Assembly (NCBI RefSeq): GCF_000422085.1
Contig: NC_021741.1
Location: forward strand, 2,604,001 to 2,668,000
From: Serratia liquefaciens ATCC 27592
GTDB lineage: Bacteria > Pseudomonadota > Gammaproteobacteria > Enterobacterales > Enterobacteriaceae
DNA: 64,000 nucleotides
Direction of reading: 5' to 3'
The notes beneath the pieces are model-generated. The model searched no databases, was not told the origin of the DNA, and saw only the letters and a program-made list of their open reading frames with translations. Each line of letters opens with the position of its first letter. Within the stretch, counting starts at the first letter, position 1. Shown one piece after another: positions 1 to 64,000 of the stretch. A program made the translations under genes and the position numbers.

Positions 1-1158
1 GGGCTGGCCAGTGGCATCTTTTTTATCGGTTATCTGTTTTTGCAGGTTCCCGGCGGACGCATCGCGGTCAACGGCAGCGGCAAGCGCTTTATTGCCTGGT
101 CCCTGTGTGCCTGGGCGGTGGTGTCAGTTGCGACCGGCTTTGTCACTAACCACTATCAACTGCTGGTATTACGCTTCGTATTGGGCATCTCTGAAGGCGG
201 TATGTTACCGGTAGTGTTAACCATGATCAGCAACTGGTTCCCGGAAAAAGAACTGGGCCGCGCCAACGCCTTTGTCATGATGTTCGCCCCATTGGGTGGC
301 ATGCTCACCGCCCCGATCTCTGGCGCCATCATTAACGCATTCGACTGGCGTTGGTTGTTTATCATCGAAGGCCTGTTGTCGCTGGTGGTATTGGCCGTGT
401 GGTGGCTGCTGATCAGCGACCGCCCACAGGAAGCGCGCTGGCTGCCGGCCCGTGAGCGCGACTATCTGATAACCGAACTAACGCGCGAACGGCAAGAACG
501 CAGCAAACTGCAACCGGTCAGCAAAGCACCACTGAGAGATGTCTTCCGTAACAAGGGCTTGATGAAGCTGGTGCTGCTGAACTTTTTCTATCAAACCGGC
601 GACTACGGCTACACCCTGTGGCTGCCCACCATTTTAAAAAACCTGACCGGCGGTAACATGGCCTCGGTCGGCTTCCTGGCAATCTTGCCATTCGTCGCGA
701 CGCTGTTGGGGATCTACCTGATTTCAGTGCTTACCGATAAAACCGGCAAACGCCGCCTGTGGGTGATGGTTTCATTGTTCTGCTTTGCTGCGGCGCTACT
801 GGCTTCGGTGGTGCTGCGTCATAACGTGGTGGCGGCCTACATTGCGTTGGTAGTGTGCGGCTTCTTCCTCAAAGCCGCCACCAGCCCGTTCTGGTCCATG
901 CCTGGGCGTATCGCCTCCGCAGAGGTCGCCGGCGGCGCACGCGGCGTGATTAACGGCCTCGGCAACCTGGGCGGCTTCTGCGGGCCTTATCTGGTAGGGG
1001 TGATGATCTACCTCTATGGCCAGAACGTGGCGGTATGCGGTCTTGCAGTCTCACTGATCATCGCCGGCATCATCGCCTGGCGTTTGCCGAAGGAATGTGA
1101 CCTGACCGGCAGTGAACCGACGCACGACAAACTGCTGGACAACGCCAAACGGGCCTGA
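1..1158 (+). CDS. MFS transporter, anion:cation symporter type (5' end outside window)
   Basis: The reading frame is open from base 1, so the start and the first one or two membrane segments lie upstream. The visible part (about 385 residues) is rich in hydrophobic helices. It has the charged central loop and the two-bundle layout of the major facilitator superfamily. Residues such as RFVLGISEGGMLP, and the SNWFPEKELGRANA stretch after them, resemble the ACS branch (hexuronate, galactonate and similar organic-anion symporters in the inner membrane). It is followed by an RpiR regulator and bglA on the same strand, which hints at carbohydrate or sugar-acid uptake. The substrate cannot be read from the sequence. 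There is no sign of damage in the visible part. Confidence 0.85.
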   Translation, partial: GLASGIFFIGYLFLQVPGGRIAVNGSGKRFIAWSLCAWAVVSVATGFVTNHYQLLVLRFVLGISEGGMLPVVLTMISNWFPEKELGRANAFVMMFAPLGGMLTAPISGAIINAFDWRWLFIIEGLLSLVVLAVWWLLISDRPQEARWLPARERDYLITELTRERQERSKLQPVSKAPLRDVFRNKGLMKLVLLNFFYQTGDYGYTLWLPTILKNLTGGNMASVGFLAILPFVATLLGIYLISVLTDKTGKRRLWVMVSLFCFAAALLASVVLRHNVVAAYIALVVCGFFLKAATSPFWSMPGRIASAEVAGGARGVINGLGNLGGFCGPYLVGVMIYLYGQNVAVCGLAVSLIIAGIIAWRLPKECDLTGSEPTHDKLLDNAKRA

Positions 1159-1176
1159 ATAACAACGAAAACCACG

Positions 1177-1212
1177 AGCGGGCTACGGCAAAATCTGCTA
1201 TGTTAGCCCGCT
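1177..1212. other. Inverted repeat downstream of MFS gene
   Basis: AGCGGGCTA (1177-1185) and TAGCCCGCT (1204-1212) form a perfect 9-bp stem with an 18-base loop, 18 bases after the MFS stop. There is no T-run, so it is not a classical terminator. It may protect the 3' end of the mRNA or act as a weak terminator before the next gene. Confidence 0.4.
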
Positions 1213-1247
1213 GATTAAGGTCTGTTGTTACTCGCTGGATTAGGTCT

Positions 1248-1982
1248 ATGTTTACCCATAAAGCAATCGCCGAACTCAATGCGCTGGAATTGTTGGTTTA
1301 TAACTACATCACCAAAAACAAGAACCCGGTGATGTATATGACCATCCGCGAACTGGCCGAGGCCGCCGGGGTATCCACCACTACCGTACTGCGCTTTTGC
1401 AAGAAAATGGGCTGCGACGGCTACTCCGAATTTCGCATCCGCTTCAAGCTGTATCTTGAGCAGACCGAAGCACCGCCGATGGATTTCGGCACCAGCGAAA
1501 TCATCAGCTTCTTTAAAAGCATTAATAACGACGAATTTAATCAACTGTTAGATCAGGCGGTGCAGCATATTGCCGCTGCTGAGCGCATTATTTTCGTCGG
1601 CGTCAGCACCTCCGGAGCATTGGGGAAATACGGCGCGCGTTTCTTTTCCAACGTTGGAAAATTCAGCACCCATATCGACGACCCTTATTATCCCATCAAT
1701 AGCGACATGTATAAAAGCGCGGTCGCAATAATACTTTCGGTGTCTGGAGAGACCGAAGAAATTTTGCGCCTCGCCAGCCAGTTCAGCCTGCATCACTGCA
1801 AAATCATCAGCATCACCAACAACGAAACCTCCTCGCTGGCACGCATGGCGGACTTTAACCTCTCATACCACGTTCCCCCGCAGTTGATCGCCGGGCAACA
1901 CAATATCACCACCCAAATCCCGGTCATTTACATTATCGAAACCATCGGCAAGCGGCTTGGGCATATTAATTACGCAAAATAA
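1248..1982 (+). CDS. MurR/RpiR family transcriptional regulator
   Basis: A 244-residue protein with an N-terminal RpiR helix-turn-helix (about residues 1-75; the RELAEAAGVSTTTVLRFCKKMG stretch is typical) and a C-terminal SIS sugar-phosphate-binding domain (about 105-235; IIFVGVSTSGALGKY and ILSVSGETEE). Proteins of this kind sense phosphosugars and control neighbouring sugar genes. It sits between a transporter and bglA on the same strand, so a beta-glucoside 6-phosphate or a related phosphosugar is a plausible ligand; that is inference. The ATG at 1248 lies 5 bases after a weak AGG. Length and domain order are normal for the family. Confidence 0.88.
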   Translation: MFTHKAIAELNALELLVYNYITKNKNPVMYMTIRELAEAAGVSTTTVLRFCKKMGCDGYSEFRIRFKLYLEQTEAPPMDFGTSEIISFFKSINNDEFNQLLDQAVQHIAAAERIIFVGVSTSGALGKYGARFFSNVGKFSTHIDDPYYPINSDMYKSAVAIILSVSGETEEILRLASQFSLHHCKIISITNNETSSLARMADFNLSYHVPPQLIAGQHNITTQIPVIYIIETIGKRLGHINYAK

Positions 1983-2001
1983 AACAGCCTGTTTTTTTAA
2001 T

Positions 2002-2013
2002 GTGACACGTCAC
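2002..2013. promoter_or_regulatory. GTGAC-AC-GTCAC palindrome upstream of bglA
   Basis: In the 136-base gap before bglA there is a short perfect dyad, GTGACACGTCAC, and a further GTGAC about 25 bases downstream (2036-2040). It could be a binding site for the adjacent RpiR protein. The arms resemble CRP half-sites, but the spacing is too short for a normal CRP site. No experimental support; low confidence. Confidence 0.3.
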
Positions 2014-2100
2014 CTGAGTGGTGATTTGTTATATCGTGACATTCCATTTCGGCTTGCTACTATATTCTCATTCCGGCAGTTCAGTGCTTTCTGATAATAA

Positions 2101-3555
<1,455 letters not shown>

Positions 3556-3573
3556 TCAGGGTGAATTTCTTCA

Positions 3574-3595
3574 GGGCGGTTTTACCGCCCTTTTT
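3574..3595 (+). terminator. Rho-independent terminator of bglA
   Basis: GGGCGGT (3574-3580) pairs with ACCGCCC (3584-3590), with a TTT loop, and is followed directly by five T residues. It lies 19 bases after the bglA stop codon. Confidence 0.88.
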
Positions 3596-3682
3596 CATGC
3601 CCACGATATAACCTCATGCGGTATCGATAAAACATTACCGTCACCGCATGACAGCAGCGTAACCTGCACTTGCAGTTACCGG

Positions 3683-4609
3683 CTAGGGGGTCATAAACTT
3701 CTCATAGTTCTGGGGAGTAACCAGTTGGAAAGGAATAAAGTTCACGTCCTTGATAGCTTCCCCCTTTGCCGCTTGCTCCGCCATATCGACCGCGCCGTAG
3801 GCCTGCGATTTGGCATCCTGGAACACTGTGACCGTCAGCATGCCCTTTTTTATCGCCTGCAGGCCATTTGGTCCGCCATCGGTTCCACCAATCAGAATAT
3901 CTTTACCGACGCTCTTGCCATTACTTTTAATCGCCATAGCTGCGCCAATCGCCATTTCATCAGCATTAGAGGAAAGAATATCGATTTTGTCGCCTGACAA
4001 TATCCAGTTATTCATCAGATTCATGCCATCTTCACGCATCCACTTGGCCGTGTCTTCCAGAATGACGTGCATGTTGGGATTCTTGGCAATAATCTCTTTC
4101 GCCCCTTGGGTTCTAAAACGAGTGGCATCGTTACTCAATAGCCCTTTCATAATGGCGACGTTGACGCTTTTACGATCCTTGACCAGTTCAGCCAGGTATT
4201 GCATCTGTAACCTGCCGGCTTCAATCTCGTCGCTGCCGATATAACTGATGCCATTGCCCATGGTGGAGTCCGAGGGCATACGGTTAAGATAAATCAGCGG
4301 TATTTTGGCCTTTCTGGCGGCCTCGGTGATATTTTTGGTGCCCTGGGTGTCGACCGGATTAACAATAATCACGTCCACTTTCCCATTGATGAAACTCTGC
4401 ACCTGACTCAGTTGCTTATCTACCGCCCCCTGGGCATCTTCAAACTGTAATTTTAGATCCGGGTGTGTTTTTGCTCTTTCGATAATGTAGCCACGTAACC
4501 TCGAGAGAAAAACATCATCCATTTGGGCAATGCTGACGCCAACCTGCACAGCAAATACCGAAGGGCTGAGCGAGAGCAATGAAAGACAGAGTAAGATAAT
4601 TTTCTTCAT
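3683..4609 (-). CDS. Periplasmic sugar-binding protein (inositol/rhizopine-binding type)
   Basis: A 308-residue Peripla_BP_4-type binding protein (ribose/inositol class). It has a clear signal peptide (MKKIILLCLSLLSLSPSVFA, cleavage near residue 20) and the usual two-lobed pattern with IIVNPVDTQ, GSDEIEAGR and GGTDGGPNGLQAIK. A GGAAAA Shine-Dalgarno site precedes the start. It is the last gene of the minus-strand arm of the inositol-type island, 161 bases after the preceding dehydrogenase gene, so it may also have its own promoter. No ABC ATPase or permease for this class is encoded in the island, so partners must be elsewhere or the protein serves another purpose. The ligand (inositol, inosose or an inosamine) is inferred from context. 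Confidence 0.85.
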   Translation of the reverse strand: MKKIILLCLSLLSLSPSVFAVQVGVSIAQMDDVFLSRLRGYIIERAKTHPDLKLQFEDAQGAVDKQLSQVQSFINGKVDVIIVNPVDTQGTKNITEAARKAKIPLIYLNRMPSDSTMGNGISYIGSDEIEAGRLQMQYLAELVKDRKSVNVAIMKGLLSNDATRFRTQGAKEIIAKNPNMHVILEDTAKWMREDGMNLMNNWILSGDKIDILSSNADEMAIGAAMAIKSNGKSVGKDILIGGTDGGPNGLQAIKKGMLTVTVFQDAKSQAYGAVDMAEQAAKGEAIKDVNFIPFQLVTPQNYEKFMTP

Positions 4610-4770
4610 AATCGTTTTCCCATTAATGGTGAATAGCGTGTAATTTCAGTACGAAGGGTTAATTATTTACTGCTATGACATTGCGTTGGCCTGTACGGCA
4701 TAGCTAACGCAGGTGACGCCGCCCGTACGTCAGAACATCCCAAAAGGAACCTGCCATACGAACGGACTCG

Positions 4771-5886
4771 TCAGAGTGCGATCCAGTTTCGTTCCGCGGA
4801 TGAGCGTACCGCAGCGTCCACCAGACGCTGTATTTCAACCGCCTCTTTAAAATCTGGCCCTTGTGAGTCTCCCTGCTGAATTGACTGAATGAACTCAAGC
4901 ATTTCAATGGTTTTTAGATCGTTGAACCCCAGTTGGTGCCCCGGAGCCGGACAAAAAAGCCCGTAAGGCGCGTGCTCCGGCCCGGCAACCAGCGTTTTAA
5001 AGCCGTTCAGGCCGCTAGGGCCGTCATAACGGAAATACTGGATTTCGTTAAAACGTTCCTGATTGAAGCTCAGGGCCCCCTGGGTACCGGTGACTTCAAA
5101 CCCCAGCTGCATTTTATGGCCCGTGGCGACCCAGTTGGCTTCTATATGACCGCGGCAGCCACGAGCAAATATCAGGGTCAGACGCGCAATGTCGTCAACC
5201 TCTACCGGTTTCAGCACCCTCGAACCTGCGCTTTCCGGCCGAGCTTTAATCACCGTATCGAGATCGGCGAACACTTCGCTTACCGGGCCGAGCAAAAATC
5301 TGGCCATACCCAAAATATGGCTGCCCAAATCCGCCACCGCGCCGGCCCCTCCGGCCGGATCTAACCGCCACGACCAGGGGATTGCAGGATCCGCCATGAA
5401 ATCCTCCGCGTGGATCCCCCTAAAGCCGGTAATCTCGCCTAAATCGCCGTTGGCTATCATCTGGCGAGCCAACTTCAGCAACGGGTTTTTAATGTAATTG
5501 AACCCCACCTGGGTGAAGACACCGGCTTTCTCTGCCGCAAGGCGCATTCGCTCAGCGGTCTCGCTGTCCGGTGCCAAGGGCTTTTCACAGTGCACATGTT
5601 TCCCCGCCGCGATGGCGGCAAGGGCCTGTTCGGCGTGAAACCTGTTTGGTGAGGTTATCGAAATAACATCAATATCCGGATCGTCGATCAGATCTTGCCA
5701 GCGTTGGGTCCAGCGCATAAAACCAAACTGCTGCGCGGCGCTTTCAGCCGCAGCGGCGTCAATATCCGCCACGCTGATTAATACCGGCTGAATATCACCG
5801 GAAAGCGTGGCAGCGGCACGCCAGGCTCTGGCGTGCGATTTCCCCATAAAGCCGGTGCCAATAAGTCCAATACCGATTTTTTGCAT
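4771..5886 (-). CDS. Gfo/Idh/MocA family oxidoreductase (second inositol-type dehydrogenase)
   Basis: A 371-residue NAD(P)-dependent dehydrogenase. It has an N-terminal Rossmann fold (GLIGTGFMG, residues 8-16) and the family EKP motif (E101-K102-P103). A C-terminal substrate domain carries the D186/H190 pair in ADLGSH, corresponding to the catalytic Asp/His of IolG. It probably oxidises or reduces a cyclitol or sugar acid, for example scyllo-inositol or an inosamine (MocA-like). I chose the ATG at 5886 because GAGGAG lies 7 bases upstream; the ATG two codons earlier overlaps that site. Eleven bases separate it from the upstream iolG-like gene, so they are co-transcribed. It is distinct from the neighbouring IolG-like protein in length and sequence. 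Confidence 0.85.
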   Translation of the reverse strand: MQKIGIGLIGTGFMGKSHARAWRAAATLSGDIQPVLISVADIDAAAAESAAQQFGFMRWTQRWQDLIDDPDIDVISITSPNRFHAEQALAAIAAGKHVHCEKPLAPDSETAERMRLAAEKAGVFTQVGFNYIKNPLLKLARQMIANGDLGEITGFRGIHAEDFMADPAIPWSWRLDPAGGAGAVADLGSHILGMARFLLGPVSEVFADLDTVIKARPESAGSRVLKPVEVDDIARLTLIFARGCRGHIEANWVATGHKMQLGFEVTGTQGALSFNQERFNEIQYFRYDGPSGLNGFKTLVAGPEHAPYGLFCPAPGHQLGFNDLKTIEMLEFIQSIQQGDSQGPDFKEAVEIQRLVDAAVRSSAERNWIAL

Positions 5887-5897
5887 CGCCATTCTCC

Positions 5898-6893
5898 TCA
5901 ATCCAGCGCCACAGCCGCATGAGTGTCTGCGGAAAGCTGAGCGGCATCCGCCAACCTCAGGGCCATGCAACCGTCATGCACCGTGATCGGCATAGGTGTG
6001 CCCTGCTTAATTGCCGAGATAAAAGCGTCTATTTCCAGCCGGTAGGCATCGCTATAGCGCTCCATGAAGAAGTTAAGCAATGGCCCACGCGCTTCGGTTT
6101 CTTGCTTGCTATAACGTCTAACCGGAGTCGCCCGCAGGTTGTCATTCAACAACATCCCCCCGGAACCGAAGACCTCCATACGTTGGTCATAGCCATAGAT
6201 TGCCTGGCGACTGCAGTTGATCTGACACTGTTTGCCTGAGGCGGTGCGCAATTGCACCATTACAGTGTCATAATCGCCCAACGCCTCCAGTTCAGGGGCG
6301 AACAGACGGCTGCCGGTTGCAAACACCTCCACCGGCTCTTCGCCCAGGATCCAGCGGGCAAGGTCAAAATCGTGGATCACCATGTCGCGGAAAATTCCTC
6401 CCGAGTTTTTCAAATAGCCCATGGGCGCCAATCCAGGATCTCGACTGGTAATGATCACCTGATGAAGGTCGCCAATATCGCCACTGCGGATACGTTGGTT
6501 AATCTCACTAAACCCCAGATCAAACCGGCGATTGAAGCCCAGCATGACCTGACTGGCATGCTCGCCCAGTGCCCTTTGCGCCGCATACGCCTTGTTGATA
6601 TCCAAATCCACCGGCTTTTCGCACAGTACCGCCTTGCCGGCTTTAGCCGCGGCCAGCATCAGATCAATATGGGTATGCGTGGGTGTGCCTATGATGACGG
6701 CATCAATATCAGGGTTTTGAATGGCTTCAAGCGGGTCAGCTAACGCAACGCCCCCCCAGGCCGCGGTCAACGCTTTGGCATTTTCGATAACAGGGTCTGC
6801 AACAGCGGTAAGAAAAGCATCGTTATGACGAGCCACATTCGCCGCATGTACCTGACCGATACGCCCGGCACCGAGAATCGCAATTCTGATCAT
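5898..6893 (-). CDS. iolG: Inositol 2-dehydrogenase-like protein (IolG type)
   Basis: A 331-residue Gfo/Idh protein close to IolG, which oxidises myo-inositol to 2-keto-myo-inositol (scyllo-inosose) with NAD+. Visible landmarks are the Rossmann motif GAGRIG (8-13) and K93 in CEKP. D170 and H174 lie in GIFRDMVIHDFD; this is the Lys/Asp/His triad known from Bacillus IolG. The ATG at 6893 is preceded by GGAG at good spacing; the ATG at 6905 has no Shine-Dalgarno site. It lies in a tight operon with the hydroxyacid dehydrogenase upstream and a second Gfo/Idh gene downstream. Substrate specificity within the inositol family (myo, chiro, scyllo) is not readable from sequence alone. Confidence 0.85.
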   Translation of the reverse strand: MIRIAILGAGRIGQVHAANVARHNDAFLTAVADPVIENAKALTAAWGGVALADPLEAIQNPDIDAVIIGTPTHTHIDLMLAAAKAGKAVLCEKPVDLDINKAYAAQRALGEHASQVMLGFNRRFDLGFSEINQRIRSGDIGDLHQVIITSRDPGLAPMGYLKNSGGIFRDMVIHDFDLARWILGEEPVEVFATGSRLFAPELEALGDYDTVMVQLRTASGKQCQINCSRQAIYGYDQRMEVFGSGGMLLNDNLRATPVRRYSKQETEARGPLLNFFMERYSDAYRLEIDAFISAIKQGTPMPITVHDGCMALRLADAAQLSADTHAAVALD

Positions 6894-6915
6894 GACAGTC
6901 TCCATAAGAAGTCAG

Positions 6916-7896
6916 TTATTTATGGCCATGAAGCTTCAGGGCCTGCTGATTAACCACCAGTCCGCTCTCGAGCTGACCATTGAAAAAATCGAGGATATTG
7001 GAAGCGGCCGACACTGACATTCGCATCGCCGCCTCTGCAGTGAGCCCGGCAGAGTGTGGCGTGAGGATCAGCCGTTCAGTTTGCGCTAACAGTGTCGAGC
7101 CCAGGTTTGCCGGCTCCTGTTTCAGCACGTCTAAACCGGCGCCGCCGAGATGTCCGCTTTGCAAGGCTTCCGCGAGCGCCTCTTCATCGACAATTCCCCC
7201 TCGTGCGGTGTTGATCAACAGTGCGCCCGGTTTCATCGTCGCCAACTGCTGTCGGCCAATCAGCGGTTTCTCGTCACTGAGTGGAAGGTGAACAGTGACC
7301 GCATCGGCGGTCTTCAGCCCTGTGCTGATGTCACCCATTCTTTCAACGCCGAGCTGGGTAAACACCTCGTCTGGAAGATAGGGATCGTAGGCCGTAACGC
7401 GCATGCGGAAACTTTTAGCCAACCGGGCCACCTCCCTGCCAATACGGCCGAAACCCAGGATGAAAAGCGTCCTTCCGGCCATTTCCATCGCGGAAAACCC
7501 GTTGCGTCTGTTCCATTCACCTTCACGAATACTGCGGTCGAAGTAACAGAGACGTTTAGCCAAAGCCAACAGCAAGGAGAAGGTATGTTCAGCTACCGAC
7601 AGTGAATTGACATCGCCGATAATGGTCAGTGGGATCTGTCGTTCGGTCAAAGCCGCCACGTCCACCGAGTCATAACCCACGCCATGGCGCGAGACGATCC
7701 TGAGTCGCCGAGCCGTCTGGATTTCTTTCGCGCTCAAGGGTTGGGTGCGAATCAACAATGCATCGGCCTCGGCAAGATAAGGCGCGTAACTTTCCACGCT
7801 CACTTCCGCCACCAGCTGTACCGTAAAGCCAGGTGCGTTGCGTAAGATGGCCAAACCGGCATCGTGGATTTTTCCGGCCACCAGTACATGCGGCAT
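6916..7896 (-). CDS. D-isomer-specific 2-hydroxyacid dehydrogenase
   Basis: A 326-residue NAD-dependent 2-hydroxyacid dehydrogenase of the SerA/GhrB superfamily. It has the central Rossmann motif LGFGRIGREVA (about 147-157) and the catalytic triad R232 (NTARGG), E261 (KQEPA) and H281 (TPHSAG). It lacks the ACT domain of true phosphoglycerate dehydrogenase, so a catabolic reductase or dehydrogenase (glyoxylate, hydroxypyruvate or a longer 2-keto acid) is more likely. I place the start at 7896: GGGGAGG lies 8 bases upstream and the start follows the aldolase stop codon with one base between. The longer frame starting at 7944 would overlap the aldolase by 47 bases. It may process a product of the aldolase encoded next to it. 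Confidence 0.85.
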   Translation of the reverse strand: MPHVLVAGKIHDAGLAILRNAPGFTVQLVAEVSVESYAPYLAEADALLIRTQPLSAKEIQTARRLRIVSRHGVGYDSVDVAALTERQIPLTIIGDVNSLSVAEHTFSLLLALAKRLCYFDRSIREGEWNRRNGFSAMEMAGRTLFILGFGRIGREVARLAKSFRMRVTAYDPYLPDEVFTQLGVERMGDISTGLKTADAVTVHLPLSDEKPLIGRQQLATMKPGALLINTARGGIVDEEALAEALQSGHLGGAGLDVLKQEPANLGSTLLAQTERLILTPHSAGLTAEAAMRMSVSAASNILDFFNGQLESGLVVNQQALKLHGHK

Positions 7897-7897
7897 T

Positions 7898-8713
7898 TCA
7901 GTATCCTCCCCGAACGGCGTGCTCTGCGTCTTTGACTTCGCCATTCAACTGACGAAACTGCGCCACGCTGGCTGAAGCCGCGGACCGCAGCAGTTGTACG
8001 TCGTTGGATACCGTCACCAGGTCAAAGCCCCATTCAGCGGCTTGCGCGGCATAGGCGGCAGTGCCGTTATGCAACCCTGCCTTCTTGCCTGCACGATGCG
8101 CCGTGGCCAGGATATGCTTTATGGCTTCGATGATTTCGGGCTCGTCTCGATCAAACCCGGTACGGTATTTTCGACCGGTCAAGCCAAGCGTCAGATCCGC
8201 CGGGCCGATGTAAACGCCGTCCAGACCTGGCGTAGCCACAATGGATTCGATATTTTCAACGGCCTCGGCCGTCTCGATCATAGCCAGACAGACCACCTGC
8301 TCATCGGCAAATTGACCATAGTCCGCTCCGGCAGAAATCACCGCACGGGTGGGGCCGAAACTCCGGCTGCCAGTGGGGGGATAACGCACGCAGGAAACCA
8401 GGGTACGGGCCTGTTTGGCAGTGTTTACCATCGGGCAAATAATGCCCCAGGCCCCGGCATCCAGCGCCTTCATGATCATACCCGGTTCGAGCCAGGGCAC
8501 CCTGACCAGCGGGGCTATACCGCTGGCGCGCATCGCCTGCAGCATATGGGTTGCCTGCTCGTAACCGACAAACCCATGCTGGAGGTCTATCGTGAGCGCA
8601 TCGTACCCCTGCTCAGCCATAATCTCGGCGGTAAAGGAACTGGCAACGCTCAGCCAGCCGTTCAACACCGTTTGCCCCTCATCCCAACGCTTTTTGACGT
8701 TATTGCGTTTCAT
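7898..8713 (-). CDS. HpcH/HpaI family class II aldolase
   Basis: A 271-residue protein of the HpcH/HpaI aldolase family, which performs retro-aldol cleavage of 4-hydroxy-2-oxo acids to pyruvate plus an aldehyde with a divalent metal. H46 in IDLQHG, R71 in VRVPW, E147 in AMIETAEAVEN and D173 in YIGPADL match the catalytic base, the pyruvate-binding Arg and the two metal ligands of HpaI and GarL. A textbook AAGGAG lies 7 bases before the ATG. Position between an aldehyde dehydrogenase and a hydroxyacid dehydrogenase fits a cleavage step whose aldehyde or keto-acid products are handled by these neighbours. In a standard inositol pathway this place is taken by the phosphate-dependent IolJ, which is absent here. 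Confidence 0.88.
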   Translation of the reverse strand: MKRNNVKKRWDEGQTVLNGWLSVASSFTAEIMAEQGYDALTIDLQHGFVGYEQATHMLQAMRASGIAPLVRVPWLEPGMIMKALDAGAWGIICPMVNTAKQARTLVSCVRYPPTGSRSFGPTRAVISAGADYGQFADEQVVCLAMIETAEAVENIESIVATPGLDGVYIGPADLTLGLTGRKYRTGFDRDEPEIIEAIKHILATAHRAGKKAGLHNGTAAYAAQAAEWGFDLVTVSNDVQLLRSAASASVAQFRQLNGEVKDAEHAVRGGY

Positions 8714-8722
8714 TGCGGCTCC

Positions 8723-10156
8723 TTAAACCACGATCTGTGCAAGTTTGGTGTTCATGTAGTCGTGGATACCTTCTGAACCCCCTTCACGTCCCATACCGCT
8801 GGCCTTGATCCCCCCGAACGGCACTTCAGCCGCTGCCAGCGCATAGCTGTTGATCCCCACCATGCCGGACTCGAAGCGAGAAACGGCTTCGCGGATCCGA
8901 GCCGGATCTCGCGTAAAGGCATAGGCCGAGAGAGCAAAATTGGAATTGTTAACCCTGTCCCATAAGGCTTCGCTGTCGCTAAAAGAAGTGATTGCCGCAA
9001 TGGGGCCGAAATTCTCCTCAGCCATTGCGAGCGCATCGTCGGGTAAATCGGCAATCACCGTGGGCGCATAAAAATAGCCCCCGCCAAGTTCAAGACGATG
9101 CCCGCCAGTCACCACCCTTCCGCCTTTGGCGCGCGCGTCGGTAACGATGTCTTCGATCGCGTGAAGCCGTTTCATGTTGATAAGCGGCCCCATGGTGGTG
9201 CCCTCATCGAGCCCATAACCCACATTCAGCTGGCTGGCTCGCCGAGCGAAGCCTTCCACAAAGGCCTGATAGCAGTGTTCATGGACATAAAAACGATCGC
9301 CGGTTACACACACCTGACCACTGTTGGCAAATTTCGTGGCAACTGAGAGATCTAGCGCTTTATCGATATCGGCGTCGTTAAAAATGACTACTGGCGCATT
9401 GCCGCCCAACTCCATGCTGAGCCGCTTGATGGTTGATGCAGAATCGCGGATCATCTGCCGACCGATTTGCGTGGAGCCAGTCAGGGAAACCTTCCTGACC
9501 GTTGGCGATGACATTAAAGGCCCATAGGTGGTTGCAGTCGGCCCCACCACCAGGTTGGCGACGCCGGCCGGCAGCCCAGCCTGACGCAAACATTCGAAGA
9601 TCAGCATCGCGGAACCCGGTACTTCACTCGAAGGACGTAATACCACCGTACAGCCTGCGGCAAGTGCGGGGGCCAGTTTGCGGGCCACCAATACCACCGG
9701 GAAATTCCAGGCGGTGAACGCCGCCACCACGCCGATCGGCTCATGCAGGACTTCGCAGCGGCCTGCGGGAACGCGACTTTCGACAATTCGCCCATAGATG
9801 CGCCGCGCCTCTTCCGCATGCCAAATAAACTGATCGACAGACAGCTCCCATTCACGTTTTGCCTGCGCCAAGGGTTTGCCACTTTCTTTCGAAACCATCA
9901 CTGCAGCTTCTTGCGTTATCGCCACCATGGCACGCGCTACCGCCTGAAGCAGATCCGCTCGTTGCCAGGCCGGTGTGTTTTTCCAGCCGGGAAATGCTCG
10001 ATCGGCACAGTCCAACGCAACCAGCGTATCCACCGCAGACGCCGCCTTAATCTGACCCAACTCGCAGCCCTTGCCCGGGTCGATCACCGTTATCCTTTCG
10101 GTGCCACGGCCGGTACACCACTCACCGTTGATAAACTGTCCAAAATTGTCATACAT
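8723..10156 (-). CDS. NAD(P)-dependent aldehyde dehydrogenase
   Basis: A 477-residue aldehyde dehydrogenase superfamily member. The general base is E249 in MELGGN, the nucleophile C283 in NSGQVC, and FTAWNFP (147-153) is the cofactor/substrate motif. The usual cofactor-contacting Lys in the VVxKPS segment is replaced by Arg (VVLRPSSEVP, R174), which is uncommon. It resembles succinate-semialdehyde-type enzymes rather than the CoA-acylating methylmalonate-semialdehyde dehydrogenase IolA. It is the first gene of the minus-strand arm; AGGGA precedes the start and a shared operator site lies about 75 bases upstream. A substrate from inosose ring-opening is likely by context but unproven. Confidence 0.87.
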   Translation of the reverse strand: MYDNFGQFINGEWCTGRGTERITVIDPGKGCELGQIKAASAVDTLVALDCADRAFPGWKNTPAWQRADLLQAVARAMVAITQEAAVMVSKESGKPLAQAKREWELSVDQFIWHAEEARRIYGRIVESRVPAGRCEVLHEPIGVVAAFTAWNFPVVLVARKLAPALAAGCTVVLRPSSEVPGSAMLIFECLRQAGLPAGVANLVVGPTATTYGPLMSSPTVRKVSLTGSTQIGRQMIRDSASTIKRLSMELGGNAPVVIFNDADIDKALDLSVATKFANSGQVCVTGDRFYVHEHCYQAFVEGFARRASQLNVGYGLDEGTTMGPLINMKRLHAIEDIVTDARAKGGRVVTGGHRLELGGGYFYAPTVIADLPDDALAMAEENFGPIAAITSFSDSEALWDRVNNSNFALSAYAFTRDPARIREAVSRFESGMVGINSYALAAAEVPFGGIKASGMGREGGSEGIHDYMNTKLAQIVV

Positions 10157-10230
10157 GATGGGTTGTCCCTCAGCATTTTGCTTCGGCAGAGTGCCGCTAA
10201 AGCATCAATATTTGCAATACTAGACACACA

Positions 10231-10246
10231 GCAATAAAAGTTGCAA
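10231..10246. promoter_or_regulatory. Operator copy 1 of the inositol-type island
   Basis: GCAATAAAAGTTGCAA; its reverse complement TTGCAACTTTTATTGC differs at one base from the sites at 10448 and 11509. It lies 75 bases before the aldehyde dehydrogenase start in the 355-base divergent gap (10157-10511), which is AT-rich and holds no gene. It is probably bound by the RpiR regulator encoded next to it. Confidence 0.65.
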
Positions 10247-10447
10247 CAACACCACCTTGGGCAAAAAATCATAATTAAAATCGATTTAAACTCAAATATA
10301 TCAAGACATTAAAAATTATTTTGGTTTGAAAATTTCAATGCGCACCCGTAATTGAAATAAATATTTTAGAGATGAATCACAAATCTCACGAAGAATTTTT
10401 CCCAGCCCAAGGCAAATGAGATAGAAATAATTGCATGTGAGTTTTAC

Positions 10448-10463
10448 TTGCAATTTTTATTGC
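10448..10463. promoter_or_regulatory. Operator copy 2, before the RpiR regulator gene
   Basis: TTGCAATTTTTATTGC contains the dyad GCAAT-N4-ATTGC. It lies 49 bases before the regulator's ATG, consistent with autoregulation. It is identical over all 16 bases to the copy at 11509-11524. Confidence 0.68.
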
Positions 10464-10511
10464 TGTAGCGTGCTGGAAAATGACTGGCTAATGCCTGGAA
10501 AGGAAATTCTG

Positions 10512-11453
10512 ATGGTGAAAAAAACAGACCCAACTCTGGCCACACTTAAACCGCTACCTCATGACAATTACGAGCAGGTCGTCAACGAAATCACCCGACG
10601 CTATCCGCAGTTGTCGGAGCGCTATCAGCAGGCGGCACGCTACATAACCCAGAACCCCAATACGGTTGCTCTGGAGTCGATTAACGCCGTGGCGGCCAAA
10701 TGCGGATTACATCCATCGGTGTTGGTGCGTTTTGCCCAGGCTTTTGGTTATAGCGGTTTTAAACAGATGCAGAGCGTTTTCCAGACGCGGTTGGCTACGG
10801 CAGCGCCCGGTTACAACGAGCGGATCACCGCACTGGAAAATGATCTGCGAAAAAATGATGAAAAAGGCAGCTTGGGTTTCCTGCAAAGTCTGGTCATTCG
10901 TGATATCGCAACGCTGCAGGAGTTATTGAATAACATCACCGAACAGGATCTCGATGAGACCGCCCATCTGCTGAAGGAAGCTGAAACTGTCTATATTGCC
11001 GGCCAGCTGCGCTCGGAACCTGTCGCGTCGTTGATGCGGTATCTTTTAACCATGCTCAATCGTCGCGTGATACTGCTGGATGCTGCCGGAGGACTGGCAC
11101 CGCAAATGGCCAACAATATGCGGGAAAATGATGTGCTTATTGCCATAGCATTTCGCCATTACGCGAAAGAAGTGATCGCCATTGCGGATGATGCCGGTGC
11201 GCGTGGCATCCCTATTGTGGCCATTACTGACAGTCAGCTTTCACCACTGGCGAAAAGTGCAAAAGTGCTGTTTACCATACCGGAAGAAGAATACAGTTTT
11301 TCGCGATCTCTGGCGGCGCCGGTGTGTCTGGCGCAGAGCATTGCGATGGCATTGGCTGCGGCATTACAGCCGGAAAAAGCCCAGCCCTGCATTGAAACCA
11401 TTACCGAGCGTGAAAAACGCAGTGAGGGGAACCGCAAGCGTCATCGCAGTTGA
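10512..11453 (+). CDS. RpiR family regulator of the inositol-type island (IolR-like role)
   Basis: A 313-residue RpiR-type regulator. The N-terminal helix-turn-helix is at about residues 30-105 (INAVAAKCGLHPSVLVRFAQAFG). A SIS domain lies at about 155-290 (VYIAGQLRSEP, DVLIAIAFRHYAKE), and the tail is basic. The start at 10512 is supported by AAGGAA 7 bases upstream; the frame is open further back but without a good site. It stands at the centre of the divergent island, and identical 16-base dyads lie before it and before iolD, with a variant before the other arm. It is therefore the likely local repressor, probably released by an inositol-derived phosphate or intermediate. The ligand is inference. 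Confidence 0.87.
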   Translation: MVKKTDPTLATLKPLPHDNYEQVVNEITRRYPQLSERYQQAARYITQNPNTVALESINAVAAKCGLHPSVLVRFAQAFGYSGFKQMQSVFQTRLATAAPGYNERITALENDLRKNDEKGSLGFLQSLVIRDIATLQELLNNITEQDLDETAHLLKEAETVYIAGQLRSEPVASLMRYLLTMLNRRVILLDAAGGLAPQMANNMRENDVLIAIAFRHYAKEVIAIADDAGARGIPIVAITDSQLSPLAKSAKVLFTIPEEEYSFSRSLAAPVCLAQSIAMALAAALQPEKAQPCIETITEREKRSEGNRKRHRS

Positions 11454-11508
11454 ATCACGTTTAAAACAGACTTCTGCCCTGTCGGGATGGGAGTCTTGTC
11501 GTTTGAAT

Positions 11509-11524
11509 TTGCAATTTTTATTGC
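11509..11524. promoter_or_regulatory. Operator copy 3, before iolD
   Basis: TTGCAATTTTTATTGC, an exact repeat of the copy at 10448. It lies 80 bases before the iolD start, in the 151-base gap after the regulator, which shows that iolD has its own controlled promoter. Confidence 0.68.
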
Positions 11525-11539
11525 CAATTAAAATAAACA

Positions 11540-11555
11540 GCAATTTAAAATGCAA
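11540..11555. promoter_or_regulatory. Operator copy 4 (degenerate), before iolD
   Basis: GCAATTTAAAATGCAA; the reverse complement TTGCATTTTAAATTGC keeps both outer TTGC/GCAA arms and the A/T core. It sits 31 bases downstream of copy 3 (start to start), about three helical turns, so two regulator dimers could bind on one face of the DNA. Confidence 0.5.
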
Positions 11556-11604
11556 AAAAAATAATCATGCTGCTTTCAGGCGTTCAATCCGAATGGGGGA
11601 AGAT

Positions 11605-13449
11605 ATGGCCAAGATTCGTTGTACAGCGGCTCAGGCAGTCGTTCGTTATCTGAGCAACCAGTTTACGGAAATCGAGGGTGAACGCGTCCCGCTTTTTCCC
11701 GGCGTGTATGGGATTTTTGGCCATGGCAACGTCACCTGTCTGGGTGAAGCGCTGGAAGCAGTACAGGATATTTTGCCAACCTGGCGCGGCCAAAATGAAC
11801 AATCGATGGGTTTTGCGGCTATTGGTTTTGCCAAGGCGATGGTTCGCAGGCAGATCATGGTGGTTACCGCGTCGATCGGGCCGGGTACCGCCAACCTGCT
11901 AACCGCTGCCGGCGTCGCGCACACCAGTCGTTTGCCCATGCTGATGATTTGCGGCGACAGCTTTGCGCGGCGGCATCCGGATCCGGTAATGCAACAGATC
12001 GAGCATTTCAACGATCCGACACAAACCATCAACGATGCTTTCAAAACGGTAAGCCGCTATTGGGACCGCATCACCTATCCAGAACAAATCATGTCCTCGC
12101 TACCGCAGGCTGTGGCCACCATGCTAGATCCGGGCGACTGCGGCCCGGCCTTTATCGGCATGTGTCAGGACGTGCAGGAAATGGCCTGGGATTACCCGGA
12201 AGCCTTTTTCGCCCCGCAGTTGCATCTGATGCCTCGTCCACGGCCCGATCGCCTTCAGCTTGCTCACGCAGCACAATGCCTGATGAACGCCAAACGCCCA
12301 TTGATTATCTCTGGTGGAGGCGTGCGCTACTCACAGGCGGAAGCTGAACTGGAGGCTTTCGCGGTTCGCCATGGCATACCCGTCGTGGAAACCATTGCCG
12401 GTAAAGGCGCTTTTACGCATGACCACCCTATCCATATGGGGCCGATTGGTATTCTTGGCTCCACCTCAGCCAATGAGTTGGCTTCCCGAGCCGATGTCGT
12501 GGTCGCCATAGGAACCCGGTTGATGGATTTCGTCACCGGCTCATGGACGGTATTCGATCAACAGGCACAGTTCATTTCACTCAATGCTGCGCGCTTTGAT
12601 GCGCATAAACACCGCGCTATTCCGCTGGTGTGCGATGCCCGTGAAGGGATTATCGAGCTAAACCATGCACTGGGCGAATGGGTGGCCGCGCCCGCCTGGT
12701 TGGCTAAGGGACGAGCGGCTTTTGCTGACTGGAACGCACTGATTGCAAAAACCCAAGAACCTGGAGTCACCGCCGATGTCCCCAGCTACGCCCAGGTGAT
12801 CGGCGTGGTGAATGCAGTGGCGGCGCCGGAAGATTACATCATCAGTGCCGCCGGCGGGCTGCCTGGCGAGTTGGTGAAAGGCTGGCGTGTCAAAGATCCC
12901 GGCACCTTCGATTGCGAGTTCGGTTTTTCCTGTATGGGTTATGAGCTCTCTGCAGGCTGGGGAGCCGCCATGGCGGGCAAAAAACAGGATGTCTTCGTCA
13001 TGATTGGGGACGGCACCTACATGATGATGAACTCAGATATCTATTCGAGCGTACTGTCCGGTCATAAATTTATTTTACTGGTGTGCGACAACGGCGGTTA
13101 TGCGGTGATCAACCGTTTGCAGAACGCCAAAGGCGGTGCTTCCTTCAATAACCTATTGAAGGATTGCCGCGTGAAAGAGCCTTTCCCGGTGGATTTCGTC
13201 GCCAATGCCGAGTCGATGGGGGCTTATGCCCGCAAGGTGACCTCGCTCGAACAGCTTGAAGACGCCCTTAAATGGGCCAAAGGCAACGATCGTACCACGG
13301 TAATTTCCATTGCCACCGACGCCCACCACTGGACGCCCGGAGATGCATGGTGGGATGTCGGCGTGCCGGAAGTGAGCGAGCGCGAGAGCGTTAACCAGGC
13401 GTATCGCGAACATCTCGAAGGACGCAAAAATCAGCGTATCGGCATTTAA
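11605..13449 (+). CDS. iolD: 3D-(3,5/4)-trihydroxycyclohexane-1,2-dione hydrolase (IolD)
   Basis: A 614-residue thiamine-diphosphate enzyme that opens the cyclohexane ring of the diketo-inositol made by IolE, giving 5-deoxy-glucuronate in the known pathway. The N-terminal Pyr domain carries the ThDP glutamate E65 (GQNEQS). The C-terminal PP domain has GDGTYMMMNSD (468-478) followed by DNGGYAVINRLQ, the metal and diphosphate site seen in IolD proteins. GGGGA precedes the ATG at 11605; the frame extends back to 11182 only because it is open opposite the regulator gene. It is somewhat shorter than Bacillus IolD (about 640). It is followed by iolE after 14 bases. No iolB or iolC lies nearby to use the product. 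Confidence 0.9.
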   Translation: MAKIRCTAAQAVVRYLSNQFTEIEGERVPLFPGVYGIFGHGNVTCLGEALEAVQDILPTWRGQNEQSMGFAAIGFAKAMVRRQIMVVTASIGPGTANLLTAAGVAHTSRLPMLMICGDSFARRHPDPVMQQIEHFNDPTQTINDAFKTVSRYWDRITYPEQIMSSLPQAVATMLDPGDCGPAFIGMCQDVQEMAWDYPEAFFAPQLHLMPRPRPDRLQLAHAAQCLMNAKRPLIISGGGVRYSQAEAELEAFAVRHGIPVVETIAGKGAFTHDHPIHMGPIGILGSTSANELASRADVVVAIGTRLMDFVTGSWTVFDQQAQFISLNAARFDAHKHRAIPLVCDAREGIIELNHALGEWVAAPAWLAKGRAAFADWNALIAKTQEPGVTADVPSYAQVIGVVNAVAAPEDYIISAAGGLPGELVKGWRVKDPGTFDCEFGFSCMGYELSAGWGAAMAGKKQDVFVMIGDGTYMMMNSDIYSSVLSGHKFILLVCDNGGYAVINRLQNAKGGASFNNLLKDCRVKEPFPVDFVANAESMGAYARKVTSLEQLEDALKWAKGNDRTTVISIATDAHHWTPGDAWWDVGVPEVSERESVNQAYREHLEGRKNQRIGI

Positions 13450-13463
13450 AGAAGGGGCAGAAC

Positions 13464-14378
13464 ATGGTTCTTAAAGCAAAGCTTGGCATCGCGCCTATCG
13501 CTTGGTCGAATGACGATCTCCCTCAGCTAGGGGGCGAAACCTCGTTGGCAACCTGCCTGTTTGAAAGCCACCTTGCGGGGTTTCAGGGCGTTGAAACGGG
13601 CGGCAAATTCCCAAAAACCAGTGAGGAGCTCAAACCTACCCTGAAATACTTCCAGCTTGAACTGGTCTCGGGATGGTATTCGGGCACGCTGCTTGATAAC
13701 AGCCTGAACGAAGAAATCAGCCGTTCGCTGCCACAAATGCAACTTTTCCGCGACTGCGGTGCCGCCTGCCTGGTTTACGGAGAGACTGCCGGTACCATCC
13801 AGAACCGGCAGAACGTCCCCCTGGCTGAACGACGTCGGTTGTCCGACGCAGAAATCAGCGAGTACGGCGACAAACTGTCTCGGTTCGCCGCCTTCTGCAA
13901 GGATTTCGGCGTGCCACTCGCCTTCCATCATCATATGGGCACGGCAATTGAAGATGAACAGGATATTGACCGCTTAATGGCGGCAACCAGTAAAGACGTT
14001 GGCCTGTTATTTGATACCGGACATTTGGTGTTCGCCGGCGTGGACCCTGTCAGGGTGCTGGAAAAACATGGCGATCGCATCATCCATGTGCATACCAAAG
14101 ATGTCCGTTTGGACGTGCTAAACGGTATCGACCGCCATAAAGACTCTTTTCTGGATGCCGTATTGAAGGGGGTTTATACCGTACCGGGTGATGGATCCAT
14201 CGATTTCACCGCCGTCATTAATAAGCTTGCCGCTATAGGTTATCAGGGGTGGTTTGTGGTTGAAGCCGAACAGGATCCGGCCAAAGCGCCGCCCCTTGAG
14301 TATGCCCGTCTCGGCTATAACACCCTGTGCAAAGCGCTCAGCGCGGCAGGCTATCGCTATACAGAAGGAGATATATGA
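13464..14378 (+). CDS. iolE: Inosose dehydratase (IolE type)
   Basis: A 304-residue TIM-barrel protein of the xylose-isomerase-like/AP-endonuclease-2 family that matches IolE. It removes water from 2-keto-myo-inositol to give the cyclohexanedione used by IolD, with a divalent metal. Visible landmarks: IAPIAWSNDDLP at the N-terminus, VSGWYSG, the metal-site segments AFHHHMGT, LFDTGHL, HVHTKD and VVEAEQDP. AAGAAGGGG lies before the ATG. The stop overlaps the next gene by ATGA, so they are translationally coupled. It is the enzyme that ties this island most firmly to inositols together with IolD and IolG. Confidence 0.9.
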   Translation: MVLKAKLGIAPIAWSNDDLPQLGGETSLATCLFESHLAGFQGVETGGKFPKTSEELKPTLKYFQLELVSGWYSGTLLDNSLNEEISRSLPQMQLFRDCGAACLVYGETAGTIQNRQNVPLAERRRLSDAEISEYGDKLSRFAAFCKDFGVPLAFHHHMGTAIEDEQDIDRLMAATSKDVGLLFDTGHLVFAGVDPVRVLEKHGDRIIHVHTKDVRLDVLNGIDRHKDSFLDAVLKGVYTVPGDGSIDFTAVINKLAAIGYQGWFVVEAEQDPAKAPPLEYARLGYNTLCKALSAAGYRYTEGDI

Positions 14379-15187
14379 TGGATCAGTTAGTCGGAAAAGT
14401 GGCCGTCATCACCGGTGGCACGCAGGGGCTGGGGGCCGCAATCGCGCGCCATTTTAGCCAGCAAGGGGCCGCCGGGGTGATTATTTGCGGAAGAAACCAG
14501 GCAAAAGGCGCAGAAATCGCTGAGAGGTTAAATGCAGAAACTGACACCCCAGTGATTTTTGTACGCGCCGATTTATCTTCCGTGGAAGACTGTCGCCGGG
14601 TTATCGCTAAAACAGATGAATTATTTGGCCGCGTCGATGTTCTGGTCAACGCCGGGGGCATGACCGATCGCGGCACCATCATCGATACGGCCCCCGAGCT
14701 GTTCGACAAGATGTTTGCCACCAATGTTCGCGGGCCGTTTTATCTGATGCAAGAGTCGATAAAAATTATGCGTCGTGAAAATACGGCGGGCAGCATTGTT
14801 AACATCTGTTCCATGTCAGCGTTGGCCGGGCAGCCTTTTATCTCCGCCTACTGTTCGTCGAAAGGCGCATTGGCTACGTTGACACGCAACACCGCCTACG
14901 CCCTGTTACGCAACCGGATCCGCGTCAATGGTCTGAACATCGGGTGGATGGCATCCGAAGGGGAAGACCGCATAATGAAGCAATATCATGGTGCCGAGGA
15001 TAACTGGCTGGAAAAAGCCGCCGCCGAGCAGCCTTTTGGTCGTTTGATTCAGCCAGAAGAAGTGGCACGTACCGTCGCTTTCCTGGCCAGCGATGAATCC
15101 GGCCTGATGACCGGTTCTATCGTTAACTTCGATCAGTCAGTCTGGGGGGGTTACGATCAGACGCCCTCTCCCTCCGCCCCGCTCTGA
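14375..15187 (+). CDS. Short-chain dehydrogenase/reductase
   Basis: A 270-residue classical SDR. The nucleotide-binding motif GGTQGLG is near residues 14-20, NAGG near 92-95, and the catalytic Ser/Tyr/Lys are S146, Y159 and K163 (SMSALAGQPFISAYCSSKG). AAGGAG lies before the start, and the ATG overlaps the iolE stop. An SDR is not part of the standard iol pathway. In this operon it could oxidise a hydroxyl group of the ring-opened acid or interconvert inositol stereoisomers at the entry. The exact start (14375 or 14378) does not affect the product except for one Met. Confidence 0.86.
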   Translation: MMDQLVGKVAVITGGTQGLGAAIARHFSQQGAAGVIICGRNQAKGAEIAERLNAETDTPVIFVRADLSSVEDCRRVIAKTDELFGRVDVLVNAGGMTDRGTIIDTAPELFDKMFATNVRGPFYLMQESIKIMRRENTAGSIVNICSMSALAGQPFISAYCSSKGALATLTRNTAYALLRNRIRVNGLNIGWMASEGEDRIMKQYHGAEDNWLEKAAAEQPFGRLIQPEEVARTVAFLASDESGLMTGSIVNFDQSVWGGYDQTPSPSAPL

Positions 15188-15207
15188 TTCCTGCTTGCCA
15201 CGCACAT

Positions 15208-15239
15208 AAAAAGACACCCTGCACTACTCGCAGGGTGTC
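15208..15239 (-). terminator. Hairpin terminator, U-run on the minus strand
   Basis: GACACCCTGC (15213-15222) and GCAGGGTGTC (15230-15239) form a perfect 10-bp stem. On the minus strand it is followed by five T residues (complement of 15208-15212), so it terminates the ATP-grasp/iucD transcript. The stem may also stop the convergent iolDE transcript from the other side, although no T-run is present there. Confidence 0.82.
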
Positions 15240-15339
15240 GGGTCAAAACTGTATTAGCGACTTCCAAGGCGACAACATTTGCCCAAAAATTCACCAAGCC
15301 ATTTATTTTCCTTAGGCTGCATTCTATTAATGCAGGGTA

Positions 15340-16218
15340 TTACTTCAGATTAAGCATCTTCCCAAGCAAAATGTCTGTGGGTTCGAGGATATCCGTATCA
15401 ATCCCTGCAGAGGGGGTGAAGGTCAACTCGCCAAAGATGACTTTGCCATTGGAGATATAGAAATCGACACGAACAAACTCGAAGGGCGCCGACAATTTTC
15501 TCGCGTATTCAAAAAGATCGTCGTAACCCTCGGGTTTAACAAAAGCGTCGATCTCTTCTGGGCTAAGGGCCAGGCAGTCTTGGCTGTAGCACAGGAACTT
15601 GAAGTCTTTGTCAAAAAAGTAATATTTCGGCATGCCTTTATCCCTACCGACACAGAGTAACGTGCAGTAAGGTACGCCATTGAAACAGTATATTTTATAG
15701 TCTTCCGGACCATGGCCACCTGCAGACTCTATATACCTTTCACCTATTATCTTTTTATTTATCTTTTTATAGTTTAATTCTGCATAGACTTTCCAGTAGT
15801 CCTCTCGCATCCAGTTATCTATGATTTTAGAGGCTCGCCCAATGTCCAACTTACTTTTGTCCTGGCAAATCAGGTTGTAACCAGAACCATGGTTACCCTT
15901 GATCACAAACTTTTCGGGTAACGTATCCCAGGGGATCTCATGTACAGAGTCGCAGGCGAAGTACAGCTCGTTTAGAATTTCTTCACATCCCTGCGCCTTC
16001 AAATACTCTCGCACTGCGTATTTATCGGCACACTGCGTAACCAGCGCGTTGTTACTGTAATCGTTAAGTTTTAGATAATTTATTTTCTCGTTCCACGTTA
16101 CCGGTGGATTGAGATTCAATTTTTTCCCGAATGCCTTTTTGTAGATAAATTTTGTCTTGAAGGTCGGCGTAAATGTCGCCAGTTGATTCATGATAAATTT
16201 ATTAATATTTCTTCTCAT
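15340..16218 (-). CDS. TupA-like ATP-grasp protein
   Basis: A 292-residue protein of the TupA-like ATP-grasp family. Members are known or predicted ATP-dependent carboxylate-amine ligases, often near polysaccharide or polyglutamate-type synthesis genes. Visible segments: WNEKINYLKLNDYS, CADKYAVREYL, PEKFVIKGNHGSGYNLI (nucleotide-binding region), GERYIES, DYKIYCFNG, and a C-terminal FEFVRVDFYISNGKVIFGELTFTPSAG, which carries the metal-binding acid residues. I chose the ATG at 16218 (AGGG just upstream); the frame also offers TTG at 16245, 2 bases after the iucD stop. It directly follows the lysine hydroxylase gene, so an N-hydroxylysine-containing substrate is an attractive but untested idea. 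Confidence 0.78.
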   Translation of the reverse strand: MRRNINKFIMNQLATFTPTFKTKFIYKKAFGKKLNLNPPVTWNEKINYLKLNDYSNNALVTQCADKYAVREYLKAQGCEEILNELYFACDSVHEIPWDTLPEKFVIKGNHGSGYNLICQDKSKLDIGRASKIIDNWMREDYWKVYAELNYKKINKKIIGERYIESAGGHGPEDYKIYCFNGVPYCTLLCVGRDKGMPKYYFFDKDFKFLCYSQDCLALSPEEIDAFVKPEGYDDLFEYARKLSAPFEFVRVDFYISNGKVIFGELTFTPSAGIDTDILEPTDILLGKMLNLK

Positions 16219-16247
16219 ACACCCTGTCTCATCATTTGACGACAAAA

Positions 16248-17573
16248 TTAAAACGGTGACTGAATGGCACCAAAGGAAGCTGAAGCTATAGGTTGTTGCT
16301 GCTCACTGCGCCATTGGATCATCGCTGGGGGCGTGCTCAGATCAAATTGGTCATGGCCTAATGCGCGATTGAGGATCCGGGCCGAACGCCAGGCCATCAG
16401 ACTGAGTTGAGGATCGGCAATACCGTGGTGGTGCATGCTGGCGTTAACGGCAAACAAGCAGTTCTCAGCTTCACCTTCGCGCTCAAAGGTGAAATCAGAG
16501 GCAATACGGTATTGCCCATCGGCGGTGGTTGATAGACCATGAGCCAGAGATTCAAGAAACGCCGGGCGCACCTGTTGGTAACCGGTAGCAAAAATCACCA
16601 CGTCTGCATCAACGATTTCGTAGCCTTGATCAAGGTGATGCTGCGTCTCTAACCGATAGAAATTATCTTTGGCTGTAAGGGCGGTCACTGAACGGCTGGG
16701 CAACAGTTTCACCCATCGTTTCTCGCGAAGTACATCGAAGCGGTGATACATGGCACGATAGATAGCTAACAGAGACTCGCTGGTGATGCCATCAGATGTC
16801 ATCTTTTGCTCATGCAACATGTGTTGCTTGGCTGAGTTGTTTAGCGTGCAGAATTTCTCGACATATTCTGGCGTAAAATACTCGTTGGCAAATGCCGCTT
16901 CATCAAGCGCGTTGTAGTTATTGCGGCGGGAAATCCAACTCAGCTGTTCTGGTTGGCCCCATTGCCCCTGAAAAATATTCAGGAACAGATCGGCCCCGCT
17001 TTGCCCCCCACCCACGATCGCCACACGTTTTCCGGTCAGGTTAGGCTGGCGTAACATCATTTCGCTGGCGTGGAAGCATTGATCATTTTGCTGAGTCACA
17101 CAGTCTGGCAGCTTAATTTGTTTGCCGATGCCTACACAAAGGTGTTTGGCGTAAAATACGTCGTTTTGAGTGGTAACGACAAACTGTCGCTGACGGTCAT
17201 CAAACTCCACCCGCTGAACCTCTTGGTTGAACACCAGTGAGTCCAACCCCGTTGCAGCCCAGTTGAGATAATCGGCAAACTCTTCACGAGAGGCGGTACG
17301 CTGTTCGCTGGTCAGAAAACGGTAGAACTTTTTCCGCTTCACCAGATAGTTGAGAAAACTGTAAGGATTGGTGGGTGAAACCGCCGTCACCAGATCCTTC
17401 AAAAAGTGGGTCTGCATACTGCTATCTGCCAGGATCATGCCCGGATGCCAAGAAAAGTGCGGTTTGCGCTCGAGGAATTTGCAATTAAACCCTTCGATCT
17501 CGCTACCAAGCGCAGCAATACTTAGGTTGGACGGACCGATGCCAATACCGATAAAGTCCAAACGCTGGTTCAT
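16248..17573 (-). CDS. iucD: L-lysine N6-monooxygenase (IucD family)
   Basis: A 441-residue flavin-dependent N-hydroxylase very like aerobactin IucD over its whole length. The FAD motif is IGIGPSNLSIAAL, then HFSWHPGM and FLKDLV, the NADPH motif GGGQSGADLFLN, SRRNNYNALDEAAF, and the C-terminal ATGYQ. It makes N6-hydroxylysine from lysine, NADPH and O2 in the cytoplasm. AGGAG lies 9 bases before the ATG at 17573; the longer upstream frame is chance. The normal partners iucA, iucB and iucC are missing; instead a TupA-like ATP-grasp gene follows immediately. A Fur-like A/T stretch (17784-17800) lies about 210 bases upstream. The product may be a different siderophore or an N-hydroxylated natural product. 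Confidence 0.88.
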   Translation of the reverse strand: MNQRLDFIGIGIGPSNLSIAALGSEIEGFNCKFLERKPHFSWHPGMILADSSMQTHFLKDLVTAVSPTNPYSFLNYLVKRKKFYRFLTSEQRTASREEFADYLNWAATGLDSLVFNQEVQRVEFDDRQRQFVVTTQNDVFYAKHLCVGIGKQIKLPDCVTQQNDQCFHASEMMLRQPNLTGKRVAIVGGGQSGADLFLNIFQGQWGQPEQLSWISRRNNYNALDEAAFANEYFTPEYVEKFCTLNNSAKQHMLHEQKMTSDGITSESLLAIYRAMYHRFDVLREKRWVKLLPSRSVTALTAKDNFYRLETQHHLDQGYEIVDADVVIFATGYQQVRPAFLESLAHGLSTTADGQYRIASDFTFEREGEAENCLFAVNASMHHHGIADPQLSLMAWRSARILNRALGHDQFDLSTPPAMIQWRSEQQQPIASASFGAIQSPF

Positions 17574-18868
17574 TGAGTGTGCTCCTGAGTGAATAAATCT
17601 TTTTCCAGAAATATAATATTGGTCTGGTAAAATAACGTAACGAAATTTGATCTCGGCATTGACGTTAAAATAAATCGTGCAGCAGTGGCATCTATGTAAT
17701 AACGCCAGACTTATTGCCATTGAGCTCTAACATCTCACAATGAATAGCTCTAAGATCAAAAGATTAAAACAACCGCATCAACCGCCATTATTATTCTCAT
17801 GAAAACCTGAACATATCTCTTTTGGACAGTCGTTCTTCAGTTAAAATAAAACCATATTCTGCAGAGTTATAAAATGACATTGCTTTGAGAGAGATTTTCA
17901 AGACAATAACATCCACTGAATTAACAGAGTAATCCATAACATGTCCCTATGTTAACTTGCCTATTAAACATGACATCTTCCTTAATTAGACATTACGTAA
18001 CAAGAGTAGCTTCAAAGCGGATGACTGGCATGTGAAAAAAAATAATATTAAAACCAAAATCGACGTTGTTAATGTAAAATTAAAAGTGAAATCGTAAAAA
18101 ATCATAAAATTTCATCTTGGTTTAACCAGGGTTGGAGATCGTGTTTATCAAGTGAAACCCGCCGCCAAGCGGCTCTGAGCCTGATAACTGTCCTTACCCC
18201 GTACCTTTCCCCTGCAAATCAACTCTAGTTCTAACCTTAGACAGTCTTTTGGCAATGGAGGCTTTTCAATCTACAGAAAATTCAGATATTTCACCGATTA
18301 TAGCGTGCTTAACCATGACGACTCAGCCCCGTTTTCCGCTTACGTAGGCACTTTGGCATAAATGGGCACGCTCTTAACATTGAGTCGCGTTAAAACCAAC
18401 GCTGTTTTCTTTCGGATCTTTTCTTTCTTGATCAATGCCAAGGAAAGTTAATATTGAAATCAGGACATATTGGCAGGAGAAAAGGAAAAAAACATCTGAG
18501 CAAATATCATCCTGTTATGGGTAGTTAATGTTCTTAGGCTATCTTAGGATTTTTATGTAAAAGGCCCCTGCTTTCGAAACAATCCGCTCACCATTAACTG
18601 CAGAGACGAAAAAAAATCAACACGATTTCATGGCATTCTTTCTCAGCACGTTTATTCCCTTCACCCTATTTTTTGAACTACCGTTTAAGCATTCAAAAAC
18701 CCTAGTGAATAATTATTGCTCACGCCCCAGTATCGGCCTTTGTGTCATTATTATTACTGAGCATACTGCATCGGCGTTTAGGATGACAATGTTCACAAAG
18801 CGCTAACCTGCCAGATTGTATTACCAGCTGACCCCGGTTAATCTTAGCCGGTGTCCTCCAAATTATAA
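17574..18868. other. 1.3-kb AT-rich region without recognisable genes
   Basis: No reading frame here has both a Shine-Dalgarno site and a recognisable protein. The first 300 bases hold the promoter side of iucD, including ATTATTATT-rich DNA at 17784-17800 that resembles a weak Fur box on the minus strand. The rest is AT-rich with several short A-runs. One 58-codon frame starts at 18630 but lacks a ribosome site. The low GC and lack of genes compared with the surroundings suggest a remnant of acquired or decayed DNA, or a regulatory RNA that I cannot identify. Confidence 0.5.
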
Positions 18869-19525
18869 GTGACTGATGTTTTGATGAATGATGAGATACC
18901 CGCAACCAAACGCAAAAATGACCCCGTTGGCCTGAAGCAACGTATTTTCGCTGCGGCATTAAGTGAGTTTGCCGAAGCCGGTCTTAAGGGTGGACGCATG
19001 GAGAACATTGCCGAGCATGCCGCCACCACCAAACGCATGGTGGTTTATCATTTCAAGAATAAAGAATCGCTCTACATAGAGGTATTGGAACACGTCTATC
19101 AGCATATTCGCGCTCATGAGTCGGGCTTGGATTTGCATGCTTTGCCCCCGGTAGAGGCCATGACCCGACTGGTAGAAGAAAGCTTTAACTACCATGCGGA
19201 ACACCCCGACTTCATACGTGTGATCTGTATGGAAAACATGATGCGCGGCCAATACATCCGTCAGTCGTCACGCATCAAGGCGCTGAATCAAAGCGCCCTG
19301 ACCTTGCTGGAGGATATTTTACAACGCGGTAAACAAGGGCAGCAATTCACTCCGGACGCCTGCGCCACGGACGTGCATCGCTTGATCAGCAGTTTGTGCT
19401 TCCACTATGTTGCCAACAGGTACACCTTTAATACGTTGTTTGAAAGTCAGGAACCGCCGGAAGATCAGGTGATCCGCAACCGTCGGTTGGCCGTCGTGGC
19501 AACGCTGCGCTATGTGGCGCTTTAA
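18869..19525 (+). CDS. TetR family transcriptional regulator
   Basis: A 218-residue TetR-type repressor. The N-terminal helix-turn-helix is at about residues 23-70 (RIFAAALSEFAEAGLKGGRMENIAEHAATTKRMVVYHF, key part TTKRMVVYHFKNKESL). The C-terminal ligand domain resembles the RutR/YcdC-like group. The GTG at 18869 and ATG at 18884 are both possible; neither has a strong Shine-Dalgarno site. The gene stands alone, convergent with dsdA, with the 1.3-kb empty region upstream, so its target is not evident from context. Confidence 0.82.
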   Translation: MTDVLMNDEIPATKRKNDPVGLKQRIFAAALSEFAEAGLKGGRMENIAEHAATTKRMVVYHFKNKESLYIEVLEHVYQHIRAHESGLDLHALPPVEAMTRLVEESFNYHAEHPDFIRVICMENMMRGQYIRQSSRIKALNQSALTLLEDILQRGKQGQQFTPDACATDVHRLISSLCFHYVANRYTFNTLFESQEPPEDQVIRNRRLAVVATLRYVAL

Positions 19526-19721
19526 CTAACAACCTGAGAAAGCTGTGATGACCAAAACCTGGCTGAGAAGCGTTTACCACGCCTGATGTTTTACTGTCCG
19601 CCCCGTGGTGACCTTTGCCAGGGGGCCTAAAGTTATGGCGTCGCTGGCCATATTGAGCCATTTACCCGGATACGCGTGACGACGCCCTGCAGCGCATTAC
19701 TCTGATTTCGCTACTGCCCGT

Positions 19722-21059
19722 TTAAAGCGCTTGTGCCGCTTGAGCCAAATATTTCGCCATCTCAGCTTCCGGCACCATGCCGCCACCGGTTGCCCACACC
19801 AGGTGGGTAGCATGGTTCATCTGCTCCTCATTCAACCCCTGGCTCGCCAACCACTCCGCATCGGCCGCTACGCGCCATGGCCCCGGCATGCCGGCTAATG
19901 CCGAAGGCTCAAGCTGAATATGTTCATGTCGATCCAACAGGCCTAACAGCGCAAACATCTCAGCATCGCTCAGGGTATAGAACCCCGCAAGCAGACGTTC
20001 CATCGCACGGCCGACAAAACCGGAGGCGCGCCCCACCGCCAATCCATCCGCGGCAGTCTGGTTGTCGATACCCAGATCCTGGACCGAGATACCGTCGTGC
20101 AGCCCGGTATGCACACCAAGCAGCATGCAAGGCGAATGCGTCGGCTCGGCAAAGATGCAACGTACGTGGTCCCCGAAGGCCAGTTTCAAGCCAAATGCCA
20201 CTCCGCCAGGACCGCCGCCGACGCCACAGGGCAGATAAACAAACAAAGGATGCTGAGCATCGACCCGAATGCCGCTCTCGGCAAACTGGCGTTTCAGCCG
20301 CCCACCGGCCACGGCATAACCCAGAAACAGCGTCTGCGAGTTTTCGTCATCGATGAAGAAGCAGCGTGGATCGCTCGCCGCCTGCAAACGGCCCTGTTCA
20401 ACAGCGACCCCATAATCTTGTTCATATTCCACCACGTTGACGCCGTTATCGCGCAGCTTTTGCTTTTTCCATTCGCGGGCATCCGCCGACATGTGCACGC
20501 TGACGCTAAAGCCGAGGCGAGCGCTGATAATGCCGATTGACATGCCTAGGTTGCCAGTCGACCCTACGGCAATGCGATAGCCGCCGAAAAACTCGCGGAA
20601 CTCCGGCGAAAACAGCTTGGCGTAGTCATCCGTCAACTGCAGCAGCCCGGCTTCCAGAGCCAGCTTTTCCGCATGCGCCAGCACCTCGTAAATACCGCCG
20701 CGAGCCTTGATCGAACCGGAGATCGGCAGATGGCTGTCTTTTTTAAGCAGTAACCGCCCGCCCAATGTCAGGCCATAGCGTTGATTCAATGCCGTTTGCA
20801 TCGCAGGCAGAGCGACAACCTCAGACTCGATTACCCCTTTAGTGGCTTGAGTTTCGGGGAAGGCTACGCTCAGGTAAGGCGCAAAACGCGCCAGCCGCTG
20901 TTCTGCCTCAGCTACGTCTTCAGCGCCCAGCCCGACGTGGGGCAAGCCGACCTGCAAAGTCGTCGCTTGCGGGTTGAACCAGGTCACCGGCTTAAGGTCG
21001 ATCAGCTCCTGCACCAGCGGGAATTGCGTCACTAATTGCTGAATCTGTGTCTTTTCCAT
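19722..21059 (-). CDS. dsdA: D-serine dehydratase (DsdA)
   Basis: A 445-residue PLP enzyme that converts D-serine to pyruvate and ammonia. The PLP lysine lies in SGSIKARGG, the phosphate-binding loop is [11 protein letters not shown], and [13 protein letters not shown] and [12 protein letters not shown] match DsdA of E. coli (442 residues). The ATG at 21059 is chosen by homology (MEKTQIQQL) and an AGAGA upstream; the frame runs 34 codons further without support. Neither the activator dsdC nor the permease dsdX is adjacent, so it acts as a lone detoxification gene. Confidence 0.93.
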
Positions 21060-21269
21060 TGTTTTTCTCTGCGCTGCAAAAAGGTTAGCCCTAGAGTGCA
21101 GCGATTCGCCTGAGCTGACAAATGATAAAAAATCAGCTTTAGATGAGCAGTATTGATGCAATAAGGTGATTTACGTCAATTTATAAACTTTTTGTAGGTT
21201 TTGAATGACAAGCAATCATCTAAAGCGCCCCGCAGGCGTACCTTCTGAGGGGCATTTGCCAAGGCCATA

Positions 21270-21740
21270 TTACTCACGAGCCGCCGCTTCCAGCCCGGCG
21301 ATATCCAGCTTGACCATCCGTAGCATCGCTTCGGTGACCCTTTTCACCTTCAGACTATCGGGGTCAGCCATCAGCTCCGTCAGCCGTTTGGGCACAATCT
21401 GCCAGCTCAATCCCCAGCGGTCACGCAGCCAACCGCACTGTTCAACGCTGCCACCGTCGCTCAGGGCTTCCCACAGCCGATCCACTTCCGCCTGATCCGC
21501 ACACTCGACCATGATGGAAAAGCTGTGATTGAACGGATCCAGGGGCCCGGCTTCAATCGCCGCATAGCGCTGGTCGCCGAGAATAAAAGTCGCGAGTTTG
21601 ACGCTGCCAGCCGGGCCGCTGGGGGTATCGGCGGGCAAGGTAGAATGCCAGGTCAGGGAGGAGCCGGGGATCAAATCTATGTAGCACCGCAGCGCCGCAT
21701 CCATATCTTTTTCAAACCATAAGTGTTGGGTGATTTTCAC
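21270..21740 (-). CDS. VOC superfamily protein (PhnB-like)
   Basis: A 156-residue protein with the PhnB-like pattern of the vicinal-oxygen-chelate fold: KITQHLWFEKDMDAALRCYIDL at the start, HSFSIMVECADQAEVDRLWEAL in the middle and WGLSWQIVPKRLTELM near the end. Such proteins are often annotated as 3-demethylubiquinone methyltransferase-like, which is misleading; the real function is unknown. It starts with GTG preceded by AAGGGGGAT. It lies 14 bases after the ybaA-like gene, and the two form an operon. Confidence 0.8.
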   Translation of the reverse strand: MKITQHLWFEKDMDAALRCYIDLIPGSSLTWHSTLPADTPSGPAGSVKLATFILGDQRYAAIEAGPLDPFNHSFSIMVECADQAEVDRLWEALSDGGSVEQCGWLRDRWGLSWQIVPKRLTELMADPDSLKVKRVTEAMLRMVKLDIAGLEAAARE

Positions 21741-21754
21741 GATATCCCCCTTCG

Positions 21755-22108
21755 CTACTGATCCAGGATCGGTTCGAAACCGCCGAAAATCATGCGTTTG
21801 CCGTCAAAGGGTATTTGGTCACCCAAGGCTTTCATGCGCGGATCGGCCATCATCTTCTGGTTGGCATCGTCACGCACCGCCTTGGAGGGGTACTCAATCC
21901 AGCTGAACACCACCACTTCATCGGCTTCGGCCTTCACCGCACCACGAAAATCGGTAAGTTTGCCGTCGGGGACATCATTGCCCCAACACTCAACAACGCG
22001 TGTGGCACCGAATTCCTTAAACAGAGGAGCTGCCGCAGCAGCCAGTTTTAGATACGCCTCCTTATTGGCGGCCGGCACCGCCACTACAAAGCCATCAACA
22101 TATTTCAT
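21755..22108 (-). CDS. ybaA: DUF1428 protein (YbaA family)
   Basis: A 117-residue protein matching the YbaA/DUF1428 family, a small dimeric alpha/beta-barrel fold: YVDGFVVAVPAANKEAY, VECWGNDVPDGKLTDF, VVFSWIEYPSKAVRD, and FDGKRMIFGGFEPI at the end. Function is unknown; the fold resembles antibiotic-biosynthesis monooxygenase-like proteins. AGAGGAA precedes the ATG. It is the first gene of a two-gene unit with the VOC protein. Confidence 0.85.
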   Translation of the reverse strand: MKYVDGFVVAVPAANKEAYLKLAAAAAPLFKEFGATRVVECWGNDVPDGKLTDFRGAVKAEADEVVVFSWIEYPSKAVRDDANQKMMADPRMKALGDQIPFDGKRMIFGGFEPILDQ

Positions 22109-22220
22109 AGAAGATTCCTCTTGTCGATTCGACAGTCGGGGTGGCGCCGGCGGAGTTGCCGGCGCCCTCTACCATTTTAGACCCCATTAGTGGGGTCAAC
22201 CATTCAGGCTGCTGGTGGCT

Positions 22221-23663
22221 TCAGAGGTCGGTATAAGCGCGGGAGAGTAATTCTGGCGTGGCGACCCGATTGCGGCCGCTGTTTTTAGCTTTGTAGACTG
22301 CCAGATCGGCGATTTTCAGCAGGTTGTCCAGGTTTTGGCCTGACCCACCAATGCAGGTGACCATGCCGATACTGACGGTAATTTGCAACGAGGTTCCGGC
22401 GGGCATGGTGATGGATTCGATTTCCACACGACGGCGCAGCCGCTCGGCCAGTGACAGTGCGTCCTGCTGCTGGGCTATCGGCGCAACAATGGCAAACTCT
22501 TCCCCACCCATGCGACCAAACAGATCCTGATCGCGTAGATCAGCGGTAATGGCCCGCGTGAAGGACAGCAGCGCCGCGTCACCGCCGGCGTGGCCAAAAC
22601 GATCGTTGATCGACTTAAAATAGTCGATATCCAGCATCATGATGCAGACGTGTTCCCCTTTCTGGCTGACCAGCTTGGTACCGCGCTGCATAAACGCGCT
22701 GCGGGTTAATACGTGGGTCAATGCATCGTGATTCGCCACATGTTCCAGCCTGCGCAACAATGCATTGCGGGCATAGTTCATGCTGGCAACGGCGATCGGG
22801 CCCAACGCCAACAAAGCCACGCCAAGCCGCATCGACACCGTATTCTGCAACAGCTTCATGTCGAGATTGGTCGCAATCAGCCCCATGTCGATGGCGAAAT
22901 GGCACTACAATACATAGGCCAGCACCGCGATCATGGTGCTGAACAAGGAAAAGGTCATTGCCAGCCACAACAGGATCGGCATCGGGAAAATCACCGCACC
23001 GGGGCCGCCGATCAGGACGCTGCAAATGCACGCCACCAGCAGCAGGATTAACACCCCCATTTTTCTACAGATGCTGTACCACTGGCTACGGCGGAACACC
23101 GCCTGGTTAAGGCTATGCAGGTAGCCTTTCCAGTCGGTGGGGAAAGTCAGGATAAACGGCATCAGGGTAATGTAATGGGTAAACTCCGAAGATAGCCACA
23201 GCGCCATGGCGGGCAGGAATTGGCGGTCGAAAAGCAGCACCGAAGCCCCGGCACCGACTAACCCCGTGGCGGTCGCGCTCGTCAGGCAGATGGCGAACAG
23301 AAAAATGCTGGACGAGGTGCGTTCCAGCGTTCTGACCTGCGGCGACAAACGCATAAACAGGAAAAACCCGACCGCGACACCGGTAATGTTGGCGCCATTG
23401 AGCAATGCGGCTTTCACGACCGTGCTGCCGGTGAACAGATCCGCCGCCATATACCCCAGAATCGCCATCAGCCAACCCCAGGGGCTGGCCAGCGCCGGAT
23501 AACGCACCAGCAGCGCCAGCAGCACCGCATTGGCCGGCCAAAACGAGGACAGCAGCCCGGTGGGCCGGCTCACAATGCCAAACAGGCACAGGCCGAACAC
23601 CAGCAGGAATACGATTAATGCGTGCTGTAATTTTGTGGCACCAGGTAACTCAGTGGTGTGCAT
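22221..23663 (-). pseudogene. MASE1-GGDEF diguanylate cyclase interrupted by an in-frame amber codon
   Basis: Read through one stop, the frame encodes about 480 residues: an N-terminal MASE1-type integral membrane sensor (about eight helices, residues 10-255) and a C-terminal GGDEF domain with GRMGGEEFAIVAP (active-site GGEEF) that would make c-di-GMP. A TAG at 22905-22907 breaks it after AVLAYVL; both halves are in the same frame, so this is a nonsense change and not a frameshift (CAG to TAG would do it). The ATG at 23663 has GGAAG upstream. The second half has a Met at 22886 but no Shine-Dalgarno site. It is either a fresh pseudogene, a read-through gene or a sequencing error. Confidence 0.82.
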
Positions 23664-24018
23664 CTTGCTTCCAGAAGCTTGCAAAAAATACGAAAAATCC
23701 TGTCTGCATGACGGCGTCCAACCCGCTGGCCGGCATGCCTGACGTCGCACGCAAAATGTGCTGTCAGACAGATATTATTGCCAGTTTTCACCGGACTGGC
23801 ATCAGCTAATTGAAAATTTAAAAATATTATTATGTTTCAAGCTGTCACCTCTGCGGCAGCCTGAAGAGCAAGGGAGCGGATATCGCTATCTTGGCGATTA
23901 ATCTTCAGATAAAAACACCGCCGACCGAATCCAACACGGAACAATGTGGCCAAATTCCCCCACCAGTGCCCGCTTGATAAACATTCACTACACAAATCCT
24001 ACACATGCAAATTATAAT

Positions 24019-24037
24019 AATAATGATAATCGTTTTT
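24019..24037. promoter_or_regulatory. Fur box before the TonB-dependent receptor
   Basis: AATAATGATAATCGTTTTT matches 15 of 19 positions of the Fur consensus GATAATGATAATCATTATC. It lies 26 bases before the receptor ATG, so iron should repress the gene. The rest of the 399-base gap (23664-24062) shows no gene. Confidence 0.8.
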
Positions 24038-24062
24038 ATTTATTAATTTGATATGGAATGGT

Positions 24063-26195
24063 ATGCATCAGGTAGAAAACCCACGTCCGACTAAAACAAA
24101 AAAGCATCCGGCGCTTCGTACACTTCCCCTCCTCGTCACCGTTTTACCGGGGCTGGCCATGACCACCGTCTGGGCCGAAGATGACACGCTTACCGTGACC
24201 ACGCGCTCACTTCCCACTGAGGGTTACAATGCCGACACGGCCTCAACGGGGAGTAAAACAGCCACTCCGCTCAGTGACGTGCCGCAGTCCGTCAGCGTCG
24301 TCACGCCTGAGATCATTAACGACTTTCAGGTTAAAAGCGTCAATGATGCGATGAAATTCGTCAGCGGCGTGACTCAAGGTAATACCCTGGGCGGCACAGA
24401 GGACGGCTTTGTCAAACGCGGCTTTGGCGTCAACTCTGACGGCTCGGTATTTGTCGACGGTGTTCGCAGCAATCAGGGGTTGAGCATGGATGCCACCACC
24501 GATCGCGTTGAGGTGTTGAAAGGCTCTGCCTCTTTGCTGTACGGAATTCTCAATCCCGGCGGCATCATTAATCTAATCAGCAAAAAACCGCAATACGACT
24601 GGAATACCCGCATCAGCGGTGCCACCAGCAGCTTTGGTGGCGGCAGTGGTACCCTCGACGTCACCGGCCCTTTAGGAAACGGTTTTGCTTTCCGTTTTAT
24701 CGCCGAGCGTCAGCATCAGGATTACTGGCGCAATTTTGGCACCAATGAACATACGCTGTTAGCCCCCTCACTCAGTTGGTATGGTGATAAAGCGACCTTC
24801 AACATAGCCTACAGTGAGTATAAGTACGATATTCCTTACGATCGCGGCACTGCCTTTATCAATGGCACGCCGGTCGATGTCCCCTATAACCGCAGGCTGG
24901 ACGACTATGCCAACCACGCCTGGGGCAAAAACAAACGCCTCAATACTCATTATGAGTACGCGCTGGACAGTACCTGGACCACCCGTTTTAACTATGCCTG
25001 GATGCAGCGACGCTATGACAGCAACGAAGTGCGCGCCACCGCCATCAACACTACAACCGGTGTGGTTTCACGCCGGGCGGATGCCAACCGCGGCTTCAAC
25101 CATCAAACCTCTTACTATTCCTGGGACGTAAACGGGTCGCCGGTGGTATTGAGCATGCAGCATGACCTGCTGGTTGGCGTTGACTATGAAAAAAATGAAA
25201 CGTACAAGGCCTACTCTTACCGCGGCAAGGTGTCGAATACCTTTAATATGCACGATCCGGTCTACGGAGAAACGCCGATAACCAACAGCAGCACTTACAA
25301 TGATGCGTTAAGTAATCTGCGCAGCCGCTTATATAGCCGCTCGGTCTACGCCAAAGACAGCATTCATTTAACTGACCAGTGGATTGCCGTCCTGGGCGCA
25401 CGCTACCAGTCGTACTACCAGAACAACAGCAACGGATTCCAAAACCCGCAAAACACACTGAATGACAAAGGCAACAAATTCCTGCCGCAGGCTGGCGTGG
25501 TATATAAGTTGACGCCGGGCGTTTCTCTGTACGCCAACTACAGTCAGTCCTTTACCCCCTCGACGGCGGTGGATGACAACGGTAACGTCGCGACGCCTGA
25601 AACCGGCACGACCTATGAAATGGGCGGCAAATGGCAAATCACTCCGGCGGTGGATGCCACGCTGGCGCTGTACCGTATAGATGAAGAAAACATGTCGATC
25701 TTCATCAACGGCGTGACCCGCAGCATTCCTAAGGCTCGCTCCACCGGCATTGAGCTGGAACTCAACGGTGAAGTGGCCCACGATTGGGATCTTACGGCCA
25801 ATTACAGTTACGACAAAACCCAGATTGTCGAAGACAACCTCAATCCGGATAACGTCGGTAACCGGTTGGTCAACGCCCCAACCAATATGGGTAGCCTGTA
25901 CCTCAGCCATCGCATCACTGTGCCGTTAGTGCCTGGTGATGTGCGCCTTGGTGGCGGCGGACGCTATGTCGGACGCCGCGCCGGCGATCCGGAAAACAGT
26001 TTTACCATGCCAGCATATACCGTGGCGGATGCGTTTATTGCCTGGGACAGCAAACTGGTGGGTAAACACACCCAGATTAAGCTGAACGTCAAAAACCTGT
26101 TCAACCGTGAATATTATGAGTCCAGTGCAGGGAACCTGCGTGTGATCGAGGGCGAACCCCGTAGCCTGAGTTTGCAGGCTACGGTAGATTTCTGA
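24063..26195 (+). CDS. TonB-dependent siderophore receptor
   Basis: A 710-residue outer-membrane receptor. There is a long signal peptide ending near TTVWA-EDD, then a TonB box (DTLTVT), a plug domain with DVPQSVSVVTPEII, VFVDGVRSN and VEVLKGSASLLYGILNPGGIINLISKKP, and a 22-strand barrel ending in aromatic F (LQATVDF). The pattern fits the FhuA/FhuE/FcuA branch that takes hydroxamate siderophores. The ATG at 24063 is favoured (TGGAATGG upstream), with TTG at 24048 as an alternative. It has a Fur box but no adjacent transporter or synthesis genes, so it probably scavenges a foreign siderophore, though it could serve the product of the iucD locus 7 kb away. Confidence 0.9.
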   Translation: MHQVENPRPTKTKKHPALRTLPLLVTVLPGLAMTTVWAEDDTLTVTTRSLPTEGYNADTASTGSKTATPLSDVPQSVSVVTPEIINDFQVKSVNDAMKFVSGVTQGNTLGGTEDGFVKRGFGVNSDGSVFVDGVRSNQGLSMDATTDRVEVLKGSASLLYGILNPGGIINLISKKPQYDWNTRISGATSSFGGGSGTLDVTGPLGNGFAFRFIAERQHQDYWRNFGTNEHTLLAPSLSWYGDKATFNIAYSEYKYDIPYDRGTAFINGTPVDVPYNRRLDDYANHAWGKNKRLNTHYEYALDSTWTTRFNYAWMQRRYDSNEVRATAINTTTGVVSRRADANRGFNHQTSYYSWDVNGSPVVLSMQHDLLVGVDYEKNETYKAYSYRGKVSNTFNMHDPVYGETPITNSSTYNDALSNLRSRLYSRSVYAKDSIHLTDQWIAVLGARYQSYYQNNSNGFQNPQNTLNDKGNKFLPQAGVVYKLTPGVSLYANYSQSFTPSTAVDDNGNVATPETGTTYEMGGKWQITPAVDATLALYRIDEENMSIFINGVTRSIPKARSTGIELELNGEVAHDWDLTANYSYDKTQIVEDNLNPDNVGNRLVNAPTNMGSLYLSHRITVPLVPGDVRLGGGGRYVGRRAGDPENSFTMPAYTVADAFIAWDSKLVGKHTQIKLNVKNLFNREYYESSAGNLRVIEGEPRSLSLQATVDF

Positions 26196-26201
26196 TCCTG
26201 T

Positions 26202-26233
26202 CTCCTCGGATGCAGCCAGCTGCATCCGAGGAG
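26202..26233. terminator. Strong hairpin between convergent genes
   Basis: CTCCTCGGATGCAG (26202-26215) and CTGCATCCGAGGAG (26220-26233) form a perfect 14-bp stem with a 4-base loop between the receptor stop and the end of the glucoside operon. There is no T-run on either side, but its place and strength point to a shared transcript end. Confidence 0.6.
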
Positions 26234-26250
26234 AGCGAACACGGCCGGGA

Positions 26251-27945
26251 TTAAATACAGCTGAGATTTTCTTGCCGCTGATAGACTCGAGTTTCATATG
26301 GGCGCAGCCTTTGCAGCTCACCGCTGTCCTGATAATTCCCTAATGCCAGCTGCCATTCACCCAGCGCTAATACCTGTGAATTTATCCGTTGCGCCTCGTT
26401 GCTCAAATTACAAAGCACCAACCTCTGTTGTGTACCCAGGGTGCGGCCATAAGCGTAAATATGTGGATGTTCCGCCAGTTGTAACTGATAGCGACCTTCG
26501 ATCCACACTGGATCCTGCTTGCGCAGACGGATTAGCGCCCGATAGAAATTCAGTACCGAATCGGCTTCTTCGCGCTGACACGCCACGTTGATCTGCGGAT
26601 AGTTGGCATTGACCGCAAACCAGGGCGCGGCTGAGCTGAAACCGGCGTTGGCGCTGTCGTCCCACTGCATTGGCGTGCGCGAGTTATCGCGTCCGCTGCG
26701 GCCCAGAAACGCCAGGATCTGCGCCTCGTCCATGCCCTGCTCGCGCAGCTTGGCAAAACGGTTTCTGGCGGCAATATCGTTAAAATCGGCCAGGCTATCG
26801 AAGCGGGTATTGGTCATCCCCAACTCCTGCCCCTGATAGATAAACGGTGTTCCCTGCATCAGGAAATACATCGCGGCGATGGCAGTGGCGCTTTCGCGCC
26901 AATACTGCTTATCGTCGCCCCATTTCGACACCACGCGCGGAATATCGTGGTTTTCAACATACAGAGCATTCCACCCCTTGCCCTCCAGCAGCGTCTGCCA
27001 GCGGGTAAAGATGTCTTTCAGGCCCAGCACGTCTGCTCCGGCATGCGGCGAATGCTGGTGGTTGTTTTCCCACAGCTTGACGTGCTCGAACTGGAAGATC
27101 ATGTTCAAGCGGCCGTGCTGCTCGCCCACCCAGTCTTCACCCTGCTCCGCCGAAGCCCCGTTCATTTCGCCCACCGTCATGATGTCATAGCGATTAAACA
27201 CCTGTTCGCACAGGTCATCGACATACTCCAGCAGGCCCTCATAGTTCAGATGCCGCTCGAAAGACGGCACGTAACGCAGCCCAAGCGGATTGGGCATGTC
27301 GGTCAGCCCCGGCTGCTTTTTCATATGGCAGATGGCGTCGATGCGGAAACCGTCAATGCCCTTATCCAGCCACCAGCGCATCATGTCGTACAGCGCCGCA
27401 CGTACCTGCGGGTTTTCCCAGTTCAGATCCGGTTGACGCTCCGAGAACAGATGAAGGAAGTATTGCTCGCTGCCGGGGTCATATTTCCAGGCCGAGCCGT
27501 TGAAAATACTCTCCCAGTTGTTGGGTTCCGCGCCATTTTTACCGTCACGCCAGATATACCAATCGCGTTTGGCGCTGGCTTGAGATGATCGGGACTCAAT
27601 AAACCACGGATGTTCGTCAGACGTGTGGTTAACCACCAGATCGAGTATCAGCCGCATTCCCCGGGCGTGTACTTCGGCCAGCAGGCAGTCAAAGTCGTCC
27701 ATGGTGCCAAATTCAGTCATTATGGCCTGATAATCACTGATATCGTAGCCATTGTCGTCATTCGGCGAGCGGTACATCGGACAGATCCAAATCACGTCGA
27801 TACCCAGCCACTGCAAGTAATCCAATTTGGCCGTAATGCCATTCAGGTCACCTATACCGTCACCGTTGGAGTCCATAAAGCTGCGCGGGTAGATTTGATA
27901 CACCACCGCCTGCTTCCACCACTGTACTGTCTGCCCACCGCTCAT
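26251..27945 (-). CDS. GH13 alpha-glucosidase (oligo-1,6-glucosidase type)
   Basis: A 564-residue cytoplasmic GH13 enzyme with the TIM-barrel motifs of the oligo-1,6-glucosidase/alpha-glucosidase subfamily: nucleophile D203 (GFRIDA), acid/base E260 (VGEMNG) and transition-state D334 (ENHD). It has DSNGDGIGDLNGI near the start, the calcium-loop type common in this group. A sucrose-isomerase RLDRD loop is not seen, so hydrolysis is more likely than isomerisation. AAGGAAG precedes the ATG. It is the last gene of the ABC operon and would split alpha-glucosides imported by it, complementing the GH4 enzyme. Confidence 0.88.
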   Translation of the reverse strand: MSGGQTVQWWKQAVVYQIYPRSFMDSNGDGIGDLNGITAKLDYLQWLGIDVIWICPMYRSPNDDNGYDISDYQAIMTEFGTMDDFDCLLAEVHARGMRLILDLVVNHTSDEHPWFIESRSSQASAKRDWYIWRDGKNGAEPNNWESIFNGSAWKYDPGSEQYFLHLFSERQPDLNWENPQVRAALYDMMRWWLDKGIDGFRIDAICHMKKQPGLTDMPNPLGLRYVPSFERHLNYEGLLEYVDDLCEQVFNRYDIMTVGEMNGASAEQGEDWVGEQHGRLNMIFQFEHVKLWENNHQHSPHAGADVLGLKDIFTRWQTLLEGKGWNALYVENHDIPRVVSKWGDDKQYWRESATAIAAMYFLMQGTPFIYQGQELGMTNTRFDSLADFNDIAARNRFAKLREQGMDEAQILAFLGRSGRDNSRTPMQWDDSANAGFSSAAPWFAVNANYPQINVACQREEADSVLNFYRALIRLRKQDPVWIEGRYQLQLAEHPHIYAYGRTLGTQQRLVLCNLSNEAQRINSQVLALGEWQLALGNYQDSGELQRLRPYETRVYQRQENLSCI

Positions 27946-27965
27946 GGCTGTGCTTCCTTAATAAA

Positions 27966-29081
27966 TTAATGCGCCTGCGCCGAGGACAAAATGCGCTGAA
28001 ACGCCCGACCTTGACGGTCAAACAGATAACAACACTCTACCGGCAGCCGCACGCCGACGGTATCGCCGGCCTGGATGCTGGAGCGCTCAGGATTGCGCAG
28101 CACCCAGGGTTCACCGGCGTTGCCGTTGTCCAGATAAAGGTAGGTCTCATTCCCCATGTGTTCGACAAACATCACCTCGCCCTGAAACTCGCACTCCGCG
28201 CGTTCGCCCCCCCGAATATGCTCCGGGCGAATACCGACATTGACGCTCTGGCCTTCCGCCTCGGGAGGCGTGGCGATCGGCAGTATCAGCGCCTTGCCGT
28301 TGTCCAGCTCGACCACGCTTTGCTGCTCACCGGCACGCCGTAGTATCGCCGGGATCAGGTTCATCTTCGGTGAACCGATAAACTGCGCGACAAACTCATT
28401 GGCCGGTTGGTCATAGAGTTCCAGTGGTGTGCCGACCTGCTCGACATGACCTTGGTTCAGCACCACGATACGATCCGCCAAGGTCATGGCTTCAACCTGA
28501 TCGTGGGTAACATAAATGATGGTCGACCCCAGCCGCTTATGCAGCGACGCCACTTCCATACGCATTTGCACCCGCAGTGACGCATCGAGGTTGGACAGTG
28601 GTTCGTCGAATAAAAACAGCTTAGGCTCGCGCACGATGGCCCGACCAATCGCCACCCGTTGCCGCTGCCCGCCCGAAAGATCCTTCGGGCGGCGTTCCAA
28701 TAGCGGCTCGAGCTGCAAAATGCGTGCGCTCTCGCGCACCCGGCTGTCGATTTCAGCCGCGGAATGGCCCGCCAGCTCCAGCGCAAACGCCATGTTTTTA
28801 TAGACGCTCATATGCGGATAGAGCGCGTAGGACTGGAACACCATGCCAATACCGCGTTCAGCCGGGGTATCGTCGTTAACGTAGTTGCCATCGATATACA
28901 TGCCGCCGCTGCTGATCTCCTCCAGCCCGGCGATCATCCGCAACAGGGTTGATTTACCGCAGCCGGAAGGTCCGACGATCACCACAAATTCCCCACTGTT
29001 GATGTGCAGATCCAGCGATTTAATCACCTCTGCGTTAGCGCCATAGCGTTTTTGCAGTTTTTCAAGCGTAAGTTGCGCCAT
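27966..29081 (-). CDS. ABC transporter ATP-binding protein (MalK/UgpC type)
   Basis: A 371-residue ATPase: Walker A GPSGCGKST (about 38-46), signature LSGGQRQR, Walker B LFLFDEPLSNLD, H-loop VTHD, and a C-terminal TOBE regulatory domain of about 130 residues with VGIRPEH. GGGGGGAATATG gives the start. MalK-type ATPases power CUT1 sugar importers on the inner-membrane face. It lies between the GH4 and GH13 genes; with the two permeases and the binding protein the system is complete. Confidence 0.92.
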   Translation of the reverse strand: MAQLTLEKLQKRYGANAEVIKSLDLHINSGEFVVIVGPSGCGKSTLLRMIAGLEEISSGGMYIDGNYVNDDTPAERGIGMVFQSYALYPHMSVYKNMAFALELAGHSAAEIDSRVRESARILQLEPLLERRPKDLSGGQRQRVAIGRAIVREPKLFLFDEPLSNLDASLRVQMRMEVASLHKRLGSTIIYVTHDQVEAMTLADRIVVLNQGHVEQVGTPLELYDQPANEFVAQFIGSPKMNLIPAILRRAGEQQSVVELDNGKALILPIATPPEAEGQSVNVGIRPEHIRGGERAECEFQGEVMFVEHMGNETYLYLDNGNAGEPWVLRNPERSSIQAGDTVGVRLPVECCYLFDRQGRAFQRILSSAQAH

Positions 29082-29145
29082 ATTCCCCCCGTTCTCACCC
29101 CAGTTGGCAGTCTGCGGGGCGCCAATGTGCGCCCCGCTATCCGGC

Positions 29146-30507
29146 TTATTTCAGATAATCAAGCCACGGACTCTGGCGTGAGATCATCACGTCGACCAGC
29201 TCAGGGATCGCACGGCATTTGTCGTTGACCGAATCCACCAGCAGCGCCTGGATCACCAGATCGCGCGAGCCTTCAATCACCGCATCGGCGGTTAAATCGT
29301 GAATGGCGATCTGGTTGCTGAGCAGCCCGCCGATACCGGCCGGCATATCCACTTTAATGCCGTGCACGCCTTTGCGATCGATAATCGCCGGTACCTCCAC
29401 CGCAATAAAGTCCGGCAGCTGTTTGATAAAGCCCAGATTCGGTATATTGACCGCCGACTCCTCATAGCCGGAATCGGTCAGGATCCCTTCCATGATCGGC
29501 ACCACGCGCTCTTTCAGCTTCAATTCGATTTTCGGCTGCACGTGCCCCAGGTAATTGCGATAGAAGGTGTAAAAGTCGAGAATGCCGCAATGATCGCTGA
29601 CCTCGCTGGCCCAGCGGATATACTCGCCAAAGTGGCTGTCGCCGGTGATTGGCAGGTGGTGGAATTTCTCCAGAATCTCCTTGAACAGGGTACGGTCAGC
29701 CCAGGGATAAGCGCTGTCTTTGCCGCCCAACGCATCACGCTCAGTGCTGCCTTCGGTCTGCACCAGTTTACCGTGGGTGCGGGTATACGCCAGGATATCG
29801 CTGTAGCCCGGCAGGCGGGAGAAATAGTCCGGTGCCTTGGCGCGCACGTCGCCATAGGCATCCTTGCCGCTGTCTTTGTAACTGGCCTCCAACAACACGC
29901 TGAAGTGGTTAAGCCCGGCGGCGCGCAGGTTTAGATTCTCGAACGACGTGCCGAGCATTTCCGGTAAATAGCGCTCAAGTGAGGCGATTTCATGACACAT
30001 GCCGACAAAATTGAGCTGCGGGAAGCGACGATGCACGGTGGTGCAAATGCGGCTCATCGGGTTGGAATAGTTAAATATCCAGGCGTTGGGACAGATGTCG
30101 GCAACGTCGGCACAAATGTCGAGGATCGGCGGAATAATCCGCAGCGAGTGGAACAGCCCGCCAGGCCCACCGTTTTCTCCGTATACCTGCTGGATGCCGT
30201 ATTGCTGCGGGATCTGCCAGTCGAGATCCCACAGTGCGAAACGGTCACCCACTTCGATGGAGATAATCACGAACTCCGCCCCTTTCAGCGCAGTTTTACG
30301 ATCGGTAGTGGCGCTGACGGTAAACGGCAGATCTTCAGCAGCCAGAAAGTCCCGGGCGGTTTTCTCGGTCACTGCCAGTGCAGACGGATTGATGTCGTGC
30401 AGCACAATCTCGCTGCCGTACAGCGTTTTGCTTTGGAAGATATCCCCCAGCGTGCCATAGCCGAATTGCGCACTGCCCGCACCCACTAAAACGATTTTTG
30501 TAGCCAT
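29146..30507 (-). CDS. GH4 alpha-glucosidase/alpha-galactosidase
   Basis: A 453-residue family-4 glycosidase. These enzymes act by an NAD+- and Mn2+-dependent redox elimination mechanism. The Rossmann motif is IVLVGAGSAQFGYG (5-18). GENGGPGGLFHSLR follows, then FNYSNPMSRI, VGMCHE (metal-site Cys and His) and AGLNHFSVLLE, which match the AglA/AglB/MelA group. GGAGAAAAGTA precedes the ATG. The gene lies between permease and ATPase genes, so it works on the unphosphorylated sugar brought in by the ABC system. Whether it prefers gluco- or galacto-linkages, or glucuronides, cannot be decided here. Confidence 0.87.
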   Translation of the reverse strand: MATKIVLVGAGSAQFGYGTLGDIFQSKTLYGSEIVLHDINPSALAVTEKTARDFLAAEDLPFTVSATTDRKTALKGAEFVIISIEVGDRFALWDLDWQIPQQYGIQQVYGENGGPGGLFHSLRIIPPILDICADVADICPNAWIFNYSNPMSRICTTVHRRFPQLNFVGMCHEIASLERYLPEMLGTSFENLNLRAAGLNHFSVLLEASYKDSGKDAYGDVRAKAPDYFSRLPGYSDILAYTRTHGKLVQTEGSTERDALGGKDSAYPWADRTLFKEILEKFHHLPITGDSHFGEYIRWASEVSDHCGILDFYTFYRNYLGHVQPKIELKLKERVVPIMEGILTDSGYEESAVNIPNLGFIKQLPDFIAVEVPAIIDRKGVHGIKVDMPAGIGGLLSNQIAIHDLTADAVIEGSRDLVIQALLVDSVNDKCRAIPELVDVMISRQSPWLDYLK

Positions 30508-30539
30508 TACTTTTCTCCTGCTTCAGGGTTAATCGAAAA

Positions 30540-31385
30540 TCAGCCTTTTACTGCGCCGTTGGTTAATCCGCTGACGATGCGACGCTGGAATATCAGGACC
30601 AGTGCGATGATCGGCAGTGTGACAATGACCGAGGCCGCCATGATGGTGCCCCAGGGAAGTTCGAACTGAGAGGCGCCCTGCAGCATGCCGATGGCGACCG
30701 GCACGGTGCGCTTGCCGCTGGAAATGACAAACGTCAGGGCGAACATGAATTCATTCCAGGCGCCGATAAAGGCCAGCAGCCCGGTGGTCACCAGTGACGG
30801 CCCCATAATTGGCGCGAAGATGCGGGTGATGATGGTCCAGGTGCCGGCACCGTCGACGATCGCCGCCTCTTCCAGCTCCGCCGGGATCGCCTTCATAAAG
30901 GTGGTCAGCACCCAGACGGTAAACGGCAGCGAGAAGGTGGTATAGGACAGCACCAGAGCGCCCAGGGAGTCGTACAGCCCCATAAAACGCACCAACTCAA
31001 ACATGCCGGACAACACCGCCACCTGCGGGAACATCGAGACGCAAAGAATGGTGAACAGCAGATACTTACGGCCGCGAAAACGGATACGCGCCAGAGCAAA
31101 AGCGGCGGTGATCGACACCAGCAGGCAAATGCCTACCGTCAGCGTCGCCACAACAATGGAGTTCAGCAGGCTGCGGGCAATGCCATTTTCCATCAATGCG
31201 GTCAGATAATTGCCCCAGTGCAGATTGCCCGGCAGATAAGCAACCTGGAACAGATCCTGCCCGGAACGCAACGAGGTGATCAACGCGTAGTAGAACGGAA
31301 ACAGGCAGATCACACTGGCCAAGGCGGCCGCGGCGAAGATCAGCGTTTTATGGCCGTATTTCTGCTGTTGGCGGCTCAGTTTCAT
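30540..31385 (-). CDS. Sugar ABC transporter permease (MalG type)
   Basis: A 281-residue inner-membrane permease with six helices and the EAA loop (ELEEAAIVDGAGTWTIITRIFAPIM) that contacts the ATPase. AAGGAG lies 8 bases before the ATG at 31385, which overlaps the stop of the upstream permease gene (ATGA), so they are translationally coupled. It is the CUT1 MalG-like half of the alpha-glucoside importer. Confidence 0.9.
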   Translation of the reverse strand: MKLSRQQQKYGHKTLIFAAAALASVICLFPFYYALITSLRSGQDLFQVAYLPGNLHWGNYLTALMENGIARSLLNSIVVATLTVGICLLVSITAAFALARIRFRGRKYLLFTILCVSMFPQVAVLSGMFELVRFMGLYDSLGALVLSYTTFSLPFTVWVLTTFMKAIPAELEEAAIVDGAGTWTIITRIFAPIMGPSLVTTGLLAFIGAWNEFMFALTFVISSGKRTVPVAIGMLQGASQFELPWGTIMAASVIVTLPIIALVLIFQRRIVSGLTNGAVKG

Positions 31386-32377
31386 GCTTGTTTCTCCTTG
31401 TCGTTCAGGCGGCCCAGCGTAAGGAAGCAAGCGGCGATCCCCGCCACCATCATAAAGACCAGTACCGATGCGGCCGAGCCGGAGCCCATTTCCTGATAGC
31501 TGACCATGCGATCCCGAGCGTAACCGGACACCGATACCGTGGCTTCGCTGTTGGAAGTCAGCACGTAAATCAGATCAAACACCCGTAGCGCATCCATCAC
31601 CCGGAAAATCAGCGCGACGATCATTGCCGGCATAATCAACGGCAAGGTGATACGGCGGAACCGCTGCCAGGCATTGGCACCGTCGACGCGGGCGGCCTCA
31701 TACAGATCGCCGGGGATCAGTTGCAGCGCCGCCAGCAACATCAAGGCCATAAACGGCGTGGTCTTCCACACGTCGGCAATCACCACCGCCCACATTGACA
31801 GACCCGGCTCCGCTACCCAGGCCAAGGGCGTGGCGATAATGCCGGTTTTAAGCAGCAGGTCGTTCACCACGCCGTACTGATCGTGGAACATCCAGCCCCA
31901 CATTTTGGCGGACACGATGGTCGGAATGGCCCAGGGCACCAAAATGGCGGTGCGCACCAGCCCCTGGCCGCGGAATTTTTGATTCATCAGCAGCGCCAGC
32001 AGCATGCCGAACACCAGTTCCAGCGATACCGACAGCAAACTGAAGCGCAGCGTGTTGCCTACCGCCAGCCACCAAAGCGGATCCGCCAACACCCCGTAGT
32101 GGTGGCCGCCCTCGGTCAGATCCAGATAGTTGGCGAAGCCGACAAACCGATAATCGTCCGGCGCGTCCAGCATGGCGTCGGTAAAGCTGTAAAACAGGGT
32201 GCGCAGCAGCGGCCAGCCGGCTACCACCGCCAGCAGCAACATCGCCGGTGCCACCAGTAACCAGGCGATGCGGCTACGCCGCTGCTGGTGATTAAGCTTG
32301 CTGCGCCTGGCCGGCAGCACCTGGGCTGACTCATCAGGGGTAGCCGTCAGGGATAAAGCGTGCGTATCGCGTTTCAT
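31382..32377 (-). CDS. Sugar ABC transporter permease (MalF type)
   Basis: A 331-residue permease with a cytoplasmic N-terminal tail of about 38 residues, basic near RRSKLNHQQRRSR, then six or more helices and the EAA loop (DLYEAARVDGANAWQRFRRITLPLI). GGAG precedes the ATG. It pairs with the MalG-like permease downstream. The N-terminal tail is longer than in many CUT1 permeases but without a recognisable domain. Confidence 0.9.
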   Translation of the reverse strand: MKRDTHALSLTATPDESAQVLPARRSKLNHQQRRSRIAWLLVAPAMLLLAVVAGWPLLRTLFYSFTDAMLDAPDDYRFVGFANYLDLTEGGHHYGVLADPLWWLAVGNTLRFSLLSVSLELVFGMLLALLMNQKFRGQGLVRTAILVPWAIPTIVSAKMWGWMFHDQYGVVNDLLLKTGIIATPLAWVAEPGLSMWAVVIADVWKTTPFMALMLLAALQLIPGDLYEAARVDGANAWQRFRRITLPLIMPAMIVALIFRVMDALRVFDLIYVLTSNSEATVSVSGYARDRMVSYQEMGSGSAASVLVFMMVAGIAACFLTLGRLNDKEKQA

Positions 32378-32410
32378 GCATCAGACTCCGGCGGTTAATG
32401 GGGAGATGAT

Positions 32411-33676
32411 TCAGCGCCATCCTCTGGCTTTGATCCGTTCCAGTCGCTGCTGTAAATCCGCCACGGCGGTGACACCGTCACTGTCACCGCGCAATACGTT
32501 AAAGGTGGCGTTGTAGATGGCTCGGGAAACCTGCGCGTATTGCCGTTTGGTTTGAGTGGCCGGGCGCGGCATGGCCTGCGCGAATATGCCCTTGAAATCT
32601 GCCAAATAAGGCGCCTGCGCCAATACTTGCGGATCGTCGTACAGCGCGGTGCGCGAAGGAGCCTGACCCAGTAACGCCAGCGCCCTTTTTTGCGATTCGG
32701 CATCGCTGACGATTTTCAGCAGCGCGATGGCCGCCTCGGGGTGTTTGGTATAGCCGTTGATCGCCCACTGCCAACCGCCCAACGCGCTGACCGAATGGCC
32801 GTCAGCCCCTTTCGGCAACGGCATCACACCCACTTTGCCGCGGATCGCGCTGCTACTGTCCTGCGCTAGCACGTAGGCGTAGGGCCAATTGCGCATAAAC
32901 AGCGCATCGCCGTTTTGGAATACCGCCCGCGACTCTTCTTCCATGTAGCCAAGCGTGCCTTTCGGCGTGATTTTGCCAATCCAACCGGCGGCCATATTCA
33001 GCGCTTGCGCCGCTTGCGGGTTGTTAATGGTGATATTGCCCTGAGCATCAATAAAACTGCCGCCGTTTTGCGACGCTACCCACTCCAGGGCGTTGCAGGT
33101 CAGCCCCTCATAAGATTTTCCCTGAAACACCAGCCCCCAAAAGTTTTTGTGGCCGGCGGCACGCTCAGCTTGCTGAATGTGGGTTGCGACGCGGGTCAGA
33201 TCGGCCCAGGTCTCCGGCGGTTGTTCACCGTATTTCTCCAGCAGATCCTTGCGGTAGTAGAGCGCACCGCTGTCCAGATAGGCTGGCACCGCTTTGACCC
33301 GGCCATTAACCACGTTGTTTTGCCAGGCGGCGGGGAAGAAATCCTGTTTGATGTCGCTCACGCTGTCGGTCAGATCCAGCAGGTGTTTGTTCAATACGCC
33401 GATCCATACGGTGTCGGCCTGAAACAGATCGATGGCGCTGGCGTCTTTGGCGGCAAACAGTTGCTGGAACAGCGACAGCTTTTCATCGGAGGCAGGAGGC
33501 AGATCGATAAATTCCAGGGTATGGCCAGTCTGAGCCTCAAAGCGCTGTTTGATCTCGTTGCAGTATTGGCGCCCTTCTTTGCTTGGCGCGCATTGCATAC
33601 GCAACGTGTCGGCCAATACTTGCCCGGACATCAACGCCAGTGCGGCGGCAACCATACTCGGTATCAATCTTCTCAT
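32411..33676 (-). CDS. Periplasmic sugar-binding protein (CUT1, MalE type)
   Basis: A 421-residue extracellular solute-binding protein family 1 member with a signal peptide (MRRLIPSMVAAALALMSGQVLA, cut near residue 22). Body motifs are YCNEIKQRFEAQTGH, VPAYLDSGALYYRKDLL, NAL-containing EGLTCNALEW, and LGGWQWAINGYTKHPEAA. AGAGAGGA precedes the ATG at 33676. First gene of the operon, behind the LysR-type operator at 33768. Likely ligand: an alpha-glucoside oligosaccharide such as trehalose, maltose or isomaltulose, inferred from the hydrolases encoded downstream. Confidence 0.9.
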   Translation of the reverse strand: MRRLIPSMVAAALALMSGQVLADTLRMQCAPSKEGRQYCNEIKQRFEAQTGHTLEFIDLPPASDEKLSLFQQLFAAKDASAIDLFQADTVWIGVLNKHLLDLTDSVSDIKQDFFPAAWQNNVVNGRVKAVPAYLDSGALYYRKDLLEKYGEQPPETWADLTRVATHIQQAERAAGHKNFWGLVFQGKSYEGLTCNALEWVASQNGGSFIDAQGNITINNPQAAQALNMAAGWIGKITPKGTLGYMEEESRAVFQNGDALFMRNWPYAYVLAQDSSSAIRGKVGVMPLPKGADGHSVSALGGWQWAINGYTKHPEAAIALLKIVSDAESQKRALALLGQAPSRTALYDDPQVLAQAPYLADFKGIFAQAMPRPATQTKRQYAQVSRAIYNATFNVLRGDSDGVTAVADLQQRLERIKARGWR

Positions 33677-33767
33677 TGCATCCTCTCTGGTGGCGGCTGG
33701 GAATACCGGCATAGGAGCAAGCTATCGAAGGCAGGTCATTGGCGGAAATCGTTTTTCACCGCTACGA

Positions 33768-33784
33768 TATAGAAACTTTCTATA
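33768..33784. promoter_or_regulatory. Palindromic operator A (TATAGAAA-C-TTTCTATA)
   Basis: A perfect 17-base palindrome in the divergent gap between the sugar operon and its LysR gene, with the T-N11-A layout of LysR operators. It is 16 bases before the regulator ATG and 92 before the binding-protein ATG. A close copy lies at 35090-35106. Confidence 0.68.
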
Positions 33785-33799
33785 CCACCAGTGGAAAAT

Positions 33800-34735
33800 A
33801 TGATCGTGGACAAAATTCTGCGGCAGTTTATCGAAGTGGCGATGTTCAAAAATGTGAGTCATGCAGCAAACAAACTTTGCCTGAGCCAGCCGACGCTGAC
33901 CCACAACATGAAGAAACTGGAAGAGAACCTCGGGGTACAGCTGCTGGAGCGAACCTCAACCGGGGTAAAAACCACCGAGTACGGCGATCTGCTGTTGGAG
34001 CAGGCGCAGATGATGCAGCGTATCTACGACAACACGCTGATCAAACTGGCATTTATCAAAGCACGTCAGGAGCAGAGCCTGCGTATGGGCACCGGTCATG
34101 CCTGGTGGTATATGTTTGTACGCGACAGCTTCAATGCCTACCGCAAGCTGCATCCGCTGGTGAATATCCATATCGATCTGGGCAACCACCTGCGCCTGAT
34201 GGACCTGTTATTGGGCGGGGATATCGACTTGTTTATCGGCCATGAAATTCAGGGCCTGAACCCTAAAGCAGGCATCAGCTTTCTGCCGCTGTTTGGCACC
34301 ACCGACAGTATGTTCGTGCGGCGCGGACACCCGCTGCTGGGACAAACGGTGGGCCCGGATGCGCTACTGGACTACCCCTGCGTTGAGCTGACGCCGGATG
34401 AAAGTCGTTATCATCATATGGTGGAAGATATGCAGCCGAAAAAGCTGGCGCGAAACCGTCTGCATCTGGCGGAGCGGGTAATTTGTTCGACCAATTCCAT
34501 GATGTCGGCTGTAGACATGATCAACGATTCCGATGCGGTACTGCTGAGCTATCCCTCCTGTATGGCGGGTTATTTTGCGGATTACGGCATTGAACCCCTG
34601 CAGCTGATCCAGCCGGGACCACGTTGCACCGTCGGTATCTATCTGATGCGCGAAAAGACGGATGCCCCGCATGTGGTGCAGATGCAAACACTAATGCAGC
34701 AGCACCTGGAACAGATCCGCCCGCTGTTGTCGTAG
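33800..34735 (+). CDS. LysR family regulator of the alpha-glucoside operon
   Basis: A 311-residue LysR-type regulator: N-terminal winged helix (residues 1-60; FKNVSHAANKLCLSQPTLTHNMKKLEENLGVQLLER, core SQPTLTHNMKKLEE) and a substrate-binding domain (about 90-300). I prefer the ATG at 33800 with GTGGAAA upstream; GTG at 33791 is possible. It is divergent from the sugar operon and ends exactly where the convergent EIIB gene ends (no base between the stops). LysR control of an ABC alpha-glucoside system is less usual than LacI control. The two operator copies suggest that it governs both the transporter and the EIIB gene. Confidence 0.88.
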   Translation: MIVDKILRQFIEVAMFKNVSHAANKLCLSQPTLTHNMKKLEENLGVQLLERTSTGVKTTEYGDLLLEQAQMMQRIYDNTLIKLAFIKARQEQSLRMGTGHAWWYMFVRDSFNAYRKLHPLVNIHIDLGNHLRLMDLLLGGDIDLFIGHEIQGLNPKAGISFLPLFGTTDSMFVRRGHPLLGQTVGPDALLDYPCVELTPDESRYHHMVEDMQPKKLARNRLHLAERVICSTNSMMSAVDMINDSDAVLLSYPSCMAGYFADYGIEPLQLIQPGPRCTVGIYLMREKTDAPHVVQMQTLMQQHLEQIRPLLS

Positions 34736-35005
34736 TTACTTCTCGCCGGTCAGCGCCACCAGCGCCTGGTACAGCGGTCGGGCATTGCCCGGCCCCACCA
34801 CCAGCTGATATTCGGTAGTCAGACGTGGAGTGTCGACCTCCAACAGCGCTTTAACACCGTTCAGGTCTTCGATGCCCGGTCGATCCAGCCGCCCGGCATC
34901 GCGCAGTTCCACCCTGATACGGCTGGCGCAGTAGCGTATTTTGGTCAGGTTTTCCGCTCCGCCAAAGGCGGCCAGCACCGACGCTGCAAGCTGATGTGTT
35001 TCCAT
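34736..35005 (-). CDS. Stand-alone PTS EIIB domain (glucose family)
   Basis: An 89-residue protein consisting only of a glucose-type EIIB domain: GGAENLTKIRYCASRIRVELRD, with the phosphorylatable Cys at residue 26, and YQLVVGPGNARPLYQAL at the end. In normal PTS permeases this domain is fused to EIIC or EIIA. No EIIA or EIIC gene is near. CTGGAGG precedes the ATG at 35005; the frame extends further back without support. Its upstream DNA holds an operator copy like that of the ABC sugar operon. It might act as a phosphate-carrying regulator of the ABC system or LysR protein, or serve an EIIC encoded elsewhere. The family assignment is firm; the role is open. Confidence 0.82.
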   Translation of the reverse strand: METHQLAASVLAAFGGAENLTKIRYCASRIRVELRDAGRLDRPGIEDLNGVKALLEVDTPRLTTEYQLVVGPGNARPLYQALVALTGEK

Positions 35006-35064
35006 TGTGCCTCCAGAAAAAGATTGCCTATGCAACAACAGCATAGAGCCGGCGGCAGGCCGAA

Positions 35065-35080
35065 GTGAAATTGGTTTCAC
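35065..35080. promoter_or_regulatory. GTGAAA-TTGG-TTTCAC inverted repeat
   Basis: A perfect 6-4-6 inverted repeat 60 bases before the EIIB start, next to operator B. The TGAAA/TTTCA arms resemble LacI-family sites. It may be a second control site of the EIIB promoter. Confidence 0.4.
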
Positions 35081-35089
35081 CCGGTGCAA

Positions 35090-35106
35090 TATAGACCCTA
35101 TCTATA
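35090..35106. promoter_or_regulatory. Palindromic operator B (TATAGA-CCCTA-TCTATA)
   Basis: TATAGACCCTATCTATA shares both 6-base arms and the overall length with operator A at 33768. It lies 85 bases before the EIIB start and 74 before the lipoprotein start, so either or both genes could be controlled by the LysR protein. Confidence 0.6.
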
Positions 35107-35179
35107 ACGCATCATTCGGCGCCCCCAATCTGTTACAAGGCATATACTTAACGGAGTGTACAGATAGGAGGTAATTGAG

Positions 35180-35353
35180 ATGAAAGCGATAATTCCCCTG
35201 TTTTTGATGCTGATGCTTTCCGGCTGCCTTGGCCGGGGCGGCCCACAGGATGTGCCGCCACCGCCGGTGCATAATGATCCACAAACCTGCAATAATTCCT
35301 CCGCCAGCGCCAACAGCGACTGCTCTCAGTCCGTGGTACCGGCGATGCACTAA
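35180..35353 (+). CDS. Small lipoprotein of unknown function
   Basis: A 57-residue frame with a strong Shine-Dalgarno site (TAGGAGG, 9 bases before the ATG). It has a lipoprotein signal: a short basic start, hydrophobic LFLMLML, then the lipobox LSGC with Cys16. The mature part is about 42 residues: glycine/arginine, then proline-rich (DVPPPPVH), then Asn/Ser-rich with two more Cys (37 and 48) that could form a disulfide. No known family recognised. It is divergent from the EIIB gene and ends 22 bases before the convergent ArsR gene. Confidence 0.75.
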   Translation: MKAIIPLFLMLMLSGCLGRGGPQDVPPPPVHNDPQTCNNSSASANSDCSQSVVPAMH

Positions 35354-35374
35354 CGCAAGCCATGCGGGCCGCGA

Positions 35375-36040
35375 TCAGATCTCTATACGCAGGCCCGCCG
35401 CTTTCCAGTCAGGAAATCCGTCTTCCAGCCTGCGGGCCTCGCGACCTTTGGCGCGCAGCGCAGCAACGGCGTTAACCGAAAGCACGCAGTAAGGGCCGCG
35501 GCAATAGGCGACCACTTCACGGCCTTCGGGTAACTCGGCCAATCGACGTTCAAGTTCTTCCAACGGAATGTTCAATGCGCCAGGCAAATGCCCCAGCGCA
35601 TACTCTTCATGCGGGCGTACGTCGAGCAGAATTACGCCGTTTTCCTCTATCCGCGACAGCAGCTCTTCACGCGAAATGGCCTCTAACGCCTCAGGTTGCT
35701 GCAGGCTGTCCGTTACCAGCGCGCGGATTTCCGCTCGGTTATGTTCCGCATACTGACGCAGTGCCGCCAACAGGTTGAGCACCGGGCCGTCGCCGAGGCG
35801 ATATAGCACCTGTTTGCCATCACGACGGCTCTGCACAAACCCGCTGCGTTTCAAGTGTTGCAGGTGCTGCGAAGCATTGGCGATCGTCAGCCCGGCAAGT
35901 GCCGCCAGCCGTTCCACCGCTCGCTCACCCTGGGCAATATGCTCCAACAACATCAGCCGATGCGCGTTCCCCAGGCTGCGTGCCAATTCCGCCAACTCGG
36001 CAAACAGCTGCGGTTGAGGATCGTTATCCTTGGTTGACAT
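35375..36040 (-). CDS. ArsR family regulator with rhodanese domain
   Basis: A 221-residue two-domain protein. An ArsR winged helix (about 10-90; ERLAALAGLTIANASQHLQHLKRSGFVQSRRDGKQVLYRL) is fused to a rhodanese domain (about 120-215; ILLDVRPHEEYALGHLPGALNIPLEEL) with the active-site loop CRGPYC. Such fusions may sense sulfane sulfur or related stress through the rhodanese cysteine. It is divergent from a DUF2938 gene, with an ATTCAA/TTGAAT dyad in the gap, so it probably represses that gene and itself. Confidence 0.87.
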   Translation of the reverse strand: MSTKDNDPQPQLFAELAELARSLGNAHRLMLLEHIAQGERAVERLAALAGLTIANASQHLQHLKRSGFVQSRRDGKQVLYRLGDGPVLNLLAALRQYAEHNRAEIRALVTDSLQQPEALEAISREELLSRIEENGVILLDVRPHEEYALGHLPGALNIPLEELERRLAELPEGREVVAYCRGPYCVLSVNAVAALRAKGREARRLEDGFPDWKAAGLRIEI

Positions 36041-36060
36041 TCCATCCGCCCTCTTTCATC

Positions 36061-36080
36061 ATTCAATAAATCAATTGAAT
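36061..36080. promoter_or_regulatory. ArsR-type operator ATTCAA-N8-TTGAAT
   Basis: ATTCAATAAATCAATTGAAT, a 20-base inverted repeat in the 100-base divergent gap. The pattern fits ArsR/SmtB-type operators (paired ATTCAA half-sites). It should control both the ArsR-rhodanese gene and the DUF2938 gene. Confidence 0.65.
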
Positions 36081-36140
36081 GATAGTGTATCAAAAACCCC
36101 ATGAATAATCGACCATCCCCAACAATAAGGAGAATGGGCA

Positions 36141-36638
36141 GTGAATAACGAAATGGAGTTTATCGTGGCATCGTTGACTCTCGGCACCGGAGCCACACTG
36201 GTTATGGATCTTTGGGCTGGGTTACTCAAGCGAGTGTTTGGCATCCCCTCGCTAAACTACGCGATGGTGGGCCGCTGGATCGGACATTTTCCACGTGGCC
36301 GCTTTAGGCATGAAAACATCGGACAAGCAGCGCAGGTACGCTTCGAAAAGCCGATCGGCTGGGGGGCCCATTACGCCATAGGGATAGTTTTCGCCGCCTT
36401 GCTGCTGGTCCTGGGCGGGCAAGACTGGCTGCGTCACCCTACGCTGTTACCGGCGCTAGCGTTTGGTGTGGTCAGCGTCTGCGCCCCGTTTTTACTGATG
36501 CAGCCCGGTATGGGTGCCGGTATCGCAGCCAGCAAAACACCTAATCCGCCGGTGGCACGGTTGCGCAGCCTGATGGCCCACGCCGTGTTCGGCGTAGGCC
36601 TTTATCTCAGCGCTGTCCTTTGCGCCGGGCTGTGGTAA
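36141..36638 (+). CDS. DUF2938 membrane protein
   Basis: A 165-residue inner-membrane protein with about four helices matching DUF2938. It starts with GTG; AAGGAG lies 7 bases upstream, and the ATG inside that region runs into a stop after four codons. Conserved-looking parts: LGTGATLVMDLWA, GRWIGHFPRGRFRHENI, and QPGMGAGIAASKTPNP with AHAVFGVGLYLSA. Function unknown. The divergent ArsR-rhodanese regulator and shared operator suggest induction by a sulfur- or thiol-related signal. Confidence 0.85.
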   Translation: MNNEMEFIVASLTLGTGATLVMDLWAGLLKRVFGIPSLNYAMVGRWIGHFPRGRFRHENIGQAAQVRFEKPIGWGAHYAIGIVFAALLLVLGGQDWLRHPTLLPALAFGVVSVCAPFLLMQPGMGAGIAASKTPNPPVARLRSLMAHAVFGVGLYLSAVLCAGLW

Positions 36639-36644
36639 TCCCAG

Positions 36645-39071
36645 CTACGAAGATTGTTCTTCTTCGTTGGCCAGATTTTTCGCCTGCTGTTTCATAAACA
36701 CCACTTCCTGCGGGCTCGACATGTTGACACGGTGTGCCCGCAGCAATTTGAGAATATTGAACAACAGTTCGCTCTTGGTTGAACCGACCATACGCGGGCT
36801 GGCGACATAACCGGTCACGCTGAGGATAATGCCGTCCGGGCCGAGCTGGCTGAAGCGCACATAGGGCGCCGGGGCATCCAGAATGGCTTCATATTCCTGA
36901 TAAGCGCTCAGCAGGATGTTGCGAACCTGCTCCGGATCGATATCCGTCGGGAAGGTCAGCGCAATGGTTACCACCCCCTGCGCATTGCCCATGGTGGCAT
37001 TACGCACGTTTTGAGAGATAAGTTGAGAGTTAGGTACGATCATCGTCGAGCGATCGCTAAGCTGGATCTCGGTGGCGCGCACATTGATACGACGCACGTC
37101 CCCCTCTACGCCGCCGATACCAATCATATCGCCGACTTTCACCGGGCGTTCGGTCAACAGAATCAAACCGGAAATAAAGTTCTTCACGATTTCCTGCAAA
37201 CCAAAACCGATACCCACCGACAAGGCACTGACGATCCAGGCCAGGTTGTTCCACTGAATGCCCAGCGCCGCCAGGGTAATCAGGATCAACAGCACGTAGC
37301 CCACGTTGCTGAACAACGTCACCAGCGACGCACGAATACCGATATCTGCAATGGTTTTTGGCAGCAGTTCCTGGCTTAACCAGCGCTGGGTAACTCGCAG
37401 AATATAGATGCCAATGGCCAGGCAAATCACCGCATTGATCAGGTTGCCGGGCACAATGTTCAGTTGTTTCAGCCCTTCGCCGCTAAGAATGGCGATGATC
37501 TTTTCCAACAGCGAGTTGGGCGTCGTGGTGCCAAACGAGCCGTTAAACAACGAGACAATCATCAACAACAGCAGCGAGCACTTGGCGATGGCGGTGAAGA
37601 TGATCGCCATCTGCTCCAGGTGGCGATCCTTAAAATTAAGCGACTTCTTCAGCATCTTGCCACTGGCGGTTTGCGGCGAGAAGATTGCCGCGCACAGGTC
37701 AGTGGCGAACAGCACCAGGAAATAGAACGTCATTAACACCAGCGCGATCCAAATCACCTGATAGGTCAGGAAACGGGCAAAAGCGATATACCCTATCAGC
37801 AGCGAAAGCAAGATCACGCTTGAACACACCAGGGTGCTCATATGCAAAAGCCCACTGATGGTGGAGCGCTTCTCTACGTGTTCGCCCTGCTGTTCCAACT
37901 GACGGCGGATACGCTGAGAACGCAGTGGCATCGCCAGCAACACCATGCCAATCAAGCCGGCAACCAGGCCGTTACCGAAAATGGTGGTGCTCAAACTGGC
38001 GCTGACGGCATTATTAATAAGTTCTACCGTACCAAATGCCAATGCCAGCCCGGCCAACAGCGGCGAGAAATAGCGCAGACCTGAGGCAACGGCATTATCC
38101 AGGGTGCCAAGGCGCCACGAAGGGCGATTAAGTGACAGCGTTGCGCGCCCCAGTCCGGCAATCAGCGCGCAGAAAATCCCTAACTGATAAAAACTCCCGG
38201 CGAAATCCTCCAGCATCACCGGTAAGGGTTGTACGCGTGTGAAGGTGAGGAACAGCAGGTTCAACGCAATGCTGGTAGTAACAACCGTGACGGTGACGGT
38301 CATGATTGCCATAAAACTGCGGCGCAAACGCCCGTCCGGAAGATAACGGATGCTCACCCACGCCAGGAAACGCTCGGAAAAATAGCGCCCCCACGACCAG
38401 ATAACCACCGCCAATACCAACAGACCCAGGGTGCCGTAACGTGAATCTTCCTGCCAACTGGCGTCCCAGGTCTGTTTCATTGCGGCGTTGAACTGATCCA
38501 GGCGCTGCACGTCGTCATCGGCAGGCTTTATCACCGGCGTCCAAAATTTGGTGCCCAACACGCTACCGGTATTCAACGCCAACTGACTTTTGAACGCGAC
38601 GCGACGTAAGTCACTGATTTGTTGCCCCAGATCGAGCACGCCAGCTCTCATCGCCTGTGCGCGTTGAACCGCTTCGTCGAGCTGCTTCTTGCTGTTATTC
38701 AAGGCATTGCGCTGTTGTACCACTGCCGCGTTTTCCGCCAACGCACCTGCCGCCGGTTGCGGCCCCAACACGTCCAGCTGCGCCTGCAGCTTCTCTTGCG
38801 CCGGTTGCAAGTCGGCCGCCAGCTTTTCCAGCTTGGCGGCCAGATCGTCAGTGGTCAATTTCAGCTTACTGAGCTGGGTATCGTTACTGGCTTTGGAAAC
38901 CTGCTGTTTGATGCTGTCCAACTGCTTCTGGTAGTTTTTCAGGGCGGTCGCAGGGTCCGGCTGGCTTTCGGCTACCGGGCTGTCATCCTGTGCGGCAACG
39001 CTGGTCAGCGGCGCCAACTGCAAGCCAAACAGCAGGAACAGGAAAAGAATAATTTGACGGGGCTTTAACAT
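36645..39071 (-). CDS. MscS family mechanosensitive channel with DUF3772 domain
   Basis: An 808-residue channel: signal sequence (ending about SVAAQ), a periplasmic coiled-coil-rich DUF3772 part (about 30-185), roughly eleven predicted membrane segments, then the MscS core with the pore helix and ISALSVGIGFGLQEIVKNFISGLILLTERPVKVGDMI (about 610-650). A cytoplasmic vestibule domain ends near residue 790. It gates in response to membrane tension under hypo-osmotic shock. It belongs to the large YbiO/YjeP-like group. Stop codons of this gene and DUF2938 converge 6 bases apart. A hairpin at 39111-39140 lies in its upstream region. Confidence 0.88.
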   Translation of the reverse strand: MLKPRQIILFLFLLFGLQLAPLTSVAAQDDSPVAESQPDPATALKNYQKQLDSIKQQVSKASNDTQLSKLKLTTDDLAAKLEKLAADLQPAQEKLQAQLDVLGPQPAAGALAENAAVVQQRNALNNSKKQLDEAVQRAQAMRAGVLDLGQQISDLRRVAFKSQLALNTGSVLGTKFWTPVIKPADDDVQRLDQFNAAMKQTWDASWQEDSRYGTLGLLVLAVVIWSWGRYFSERFLAWVSIRYLPDGRLRRSFMAIMTVTVTVVTTSIALNLLFLTFTRVQPLPVMLEDFAGSFYQLGIFCALIAGLGRATLSLNRPSWRLGTLDNAVASGLRYFSPLLAGLALAFGTVELINNAVSASLSTTIFGNGLVAGLIGMVLLAMPLRSQRIRRQLEQQGEHVEKRSTISGLLHMSTLVCSSVILLSLLIGYIAFARFLTYQVIWIALVLMTFYFLVLFATDLCAAIFSPQTASGKMLKKSLNFKDRHLEQMAIIFTAIAKCSLLLLMIVSLFNGSFGTTTPNSLLEKIIAILSGEGLKQLNIVPGNLINAVICLAIGIYILRVTQRWLSQELLPKTIADIGIRASLVTLFSNVGYVLLILITLAALGIQWNNLAWIVSALSVGIGFGLQEIVKNFISGLILLTERPVKVGDMIGIGGVEGDVRRINVRATEIQLSDRSTMIVPNSQLISQNVRNATMGNAQGVVTIALTFPTDIDPEQVRNILLSAYQEYEAILDAPAPYVRFSQLGPDGIILSVTGYVASPRMVGSTKSELLFNILKLLRAHRVNMSSPQEVVFMKQQAKNLANEEEQSS

Positions 39072-39110
39072 AAATTCGGGGCTCAGCCTTTACATGATAG
39101 ACAAACGAAA

Positions 39111-39140
39111 CAGGCGGGCCGGTAGTCACCGACCCGCCTG
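39111..39140. other. Hairpin upstream of the mscS-like gene
   Basis: CAGGCGGG (39111-39118) pairs with CCCGCCTG (39133-39140), with an inner GGT/ACC pair. It sits 40 bases before the channel start, in the divergent gap to the ABC-F leader. There is no T-run. It could lie in the 5' leader of the channel mRNA. Confidence 0.4.
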
Positions 39141-39358
39141 GCTAATCATAAACTGAGATTATGATAACTGCTTAATCTCCGCTTAAATATCAGTATTACT
39201 CCCATTCAGCACGATTCTCATGGTGACAACGTCACTAAAAACAATGAAGAATTACCGCTTACCGCACTGATAACGCTGCGAATTTACACTAGCGCAACCT
39301 GCCAAAGCCCCCTATACTCAGCTCATTCATTAACCTACGTTATAAAAGGAGGATTACT

Positions 39359-39442
39359 ATGCCGATGTGTGAATTGTTTTTTTACTCACACTTCTATAGT
39401 AATTGCCGCTGCTCAAGCATTACCGGTATCGTGCTGCGATAA
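39359..39442 (+). CDS. Putative 27-residue leader peptide of the ABC-F gene
   Basis: A short frame, MPMCELFFYSHFYSNCRCSS then ITGIVLR, with a near-perfect Shine-Dalgarno site (AAGGAGG, 6 bases before the ATG), far stronger than that of the downstream ABC-F gene. A TATACT -10 element lies at 39313-39318. The peptide is rich in aromatic residues and cysteine (FFYSHFYSNCRC), as stalling peptides can be. Its stop codon lies inside a GGTATCG/CGATaACC hairpin. ABC-F genes in many bacteria are controlled by ribosome stalling on such leaders; here that is inference. No homologue of the peptide is known to me. Confidence 0.62.
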   Translation: MPMCELFFYSHFYSNCRCSSITGIVLR

Positions 39443-39556
39443 CCCAGGCTTGAGCGAAGCTTACTAACATTTGAGTCCCTTCCCTCCGGCTTACCGGGTT
39501 GTCGTCAGCGATGTTTGACGATAGGCATACGCATGCCTGTAACTCTTGAGTAAGCA
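39443..39556 (+). promoter_or_regulatory. Attenuator-like leader between peptide and ABC-F gene
   Basis: GCTTACT (39459-39465) is complementary to AGTAAGC (39549-39555), which ends one base before the ABC-F start codon, so pairing would hide its ribosome site. GCTT-GAGCG-AAGC (39448-39460) competes with that pairing. A 6-4-6 stem, AGGCAT-ACGC-ATGCCT, lies at 39523-39538. This is a layout expected for translation attenuation. No T-run terminator is visible. Confidence 0.5.
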
Positions 39557-41284
39557 ATGAGCACATTACTTTCTGCATTATCTGTCGGCTACGACAACAA
39601 TTTCGGCCCTCTGCTGGTTGAGGTTTCCTTTAGCCTGAAAAAAGGCGATCGCATCGGTTTAATCGGCCACAATGGCTGCGGTAAAAGCACTCTGCTTAAA
39701 ATCCTCAGTGGCGATCTGCCCGCCAGCGCCGGCAGCGTAACCCCTGCCCACCAGTGCCTGATGGCGCGGGTGGAACAGCACCTGCCCGAAGCTCTGCACG
39801 ACTGCAGCCTGCTGGATGCGGTCATGGCGCGACTACCGGAAAACCAACGCGTCAGTGAAAGCTGGCAAGGCGAAGTGCTGCTAAGCAGCCTGGGCTTTGC
39901 GCCAACGTCATGGACACTGACTGCGGGCACACTGAGCGGCGGCCAGCATACGCGCTTGCTGTTGGCGCGCGCGTTGATTCGCCAACCCGACCTGCTGCTG
40001 CTGGATGAGCCGAGCAATCACCTGGACCTGCCAACCCTGCTGTGGCTGGAGCAGTTTCTGCAAAACTGGTCCGGCAGCTTCGTGCTGGTATCTCACGATC
40101 GGCATTTGCTGGATCAGGTCACCAACTGCACCTGGATCCTGCGCGATAAAACCCTGCAGTTTTTCCGCCTGCCCTGTACCGCCGCACGCAAGGCACTGGA
40201 GGAACAGGATGAAGCGGACGCACACCGCCGTCAGGCGGAGCAGAAAGAGATCGACCGGGTGGCGAAAAGTGCCCAGCGGCTGGCCGTGTGGGGTCGGGTT
40301 TACGATAACGAAGACCTGGCTCGCAAGGCCAAGCAAATGGAAAAACGCGTTGATCGGCTGAAAGAAGAGCAAACCACGTTGAGCGCAGGCAGCCAATGGC
40401 GGCTCAGGTTAAAGGGCGAGGCACTGGATGCCGATCGCCTGCTGGCCTTGCCGCAACTGGATGTGCGCCCGGCGGCGGAGGCTCCGGTTCTGTTCAGGCT
40501 TGCATCGTTGCGGGTTAAAAGCGGGGATCGCATCGCCATCGTCGGGCGTAACGGCTGCGGTAAATCTTCGTTGCTACATCATCTGTGGCGCGAATACCAA
40601 GACCCAAACCAACGGGAAGCCGTATTCCACCCGCGAGTCCGTATCGGCTATTACGATCAGAGCCTGCAGCAACTGCGTGACGAGGATACGCTGAGCGAGG
40701 CGTTGTCGCATTTCGCGCCGCTGACCGAGGAACAGCGGAAAATGGCGCTGATTGGTGCCGGGTTCCCTTACCTGCGTCATCAGCAACGCATCAGCACCCT
40801 GAGCGGCGGCGAGCGTTCGCGCCTGCTGTTTGTTGGGCTGACGCTGGCCAACTACTCTCTGTTATTGCTCGACGAGCCGACCAACCACCTGGATATGGAA
40901 GGCAAAGAAGAGCTGGCTGAGACCCTGCGGCAGTTTGAAGGCGCAGTGATGCTGGTCACCCACGACCGAATGCTGATCGAAAATAGCTGTAACCGCTTCT
41001 GGTTGATTGACCAGCAAAAGCTGGAAGAGTGGCAGGATCTGGAGCCGGTCTACCACCGATTGGCACAAGCGACGGAGGCCGCGCCAATGACCACCTCGTC
41101 CCTGCAGCCTGCCAGTCGCGAATTGCAGCATGCAGACGAGGAGCGACTGTTGGCCGCGCTGTTTGAACTGGAAAGCAAACTGCAAGAAGATCTGGCGCGT
41201 AAACCCAAGCATCAAAAAGTGCAGCTGCAGCAGCAATGGCGAAGTGAAATCGCGACCATTACCGCACAGTTAAATCTGGACTAA
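39557..41284 (+). CDS. ABC-F family ATPase (ribosome-associated)
   Basis: A 575-residue soluble protein with two ATPase domains and no membrane segment. NBD1: Walker A GHNGCGKST, signature LSGGQHTR, Walker B LLLLDEPSNHLD. NBD2: GRNGCGKSS, LSGGERSR, LLLLDEPTNHLD. Between them lies a charged linker of about 80 residues (EEQDEADAHRRQAEQKEIDR onward) that in ABC-F proteins reaches the ribosomal P-site region. The C-terminal tail is coiled-coil-like. It is not EttA, Uup or YheS by the motifs I recall; it may be a housekeeping paralogue or an antibiotic-protection factor. A weak Shine-Dalgarno site and an upstream leader ORF suggest induction by translation stress. Confidence 0.88.
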   Translation: MSTLLSALSVGYDNNFGPLLVEVSFSLKKGDRIGLIGHNGCGKSTLLKILSGDLPASAGSVTPAHQCLMARVEQHLPEALHDCSLLDAVMARLPENQRVSESWQGEVLLSSLGFAPTSWTLTAGTLSGGQHTRLLLARALIRQPDLLLLDEPSNHLDLPTLLWLEQFLQNWSGSFVLVSHDRHLLDQVTNCTWILRDKTLQFFRLPCTAARKALEEQDEADAHRRQAEQKEIDRVAKSAQRLAVWGRVYDNEDLARKAKQMEKRVDRLKEEQTTLSAGSQWRLRLKGEALDADRLLALPQLDVRPAAEAPVLFRLASLRVKSGDRIAIVGRNGCGKSSLLHHLWREYQDPNQREAVFHPRVRIGYYDQSLQQLRDEDTLSEALSHFAPLTEEQRKMALIGAGFPYLRHQQRISTLSGGERSRLLFVGLTLANYSLLLLDEPTNHLDMEGKEELAETLRQFEGAVMLVTHDRMLIENSCNRFWLIDQQKLEEWQDLEPVYHRLAQATEAAPMTTSSLQPASRELQHADEERLLAALFELESKLQEDLARKPKHQKVQLQQQWRSEIATITAQLNLD

Positions 41285-41291
41285 CCTGTAC

Positions 41292-41313
41292 AGGCCGCCT
41301 GCGGGCGGCCTTT
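41292..41313 (+). terminator. Terminator of the ABC-F gene
   Basis: GGCCGCC-TGCG-GGCGGCC with TTTT directly after, starting 8 bases past the ABC-F stop. A GC-rich stem and short T-run. The downstream acetyltransferase therefore probably depends on read-through or its own promoter. Confidence 0.75.
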
Positions 41314-41329
41314 TCCTTAGGGAGCGGAT

Positions 41330-41782
41330 ATGAATATTCATCTCAGGTTGGCAACCCGTGAGGAGCAACCCTTGCTGGCGGCGATGCTGCCCAACTATTT
41401 GCGGGAGCTGGCTGCGGATACTGACTATCCACACCTGGCTCGCTATTGGCATGAAAACGGCAGGTACCCGTATCTGATAGTAAACCAGGCACAACCGGTG
41501 GGATTTGCCTTGGTCAGAACGCTGCTGCCAGCTACCACTATGGAAATGGCGGAGTTTTATGTCGCCAAACCCTGGCGAAAATACGGCATAGGTAAAAGTG
41601 CCGTGCAGGCACTGTTTGCCCTGCATCCCGGTCGTTGGCAGCTGTCGGTGCTGGCAGACAATCCGGGCGGCCTCGCCTTTTGGCTGTCGGTGATACCACC
41701 GACGGCTTACCGGGCCTGGGTTGAAAAACCAGGGATCCGGCCTCACTGGGCGCTGTCATTTTCCGTCGGCAGCGCCCAGTGA
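41330..41782 (+). CDS. GNAT family N-acetyltransferase
   Basis: A 150-residue GNAT-type protein. It begins NIHLRLATREEQPLLAAML, has the beta4 region MEMAEFYVAKPWRKYGIGKSAVQALF with the acetyl-CoA loop R-K-Y-G-I-G-K, and ends with LSVLADNPGGLAFWLSVI. GGAGCGGAT precedes the ATG. The substrate is unknown. It lies just after the ABC-F gene and its terminator; a link to antibiotic resistance is possible but not shown. Confidence 0.82.
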   Translation: MNIHLRLATREEQPLLAAMLPNYLRELAADTDYPHLARYWHENGRYPYLIVNQAQPVGFALVRTLLPATTMEMAEFYVAKPWRKYGIGKSAVQALFALHPGRWQLSVLADNPGGLAFWLSVIPPTAYRAWVEKPGIRPHWALSFSVGSAQ

Positions 41783-41795
41783 TAAGCACCAGAAA

Positions 41796-43208
41796 CTAGA
41801 TGCCGGGTTTAGGCTTAATCGGCTCCACGTGCCCTACTGCCCGCGATATGCTGGGATAAAGTGCGCGTAACTGGCGTTCGATGCTGTCTACCGCAGCATG
41901 CGCGGACACAATAGAGGCCGCCGGGGAAACCCGGCAATGAAAGTTAACGATAATGCCGTTCGCAGTTTTGCGTGCGCGTATGTTATGCACATCCTGCACC
42001 ATTTCACCGTTCTCTACCGCCACATGCAGGATCTGACGAATGTGCGCCAGCTCTTCCGGTGCAACATCTTCACTGGCTATCCAGTGGTGCGTCTGCGGTT
42101 CAAGATGAGTTTCAATTTCAGTCTCCTCGCCAATCGCCTCACGCAGCAAGGTTTCAATCTCACTGGCGATATCGTGAGCCTGTGCCACGCTGGCGCTGGC
42201 AGGTACGGCCAGATCCAGACTGATCGACATGCGTTCCGGCAGCTGTTGCAGGGCCAAATTTTGCACCACCGCTCCGTGGTTGGCGGCGATCACCCGGATA
42301 CGGGTCGCCATGTCTTCGTCGCTGCGGGTTTGCGGGTTGGCAATCACCGTGGCTTCGGCATTGGCATATTGCCGTTCCAGACGTTCGGCAATCGACTTTT
42401 TCAGCGCGTTGATACGCTCCAGCGGCAAGGTGCGACACACGGCGACGGTGACCTCAATGAACAACATGGCACCGGCGTTGCGGATGCGAATATTCTCGGT
42501 GGCCAGTATTGCGGGGAAACTCTGGAGCAAGGCATCGATTTCTTCCTTGGCACCGGCAGGCGCGGTATCCATCAGCGAATCGAATGAACGTTTCCCCAGT
42601 TTCACCGCCGCGACCACAATAAAACAGGCTACGATCAACGCCGCGATGGCGTCTGCACGGTTGAAGCCGAGCATGACGAACACCATGCCCAACAGCACCA
42701 CGGCGGAAGCCAACATATCTGAGAAGAAATGCAGCGCATCGGCCTCCAACGCCGCACTGTCAGTGGCCTTTGCCACGCGATTCAGCGCCCTGACGCGGAA
42801 AAAATCGACCACAATCGAGATCAACAGCACCGCAATGACCACAGGGGCAGCGACAATTTCATGCGCCTCCCCAAGCAGGCTTTTGCCAGCCTCGTAAACA
42901 ATCCAGCCGGCAGCCCCTAACAGCAACAGTACTTCAAACAGCGCGGCCAGATTTTCGACCTTGCCATGACCAAAATGATGGTCGTCATCAGCGGGTTTGT
43001 CGCTGATGCGCACCGCCAGCCAGGTAATACTGGTGGCAATAAAATCGGTGAAAGAGTGGATCCCTTCAGAAATAAGACCAATACTGCCGGTAAAAATGCC
43101 GGCAATAAATTTCCCGGTCGCCAATAGCCCGCTGGCTATCATCGAATTTCTGGCAACGGATTGTTTTTCATTTTGCATATTACGGCTCACATTCAAAGGG
43201 GCATTCAT
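41796..43208 (-). CDS. Cation diffusion facilitator (CDF) transporter
   Basis: A 470-residue CDF exporter: six membrane helices (about 20-210) with the metal-site motifs HSFTDF and HFFSDM (the paired HxxxD pattern of Zn/Mn-type CDFs), plus a His-rich loop DDDHHFGHGK. After this comes an unusually long cytoplasmic region (about 215-470) that seems to hold two dimerisation-type domains; ordinary FieF is about 300 residues. Its start overlaps the stop of a small membrane-protein gene (ATGA) and it is the last gene behind the M-box riboswitch. Magnesium limitation would thus raise its expression, which fits a role in removing competing metals such as Mn or Co; that is inference. Confidence 0.87.
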   Translation of the reverse strand: MNAPLNVSRNMQNEKQSVARNSMIASGLLATGKFIAGIFTGSIGLISEGIHSFTDFIATSITWLAVRISDKPADDDHHFGHGKVENLAALFEVLLLLGAAGWIVYEAGKSLLGEAHEIVAAPVVIAVLLISIVVDFFRVRALNRVAKATDSAALEADALHFFSDMLASAVVLLGMVFVMLGFNRADAIAALIVACFIVVAAVKLGKRSFDSLMDTAPAGAKEEIDALLQSFPAILATENIRIRNAGAMLFIEVTVAVCRTLPLERINALKKSIAERLERQYANAEATVIANPQTRSDEDMATRIRVIAANHGAVVQNLALQQLPERMSISLDLAVPASASVAQAHDIASEIETLLREAIGEETEIETHLEPQTHHWIASEDVAPEELAHIRQILHVAVENGEMVQDVHNIRARKTANGIIVNFHCRVSPAASIVSAHAAVDSIERQLRALYPSISRAVGHVEPIKPKPGI

Positions 43209-43384
43209 TTCTTTATTTTAGTCGAGTATTGCCAGGCAAAAGCAACCAGCAGCATACTACCCGAGAATGTCAGCATTAAACTAGACAGAAATTCTGATTT
43301 TCCGGTTGAATAAAAATAAATCTCATTCACACCCACGGCAATCATCAAAATGGCATAGAGCAGACCAAGAATAGAAATAATCAT
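43205..43384 (-). CDS. Small two-helix membrane protein
   Basis: A 59-residue protein starting MIISILGLLYAILMIAVGVN and ending AFAWQYSTKIKK. It has two hydrophobic helices (about 3-22 and 34-52), a short loop and a basic tail. GTGGAG lies upstream of the ATG at 43384. Its stop overlaps the CDF start, a sign of translational coupling. It lies between the MgtS-like gene and the CDF gene. No family recognised. Its size and place suggest a regulator or partner of one of the metal transporters. Confidence 0.7.
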   Translation of the reverse strand: MIISILGLLYAILMIAVGVNEIYFYSTGKSEFLSSLMLTFSGSMLLVAFAWQYSTKIKK

Positions 43385-43494
43385 TATCGTTATACTCCAC
43401 AAAGCCGCATCAGGCGGTCAGAGTTTAATCGCATCCTCCCCGTCGTAATAAAACACTTCGGGGAGGATGCATCCAGGCGGATCTTTAGCGTTCA

Positions 43495-43587
43495 TTAATC
43501 ATCCCATTTAGAGCTCATATAGGCGGCGAACAGGCCCAGTGAGCTGATGATGCTCAGGAATCCTACAAAGAAGATCATGTTTCCCAT
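43495..43587 (-). CDS. mgtS: MgtS-like small membrane protein
   Basis: A 30-residue protein: MGNMIFFVGFLSIISSLGLF followed by AAYMSSKWDD. E. coli MgtS (31 residues) has the same design: GNM near the start, one hydrophobic helix, then AAYFSHKWDD at the end. MgtS stabilises the MgtA magnesium transporter and affects phosphate uptake through PitA. CGAGGA lies 8 bases before the ATG. The gene follows mgtE in a riboswitch-controlled unit, an arrangement different from E. coli but consistent with the magnesium role. Confidence 0.82.
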   Translation of the reverse strand: MGNMIFFVGFLSIISSLGLFAAYMSSKWDD

Positions 43588-43601
43588 TATTTCGTCCTCG
43601 A

Positions 43602-43658
43602 TTAATTATTGTCGATAAAAGCCTCTTTAATTAAAAAGTGGATAATCTCATTATTCAT
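43602..43658 (-). CDS. Possible 18-residue peptide gene
   Basis: MNNEIIHFLIKEAFIDNN lies between mgtE and the MgtS-like gene, 14 bases before the latter. An AGGAGG sequence precedes it, but 13 bases separate it from the ATG, which is longer than ideal. It is amphipathic and not a membrane segment. It may be a real small protein, or the AGGAGG may act as an unrelated site. Confidence 0.3.
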   Translation of the reverse strand: MNNEIIHFLIKEAFIDNN

Positions 43659-43693
43659 GAATATTTACGCACCTCCTGTTTGCTGAGAATTAA

Positions 43694-43722
43694 TTTCCGC
43701 TCCGGCAACCACACGGAGCGGA
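43694..43722. other. Hairpin directly after mgtE
   Basis: TTCCGCTCCG (43694-43703) and CGGAGCGGAA (43713-43722) form a perfect 10-bp stem that starts 8 bases past the mgtE stop on the minus strand. No T-run follows, so it may be a partial terminator or an mRNA-processing/stabilising element that sets mgtE above the downstream genes. Confidence 0.55.
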
Positions 43723-43729
43723 AGCCCCT

Positions 43730-44749
43730 TTATATCCCCAGCACGTGCTGGGCGATTTTGAAGTAGATAATCAGCCCGGTACCATCAATAAAGGTGGCGA
43801 TAAACGGCGCCGACACTACCGCCGGATCAATGCCCACACGCTTGAGCAGCATCGGGATAATGGATGAAACAATGGCGCTCCAAACGGTAATCGCCACCAG
43901 CGACAGGCTGACCACCATAGTAACGTCCATGCCCACGCCCATGATCCAGGCGCGCGCCCAGGCTGCGATGCCGATAGTAGCGGCTATCAGCAGCGAGGTG
44001 GACACCTCTTTGCGGATCACCGCGCCCAGGTTACGCAGGCTGACCTCTCCCAGCGCCATGGCACGTACCAACGTAGAAGTGATTTGAGTACCGCTGTTAC
44101 CGCCGGTACCGATCAGCAACGGAATGAAGAATGCCAGTGCTATCGCCGCTTCCAGCTGTTCTTCAAAGGCCTTTAACACATTGCCGGTATAGGCTTCGGC
44201 GACAAACAGCATCAGTAACCACACCGAACGCTTGCGCCACAATGCCCAGGGGCTGGTTTCGAGATAAGGCTTGTCCAGCGGCAGGCTGGCGCCCTGGCGT
44301 TGCGCATCCTCGGTATTTTCGTCTTCAATCAGCCGGGCGATTTCTTTTTCGCCCAGCACGCCCACCAGCGTTTTATTCACCACCACCGGTACTACGTCCA
44401 GCCCGCCCTTACCCAATAAATGGGCAACGTCATTACGGTCGTCATCGGGAGAGACCTGGAAATAGCTGTGGTTGATCATCACGCCAACGGGTTTATCATC
44501 GTCTTCGCACTGCAATAATTTTTTTACCGACAGCGTACCGCGCAGATGATAATCATCAGCAGTGACAAACAGCTGAGCGGGAATTTCATCTGTTTTTAAC
44601 TGAGAAAGAAAATATTCCTTGGCTTTGTTGACCGTCATATTGCCGGGAACGGTAATAAAATCGGCGTTCATATAGCTCGCAATCGAAGACTCGTCTTGAG
44701 TTTCAGCACGGGCCAGCGCCGGGGAGAGGTAATTTTGATGTGACTTCAT
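43730..44749 (-). CDS. mgtE: Magnesium transporter MgtE (short form)
   Basis: A 339-residue MgtE-type channel/transporter. Two CBS domains (about 25-145; ITVPGNMTVNKAKEYFL, VVPVVVNKTLVGVLGEKEIARLI) precede a five-helix membrane domain with FFIPLLIGTGGNSGTQITSTLVRAMA and PFIATFIDGTGLIIYF, the conserved pore and metal-site region. The N-terminal superhelical domain of classical MgtE (about 130 residues, part of Mg sensing) is absent; the protein starts close to the CBS pair. AGGGA lies 8 bases before the ATG. Controlled by the M-box riboswitch upstream. Confidence 0.9.
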   Translation of the reverse strand: MKSHQNYLSPALARAETQDESSIASYMNADFITVPGNMTVNKAKEYFLSQLKTDEIPAQLFVTADDYHLRGTLSVKKLLQCEDDDKPVGVMINHSYFQVSPDDDRNDVAHLLGKGGLDVVPVVVNKTLVGVLGEKEIARLIEDENTEDAQRQGASLPLDKPYLETSPWALWRKRSVWLLMLFVAEAYTGNVLKAFEEQLEAAIALAFFIPLLIGTGGNSGTQITSTLVRAMALGEVSLRNLGAVIRKEVSTSLLIAATIGIAAWARAWIMGVGMDVTMVVSLSLVAITVWSAIVSSIIPMLLKRVGIDPAVVSAPFIATFIDGTGLIIYFKIAQHVLGI

Positions 44750-44758
44750 TATGTTAGT

Positions 44759-44798
44759 CCCTATTTCTGTTTAAACTTCAACAGCGAATCGCATAGGG
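44759..44798 (-). promoter_or_regulatory. Hairpin that can hide the mgtE ribosome-binding site
   Basis: On the minus strand CCCTAT (44793-44798) is complementary to ATAGGG (44759-44764), which contains the mgtE Shine-Dalgarno AGGGA. An inner CTGTT/AACAG stem (44767-44771 with 44780-44784) strengthens it. It fits an expression platform that blocks translation when the M-box has bound Mg2+. Confidence 0.5.
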
Positions 44799-44829
44799 GC
44801 GTTAACCACAGAGGGAGTGCAGAAAGCCT

Positions 44830-44990
44830 ATCTCCGCGTCCAGGTTTTAGCACTATACAACGTATCTGATGTGTTAATCAGAAGTTACTTTGGGCTGAAC
44901 CTTAATCCGATAAAGCCTGTCTTAACCTTGGGCATCTCTCGATGTCGTCAGATCAGTAACCTGTGTTTGTATAGGAGCCTCGCCAAACGA
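44830..44990 (-). ncRNA. M-box (ykoK leader) magnesium riboswitch
   Basis: The minus strand holds the hallmark blocks of the M-box in order. GGCGAGGCTCCTATAC (44969-44984) lies at the 5' side. About 110 bases with internal stems follow, including a GAC-N-ATCGAGAGATG and CCCAAGGTTAAGAC region. GTATAGTGCTAAAACC (44843-44858) lies at the 3' side; CTATAC pairs with GTATAG. It is in the 395-base leader of mgtE, the gene class most often controlled by this Mg2+ sensor. Ends are approximate. Confidence 0.85.
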
Positions 44991-45016
44991 GATACTGCAT
45001 ATAAACTACGGGGGGC

Positions 45017-45022
45017 AGTATA
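45017..45022 (-). promoter_or_regulatory. Likely -10 element of the mgtE transcript
   Basis: TATACT on the minus strand, about 30 bases upstream of the riboswitch. TTGCCC about 19 bases further upstream could be the -35 element, with rather long spacing. Confidence 0.4.
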
Positions 45023-45144
45023 GGCAGGGTTTTTAATCGATGGGCAAAAATCTGACTTGCCGTTGATGAAACATTTAGAAAAAACATTTTCGGTAAAAAT
45101 AATAAAATGTGGGACGGAACAATCCTAACCCACATTATTTACCG

Positions 45145-46767
45145 TCAATGCGCGAGGATATACACGTTTTTGTCGTACAACGGCCCCTGGCGGGTAAAGT
45201 CGATGCCTTTCACATAGGGTTTGACCAGCGTGGCGTTAGCCTCGTAGTACACCGGGGCCACCGGCGTATCCACCGCCAACACATCTTCTGCCTGCTGGAA
45301 GGCCTGCTGCACCTGTTCCGGGCTTTGCGCCGCGGTAGCCTGGTGCAGTAGCCGATCGTAATGCTCATTGGCATATTTGGCCGAGTTCTCGCTGCTGGTA
45401 GAGCGGAATACATTCAGGAAAGTGGAAGGATCGTTGTAATCCGCCAACCAACGGCTGAACGCCGCACTGTATTGACCGTTGTTGATATTGTCCAATACCA
45501 CCTTGCGCTCCTGATTTTGCAAAGTGACCTCTGCTCCCAGGTTCTTTTTCCACATCGCGCTAGCGGCGATCACTATTTTCTTGATGGTGGCGTCGTTGCT
45601 GTACAGCAGAGTGAAACGTAACGGATGCTGCGCGTTAAAACCGGCTTCCGCCAGCAGCTTTTTCGCTTGGGCAATGCGTTGCTCTTGCGACCACCCCGCC
45701 GCCACGCCAGGCTGTAAGGTAAAGCCACCGGCGCCGGTTGGGGTAAAGGTCCAGGCCGGCTGTTGACCATAGCCCAAGACCTTGCCGGCAATCACCTGTT
45801 TATCCAGCGCCAGATTCAGCGCCTGACGCACACGCACGTCGTTAAAGGGCGGCTGCCGGTTATTAAAGGCAAAGTAGCTGGTCGACAGCAGCGGATAAGT
45901 CACCAGTTGCTCATCGCCCAGGTTTTTTTTCAACTGTTGATATAACTCTGGCGGTGCGCTGTAACCCAGTTCGATCTCACCGGCGCGAAAACGCGCCACT
46001 TCCGGGAACCCTTGCAGCGGCAGGAATGTCACCTTATTGAGCACCGTGTGGGCGTTATCCCAATACTGGGTATTTCGCTCTAGGACCACTTTTTCATTCA
46101 CCACCCACTGCGCCAGTTTGAAAGCTCCGTTACCGACGAAGTTTTGCGGTTGGGTCCAGTTTTTGCCGTATTGCTCCACCACTTTCCGATTTACCGGCAG
46201 CACCGGAAAATGCACCAGCTGTTTAAGCAAATAGGAGTTAGGTTCAGCCAGCGTCACCTGCAGGGTATGGGCATCCAACGCTTTCACGCCCAGTTCGCTC
46301 GGCGGTTTGCCACCGGCGTTAATTTCCGCCGCATTCAATACATAGGCCGACGCCAGATAGCTGCCGTAGGGTGAAGCGGTTTTGGGATCGGTCAAGCGCC
46401 GCCAGCTAAAGACGAAGTCATCGGCGGTCACCGGATCGCCATTTGACCATTTCGCTTCTGGCCGCAGATGGAAGGTCCAGACAGTCCCCTTAGTTTCCCA
46501 CTTGGTGGCCAATGCGGGGATCACCTCGCCATTTTTTCCCACCCGCAGCAGCCCTTCAAACAGGTCATTGAAGATATAAAATTCCACGTTGCTTTCCGCC
46601 AGGTTCGGATCCAGCGTAGCCGGCTCGTAACCATTGGCCCGCACCAGCTCCTGTTTGGCGGCCAGTTGAACGCCCGCAGGCACCTCGGCGGCCTGCACCG
46701 CCACGCCAGCCTGCAAAGACAAGATGATTAGACCAGCCAATCCCTTAAGCTTGAATGAATATGTCAC
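45145..46767 (-). CDS. Periplasmic oligopeptide-binding protein (OppA/MppA family)
   Basis: A 540-residue SBP family 5 protein. I choose GTG at 46767 as start because AAGGGA lies 7 bases upstream and the product then begins with a typical signal peptide (TYSFKLKGLAGLIILSLQAG, cut after VQA); the frame is open 14 codons further back to an ATG with no site. Body motifs: ATLDPNLAES, FNDLFEGLL, WSNGDPVTADDFVFSWRRLTDP, FVGNGAFKL, FNNRQPPFNDVRVRQALNLALDK and DYNDPSTFLNVF match OppA. No permease or ATPase is adjacent, so it probably feeds an Opp system encoded elsewhere or acts like MppA. Confidence 0.9.
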   Translation of the reverse strand: MTYSFKLKGLAGLIILSLQAGVAVQAAEVPAGVQLAAKQELVRANGYEPATLDPNLAESNVEFYIFNDLFEGLLRVGKNGEVIPALATKWETKGTVWTFHLRPEAKWSNGDPVTADDFVFSWRRLTDPKTASPYGSYLASAYVLNAAEINAGGKPPSELGVKALDAHTLQVTLAEPNSYLLKQLVHFPVLPVNRKVVEQYGKNWTQPQNFVGNGAFKLAQWVVNEKVVLERNTQYWDNAHTVLNKVTFLPLQGFPEVARFRAGEIELGYSAPPELYQQLKKNLGDEQLVTYPLLSTSYFAFNNRQPPFNDVRVRQALNLALDKQVIAGKVLGYGQQPAWTFTPTGAGGFTLQPGVAAGWSQEQRIAQAKKLLAEAGFNAQHPLRFTLLYSNDATIKKIVIAASAMWKKNLGAEVTLQNQERKVVLDNINNGQYSAAFSRWLADYNDPSTFLNVFRSTSSENSAKYANEHYDRLLHQATAAQSPEQVQQAFQQAEDVLAVDTPVAPVYYEANATLVKPYVKGIDFTRQGPLYDKNVYILAH

Positions 46768-47207
46768 GTCGTTATCCCTTATTGGTGTTTTGTCGACGCC
46801 TATATTCATCGAAGCAGTTGAATAAATTAAATCATTAAACGCTATGACTCATAACCAAAATAACTGGAGTGAAACAACATGAATTTCTTTCATTATCAAA
46901 CTCCTACTCGCCATCCTGATGAGTCTGTTTTTCACCAGGACTGAAGCAATGTTAACGGCTACCCGGCCAACACTTAATGGCGATGGTTGAATGCATTAAA
47001 CGGCGTCACTCGTGGTTCTGAGGGCAGTTGCACCGACCGCGGAGATGACAGGCCAAACAGCGGGGTTATTGGTTTCATTTCACTGCCAATCGATTAACGC
47101 ATTATAAATACTGATGAATTAGCGAATAAAAGAATCAATAATACTCAAGCTTAATTTTTCCTTAAGACAAGATAATTAGTGAGCAATTTATAAAAATAAA
47201 TTAATAC

Positions 47208-47230
47208 GAATCGTTTTCACTATCATTATT
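47208..47230. promoter_or_regulatory. Probable Fur box of the sfu operon
   Basis: The minus-strand reading AATAAT-GATAGT-GAAAAC gives two good and one weak GATAAT-type hexamers. It lies 96 bases before sfuA. The other parts of the 558-base gap 46768-47325 show no gene. Confidence 0.55.
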
Positions 47231-47325
47231 AATGTTCTTATATACAATCAGGGCTGCCCGGCATTCGTCAGGCCTTATTCATTCGCTTTTCTTCTCTGCA
47301 CTCTCTCAATAAAAAGGATGACTGT

Positions 47326-48342
47326 ATGAAGCTGCGTTTCACTTCTCTCGGCCCCATTGCCCTGTTGGCGTCGTCCATGATGCTGGCGTTTTCCGCCAAT
47401 GCCGCATCTCAGGATGAAGGTATCGTTATTTATAACGCCCAGCATGAAAACCTGGTGAAATCCTGGGTGGACGGTTTTACCAAAGACACCGGCATTAAAG
47501 TGACCCTGCGTAATGGCGGCGACAGTGAGTTGGGTAATCAACTGGTGCAAGAAGGGAGTGCATCCCCCGCCGACGTTTTTCTGACGGAAAACTCCCCGGC
47601 GATGGTGTTGGTGGATAACGCCAAACTGTTTGCGCCCCTGGACGCCACTACCCTGGCCCAGGTTGAACCGCAGTACCGTCCACAGCATGGCCGTTGGATA
47701 GGCATTGCTGCCCGCTCAACGGTATTCGTCTACAACCCGGCTAAGTTGACCGAAGCGCAATTGCCGAAATCACTGCTGGATCTGGCCAAGCCGGAATGGA
47801 AAGGCCGCTGGGCAGCCTCACCTTCAGGTGCGGATTTCCAGGCGATCGTCAGCGCCTTGCTGGAGCTAAAAGGCGAGAAAGCCACCCTGGAATGGCTGAA
47901 AGCGATGAAAACCAACTTCACCGCTTACAAAGGCAACAGCACCGTGATGAAAGCGGTGAATGCCGGCCAAATCGACAGCGGTGTCATCTATCACTATTAT
48001 CCCTTTGTCGACGGTGCCAAGACCGGCGAGAACAGTAAAAATATCAAGCTCTACTACTTCAAACACCAGGATCCAGGTGCTTTTGTCAGCATCTCCGGTG
48101 GCGGCGTGTTGGCCTCAAGCAAACACCAGCAGCAGGCTCAGGCGTTCGTGAAGTGGATCACCGGTAAAAACGGCCAGGAGATCCTGCGTACCAACAATGC
48201 GTTCGAATATGCCGTGGGCGTTAACGCAGCCTCCAACCCGAAACTGGTACCGCTGAAAGAGCTGGACGCGCCTAAAGTTGACGCCTCCGCGCTGAACGGC
48301 AAAAAAGTCGTCGAATTGATGACCGAAGCCGGTTTGTTGTAA
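47326..48342 (+). CDS. sfuA: Ferric-iron periplasmic binding protein SfuA
   Basis: A 338-residue Fe3+-binding protein of the FbpA/SfuA group. It has a signal peptide (cut after SANA) and mature start [16 protein letters not shown]. The binding-site region [13 protein letters not shown] includes the paired tyrosines that hold ferric iron, and GISGGG-type segments follow. AAAAAGGA precedes the ATG. First gene of sfuABC, the siderophore-independent ferric uptake system first described in Serratia marcescens. Expected to be iron-repressed by the upstream Fur box. Confidence 0.93.
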
Positions 48343-48376
48343 GCCAGTCTTGTCCGTAAAGAGAGCTTTTAACCCT

Positions 48377-49960
48377 ATGTCGAATATAGGTTTCAACGCT
48401 GCCGGTGCAGCGCCACGTTACGCTTCAGCCCGACGCCATCAGCGGCCGGGGTTGTTTATCGTGGCGGTCGCCATTTTACTCTCCCTGCTGGCACTGTTGC
48501 CGTTGGGGTTTGTCATTAGCGTGGCGTTTGAAACCGGTTGGCCGACGGTGAAAGCTCTGGTTTTTCGCCCCCGGGTGGCCGAACTGCTGCTTAATACTCT
48601 GTTGCTGGTGGTCTTCACACTGCCTATTTGTGCCGTTCTTGGGGTGGCATTGGCCTGGTTGACCGAGCGTACCACCTTGCCCGGACGGCGTATCTGGTCA
48701 CTGTTAGCAACCGCACCGCTGGCGGTGCCCGCCTTTGTGCAAAGCTACGCCTGGATAAGCCTGGTACCTTCGATGCATGGCTTGGGCGCAGGGGTCTTTA
48801 TTTCGGTCATTGCCTACTTCCCGTTTATTTACTTGCCGGCGGCCGCAGTACTGCGCCGGCTTGATCCCGGTATTGAAGACGTCGCCACTTCGCTGGGCAC
48901 CCGCCCGCTGGCGGTGTTTTTCCGCGTGGTATTGCCTCAGCTGAAATTGGCGATTTGGGGCGGTTCACTGTTGATCGCTTTGCATTTGCTGGCGGAATAC
49001 GGCCTGTATGCGATGATCCGCTTTGATACCTTCACCACCGCCATTTTCGATCAGTTCCAGTCCACTTTTAACGGCCCGGCGGCCAATATGCTGGCCGGGG
49101 TACTGGTGCTTTGCTGCCTGGTGCTGTTGCTGCTGGAAGCCGGCAGTCGAGGCCGAGCGCGCTATGCTCGCGTCGGTTCCGGCAGCGCCCGCAGCCAGAA
49201 CGCTTACCGTCTTGGGCCTGCCGCTACCCTGTTCGGCCTGCTACTGCCCTTGGTGCTCACCGCGCTGGCGCTGGGGGTGCCCTTTATCACGCTGGCCCGC
49301 TGGCTGACCTTGGGTGGATTTGAGGTCTGGCGCAATGCCGAACTGCTGCCAGCCCTGCTGCAAACGCTGTCACTGGCGGCCAGCGGAGCGCTGTTGATCA
49401 CCTTATGCGCCATCCCAATGGCCTGGCTTTCGGTACGCTATCCGGCACGACTGTATCGGATTTTGGAAGGCTGCAATTATGTCACCAGCTCGCTGCCCGG
49501 TATCGTCGTGGCGTTGGCGTTGGTCACCATCACCATTCACAGCTTCCGCCCAATTTATCAAACCGAAATTACCCTGCTGCTGGCCTATTTACTGATGTTT
49601 ATGCCGCGAGCCTTGATCAACCTGCGTGCCGGCATCGCTCAGGCACCGGTAGAGTTGGAAAATGTGGCGCGCAGCCTCGGCCGATCCCCGGCGCAGGCGC
49701 TGTGGAGTACCACGCTGCGACTGGCGGCTCCCGGCGCGGCCGCCGGTGCGGCACTGGTGTTTCTGGCCATCTCGAACGAATTGACTGCCACCCTGCTGCT
49801 GGCCCCCAACGGCACCCGCACGTTAGCTACCGCTTTCTGGGCGCTGACCAGCGAGATCGACTATGTGGCGGCGGCCCCTTACGCGCTGATTATGGTGGTG
49901 TTATCACTGCCACTGACCTGGCTTCTTTATTCTCAATCCAAACGCACGGCGGGATTATGA
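48377..49960 (+). CDS. sfuB: Ferric-iron ABC permease SfuB
   Basis: A 527-residue fused permease with two copies of the binding-protein-dependent transport domain and about twelve helices. Two EAA-like loops are visible: [25 protein letters not shown] and [25 protein letters not shown]. The ATG at 48377 has GAGAG about 10 bases upstream; a TTG nine codons earlier is less likely. It overlaps sfuC by ATGA. It passes ferric iron from SfuA through the inner membrane. Confidence 0.93.
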
Positions 49961-50994
49961 GCACGCTTGAACTACAAGGCATCGGCAAGTCCTATAACGC
50001 GATCAAGGTGCTGGAGCATGTTGATTTGCAGGTGGCCCCAGGCAGCCGCACCGCGATTGTCGGCCCTTCCGGCTCGGGGAAAACCACCCTGCTGCGCATC
50101 ATCGCCGGCTTCGAAATACCGGACAGCGGTCGGGTGATGTTGCAGGGCCATTCGATGGACAATGGCAGCGGCTGGGTGCCGGCGCACCTGCGGGGCATTG
50201 GTTTTGTCCCGCAAGATGGCGCGCTGTTTCCGCACTTCACCGTGGCCGGCAATATCGGTTTTGGCCTGAAGGGCAGCAAGCGCGACAAGCAGCTGCGTAT
50301 AGATGCGCTGATGGACATGGTGGCGCTGGATCGTCGCCTGGGTGCACTGTGGCCCCACGAACTTTCTGGCGGGCAACAGCAACGCGTGGCGTTGGCCCGG
50401 GCACTCTCCCAGCAGCCGAAATTGATGTTGCTGGATGAACCCTTCTCCGCGCTGGATACCGGCTTGCGTGCCGCGACCCGCAAAGCGGTGGCAGAGCTGC
50501 TGGCCGAAGCCAAAGTGGCGTCTATTTTGGTGACCCACGATCAGACTGAAGCGTTGTCGTTTGCCGATCAGGTAGCGGTGATGCGCAATGGCCGTCTGGC
50601 ACAGGTTGGGCCGCCGCAGGATCTTTATCTACGACCGGTCGACGAACCCACCGCCACATTTTTAGGTGAGACGCTGGTGCTCTCCGCCGATCTGGAACAG
50701 GGTTGGGCCCAGTGCGCGTTGGGGCGGATTGCCGTGGACGACTGTAGACGCCGTGGGCCTGCCCGCATCATGCTGCGGCCGGAGCAAATCCAAATCAGTC
50801 AGTCCGAGTCGCAACACTCCAGCCAGGCGGTAGTGACCCACATCGATTTCGCCGGTTTTGTCTCCACCCTGAATTTGCGTATGGCCAACAACGACGCCAC
50901 GATTGAACTTAAAACCGTCAGCCGCGAAGGCCTTCGCGCCGGTACCCTGGTCAATCTGAATATCATCGGTCAGGCACATATTTTTGCCGGGTAA
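49957..50994 (+). CDS. sfuC: Ferric-iron ABC ATPase SfuC
   Basis: A 345-residue ATPase with Walker [10 protein letters not shown], signature LSGGQQQR, Walker [14 protein letters not shown]-loop [14 protein letters not shown] and a C-terminal TOBE-like domain ([10 protein letters not shown]). The start overlaps the sfuB stop codon. The frame is open much further upstream inside sfuB (to 49405), which is chance. It powers SfuAB. Confidence 0.94.
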
Positions 50995-51013
50995 TGCCTC
51001 CCACTCAGTCAAA

Positions 51014-51038
51014 CCGGTGCCTGCAGAACAGGCATCGG
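51014..51038. terminator. Hairpin after sfuC
   Basis: CCGGTGCCTG-CAGAA-CAGGCATCGG, a 10-bp stem with one G-T pair, 19 bases after the sfuC stop. There is no T-run, so its terminator role is tentative. Confidence 0.45.
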
Positions 51039-51229
51039 TATCCCCCGAACCTGGCCTTCGCGTTGCAGTACTCTGGCGTCTCACTCAACTCGCTCAACGA
51101 TAAAACCTATCGCAGCCATCGTTGAGTAAAAACCCTTTCATCAACTACGATTAGTTTGTGACCGGTGCAAGCATTCACCCGTCCGGAGATAACCCACAGA
51201 GGATTATCATAATTATTCATGCTGCTTAA

Positions 51230-51252
51230 AGCCGCCCTTCTTTGATGCGGCT
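51230..51252 (+). promoter_or_regulatory. Small hairpin before the second EF-G gene
   Basis: AGCCGC (51230-51235) pairs with GCGGCT (51247-51252) just before the AAGAAAGG ribosome site. It could act as a weak attenuator. An eight-codon frame (51219-51245, MLLKAALL) overlaps it but its ribosome site is badly spaced. Confidence 0.3.
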
Positions 51253-51266
51253 AAGAAAGGTTAATT

Positions 51267-53372
51267 ATGTCACGTACTACCCCCCTCGAACGCTACCGCA
51301 ATATCGGCATCTCGGCGCATATCGATGCCGGCAAAACCACCACCACCGAGCGGATTCTGTTTTACACCGGGGTCAGTCACAAGCTGGGCGAAGTGCACGA
51401 CGGCGCCGCCACCATGGACTGGATGGCGCAGGAGCAGGAACGCGGCATTACCATTACTTCGGCGGCGACGACCTGTTTCTGGAACGGCATGCAGCATAAT
51501 TATCCGCAGCACCGCATCAATATTATCGACACCCCCGGGCACGTAGACTTTACCATTGAGGTCGAACGTTCGATGCGCGTGCTCGATGGCGCGGTCATGG
51601 TCTACGACTCGGTGGGTGGCGTACAGCCACAGTCGGAAACCGTCTGGCGCCAGGCCAATAAATACAAGGTGCCGCGGCTGGCGTTCGTCAACAAAATGGA
51701 CCGCGTGGGCGCTGACTTTTTCCGCGTGCGCAAAATGATGATCGAGCGCCTTAAGGCCAATCCGGTACCGATCGTCATACCCATTGGTGCCGAAGACCAC
51801 TTCACCGGCGTGGTGGACTTGGTGACCATGAAAGCAATCCTGTGGGACGAAGCAACCCAGGGGATGAGTTTCAGCTTTGAAGAGATCCCGGCGGAACTGC
51901 GTGAATCGGCACAGGAATGGCGGGATAAAATGGTCGAAGCTGCCGCCGAAGGCTCGGAGGAGCTGATGGACAAGTACCTTAATCAGGTACCGCTAAGCGA
52001 AGAAGAGATCGTTCGCGGCCTGCGCCTGCGCACCGTGGCCGGCGAAATTCAGCCGATGCTGTGCGGTTCCGCATTCCGCAACAAAGGGGTGCAACGCATG
52101 CTGGACGCGGTGATTGAGCTGATGCCCTCGCCGCTTGACGTTCCACCGATGGAAGGCCACGACGAGCGCGACAATATCGTGATCCGCCGCGCGTCTGACG
52201 ATGAAAAGTTCTCGGCGCTGGCATTCAAGCTGATGACCGATCCCTTCGTCGGCCAATTGACCTTTGTGCGAGTTTATTCCGGCGTATTGGCCAAAGGCAG
52301 CAGCGTATACAACCCGGTGAAGGGGAAGAAAGAACGTATTGGCCGCATCGTGCAAATGCACGCCAACGATCGTAAAGATGTCGAAGAGCTGCACACCGGT
52401 GACATCGCCGCCTGCGTGGGGCTAAAAGATGTTACCACCGGCGACACCCTGTGCGATCCCAACGCGATTATCACGCTGGAGAAAATGGTGTTCCCGGAAC
52501 CGGTCATCGCTCAGGCGATTGAGCCGAAAACCAAAGCCGATCAGGAGAAGATGGGCATCGCGCTGCAACGCCTTTCCTCAGAGGATCCGTCATTTCGCGT
52601 GCGTACCGACGAAGAGTCGGGCCAGACCATTATTTACGGCATGGGCGAACTGCATTTGGAAATTATCGTCGACCGCATGCGGCGTGAATTTGGCGTGGCG
52701 ACCACCACCGGCAAACCGCAGGTGTCCTACCGCGAAACTATCCGCAAGCGCGTGACCGACGTGGAAGGCAAGTTCGTGCGCCAGTCCGGCGGTAAAGGCC
52801 AGTACGGCCACGTGGTATTGACGGTGGAACCCAATGAGCCGGGCAAGGGCTTTGAATTTTTCGATGAAATCAAAGGCGGCGTGATCCCGGGCGAATTTAT
52901 CCCGGCGGTGAGAAAAGGCGTGCTGGAAGCCTTGAATAACGGCGTGCTGGCTGGCTATCAGGTGGTCGATGTCAAAGTGCACCTGACCTTTGGCTCTTAC
53001 CACGACGTCGACTCCTCGGAGCAGGCGTTCCGTATGGCGGCCATCTTCGGTTTTAAAGAGGCCTGCCGTCAGGCGGATCCGGTGATCCTCGAACCCATTA
53101 TGTCGGTAGAGGTAGAAACGCCCGAAGATTACGCCGGCAGCGTGATGGGCGATCTGTCGTCACGGCGCGGACTGGTGCAAGGGATGGAAGATATTCCGGG
53201 CGGCGGCGGCAAGGAGATTCATGCCAAGGTGCCGCTGTCGGAGATGTTTGGCTATTCCACCACCTTGCGCTCGATGTCGCAGGGGCGCGCCACCTACACC
53301 ATGGAGTTCAGCCACTACGCCGAAGCCCCGCGCAATGTGGCCGAAGAGATCATTCACCACAGCAAAAAGTAA
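51267..53372 (+). CDS. fusA: Elongation factor G paralogue
   Basis: A 701-residue full-length EF-G: G1 [14 protein letters not shown], switch region [10 protein letters not shown]3 [19 protein letters not shown]4 NKMDR, then domains II-V with GGKGQYGHV and [25 protein letters not shown] precedes the ATG. Its sequence differs clearly from the enterobacterial str-operon EF-G as I recall it (for instance YDSVGGVQ in place of YCAVGGVQ). It is also not next to rpsL, rpsG or tuf. So it is a second EF-G, perhaps a specialised one for ribosome recycling or stress, or acquired. Gene symbol given for family only (fusA2 would suit). Confidence 0.9.
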
Positions 53373-53379
53373 ACTTACC

Positions 53380-53402
53380 GCCTGCCGCGCTCTGCGGCAG
53401 GC
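53380..53402. terminator. Bidirectional hairpin between EF-G and EamA genes
   Basis: GCCTGCCGC-GCTCT-GCGGCAGGC, perfect 9-bp stem between two convergent stop codons. There is no long T-run on either side. Confidence 0.6.
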
Positions 53403-53403
53403 A

Positions 53404-54369
53404 TTACTCCTTGGCCCCAATACTGACCACCACCGGCTGTGGCTTAATCCGCATCGCAGACACCACTCCCACGATCAGGCAGGCAATACCGCCCAACGTC
53501 AGCAGCGGTGGCCAGGCCTGGCGCAGCATAAAGGTGTAAGCCAACCCCGCCAGAATTTCGAAGACGATCAGCGGCCCGACCAACACCGTCGGCAGGCGCT
53601 GACTCGCCTCATTCCAGCACAATGCGCCAATCCACGAACACAACATGCCAATGGCAATCATCAACGGGACAAATACTTCAGGCCTGGGTCCGAAAGGCAA
53701 TGCAAACTCCGGCTGGGTAAAAGCCAATTGACCGCAAACCACCACGTAACCGATCAGTGCCAGCGGCAGCGTCACCAGCCCCTGAGCCGTTGCCCAGGTC
53801 GCGGACCTTTGCCCCGGGTTCTCCCGCAGCCAGCGGGCATTACGCAATGGGAACCAGGTCCAGCACGCCACCGCCAACACCGCCAGACCCAAGCCGCTGG
53901 TATAACGCCAGACGTCAACCGGGGCCGTATTGCCCTGCAGTTCGGCAACGTTGACCAATGCCAGACCGCAGGCAATCAGCACCAGCGCCGGTGTCAGTTT
54001 ACGCCAGGAAAGTCGGCCATCGTGCTGGCTGTAAAACAGGTTGGCGGTCACCGAAATGACCACCGGCAGCGTACCGATAATCATGGTAGAAACCGGCGCG
54101 CCAGTACGTTGAATGGCACTCGCCAGGCACAGGTAATACAGCAGGTTGCCAATCGCCGTTAGCTTTAACGCCTCCAGCCAATCGTGACGATGTAACTTTT
54201 TCAAACGATGACGATCAAACCACGCCAACGGCAAGGCAATCAGCCCAAAGGCCAGATAACGCCCGGTCGACTGCAACGCCGCCGGGTATTCAGGGATTAA
54301 CACCGGGCCGACAAAAATCAGCCCCCACATCAGCCCGGCAGACAAGGCAAATAACACGCCGACAAACAT
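53404..54369 (-). CDS. DMT superfamily transporter (EamA type)
   Basis: A 321-residue inner-membrane protein with about ten helices and two EamA repeats (residues about 5-140 and 155-305), typical of drug/metabolite exporters. GATGGAG precedes the ATG at 54369, 10 codons into the open frame. Visible parts: FALSAGLMWGLIFVGPVLIP, LYYLCLASAIQRTGAPVSTMIIGTLPVVI and LCWNEASQRLPTVLVGPLIVFEILAG. It lies downstream of an AraC regulator on the same strand, which may control it. Confidence 0.88.
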   Translation of the reverse strand: MFVGVLFALSAGLMWGLIFVGPVLIPEYPAALQSTGRYLAFGLIALPLAWFDRHRLKKLHRHDWLEALKLTAIGNLLYYLCLASAIQRTGAPVSTMIIGTLPVVISVTANLFYSQHDGRLSWRKLTPALVLIACGLALVNVAELQGNTAPVDVWRYTSGLGLAVLAVACWTWFPLRNARWLRENPGQRSATWATAQGLVTLPLALIGYVVVCGQLAFTQPEFALPFGPRPEVFVPLMIAIGMLCSWIGALCWNEASQRLPTVLVGPLIVFEILAGLAYTFMLRQAWPPLLTLGGIACLIVGVVSAMRIKPQPVVVSIGAKE

Positions 54370-54473
54370 AATGACTCCATCAACAACCGGGTACAGCAAT
54401 GCGAACCCGTGATTAAATACTTAGAGTCAGCCTAACGAGCTCGGGCGGGAAAATATTGTAGCAGGTTGCTGTT

Positions 54474-55301
54474 TTAGCGGTTGGTGACCTGTTTCTGGTA
54501 GCGCACTGGCGTGACACCGTAACGATTGGCAAAGGCGCGCGTCAAATGCGCCTGATCGGTCAACCCCGCCGCTGCCGCCACCTGGGCCGCGGGCATACCG
54601 CGCCCCAGCATCAGTTTGGCCTGTGACAGACGGATCGCCATCAGCATCTGTTGGGGGGATACGTGATATTGGGCTTTGAATTTACGCAGGAAATGATATG
54701 GGCTGAGCGAAACCAGCGCCGCTAACTGCTCCAGCGTAATGACAGAGGCAAAGTTATCGTGCAGGTAGCTTTTGACGATATCAAAACGGTGCGCCGCCTC
54801 TGCCTTCAACGGACGTGCCGCCTGAATGTGTGGGCGGAAAATGGCAATGACCTGCATCAGCAAGTCGTCGATGGTCAAGGGATCTTTGGCTTGCCACAGC
54901 GCGGCCAGGGTGGCGGACAATCGCTGCGCCGCCAATGGATCCTCGCGTACCGCTTCGGTAAACCAGAACCCCTGCTCACCCGACAGCAATTCCAGCGTGT
55001 CCGGCTCCAGATACAGCATCCGGTAATTCCAGCCGCCGGCGGTTTCCGCCTCGCCGGTGTGCAACTCGTCCGGGTTCATCAATACCAACGAACCCGGCGC
55101 CGCCAAATGTTGCGCGCCACGGTAGCGGAAACGTTCAGCGCCAAAATCGACGGTGCCAATGGCGAATGCATTGTGCGTGTGCGGCTCAAAAACATAGCGC
55201 TCTATATGGGCGTGATAAAGCTCAACGCCCGACACCTGCGGCAAATGCCGAAACTGCGCGCTGTCTTTTTCAAAGGGAAACTGTTGTGGAACACCCTGCA
55301 C
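54474..55301 (-). CDS. AraC family transcriptional regulator
   Basis: A 275-residue regulator: N-terminal cupin-like sensor (ELYHAHIERYVFEPHTHNAFAIGTV, PGSLVLMNPDELHTGEA) and two C-terminal helix-turn-helix motifs (LEQLAALVSLSPYHFLRKFKAQYHVSPQQ and AAAAGLTDQAHLTRAFANRYGVTPVRY). The GTG at 55301 is preceded by AGGGTGG. It belongs to the group that often controls LysE/EamA-type exporters; the EamA gene starts 104 bases downstream on the same strand. Confidence 0.86.
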   Translation of the reverse strand: MQGVPQQFPFEKDSAQFRHLPQVSGVELYHAHIERYVFEPHTHNAFAIGTVDFGAERFRYRGAQHLAAPGSLVLMNPDELHTGEAETAGGWNYRMLYLEPDTLELLSGEQGFWFTEAVREDPLAAQRLSATLAALWQAKDPLTIDDLLMQVIAIFRPHIQAARPLKAEAAHRFDIVKSYLHDNFASVITLEQLAALVSLSPYHFLRKFKAQYHVSPQQMLMAIRLSQAKLMLGRGMPAAQVAAAAGLTDQAHLTRAFANRYGVTPVRYQKQVTNR

Positions 55302-55514
55302 CTTGCCACCCTGCTTCTATTTCGCTGGTGCCGATATGATAGTCAACGCGGCAGGTTTTGAGTAGTGCGTAACGCGGTTCTCTGGACGCTGGTACTCATT
55401 CAGCGTAGGGTATTTTACTCAGCGCCCGGCGTCAGCAAGCCGGCACCGGCGTCTTGATTATCCCGCCGCAGAACGGGAAACCCGTTTTTAACCCCTTGAA
55501 AGTAAGAGGCAACA

Positions 55515-56950
55515 ATGTATCCAGATACTCAACTCTATATCGACGGACAATGGCGTAACGCAGTCGCCGGCAAAACCACGCCGGTCACCAACCCCGCGAC
55601 CGATGAGGTGATTGGCAGCGTGGCGCATGCCGCCGCAGCCGATCTTGATCTGGCACTGGACGCAACCGAACGCGGTTTTAAAGTCTGGCGCGACACCTCC
55701 GCCTATCAGCGTGCAAACCTGATGCGCAAGGCCGCAGCATTGTTGCGTGAGCGCGCCGAGAAGATCGCCGCCATCATGAGTCAGGAACAAGGCAAACCAG
55801 TGGCGCAGGCCAAGGTTGAAATTCTTAATTCGGCGGATGTGATCGACTGGTTTGCCGGCGAAGCCAGCCGCACCTACGGCCAGATTATCCCGTCCCGCAG
55901 TCGCGATGTGCAGCAGCAAACCCTCAAGCTGCCGGTTGGGCCGGTTGCCGCCTTCACCCCGTGGAACTTCCCGATTAATCAGATCGTACGCAAACTGTCC
56001 GCCGCGCTGGCAGCAGGCTGTTCGATCATCGTCAAAGGCCCAGAAGAAACTCCGGCCTCACCGGCGGAGCTGATCAGAGCCTTTGCCGACGCAGGCGTGC
56101 CGGCTGGCGTTATCGCGCTGGTATACGGGACTCCGGCGGAGATCTCCGAGTACCTGATCCCGCATCCGACCATTCGCAAAATCTCGTTCACCGGCTCCAC
56201 CCGCGTGGGTAAACATTTGGCGGCACTGGCCGGCCAGCACATGAAAAAAGCCACCATGGAGCTGGGTGGCCACGCGCCGGTGTTGATTTTTGACGATGCC
56301 GATCTGGACGCTGCCGCCAAAGAGCTGGCGTTGGCCAAATTCCGCAACGCCGGCCAGGTCTGCATCGCCCCGACCCGTTTCCTGATCCAGCAAGGCGTTT
56401 ATGAAGCCTTCGTTGAGAAATTCACCGCTGCGGTGCGTGATATCAAGCTGGGCAATGGTCTGGAGGAAGGCGTCACCATGGGCCCGATGGTTCTGCAACG
56501 CAGCGTAGAAGCCATTGATGCCTTTGTGAAGGATGCGATTGCCCAGGGTGCTAAAGCCACGACCGGCGGTCACCGGGTGGCGGGCGTCGGCAATTTCTTT
56601 GAACCGACGGTATTACGTGACGTGCCGTTGAGTGCGCGCGCGCGATGTCTGAAGAACCTTTTGGTCCGGTAGCCCTGCTGCGTCCGTTCACCACTTATGA
56701 GGAAGCCATTGCCGAGGCTAACCGCCTGCCATACGGTCTGGCGGCTTACGCCTACAGCCGCAGCATCGCCACGGTGACGGCGCTGGGACGCGATGTGGAA
56801 AGCGGCATGCTCAGCATCAACCATATCGGTTTTGGCCTGCCGGAAACGCCGTTTGGTGGGGTGAAAGACTCCGGCCACGGTACCGAAGGCGGCAGCGAAG
56901 CGATCGAATCCTATCTGGAAACCCGCTTCGTCACCGTCGCCGGCCGTTAA
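55515..56950 (+). pseudogene. gabD: Succinate-semialdehyde dehydrogenase-like gene with a frameshift
   Basis: Together the two frames give a complete aldehyde dehydrogenase of about 477 residues. FTPWNFP is at 147-153, base E249 (MELGGH), nucleophile C283 (NAGQVC), and the end is GIES-type [17 protein letters not shown]. The first frame (55515-56672, 385 residues) runs out of phase after [11 protein letters not shown]. The second (56645-56950) continues with [15 protein letters not shown]. Removing two bases from the GC run at 56634-56644 restores one frame exactly. The gene is either phase-variable, freshly inactivated, or the assembly has a 2-base error. Without the last 95 residues the first product would lack the oligomerisation strand. 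Confidence 0.85.
56634..56644. repeat. GC-dinucleotide run at the gabD frameshift
   Basis: GCGCGCGCGCG, five GC units and a half. Loss of one unit (2 bases) would join the two halves of the aldehyde dehydrogenase frame. Confidence 0.9.
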
Positions 56951-56969
56951 GCCATTCAGGCCGGTACAT

Positions 56970-57001
56970 ATGCCCCGTATCATTCATACGGGGCATTTTT
57001 T
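56970..57001 (+). terminator. Rho-independent terminator after the gabD-like gene
   Basis: ATGCCCCGTAT (56970-56980) and ATACGGGGCAT (56986-56996) form a perfect 11-bp stem followed by five T residues, 20 bases past the stop. Confidence 0.92.
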
Positions 57002-57002
57002 A

Positions 57003-57911
57003 TCAGCCAACCTTGTCGAACAACACCCGCGCCGCCGGGGTCAAGCCCAGCATGTGAATGCAGGCATGCACCATGCCCGGCAGCCGCTCGCAACGCACCG
57101 CTACGCCCGCCTCCTGTAACCGCTTGGCATAAAGCTCGGCTTCATCACGCAACGGATCGTATTCGCAGCTGAGAATGGTCGCCGGGGGTAACCGCTGTAA
57201 CCTTGGGGCATGCAGTGGCTCTGCGTAAGGATCCTGCGGCTTGTCCGCTTCGCCCAGATAGGTGTTCCAACAAAACGCCATCACTTCCCGCGTCAAATAA
57301 TACCCTTGCGCGTACTCCTCATAGCTTGCGGTATCCATAGCACGACTCAATGCCGGATACAGCAACAGCTGATGCTCAATCTGCGGCCCCTTGCGGTCTC
57401 GGGCCAATAACGCCACCGCCGCGGCCAGGTTGCCGCCTGCGCTGTCGCCGCCTACCGCCATGCGGGCAACGTCAACGCCCCACTCATCGGCCCTTTCCAC
57501 CATGCCGCACAGGGCCTGATACACGTCCTCAAGCGGCCGTGGATAGGGATACTCAGGCGCCAACCGGTAATCAACCGACAGGATCACTCGCCCGGTGGCA
57601 TTGGCCAGTGCCTGACAAGGCCGGTCATACAGCGCCAGCGATCCCAGACACCAGCCGCCACCGTGGGCATACAGCATCGCAGGCAAAGGTTCACCCGGCG
57701 TCGCTCCTCCCGGCGTATAGGCACGAATGGCGATAGCCTGCCCGTCGTCAGCTGTCACCCAACCATCACGGACGCCACCACTGGCTTCAGCTTCACCCTG
57801 CAGCGCCAACAAGCCGGCCTGGGCGACCTCCCGCATCTCACTGAGCGATGCAGGCGCTGGTGCCTGCGCAGCCTCCGACAGAAAACGAGCGATCTGAGGA
57901 TCAAGCGGCAT
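57003..57911 (-). CDS. Alpha/beta hydrolase, hormone-sensitive-lipase family esterase
   Basis: A 302-residue esterase with the HSL-family oxyanion motif HGGGW (about 83-87), nucleophile Ser in GDSAGGN (about 155), acid in CEYDPLRDE and His in MVHACIHM. Cytoplasmic, acts on short-chain esters. GGGAG precedes the ATG, which lies 11 bases inside the end of the upstream hydrolase gene, so translation is coupled. Last gene of the TetR-controlled three-gene unit. Confidence 0.88.
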   Translation of the reverse strand: MPLDPQIARFLSEAAQAPAPASLSEMREVAQAGLLALQGEAEASGGVRDGWVTADDGQAIAIRAYTPGGATPGEPLPAMLYAHGGGWCLGSLALYDRPCQALANATGRVILSVDYRLAPEYPYPRPLEDVYQALCGMVERADEWGVDVARMAVGGDSAGGNLAAAVALLARDRKGPQIEHQLLLYPALSRAMDTASYEEYAQGYYLTREVMAFCWNTYLGEADKPQDPYAEPLHAPRLQRLPPATILSCEYDPLRDEAELYAKRLQEAGVAVRCERLPGMVHACIHMLGLTPAARVLFDKVG

Positions 57912-58797
57912 GGTTCTGGCTCCCTGACAGGAAGGGGATCACCAACGCGATAAATTCCTCGTGACACTCTTCGGTGATGAAATGGCCACAGCCGGCCACG
58001 GTTTCTCCTCGCAGATCCACCGCGTTGTCACGCAGCGTGACGAATGGCGCCTCGCCAGTAGCATGTTCTGCACCAATGGTCATCACCGGCATGGTTAGCC
58101 GAGTTTCTGCCCGCCGCTGGTTTTGGCGGATGGTTTCCGGAATGGCGCGGTAGTAGTCAAAACCGGCGCGCAGGCTTCCCGGTGCTGAATAGGCGGCAAT
58201 ATAGGTTTCTGCCGCCACCCGATCCCGACGATAGGACCAGCGGTTAAAGATATAGCTGAGATACTCCCTCTCACGGCCCAGCGTCAACGTCTCCGGCAGA
58301 TCCGCCAGTTGGTTGAACATGAAGTGCCACAGGAAAATATTTTGATCTGCCGGGACAAAAATCGGTGGTGCCGGTGCCAGGCCGGGAATAACCGCTTCCG
58401 TCAGCACCAGCCCCGTCACCGCCTGCGGAAAGTCGCTCGCCATTGCATAGCCAACCCACATGCCGATGTCATGGCCGATCAGTTGGTAACGTTCATGCCC
58501 CAGTTGCAGCATGGTCTGGTGCAGCGTCGCGGCAACGCTGCCGGTGTCATACCCCCCGATCGGCTTGTCCGAATCGCCGATGCCCGGCGGGTCTACCGCT
58601 ATCGCTTTAAAACCGGCCGCCGCCAGCGCTTGCATGACATGACGCCAGGTAAACCAGGTCTGCGGCCAGCCAGGGATAAGCAATACCGGCTGCCCTTCGC
58701 CCAGCGTGACGCAGTGGATGCGGTTACCCTTTACCCGCGTATAGACGTGTTCCGGCTCAGGTCCATTGGTCATGGACCCGTTATTTTGCAGTGTCAT
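57901..58797 (-). CDS. Alpha/beta hydrolase (epoxide-hydrolase/dehalogenase-like)
   Basis: A 298-residue alpha/beta hydrolase with PGWPQTWFTWRHVM (HGxP-like oxyanion region), nucleophile elbow GHDIGMWVG with Asp as nucleophile, as in epoxide hydrolases and haloalkane dehalogenases, and catalytic His in GCGHFITEE. GGAG lies 7 bases before the ATG at 58797. It sits between the TIM-barrel gene and the esterase gene. The substrate is unknown. Confidence 0.86.
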   Translation of the reverse strand: MTLQNNGSMTNGPEPEHVYTRVKGNRIHCVTLGEGQPVLLIPGWPQTWFTWRHVMQALAAAGFKAIAVDPPGIGDSDKPIGGYDTGSVAATLHQTMLQLGHERYQLIGHDIGMWVGYAMASDFPQAVTGLVLTEAVIPGLAPAPPIFVPADQNIFLWHFMFNQLADLPETLTLGREREYLSYIFNRWSYRRDRVAAETYIAAYSAPGSLRAGFDYYRAIPETIRQNQRRAETRLTMPVMTIGAEHATGEAPFVTLRDNAVDLRGETVAGCGHFITEECHEEFIALVIPFLSGSQNHAA

Positions 58798-58825
58798 TGA
58801 TGTTCTCCGTCGTGGAATTGCGGGC

Positions 58826-59881
58826 TCAGCGCAGGCCGAGCAAGGTATTGATTTGCTGTTGATCAACCGGCGCACCGGCGAAGTCATCAAACACCTTGTC
58901 GGTCACGTTGATGATGTGATCACGAATAAAGGCGGCACCTTCGCGAGCCCCATCCTGTGGATGCTTCAGGCAGCATTCCCACTCCAGCGTGGCCCAACCG
59001 TCGTAACCATGCTGCGTCAGCCGGGAGAAGATGCCCTTGAAATCCACCTGACCGTCGCCCAATGAGCGGAAACGTCCGGCGCGCTCGGTCCATGACTGAT
59101 AACCGCCGTAAATGCCCTGCCGCCCGGTCGGATTGAATTCGGCATCCTTGACGTGGAACATGCGAATGAAATCCTTATAAATATCGATGTAATCCAGATA
59201 GTTCAGCTGTTGCAGCACGAAGTGGCTCGGATCGAACAGTATTTGGCAGCGCGGGTGTCCGCCAACACGCTGATGGAACATTTCAAAGGTCACGCCGTCG
59301 TGCAGGTCTTCACTGGGGTGGATTTCATAACACAGGTTCACCCCCTGTTCATCGCAGGCGTTGAGCACCGGCAGCCAGCGTTTGGCCAACTCATCGAACG
59401 CGGTTTCAATAAGCCCCGCCGGGCGCTGCGGGAACGGGAATAGATAAGGCCAGGCCAGCGAACCGGAAAAGGTGCCCATTTCGGTCAGGCCCAGTCGCGC
59501 TGAGGCTTTGGCCGCCAGCAGCAGTTGCTGGTGCGCCCACTCGCTGCGCGCCTGCGGGTTGCCATGCAATGCCGGTGGCGCAAAGCTGTCGCACAATGCG
59601 TCATAAGCCGGATGCACCGCCATCAGCTGACCGAAAATGTGGGTGGTCAGTTCGCTGACTACCAGTCCCTGCTCCGCAAGCATGCCGATCAGTTCGTCGC
59701 AATAAGTCTGGCTTTCCGCCGCGGTGGCCAGATCAAACAGTCGGCTGTCCCAGGCGGGGATCTGCAGGGCTTTAAAACCGGTTTCTGCCGCCCATTGAGC
59801 GATAGCCGGCAAGCTGTTGAATGGGGCTGCGTCGTCACTGAATTGGGCGAGATGCAGGCTTGGACCTTTCAGGGTTTTCAT
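58826..59881 (-). CDS. Sugar phosphate isomerase/epimerase-like TIM-barrel protein
   Basis: A 351-residue xylose-isomerase-like TIM barrel with metal-site segments CYEIHPSEDLHDG, LFDPSHF, MFHVKDAEF and TLEWECCL. Members include epimerases, IolE and YcjR-type oxidised-sugar enzymes. AGGAG lies 6 bases before the ATG. It is the first gene of the unit and its Shine-Dalgarno region overlaps the 13-4-13 operator. With two hydrolases behind it, the unit may degrade a glycoside or ester of an unusual sugar; that is inference. Confidence 0.85.
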   Translation of the reverse strand: MKTLKGPSLHLAQFSDDAAPFNSLPAIAQWAAETGFKALQIPAWDSRLFDLATAAESQTYCDELIGMLAEQGLVVSELTTHIFGQLMAVHPAYDALCDSFAPPALHGNPQARSEWAHQQLLLAAKASARLGLTEMGTFSGSLAWPYLFPFPQRPAGLIETAFDELAKRWLPVLNACDEQGVNLCYEIHPSEDLHDGVTFEMFHQRVGGHPRCQILFDPSHFVLQQLNYLDYIDIYKDFIRMFHVKDAEFNPTGRQGIYGGYQSWTERAGRFRSLGDGQVDFKGIFSRLTQHGYDGWATLEWECCLKHPQDGAREGAAFIRDHIINVTDKVFDDFAGAPVDQQQINTLLGLR

Positions 59882-59889
59882 CGTAAACT

Positions 59890-59919
59890 CCTATTGTTTG
59901 TCGATTGACAAACAATAGG
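59890..59919. promoter_or_regulatory. 13-4-13 inverted repeat, probable TetR operator
   Basis: CCTATTGTTTGTC-GATT-GACAAACAATAGG, perfect over 26 paired bases. It lies 8 bases before the TIM-barrel start and 103 before the TetR start. It includes part of the AGGAG ribosome site of the operon, so it could act as operator and as an mRNA hairpin. Confidence 0.78.
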
Positions 59920-60022
59920 CTCAAATGAATCTCTCAGCAAGCGAATTTTAAAAACTCGTTGGTATTACAATAGATTTAAGCGATCCTGTTTCGCTGAGGG
60001 ACAGGCAACCAGGAATTGATTA

Positions 60023-60607
60023 ATGGCAGGCAGACCGCGCGAATTCGACCGTGAGCAGGCGTTACTGAAAGCACGAGATTTATTTTGGCGTCAGGGGTAC
60101 GAGGGCACCTCGATGTCGGATTTGGTGACCGAACTGGGCATCGCTTCCGCCCGTATCTACAAGGCGTTCGGCTCGAAAGAGTTGCTGTTTCGTGAAGCCA
60201 TCGAAAGTTACGAAAGTCATGAAGGCGGATTTGCCGATCGCGCATTCAGTGAAGAAAGCAGCGTGCGCCTGGCGATAAAACGCATGCTGGACGATGCAGT
60301 GGCGCTCTACAGCCGCGCAGACCTGCCGCAAGGGTGTATGGTGGTTTCCTCTGCCGCCAGCGTCAGCGACGAAAACAGCGGGATCAAAGCCTGGCTGGCG
60401 GAACATCGTCGGCTTCGCACCCAAGGCATTATTGATCGTCTGCACGCCGCCGTCGCCAGCGGTGAACTGCCGCCCGGTACCGATGCCGATGCTCTTGGCG
60501 ACTATTTTGCCGCCTTCCTGCACGGGTTGTCGATTCAGGCGCGCGATGGCGTCAGCCGGGCAAGATTGGAAGCGGCGGTCAAAATTGCGCTCGCCACGTT
60601 GGATTGA
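60023..60607 (+). CDS. TetR family regulator
   Basis: A 194-residue TetR repressor of the YjdC/AcrR-like group. It starts AGRPREFDREQALLKARDLFWRQGYEGTS, with the helix-turn-helix SDLVTELGIASARIYKAFGSKELLF at about 32-58, and has a C-terminal domain with QGCMVVSSAASVSDE. Divergent from the TIM-barrel unit and separated by the palindrome, so it is the likely repressor of that unit and of itself. Its stop codon abuts that of the cupin gene with no base between. Confidence 0.88.
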   Translation: MAGRPREFDREQALLKARDLFWRQGYEGTSMSDLVTELGIASARIYKAFGSKELLFREAIESYESHEGGFADRAFSEESSVRLAIKRMLDDAVALYSRADLPQGCMVVSSAASVSDENSGIKAWLAEHRRLRTQGIIDRLHAAVASGELPPGTDADALGDYFAAFLHGLSIQARDGVSRARLEAAVKIALATLD

Positions 60608-60910
60608 TCACTCCGGCAAATCAAAAATCACCAGGGTGCCCTGGCTGCCCGCCAACACCCGATGCGGCACGCCAGCGGCGGCCTGATACAGTTGCCCGGC
60701 GTTAACCGTGATTTCCTCACCCTGCACTTCAAGCCGCAGTTGCCCGGCGATCACCAGCAATCCTTCATGATAATCGTGGACCTCTTCGGCAATCTCACGC
60801 TGATCCATCAGCAACACTTTGATATTGGCCGCGCCTACCTTCCCAAGTACGCTGGAACGCCATGCCTGCGGCAAATCGGCGGCCAGCGCGGTAAGATCGA
60901 ATAATGACAT
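60608..60910 (-). CDS. Cupin-domain protein
   Basis: A 100-residue single cupin: motif 1 around EEVHDYHEGLLVIAGQLRLEVQ (H-x-x-E-type with His and Glu), motif 2 around AGQLYQAAAGVPHRVLAGSQGTLVIFDL with PHRV His. AAGGGC lies before the ATG at 60910. Function unknown; small cupins may be isomerases, metal-dependent lyases or sensors. Convergent with tetR. Confidence 0.8.
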   Translation of the reverse strand: MSLFDLTALAADLPQAWRSSVLGKVGAANIKVLLMDQREIAEEVHDYHEGLLVIAGQLRLEVQGEEITVNAGQLYQAAAGVPHRVLAGSQGTLVIFDLPE

Positions 60911-61012
60911 AAGCCCTTCATCAGCAAGCAGCGCCCTTCGCTGCCACGGCAATTTACTCCCTCGCGCTTCGACGGCTAAATAACCTTTGCTTTTAACCTA
61001 TAGCCAGACGGA

Positions 61013-62893
61013 TCAAACCGGCACCCGACGGCTGATCTCCACCACCTGATCGCTGGGCAAATAATAATAATCCGTCACGTGCATGCCGTTGCGCACCATC
61101 AGCGCAAAAATATTGCGCTGCCAGGCCGGTAATCGGTCACGGGTTTCACGGCGCACCACGCTTTCATGACCCAGGTAATAAGTAGCATCGTCAAAGTTCA
61201 GCCCGGTTTTCTGCGCCTCCGCATGCTGTAATAAACGCGGAATATTGGGCCGTTCCATAAAGCCATAGCTGGCTACCGCGCACCAGAAACCCGGCGACTG
61301 TTGCCGCATCACCAAACGTTCGGCATTTGCCACCCGCGGTTCGTTAACAATCATGATGTGCAGCGCCAGCACATTGGCGTGCAGCGAACCGTTGCGTTTA
61401 ACCTGCCATCTCATCACCGGCGGCGTACCATTTAACGTTCGGGTCAGAAAAATGGCCGTGCCTGGCACCCTTGGGATGTTACGTTCTTCAAGATGCGCCA
61501 GAAAATCCGCCAGCGGCAGGTTCTTTTCCCCCAGCGTGCGAGAGGCCGCCAGCACCCCGCGGTGCCAGATTAACATCACGCCATAGACCAGCGTGGCCAT
61601 CAGCAATGGGACATAACCGCCCTGCATGACTTTGCTGAGGTTAGCCAACAGGAAGCTGAGATCGACGATAAAAAAGCCGCCGGCAACCAACAGGCTGGCG
61701 AGCGTTCCCCAACGCCATACTTCGCGCATGGCCACAAACAAAAGCCCGGTGGTCATGATCATGGTGAGAGAAACCGCAATGCCGTAAGCCGCGGCCAGAT
61801 TGTCGGAAGACTTGAAAAATACCGTCAGAAAAACCGTCACCGCCATCAGCAACCAGTTGATGGCACCGATATAGATTTGCCCGTAGCTCTCCTCAGTGGT
61901 CTGTTTCACCCGCAAACGCGGCAACCAACCCAGTTGGATTGCCTGACGGGTCATGGAAAAGGCGCCGCTGATGATCGCCTGACTGGCGATAATGGTGGCC
62001 AAGGTCGCCAGGATCACCAGAGGGATCTGCAGCATCGGCGGGCACAGGCGGAAAAAGATGTTTTGGGTGACATCGGCGCCGGAGAGGATCAACGCGGCCT
62101 GGCCGGCGTAGTTCAGCAGCAGGCTGGGGAAGACGATACCAAACCAGGCCAGCCAAATCGGCTTTTTGCCAAAGTGCCCCATGTCGGCATACAGCGCCTC
62201 TGCGCCGGTGACGCAGAGAAACACCCCACCCAACACTAAAAAGCTGGTCAGCCCGTTGGAAAACAGAAAGTGGATGCCGTACAGCGGATTCAATGCCATC
62301 AGCACCGCCGGATGCTGAACGATGCCCCAAATACCCAGCACCGCGATAGAGAAAAACCACAGCGCCATGATAGGCCCAAAGACTTTACCGATACGCGCGG
62401 TCCCTAAGGGCTGAATGGCAAACAAGCTCACCAGGATCAGCACCGCCGCAGGCAAAATATAGGGTTTCGACTCGGGCAGTACGATGTTCAGCCCTTCCAA
62501 CGCCGACAGCACCGAAATCGCCGGGGTAATGGCCCCGTCGCCGTAGATCAGCGCCGCACCGAACAGGCCGGCAAACAGCACCATCGGCCGGGCCTTTTTC
62601 TTGCTGACCAGTAACGACATCAACGCCATAATGCCGCCTTCACCGCGGTTATCGATGCGCATGGCAAACATGGCGTATTTCAGCGAGGTGACGATCACCA
62701 GCGTCCAGAAAATCAGCGACAGCAGGCCCAGGATCACCGGCGCCGACGGCGCATCCCCCGAGAGATAGAGCACGGTTTTCAGGGTGTATAACGGGCTGGT
62801 GCCGATATCACCAAACACCACCCCCAGTGCGCCGCCGGCCAACAGCGGCATGCTTATTTTCGGCGTCTGTTCCTGTTCATTCCCTGTGCTCAT
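61013..62893 (-). CDS. kup: Low-affinity potassium transporter Kup
   Basis: A 626-residue KUP/HAK/KT K+:H+ symporter with about twelve helices and a C-terminal cytoplasmic region. Signature parts: GGALGVVFGDIGTSPLYTLK, RGEGGIMALMSLL, GAALIYGDGAITPAISVLSA and QIYIGAINWLLM. AGGAAA precedes the ATG. Length is equal to E. coli Kup (622) within a few residues. It stands alone, downstream of a LysR-type gene on the same strand. Confidence 0.94.
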   Translation of the reverse strand: MSTGNEQEQTPKISMPLLAGGALGVVFGDIGTSPLYTLKTVLYLSGDAPSAPVILGLLSLIFWTLVIVTSLKYAMFAMRIDNRGEGGIMALMSLLVSKKKARPMVLFAGLFGAALIYGDGAITPAISVLSALEGLNIVLPESKPYILPAAVLILVSLFAIQPLGTARIGKVFGPIMALWFFSIAVLGIWGIVQHPAVLMALNPLYGIHFLFSNGLTSFLVLGGVFLCVTGAEALYADMGHFGKKPIWLAWFGIVFPSLLLNYAGQAALILSGADVTQNIFFRLCPPMLQIPLVILATLATIIASQAIISGAFSMTRQAIQLGWLPRLRVKQTTEESYGQIYIGAINWLLMAVTVFLTVFFKSSDNLAAAYGIAVSLTMIMTTGLLFVAMREVWRWGTLASLLVAGGFFIVDLSFLLANLSKVMQGGYVPLLMATLVYGVMLIWHRGVLAASRTLGEKNLPLADFLAHLEERNIPRVPGTAIFLTRTLNGTPPVMRWQVKRNGSLHANVLALHIMIVNEPRVANAERLVMRQQSPGFWCAVASYGFMERPNIPRLLQHAEAQKTGLNFDDATYYLGHESVVRRETRDRLPAWQRNIFALMVRNGMHVTDYYYLPSDQVVEISRRVPV

Positions 62894-62977
62894 CGAAGTT
62901 TCCTGAATAAGCCATTACGATTTATTCAGGATAGTCAATTCAGGCGGTTAGCGCGTGCCGATATTGGGTGAGAACCT

Positions 62978-63886
62978 TCAGTTCCCCGCCTCTTTCAGCA
63001 GCCAGCGCTGCAAGTTCAACCCTTCTGGTGACAGTTCATTGTCTTGCCGCACGCACAGGTAGTAATCGCGCCCATCGTCAATCGCCAGCTCAAACAACTT
63101 AACCAGCTCGCCGCTGTTGAGATAGGGTTCGATCAGGGGTTCACGCATCAGCGCGCAGCCCAGGCCCGCCTGCACCGCCGCCAACGTTAGCAGACCGTCT
63201 TCAAACATCGGGCCGGTACTGCGCAGCGGTCGTTTGACACCGGCTGACTGAAACCACTGCATCCAGGTAGCGCGCTCTTCGTCGTGCAGCAACGGCAAAG
63301 GTACAAGTTGCTCCGGCGTGTCCAACAGCCCGTGCAGCTTGATAAAGCTGCGGCTGCATACCGGCACCATTTTGCCGGACATCAGTTTTTCACTGCGATA
63401 GCCGCTCCATTGCCCCGCACCAAAGCGGATCGAGATATCTGCGGCATCGCTGAGGTAATTGCGATGATTGGCATACACCACGTTGATATCTATCTCGGGA
63501 TTTTCGCGCAGAAAGCCGCGCAGTCGCGGAATGAACCAGCCCATGCCGAACAACGGGATCAGGCTGATGGTGACCTGCCGGGAAGCCGACTGCTCGCGCA
63601 CCTGCTCGGTTGCCTGACGCAATACGTTAAATGCCGAGCGGATAGAACGGTAATAGTCCCGTCCTTCGCTGCGCAATATTAACCGGCGTCCCTGGCGTTC
63701 GGTCAGCGGCATTTGCAGAAAGGCCTCCAGCGTTTTGAGCTGATGGCTCACCGCCGAAGGCGATATTTCCAGTTCAAGCGCCGCGGCGCTGATGCTCCCC
63801 AAACGCGCGATAGCCTCAAATGCCCGCACGGCGCGCAGCGGTGGATCATTGGGTAACGACGCATTGTATTGTTCTGTTTTTTTCAT
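62978..63886 (-). CDS. LysR family regulator (GcvA-like)
   Basis: A 302-residue LysR-type regulator. It has a winged helix at about 17-75 (LRAVRAFEAIARLGSISAAALELEISPSAVSHQLKTLEAFL, core SPSAVSHQLKTLE) with the GcvA-like start PPLRAVRAFEA and a substrate domain with IPLFGMGWFIPRLRGFLRENPEIDINVV. Upstream (63887-64000) is AT-rich promoter-like DNA; the target gene probably lies beyond the right edge. Confidence 0.87.
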   Translation of the reverse strand: MKKTEQYNASLPNDPPLRAVRAFEAIARLGSISAAALELEISPSAVSHQLKTLEAFLQMPLTERQGRRLILRSEGRDYYRSIRSAFNVLRQATEQVREQSASRQVTISLIPLFGMGWFIPRLRGFLRENPEIDINVVYANHRNYLSDAADISIRFGAGQWSGYRSEKLMSGKMVPVCSRSFIKLHGLLDTPEQLVPLPLLHDEERATWMQWFQSAGVKRPLRSTGPMFEDGLLTLAAVQAGLGCALMREPLIEPYLNSGELVKLFELAIDDGRDYYLCVRQDNELSPEGLNLQRWLLKEAGN

Positions 63887-64000
63887 ATGTTGACTATTTT
63901 GCTGAAAAATCGCCGATGATTAAAAATTAATATACAAATAAATCAAACAATTAAAAACACACATTTTCTGTATAAGAAATTATTTTTCCGTATTTTACAA

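Follow-up and report, generated by a model that had tools for sequence, protein, structure and literature searches.

A conserved gene island in Serratia liquefaciens that may encode a second, non-phosphorylated lower branch of inositol catabolism

What becomes of the IolD product where genes for IolG, IolE and IolD cluster without iolA, iolB, iolC and iolJ? This question is raised by an island at positions 3683–15187 of a 64,000-nt stretch of the Serratia liquefaciens ATCC 27592 genome (the window; Table 1). All named enzymes of the island are intact ORFs, as listed in a first-pass annotation of this DNA, and IolG, IolE and IolD score above their NCBIfam cut-offs. For these three, the earlier description of the enzyme calls as firm holds; the others are family-level calls, with the HpcH/HpaI-type aldolase, the 2-hydroxyacid dehydrogenase (2-HADH) and the aldehyde dehydrogenase (ALDH) falling below the curated NCBIfam cut-offs for HpaI (171/369), PGDH (281/454) and SSADH (482/646), respectively. 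The second Gfo/Idh protein (Gfo2) reached 310 of 650 bits against levoglucosan dehydrogenase, under the cut-off. Among solved structures of named function it is closest to the scyllo-inositol/L-glucose dehydrogenase 5ya8, outscored by the unnamed oxidoreductase 4fb5 (314 vs. 322 bits), and Gfo2 probably provides a ring oxidation step. The nearest solved relative of the SDR, 4nim, is named as a versicolorin reductase and is of no help for function. The window island harbors no permease or ATPase genes, the only ATPase matches in the window being weak (at most 31%, at distances of 28 kb and 50 kb); ABC genes accompany the binding protein in related loci (G230, G087, L048, L088 and L106).

Table 1. 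Genes and operator-like sites of the island, in window coordinates
Feature	Position	Strand	Evidence and remarks
Sugar ABC-type periplasmic binding protein	3683..4609	-	PF13407 177 bits
Gfo2, Gfo/Idh dehydrogenase	4771..5892	-	5ya8 314 bits; 29/33 loci
IolG, inositol 2-dehydrogenase	5898..6905	-	TIGR04380 400.7 bits, cut-off 355
2-HADH, PGDH-like	6916..7896	-	PGDH 281/454 bits; 33/33 loci; start picked to follow aldolase, longest ORF extends to 7944
HpcH/HpaI-type aldolase, SwHKA (hydroxyketoacid aldolase) branch	7898..8713	-	6r62 208 bits
ALDH, SSADH-derived, altered carboxylate pocket	8723..10156	-	SSADH 482/646 bits
Operator-like palindrome GCAATAAAAGTTGC	10231..10244	+	upstream of ALDH gene
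Operator-like palindrome GCAATTTTTATTGC	10450..10463	+	upstream of RpiR gene
RpiR-family regulator of island	10512..11453	+	31/33 loci; start chosen, longest ORF from 10431
Operator-like palindrome GCAATTTTTATTGC	11511..11524	+	upstream of iolD
IolD, island subfamily	11605..13449	+	TIGR04377 820 bits, cut-off 715
IolE, inosose dehydratase	13464..14378	+	TIGR04379 409.2 bits, cut-off 290
SDR oxidoreductase, PRK06198 family	14375..15187	+	446 bits, cut-off 240; 24/33 loci

The reported lack of iolA, iolB, iolC and iolJ within 3683–15187 was confirmed: iolB and iolC map elsewhere in genome-wide searches, and the ALDH of the island was rejected as a candidate IolA, scoring 198.6 bits against MMSDH (cut-off 448.5 bits). 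The strain itself does not lack the usual lower pathway. A search of the remaining genome for a standard iol cluster, proposed in the first-pass annotation as a check, located a complete one at C1:4.933–4.947 Mb of the 5.28-Mb genome, 2.3 Mb from the island, consisting of iolE, a Gfo/Idh gene, iolD (947 bits), an iolC–DUF2090 fusion (whose DUF2090 portion we take to be the IolJ part), iolB, iolA (649 bits) and a sugar transporter. As this full cluster resides in the same genome, the missing genes are a property of the island, not of the organism. With the standard pathway (iolG, E, D, B, C, J, A) the island has in common IolG, IolE and IolD, all past their cut-offs, and the expected product malonate semialdehyde; it differs in the subfamily of its IolD and in carrying an oxidative ALDH–aldolase–2-HADH triplet instead of IolB, IolC, IolJ and IolA.

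A look for the same gene set elsewhere, likewise proposed earlier, yielded 33 island loci (window included), in all of which ALDH, HpcH aldolase and 2-HADH genes keep the same order. Because the loci were fetched via the aldolase or the ALDH and retained for the presence of the island, the aldolase occurs in them by construction, which does not apply to the ALDH and 2-HADH beside it. An IolD of the island subfamily lies near the triplet in 32 of the 33, and on a different contig in the remaining genome (G737). Island IolD shares 36.7% identity with the standard IolD of its own genome vs. 63–85% with island IolD elsewhere, and the island sequences form one supported branch (96/88). Among 12 island genomes, no island IolD had iolB within 200 kb; the standard IolD of these genomes lay within ~6 kb of iolB or iolC in 13 of 13 cases. 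The island is a genuine conserved unit. Kept apart from the 33 were a locus with triplet and Gfo2, IolD being absent in 20 kb (L083), a diverged locus with IolD (52%) and aldolase and neither ALDH nor 2-HADH (L085), aldolases in other contexts (L084, L086, L087, L091, L092, L115 and L116), and duplicates sharing a contig with L039 (L078) or L038 (L124, L125). In G994, ALDH–HpcH–2-HADH–Gfo2 stand without IolD in the 20 kb examined. Edge-cut genes of <30% were not counted (e.g. SPIsom2 in L038), and the absence of IolE from the short locus L090 may be an edge effect.

On plasmids, an aldolase (E 1e-60 or better) was found within 14 kb of IolD in 23 of 23 records with an IolD of ≥63% identity, and near 3 of the next 37 plasmid IolDs among the matches listed. 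Thirty plasmid records contain an aldolase of ≥54%, seven of them without such an IolD nearby. Gene content was read in 21 of the 23 linked records (NZ_OZ012600 and NZ_CP043499 being left out, together with the unlinked aldolase records H16, H17, H18 and H30 and three Rhizobium records in which a 45–46% aldolase stands beside a 53% IolD), and for three of six genomes (G465, G655, G672) the reading covered the short match loci. Hosts of island plasmids include Klebsiella, Pantoea, Rhizobium, Shinella, Paracoccus and others, and some of the plasmids are typed as conjugative, which suggests that the island travels between hosts. A megablast search of E. coli complete genomes gave no match, hence no close copy, for the Klebsiella island.

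The operons of the unit are preceded by a common operator-like palindrome, a sequence pattern only, with three occurrences in the window vs. 0.04 expected; the pattern was defined post hoc from aligned promoters, so that just the third site, at iolD, counts as an independent find, and it is absent from several islands. L024 and L025, which represent the standard iol region of this genome, contain none. Jointly with the lower branch set out below, we lean towards reading the island as an RpiR-linked inositol-type catabolic unit.

In all 33 loci, the ALDH retains the equivalent of Arg213 of human SSADH and has alanine at the equivalents of Arg334 and Ser498, columns that were placed via an alignment with E. 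coli GabD and the human sequence. According to the consulted part of PMC11681614, these three residues bind the carboxylate in SSADH, Arg334 being kept only in the ALDH5 family and Ser498 in all SSADHs. Given both alanines, the island ALDH is probably no ordinary SSADH.

By sequence, the aldolase has a nearer relative in SwHKA than in HpaI or GarL: its closest solved group includes 6r62 (208 vs. 127 bits for GarL and HpaI), and a profile search gave 248 bits to SwHKA vs. 155 to GarL/HpaI. SwHKA, the nearest characterised solved relative, was crystallised with hydroxypyruvate, and its metal and catalytic residues are retained in the island enzyme. Phe210 of SwHKA is replaced by histidine (His215), which was rejected as a marker, being common to non-iol relatives; aldolases 65–70% identical occur in operons that are not of iol type and contain an enolase-type (MR/MLE) gene. 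GarL-type aldarate breakdown, too, employs an HpcH-family aldolase on a keto acid derived from an aldarate. E. coli GarL, 30.9% identical to the island aldolase, acts on a 2-keto-3-deoxy acid formed beforehand by a dehydratase, an enzyme for which the island shows no recognisable gene. SwHKA (Sphingomonas wittichii, PDB 6R62) accepts hydroxypyruvate, and no physiological role is named for it in the consulted part of PMC10099721. This kinship speaks for hydroxypyruvate as the candidate product.

These assignments can be arranged into a candidate route. By established family chemistry, IolG and the scyllo-inositol-dehydrogenase-like Gfo2 would convert ring substrates to inosose, which IolE would dehydrate and IolD open to 5-deoxyglucuronate. 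The ALDH may then yield 5-deoxyglucarate, and the 2-HADH (alternatively Gfo2 or the SDR) could oxidise its C2 to a 2-keto acid (C6H8O7) that the HpcH aldolase would split into malonate semialdehyde and a C3 keto acid, hydroxypyruvate being favored and pyruvate possible. Such a cleavage would parallel that by IolJ (DHAP plus malonate semialdehyde); as a carboxylate stands where the IolJ substrate has its phosphorylated carbon, isomerase and kinase would not be needed. Malonate semialdehyde would proceed to acetyl-CoA by an IolA-type enzyme, supplied by the standard iol cluster in this genome and by an island gene in Halomonas. If not the C2 oxidase, the 2-HADH might instead convert hydroxypyruvate to glycerate; a glycerate-kinase-family gene is found in just 1 of the 33 loci. 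A non-phosphorylated lower branch had been suggested in the first-pass annotation and gains support from the triplet being tied to its own IolD subfamily and from Halomonas salipaludis (G297), whose draft genome (completeness not stated) contains the island and a single IolD, with no iolB detected and no IolC-grade kinase at E 1e-60; the SDR, there a fixed step of the branch, does not qualify as such, occurring in 24 of 33 loci. On balance, we think it somewhat probable that the island carries its own second lower branch via 5-deoxyglucarate and aldolase cleavage. Weighing against it are the partial gene sets of G994 and L085, close aldolases in non-iol operons, plasmid aldolases lacking such an IolD nearby, the presence of iolB in most hosts and the hints at pyruvate given below. 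More tentatively, we propose that alpha- and gammaproteobacteria have a complete inositol pathway which is kinase-free and has been transferred widely, comprising the IolD subfamily, ALDH, 2-HADH and a hydroxypyruvate-forming aldolase and serving as the sole inositol route in H. salipaludis.

An alternative to the standard route likewise exists in Thermotoga maritima, whose inositol pathway consists of IolM, IolN and IolO and, to our knowledge, does not use IolE and IolD; the island route, in contrast, goes through both. The Thermotoga paper is referenced in the consulted part of PMC3750489. In an open-access library, the titles and abstract starts listed gave no description of the island gene set, and searches there returned nothing on 5-deoxyglucarate or related names and nothing joining inositol, malonate semialdehyde, hydroxypyruvate and aldolase.

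Among other readings, it is rather unlikely, yet worth considering, that the substrate of the unit is a methylated or amino inositol (e.g. pinitol, ononitol or a rhizopine), with Gfo2, the SDR or SPIsom2 acting on the ring and oxygenases encoded nearby removing methyl groups; in that case a modified acid may be the starting point of the lower branch. Entry of methylated inositols had been raised earlier and finds circumstantial support in PhyH-type dioxygenase genes in 10 of 33 loci, preceded by the palindrome in L108 and L110, in a MocE-annotated ferredoxin in one locus (L114), and in desaturase-family genes in two (L094, L114), but these genes differ among loci and none of them adjoins the window island. 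Rhizopine (moc) catabolism involves mocA, mocB, mocC and demethylase genes; the island encodes a binding protein and Gfo/Idh proteins and contains no demethylase-like gene. Nothing on pinitol demethylation was found in the open-access library. As it concerns substrate entry, this reading is compatible with the 5-deoxyglucarate branch.

We consider it unlikely that the island does no more than add upper-pathway enzymes for unusual inositols, while chromosomal IolB, IolC, IolJ and IolA process what IolD makes and the triplet acts on another substrate or a side product. In favor of this are the complete standard cluster of the strain and the occurrence of iolB in 11 of the 12 island genomes checked for it (eight were checked for iolC), so that in most hosts the IolD product could enter the standard branch; also, iolB and iolC directly adjoin the island on three Paracoccus plasmids, iolC on a fourth. 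Against this stand H. salipaludis, with one IolD and neither iolB nor an IolC-grade kinase detectable, and the constancy of the triplet (33/33), accompanied in 32 loci by a nearby IolD of its own subfamily. Less probable again is the same oxidative branch with a dehydration to a 2-keto-3-deoxy acid (4-hydroxy-2-oxoadipate) and cleavage to pyruvate and malonate semialdehyde: pyruvate is hinted at by pyruvate carboxylase near the aldolase in at least 7 of 23 plasmid records (a count without formal control, based on the 60 records listed out of 301, with one place per record), by PEP synthase in 2 of 33 loci, and by close aldolase relatives adjoining an MR/MLE-family gene, one also with pyruvate carboxylase, but the window island shows no recognisable sugar-acid dehydratase gene, the IolE-like SPIsom2, a possible dehydratase, occurs in only 18 of 33 loci (the window relative lying 43 kb away), and the 2-HADH would be left without an obvious task.

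Inositols are abundant carbon in plants and soil, and a large genome survey calls their use from iolB, iolC, iolD and iolE, at least three of them within 10 kb (PMC9430895, consulted part); the island has iolD and iolE only. If the 5-deoxyglucarate branch holds, such rules would miss or half-call it, iolD/iolE clusters without iolB/iolC would be accounted for, and hydroxypyruvate-accepting aldolases, at present biocatalysts, would have a natural task, giving SwHKA-like enzymes a physiological role. H. salipaludis makes the question of a kinase-free route directly testable in one organism. Its island includes an MMSDH/IolA gene (703 bits, cut-off 448.5) divergent from that of the ALDH, the gap between the two containing one exact palindrome plus near matches, and an annotated MMSDH lies ~10 kb from the aldolase on K. 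aerogenes pC9_001.

The island consisted of two divergent operons separated by a 355-base gap, every gene of which was intact, and its G+C content (54.1%) was similar to that of the window (54.8%). IolG, IolE and IolD passed their NCBIfam cut-offs; the HpcH aldolase, the SSADH-like aldehyde dehydrogenase (ALDH), the 2-hydroxyacid dehydrogenase (2-HADH) and the second Gfo/Idh protein (Gfo2) matched their families below cut-off. With moderate confidence, we regard the island as a new variant of inositol catabolism.

Genes of the two divergent operons (window coordinates)
Product	Position	Strand	Remark
ALDH	8723-10156	minus	
HpcH aldolase	7898-8713	minus	
2-HADH	6916-7896	minus	
IolG	5898-6905	minus	
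Gfo2	4771-5892	minus	
Binding protein	3683-4609	minus	last in minus-strand operon
RpiR	10512-11453	plus	
IolD	11605-13449	plus	
IolE	13464-14378	plus	
SDR	14375-15187	plus	

The same genome (G000; 5.28 Mb, two contigs) harbored a standard iol cluster at C1:4.933–4.947 Mb, comprising iolE, a Gfo/Idh protein gene, iolD (947 bits), an RpiR-like regulator, iolB, iolA, a sugar transporter and a 642-residue IolC–DUF2090 fusion. The usual lower pathway is thus present in the host; its absence is local to the island. As the island IolD is just 36.7% identical to the standard IolD, the window contains a second, different set. Perhaps a third inositol-like locus of this genome lies at G000:C1:2.098 Mb (L027:8257-10367), where another IolE-like protein (165 bits, under cut-off) adjoins ORFs resembling, by eye, a Gfo/Idh protein and a LacI-type regulator.

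Besides the strain's own genome, four contigs matched the aldolase query. Within the family, ALDH matched 4/295 genomes (E 1e-150), the own genome included, and none of the three listed for the same genus. Among 398 genomes of the phylum, nine matched an aldolase profile at E 1e-115, and reading of their loci revealed the island in six (G000, G691, G737, G757, G793, G941), the ALDH–HpcH–2-HADH triplet without IolD within 20 kb in G994, a diverged set in G906 and the aldolase alone in G1062. At a looser E 1e-90, 6/390 genomes of the Halomonas order matched, with the island seen only in the draft genome of Halomonas salipaludis (G297). Plasmid records yielded 59 aldolase matches at E 1e-60. The island is real, conserved and often plasmid-borne.

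Among 33 island loci (window included; aldolase present by construction), all kept the order ALDH–HpcH–2-HADH. Nearby were IolD (32), RpiR (31), IolG (31), Gfo2 (29), IolE (27), SDR (24), the IolE-like TIM barrel SPIsom2 (18), PhyH (10), pyruvate carboxylase (6), iolC (4), iolB (3), PEP synthase (2), the IolA-type methylmalonate/malonate-semialdehyde dehydrogenase MMSDH (2) and a glycerate-kinase-family gene (1). IolE or SPIsom2 occurred in 32 loci, SDR or Gfo2 in all 33. Islands with SPIsom2 but without IolE (L036, L081, L109, L119, L120) suggest that SPIsom2 can replace inosose dehydratase. Its relative in the window (58826-59881, minus strand; PF01261, 62% identity) lies 43 kb from the island, as opposed to inside the cluster in those 18 islands, and adjoins ORFs resembling alpha/beta hydrolases by eye.

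All 23 plasmid IolD matches of at least 63% identity had the aldolase within 14 kb; an aldolase match was near in three of the next 37 listed records (48–55%). Plasmid records with an aldolase of at least 54% identity numbered 30, 23 IolD-linked and seven unlinked. In a tree of 47 IolD proteins, which contains long branches, the 33 island sequences formed one branch (support 96/88, rising to 100/99 when the distant L085 is included); the grouping rests on this branch, as eight standard IolD from other genomes are likewise closer to the window IolD. In 12 island genomes, all 13 standard IolD had iolB or iolC within about 6 kb, and no iolB was found within 200 kb of an island IolD.

The unphosphorylated lower branch proposed earlier is still the best reading, amended in the roles of the SDR and Gfo2 and by the presence of the standard route in the host. 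With the triplet as the sole constant lower enzymes, the simplest order, judged from families and linkage, would be oxidation of the aldehyde, oxidation at C2 and cleavage of C6H8O7 to hydroxypyruvate (C3H4O4) and malonate semialdehyde (C3H4O3), for which the atoms balance. The solved structure closest to the aldolase was the hydroxyketoacid aldolase SwHKA of Sphingomonas wittichii (208 bits, vs. 127 for GarL and HpaI), crystallised with hydroxypyruvate (PMC10099721). In ALDH, one of three SSADH carboxylate ligands was kept and two were missing in 33/33 loci. For Gfo2, likeness to scyllo-inositol dehydrogenase, its closest enzyme of named function (314 bits), suggests a part in ring oxidation and not in the lower branch. 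Alternatively, the aldolase might release pyruvate: pyruvate carboxylase lies near it in at least 7 of 23 plasmid records (a count without formal control), two Klebsiella islands have PEP synthase nearby, and aldolases 65–70% identical share operons with an MR/MLE-family gene, an expected dehydratase. Because of these neighbors the C3 product is not fixed to hydroxypyruvate, which retains an edge over pyruvate. Two operons with aldolases of that identity (L091, L092), annotated with a phosphotransferase, class III aminotransferase, amine ABC transporter, MR/MLE-family protein and alpha/beta hydrolase, are another use of this aldolase branch.

iolB was present in 11 of 12 island genomes tested, H. 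salipaludis being the sole exception (G691 and G298, whose matches had the same contig and coordinates, counted as one; G994, which has iolB, and G906, whose match was under cut-off, were left out as both miss the full island). At E 1e-60, IolC exceeded the cut-off in six of eight island genomes, fell slightly below in G296 and was not found in the H. salipaludis draft. Its IolD was single at E 1e-120, the island copy; the 10 other genomes searched had two or three. An MMSDH (703 bits, cut-off 448.5) adjoins this island on the strand opposite to ALDH, where one would put a sink for malonate semialdehyde. Klebsiella aerogenes pC9_001 provided a second case of MMSDH near the island.

The neighbors of some islands suggest methylated inositols as substrates in those hosts: PhyH dioxygenases, desaturase-family proteins (L094, L114) and, in L114, a MocE-annotated ferredoxin. 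None of these genes was found at the window island. The window binding protein has no ABC partners, which adjoin it in G230, G087, L048, L088 and L106. L088 and L106 are Klebsiella plasmids typed as conjugative, each with the whole island and an ABC transporter. Alphaproteobacterial islands L111, L112, L121 and L122 carry a TauE/SafE-type exporter gene between regulator and ABC genes. In L114 (Jiella pelagia), IolD, ALDH and Gfo2 each appear split into two overlapping pieces; this island may be decaying, or its sequence contain errors.

Alignment of nine enterobacterial intergenic regions revealed exact GCAAY-4-RTTGC palindromes in eight and a near match in L036. The window contains exactly three (0.04 expected), upstream of the ALDH, RpiR and IolD genes; as the pattern was derived from the alignment, the IolD site alone counts as independent. 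The palindrome occurred in 37/148 fetched loci (many short or overlapping), and was found neither in the standard iol stretch of G000 nor in several islands (e.g. L036, L039, L081, L095, L120). One exact copy plus near matches occupy the H. salipaludis MMSDH–ALDH gap, and others precede the PhyH gene (L108, L110) or the binding-protein gene (L093, L111, L112).

An ORF that by eye resembles another 2-hydroxyacid dehydrogenase lies just before the window (L026:10794-11759), directly upstream of an MFS transporter located at the start of the window. At window 55515-56935 (plus strand), an aldehyde dehydrogenase gene appears split over two frames, with the break near 56636; gene disruption or a sequencing error is the probable cause.
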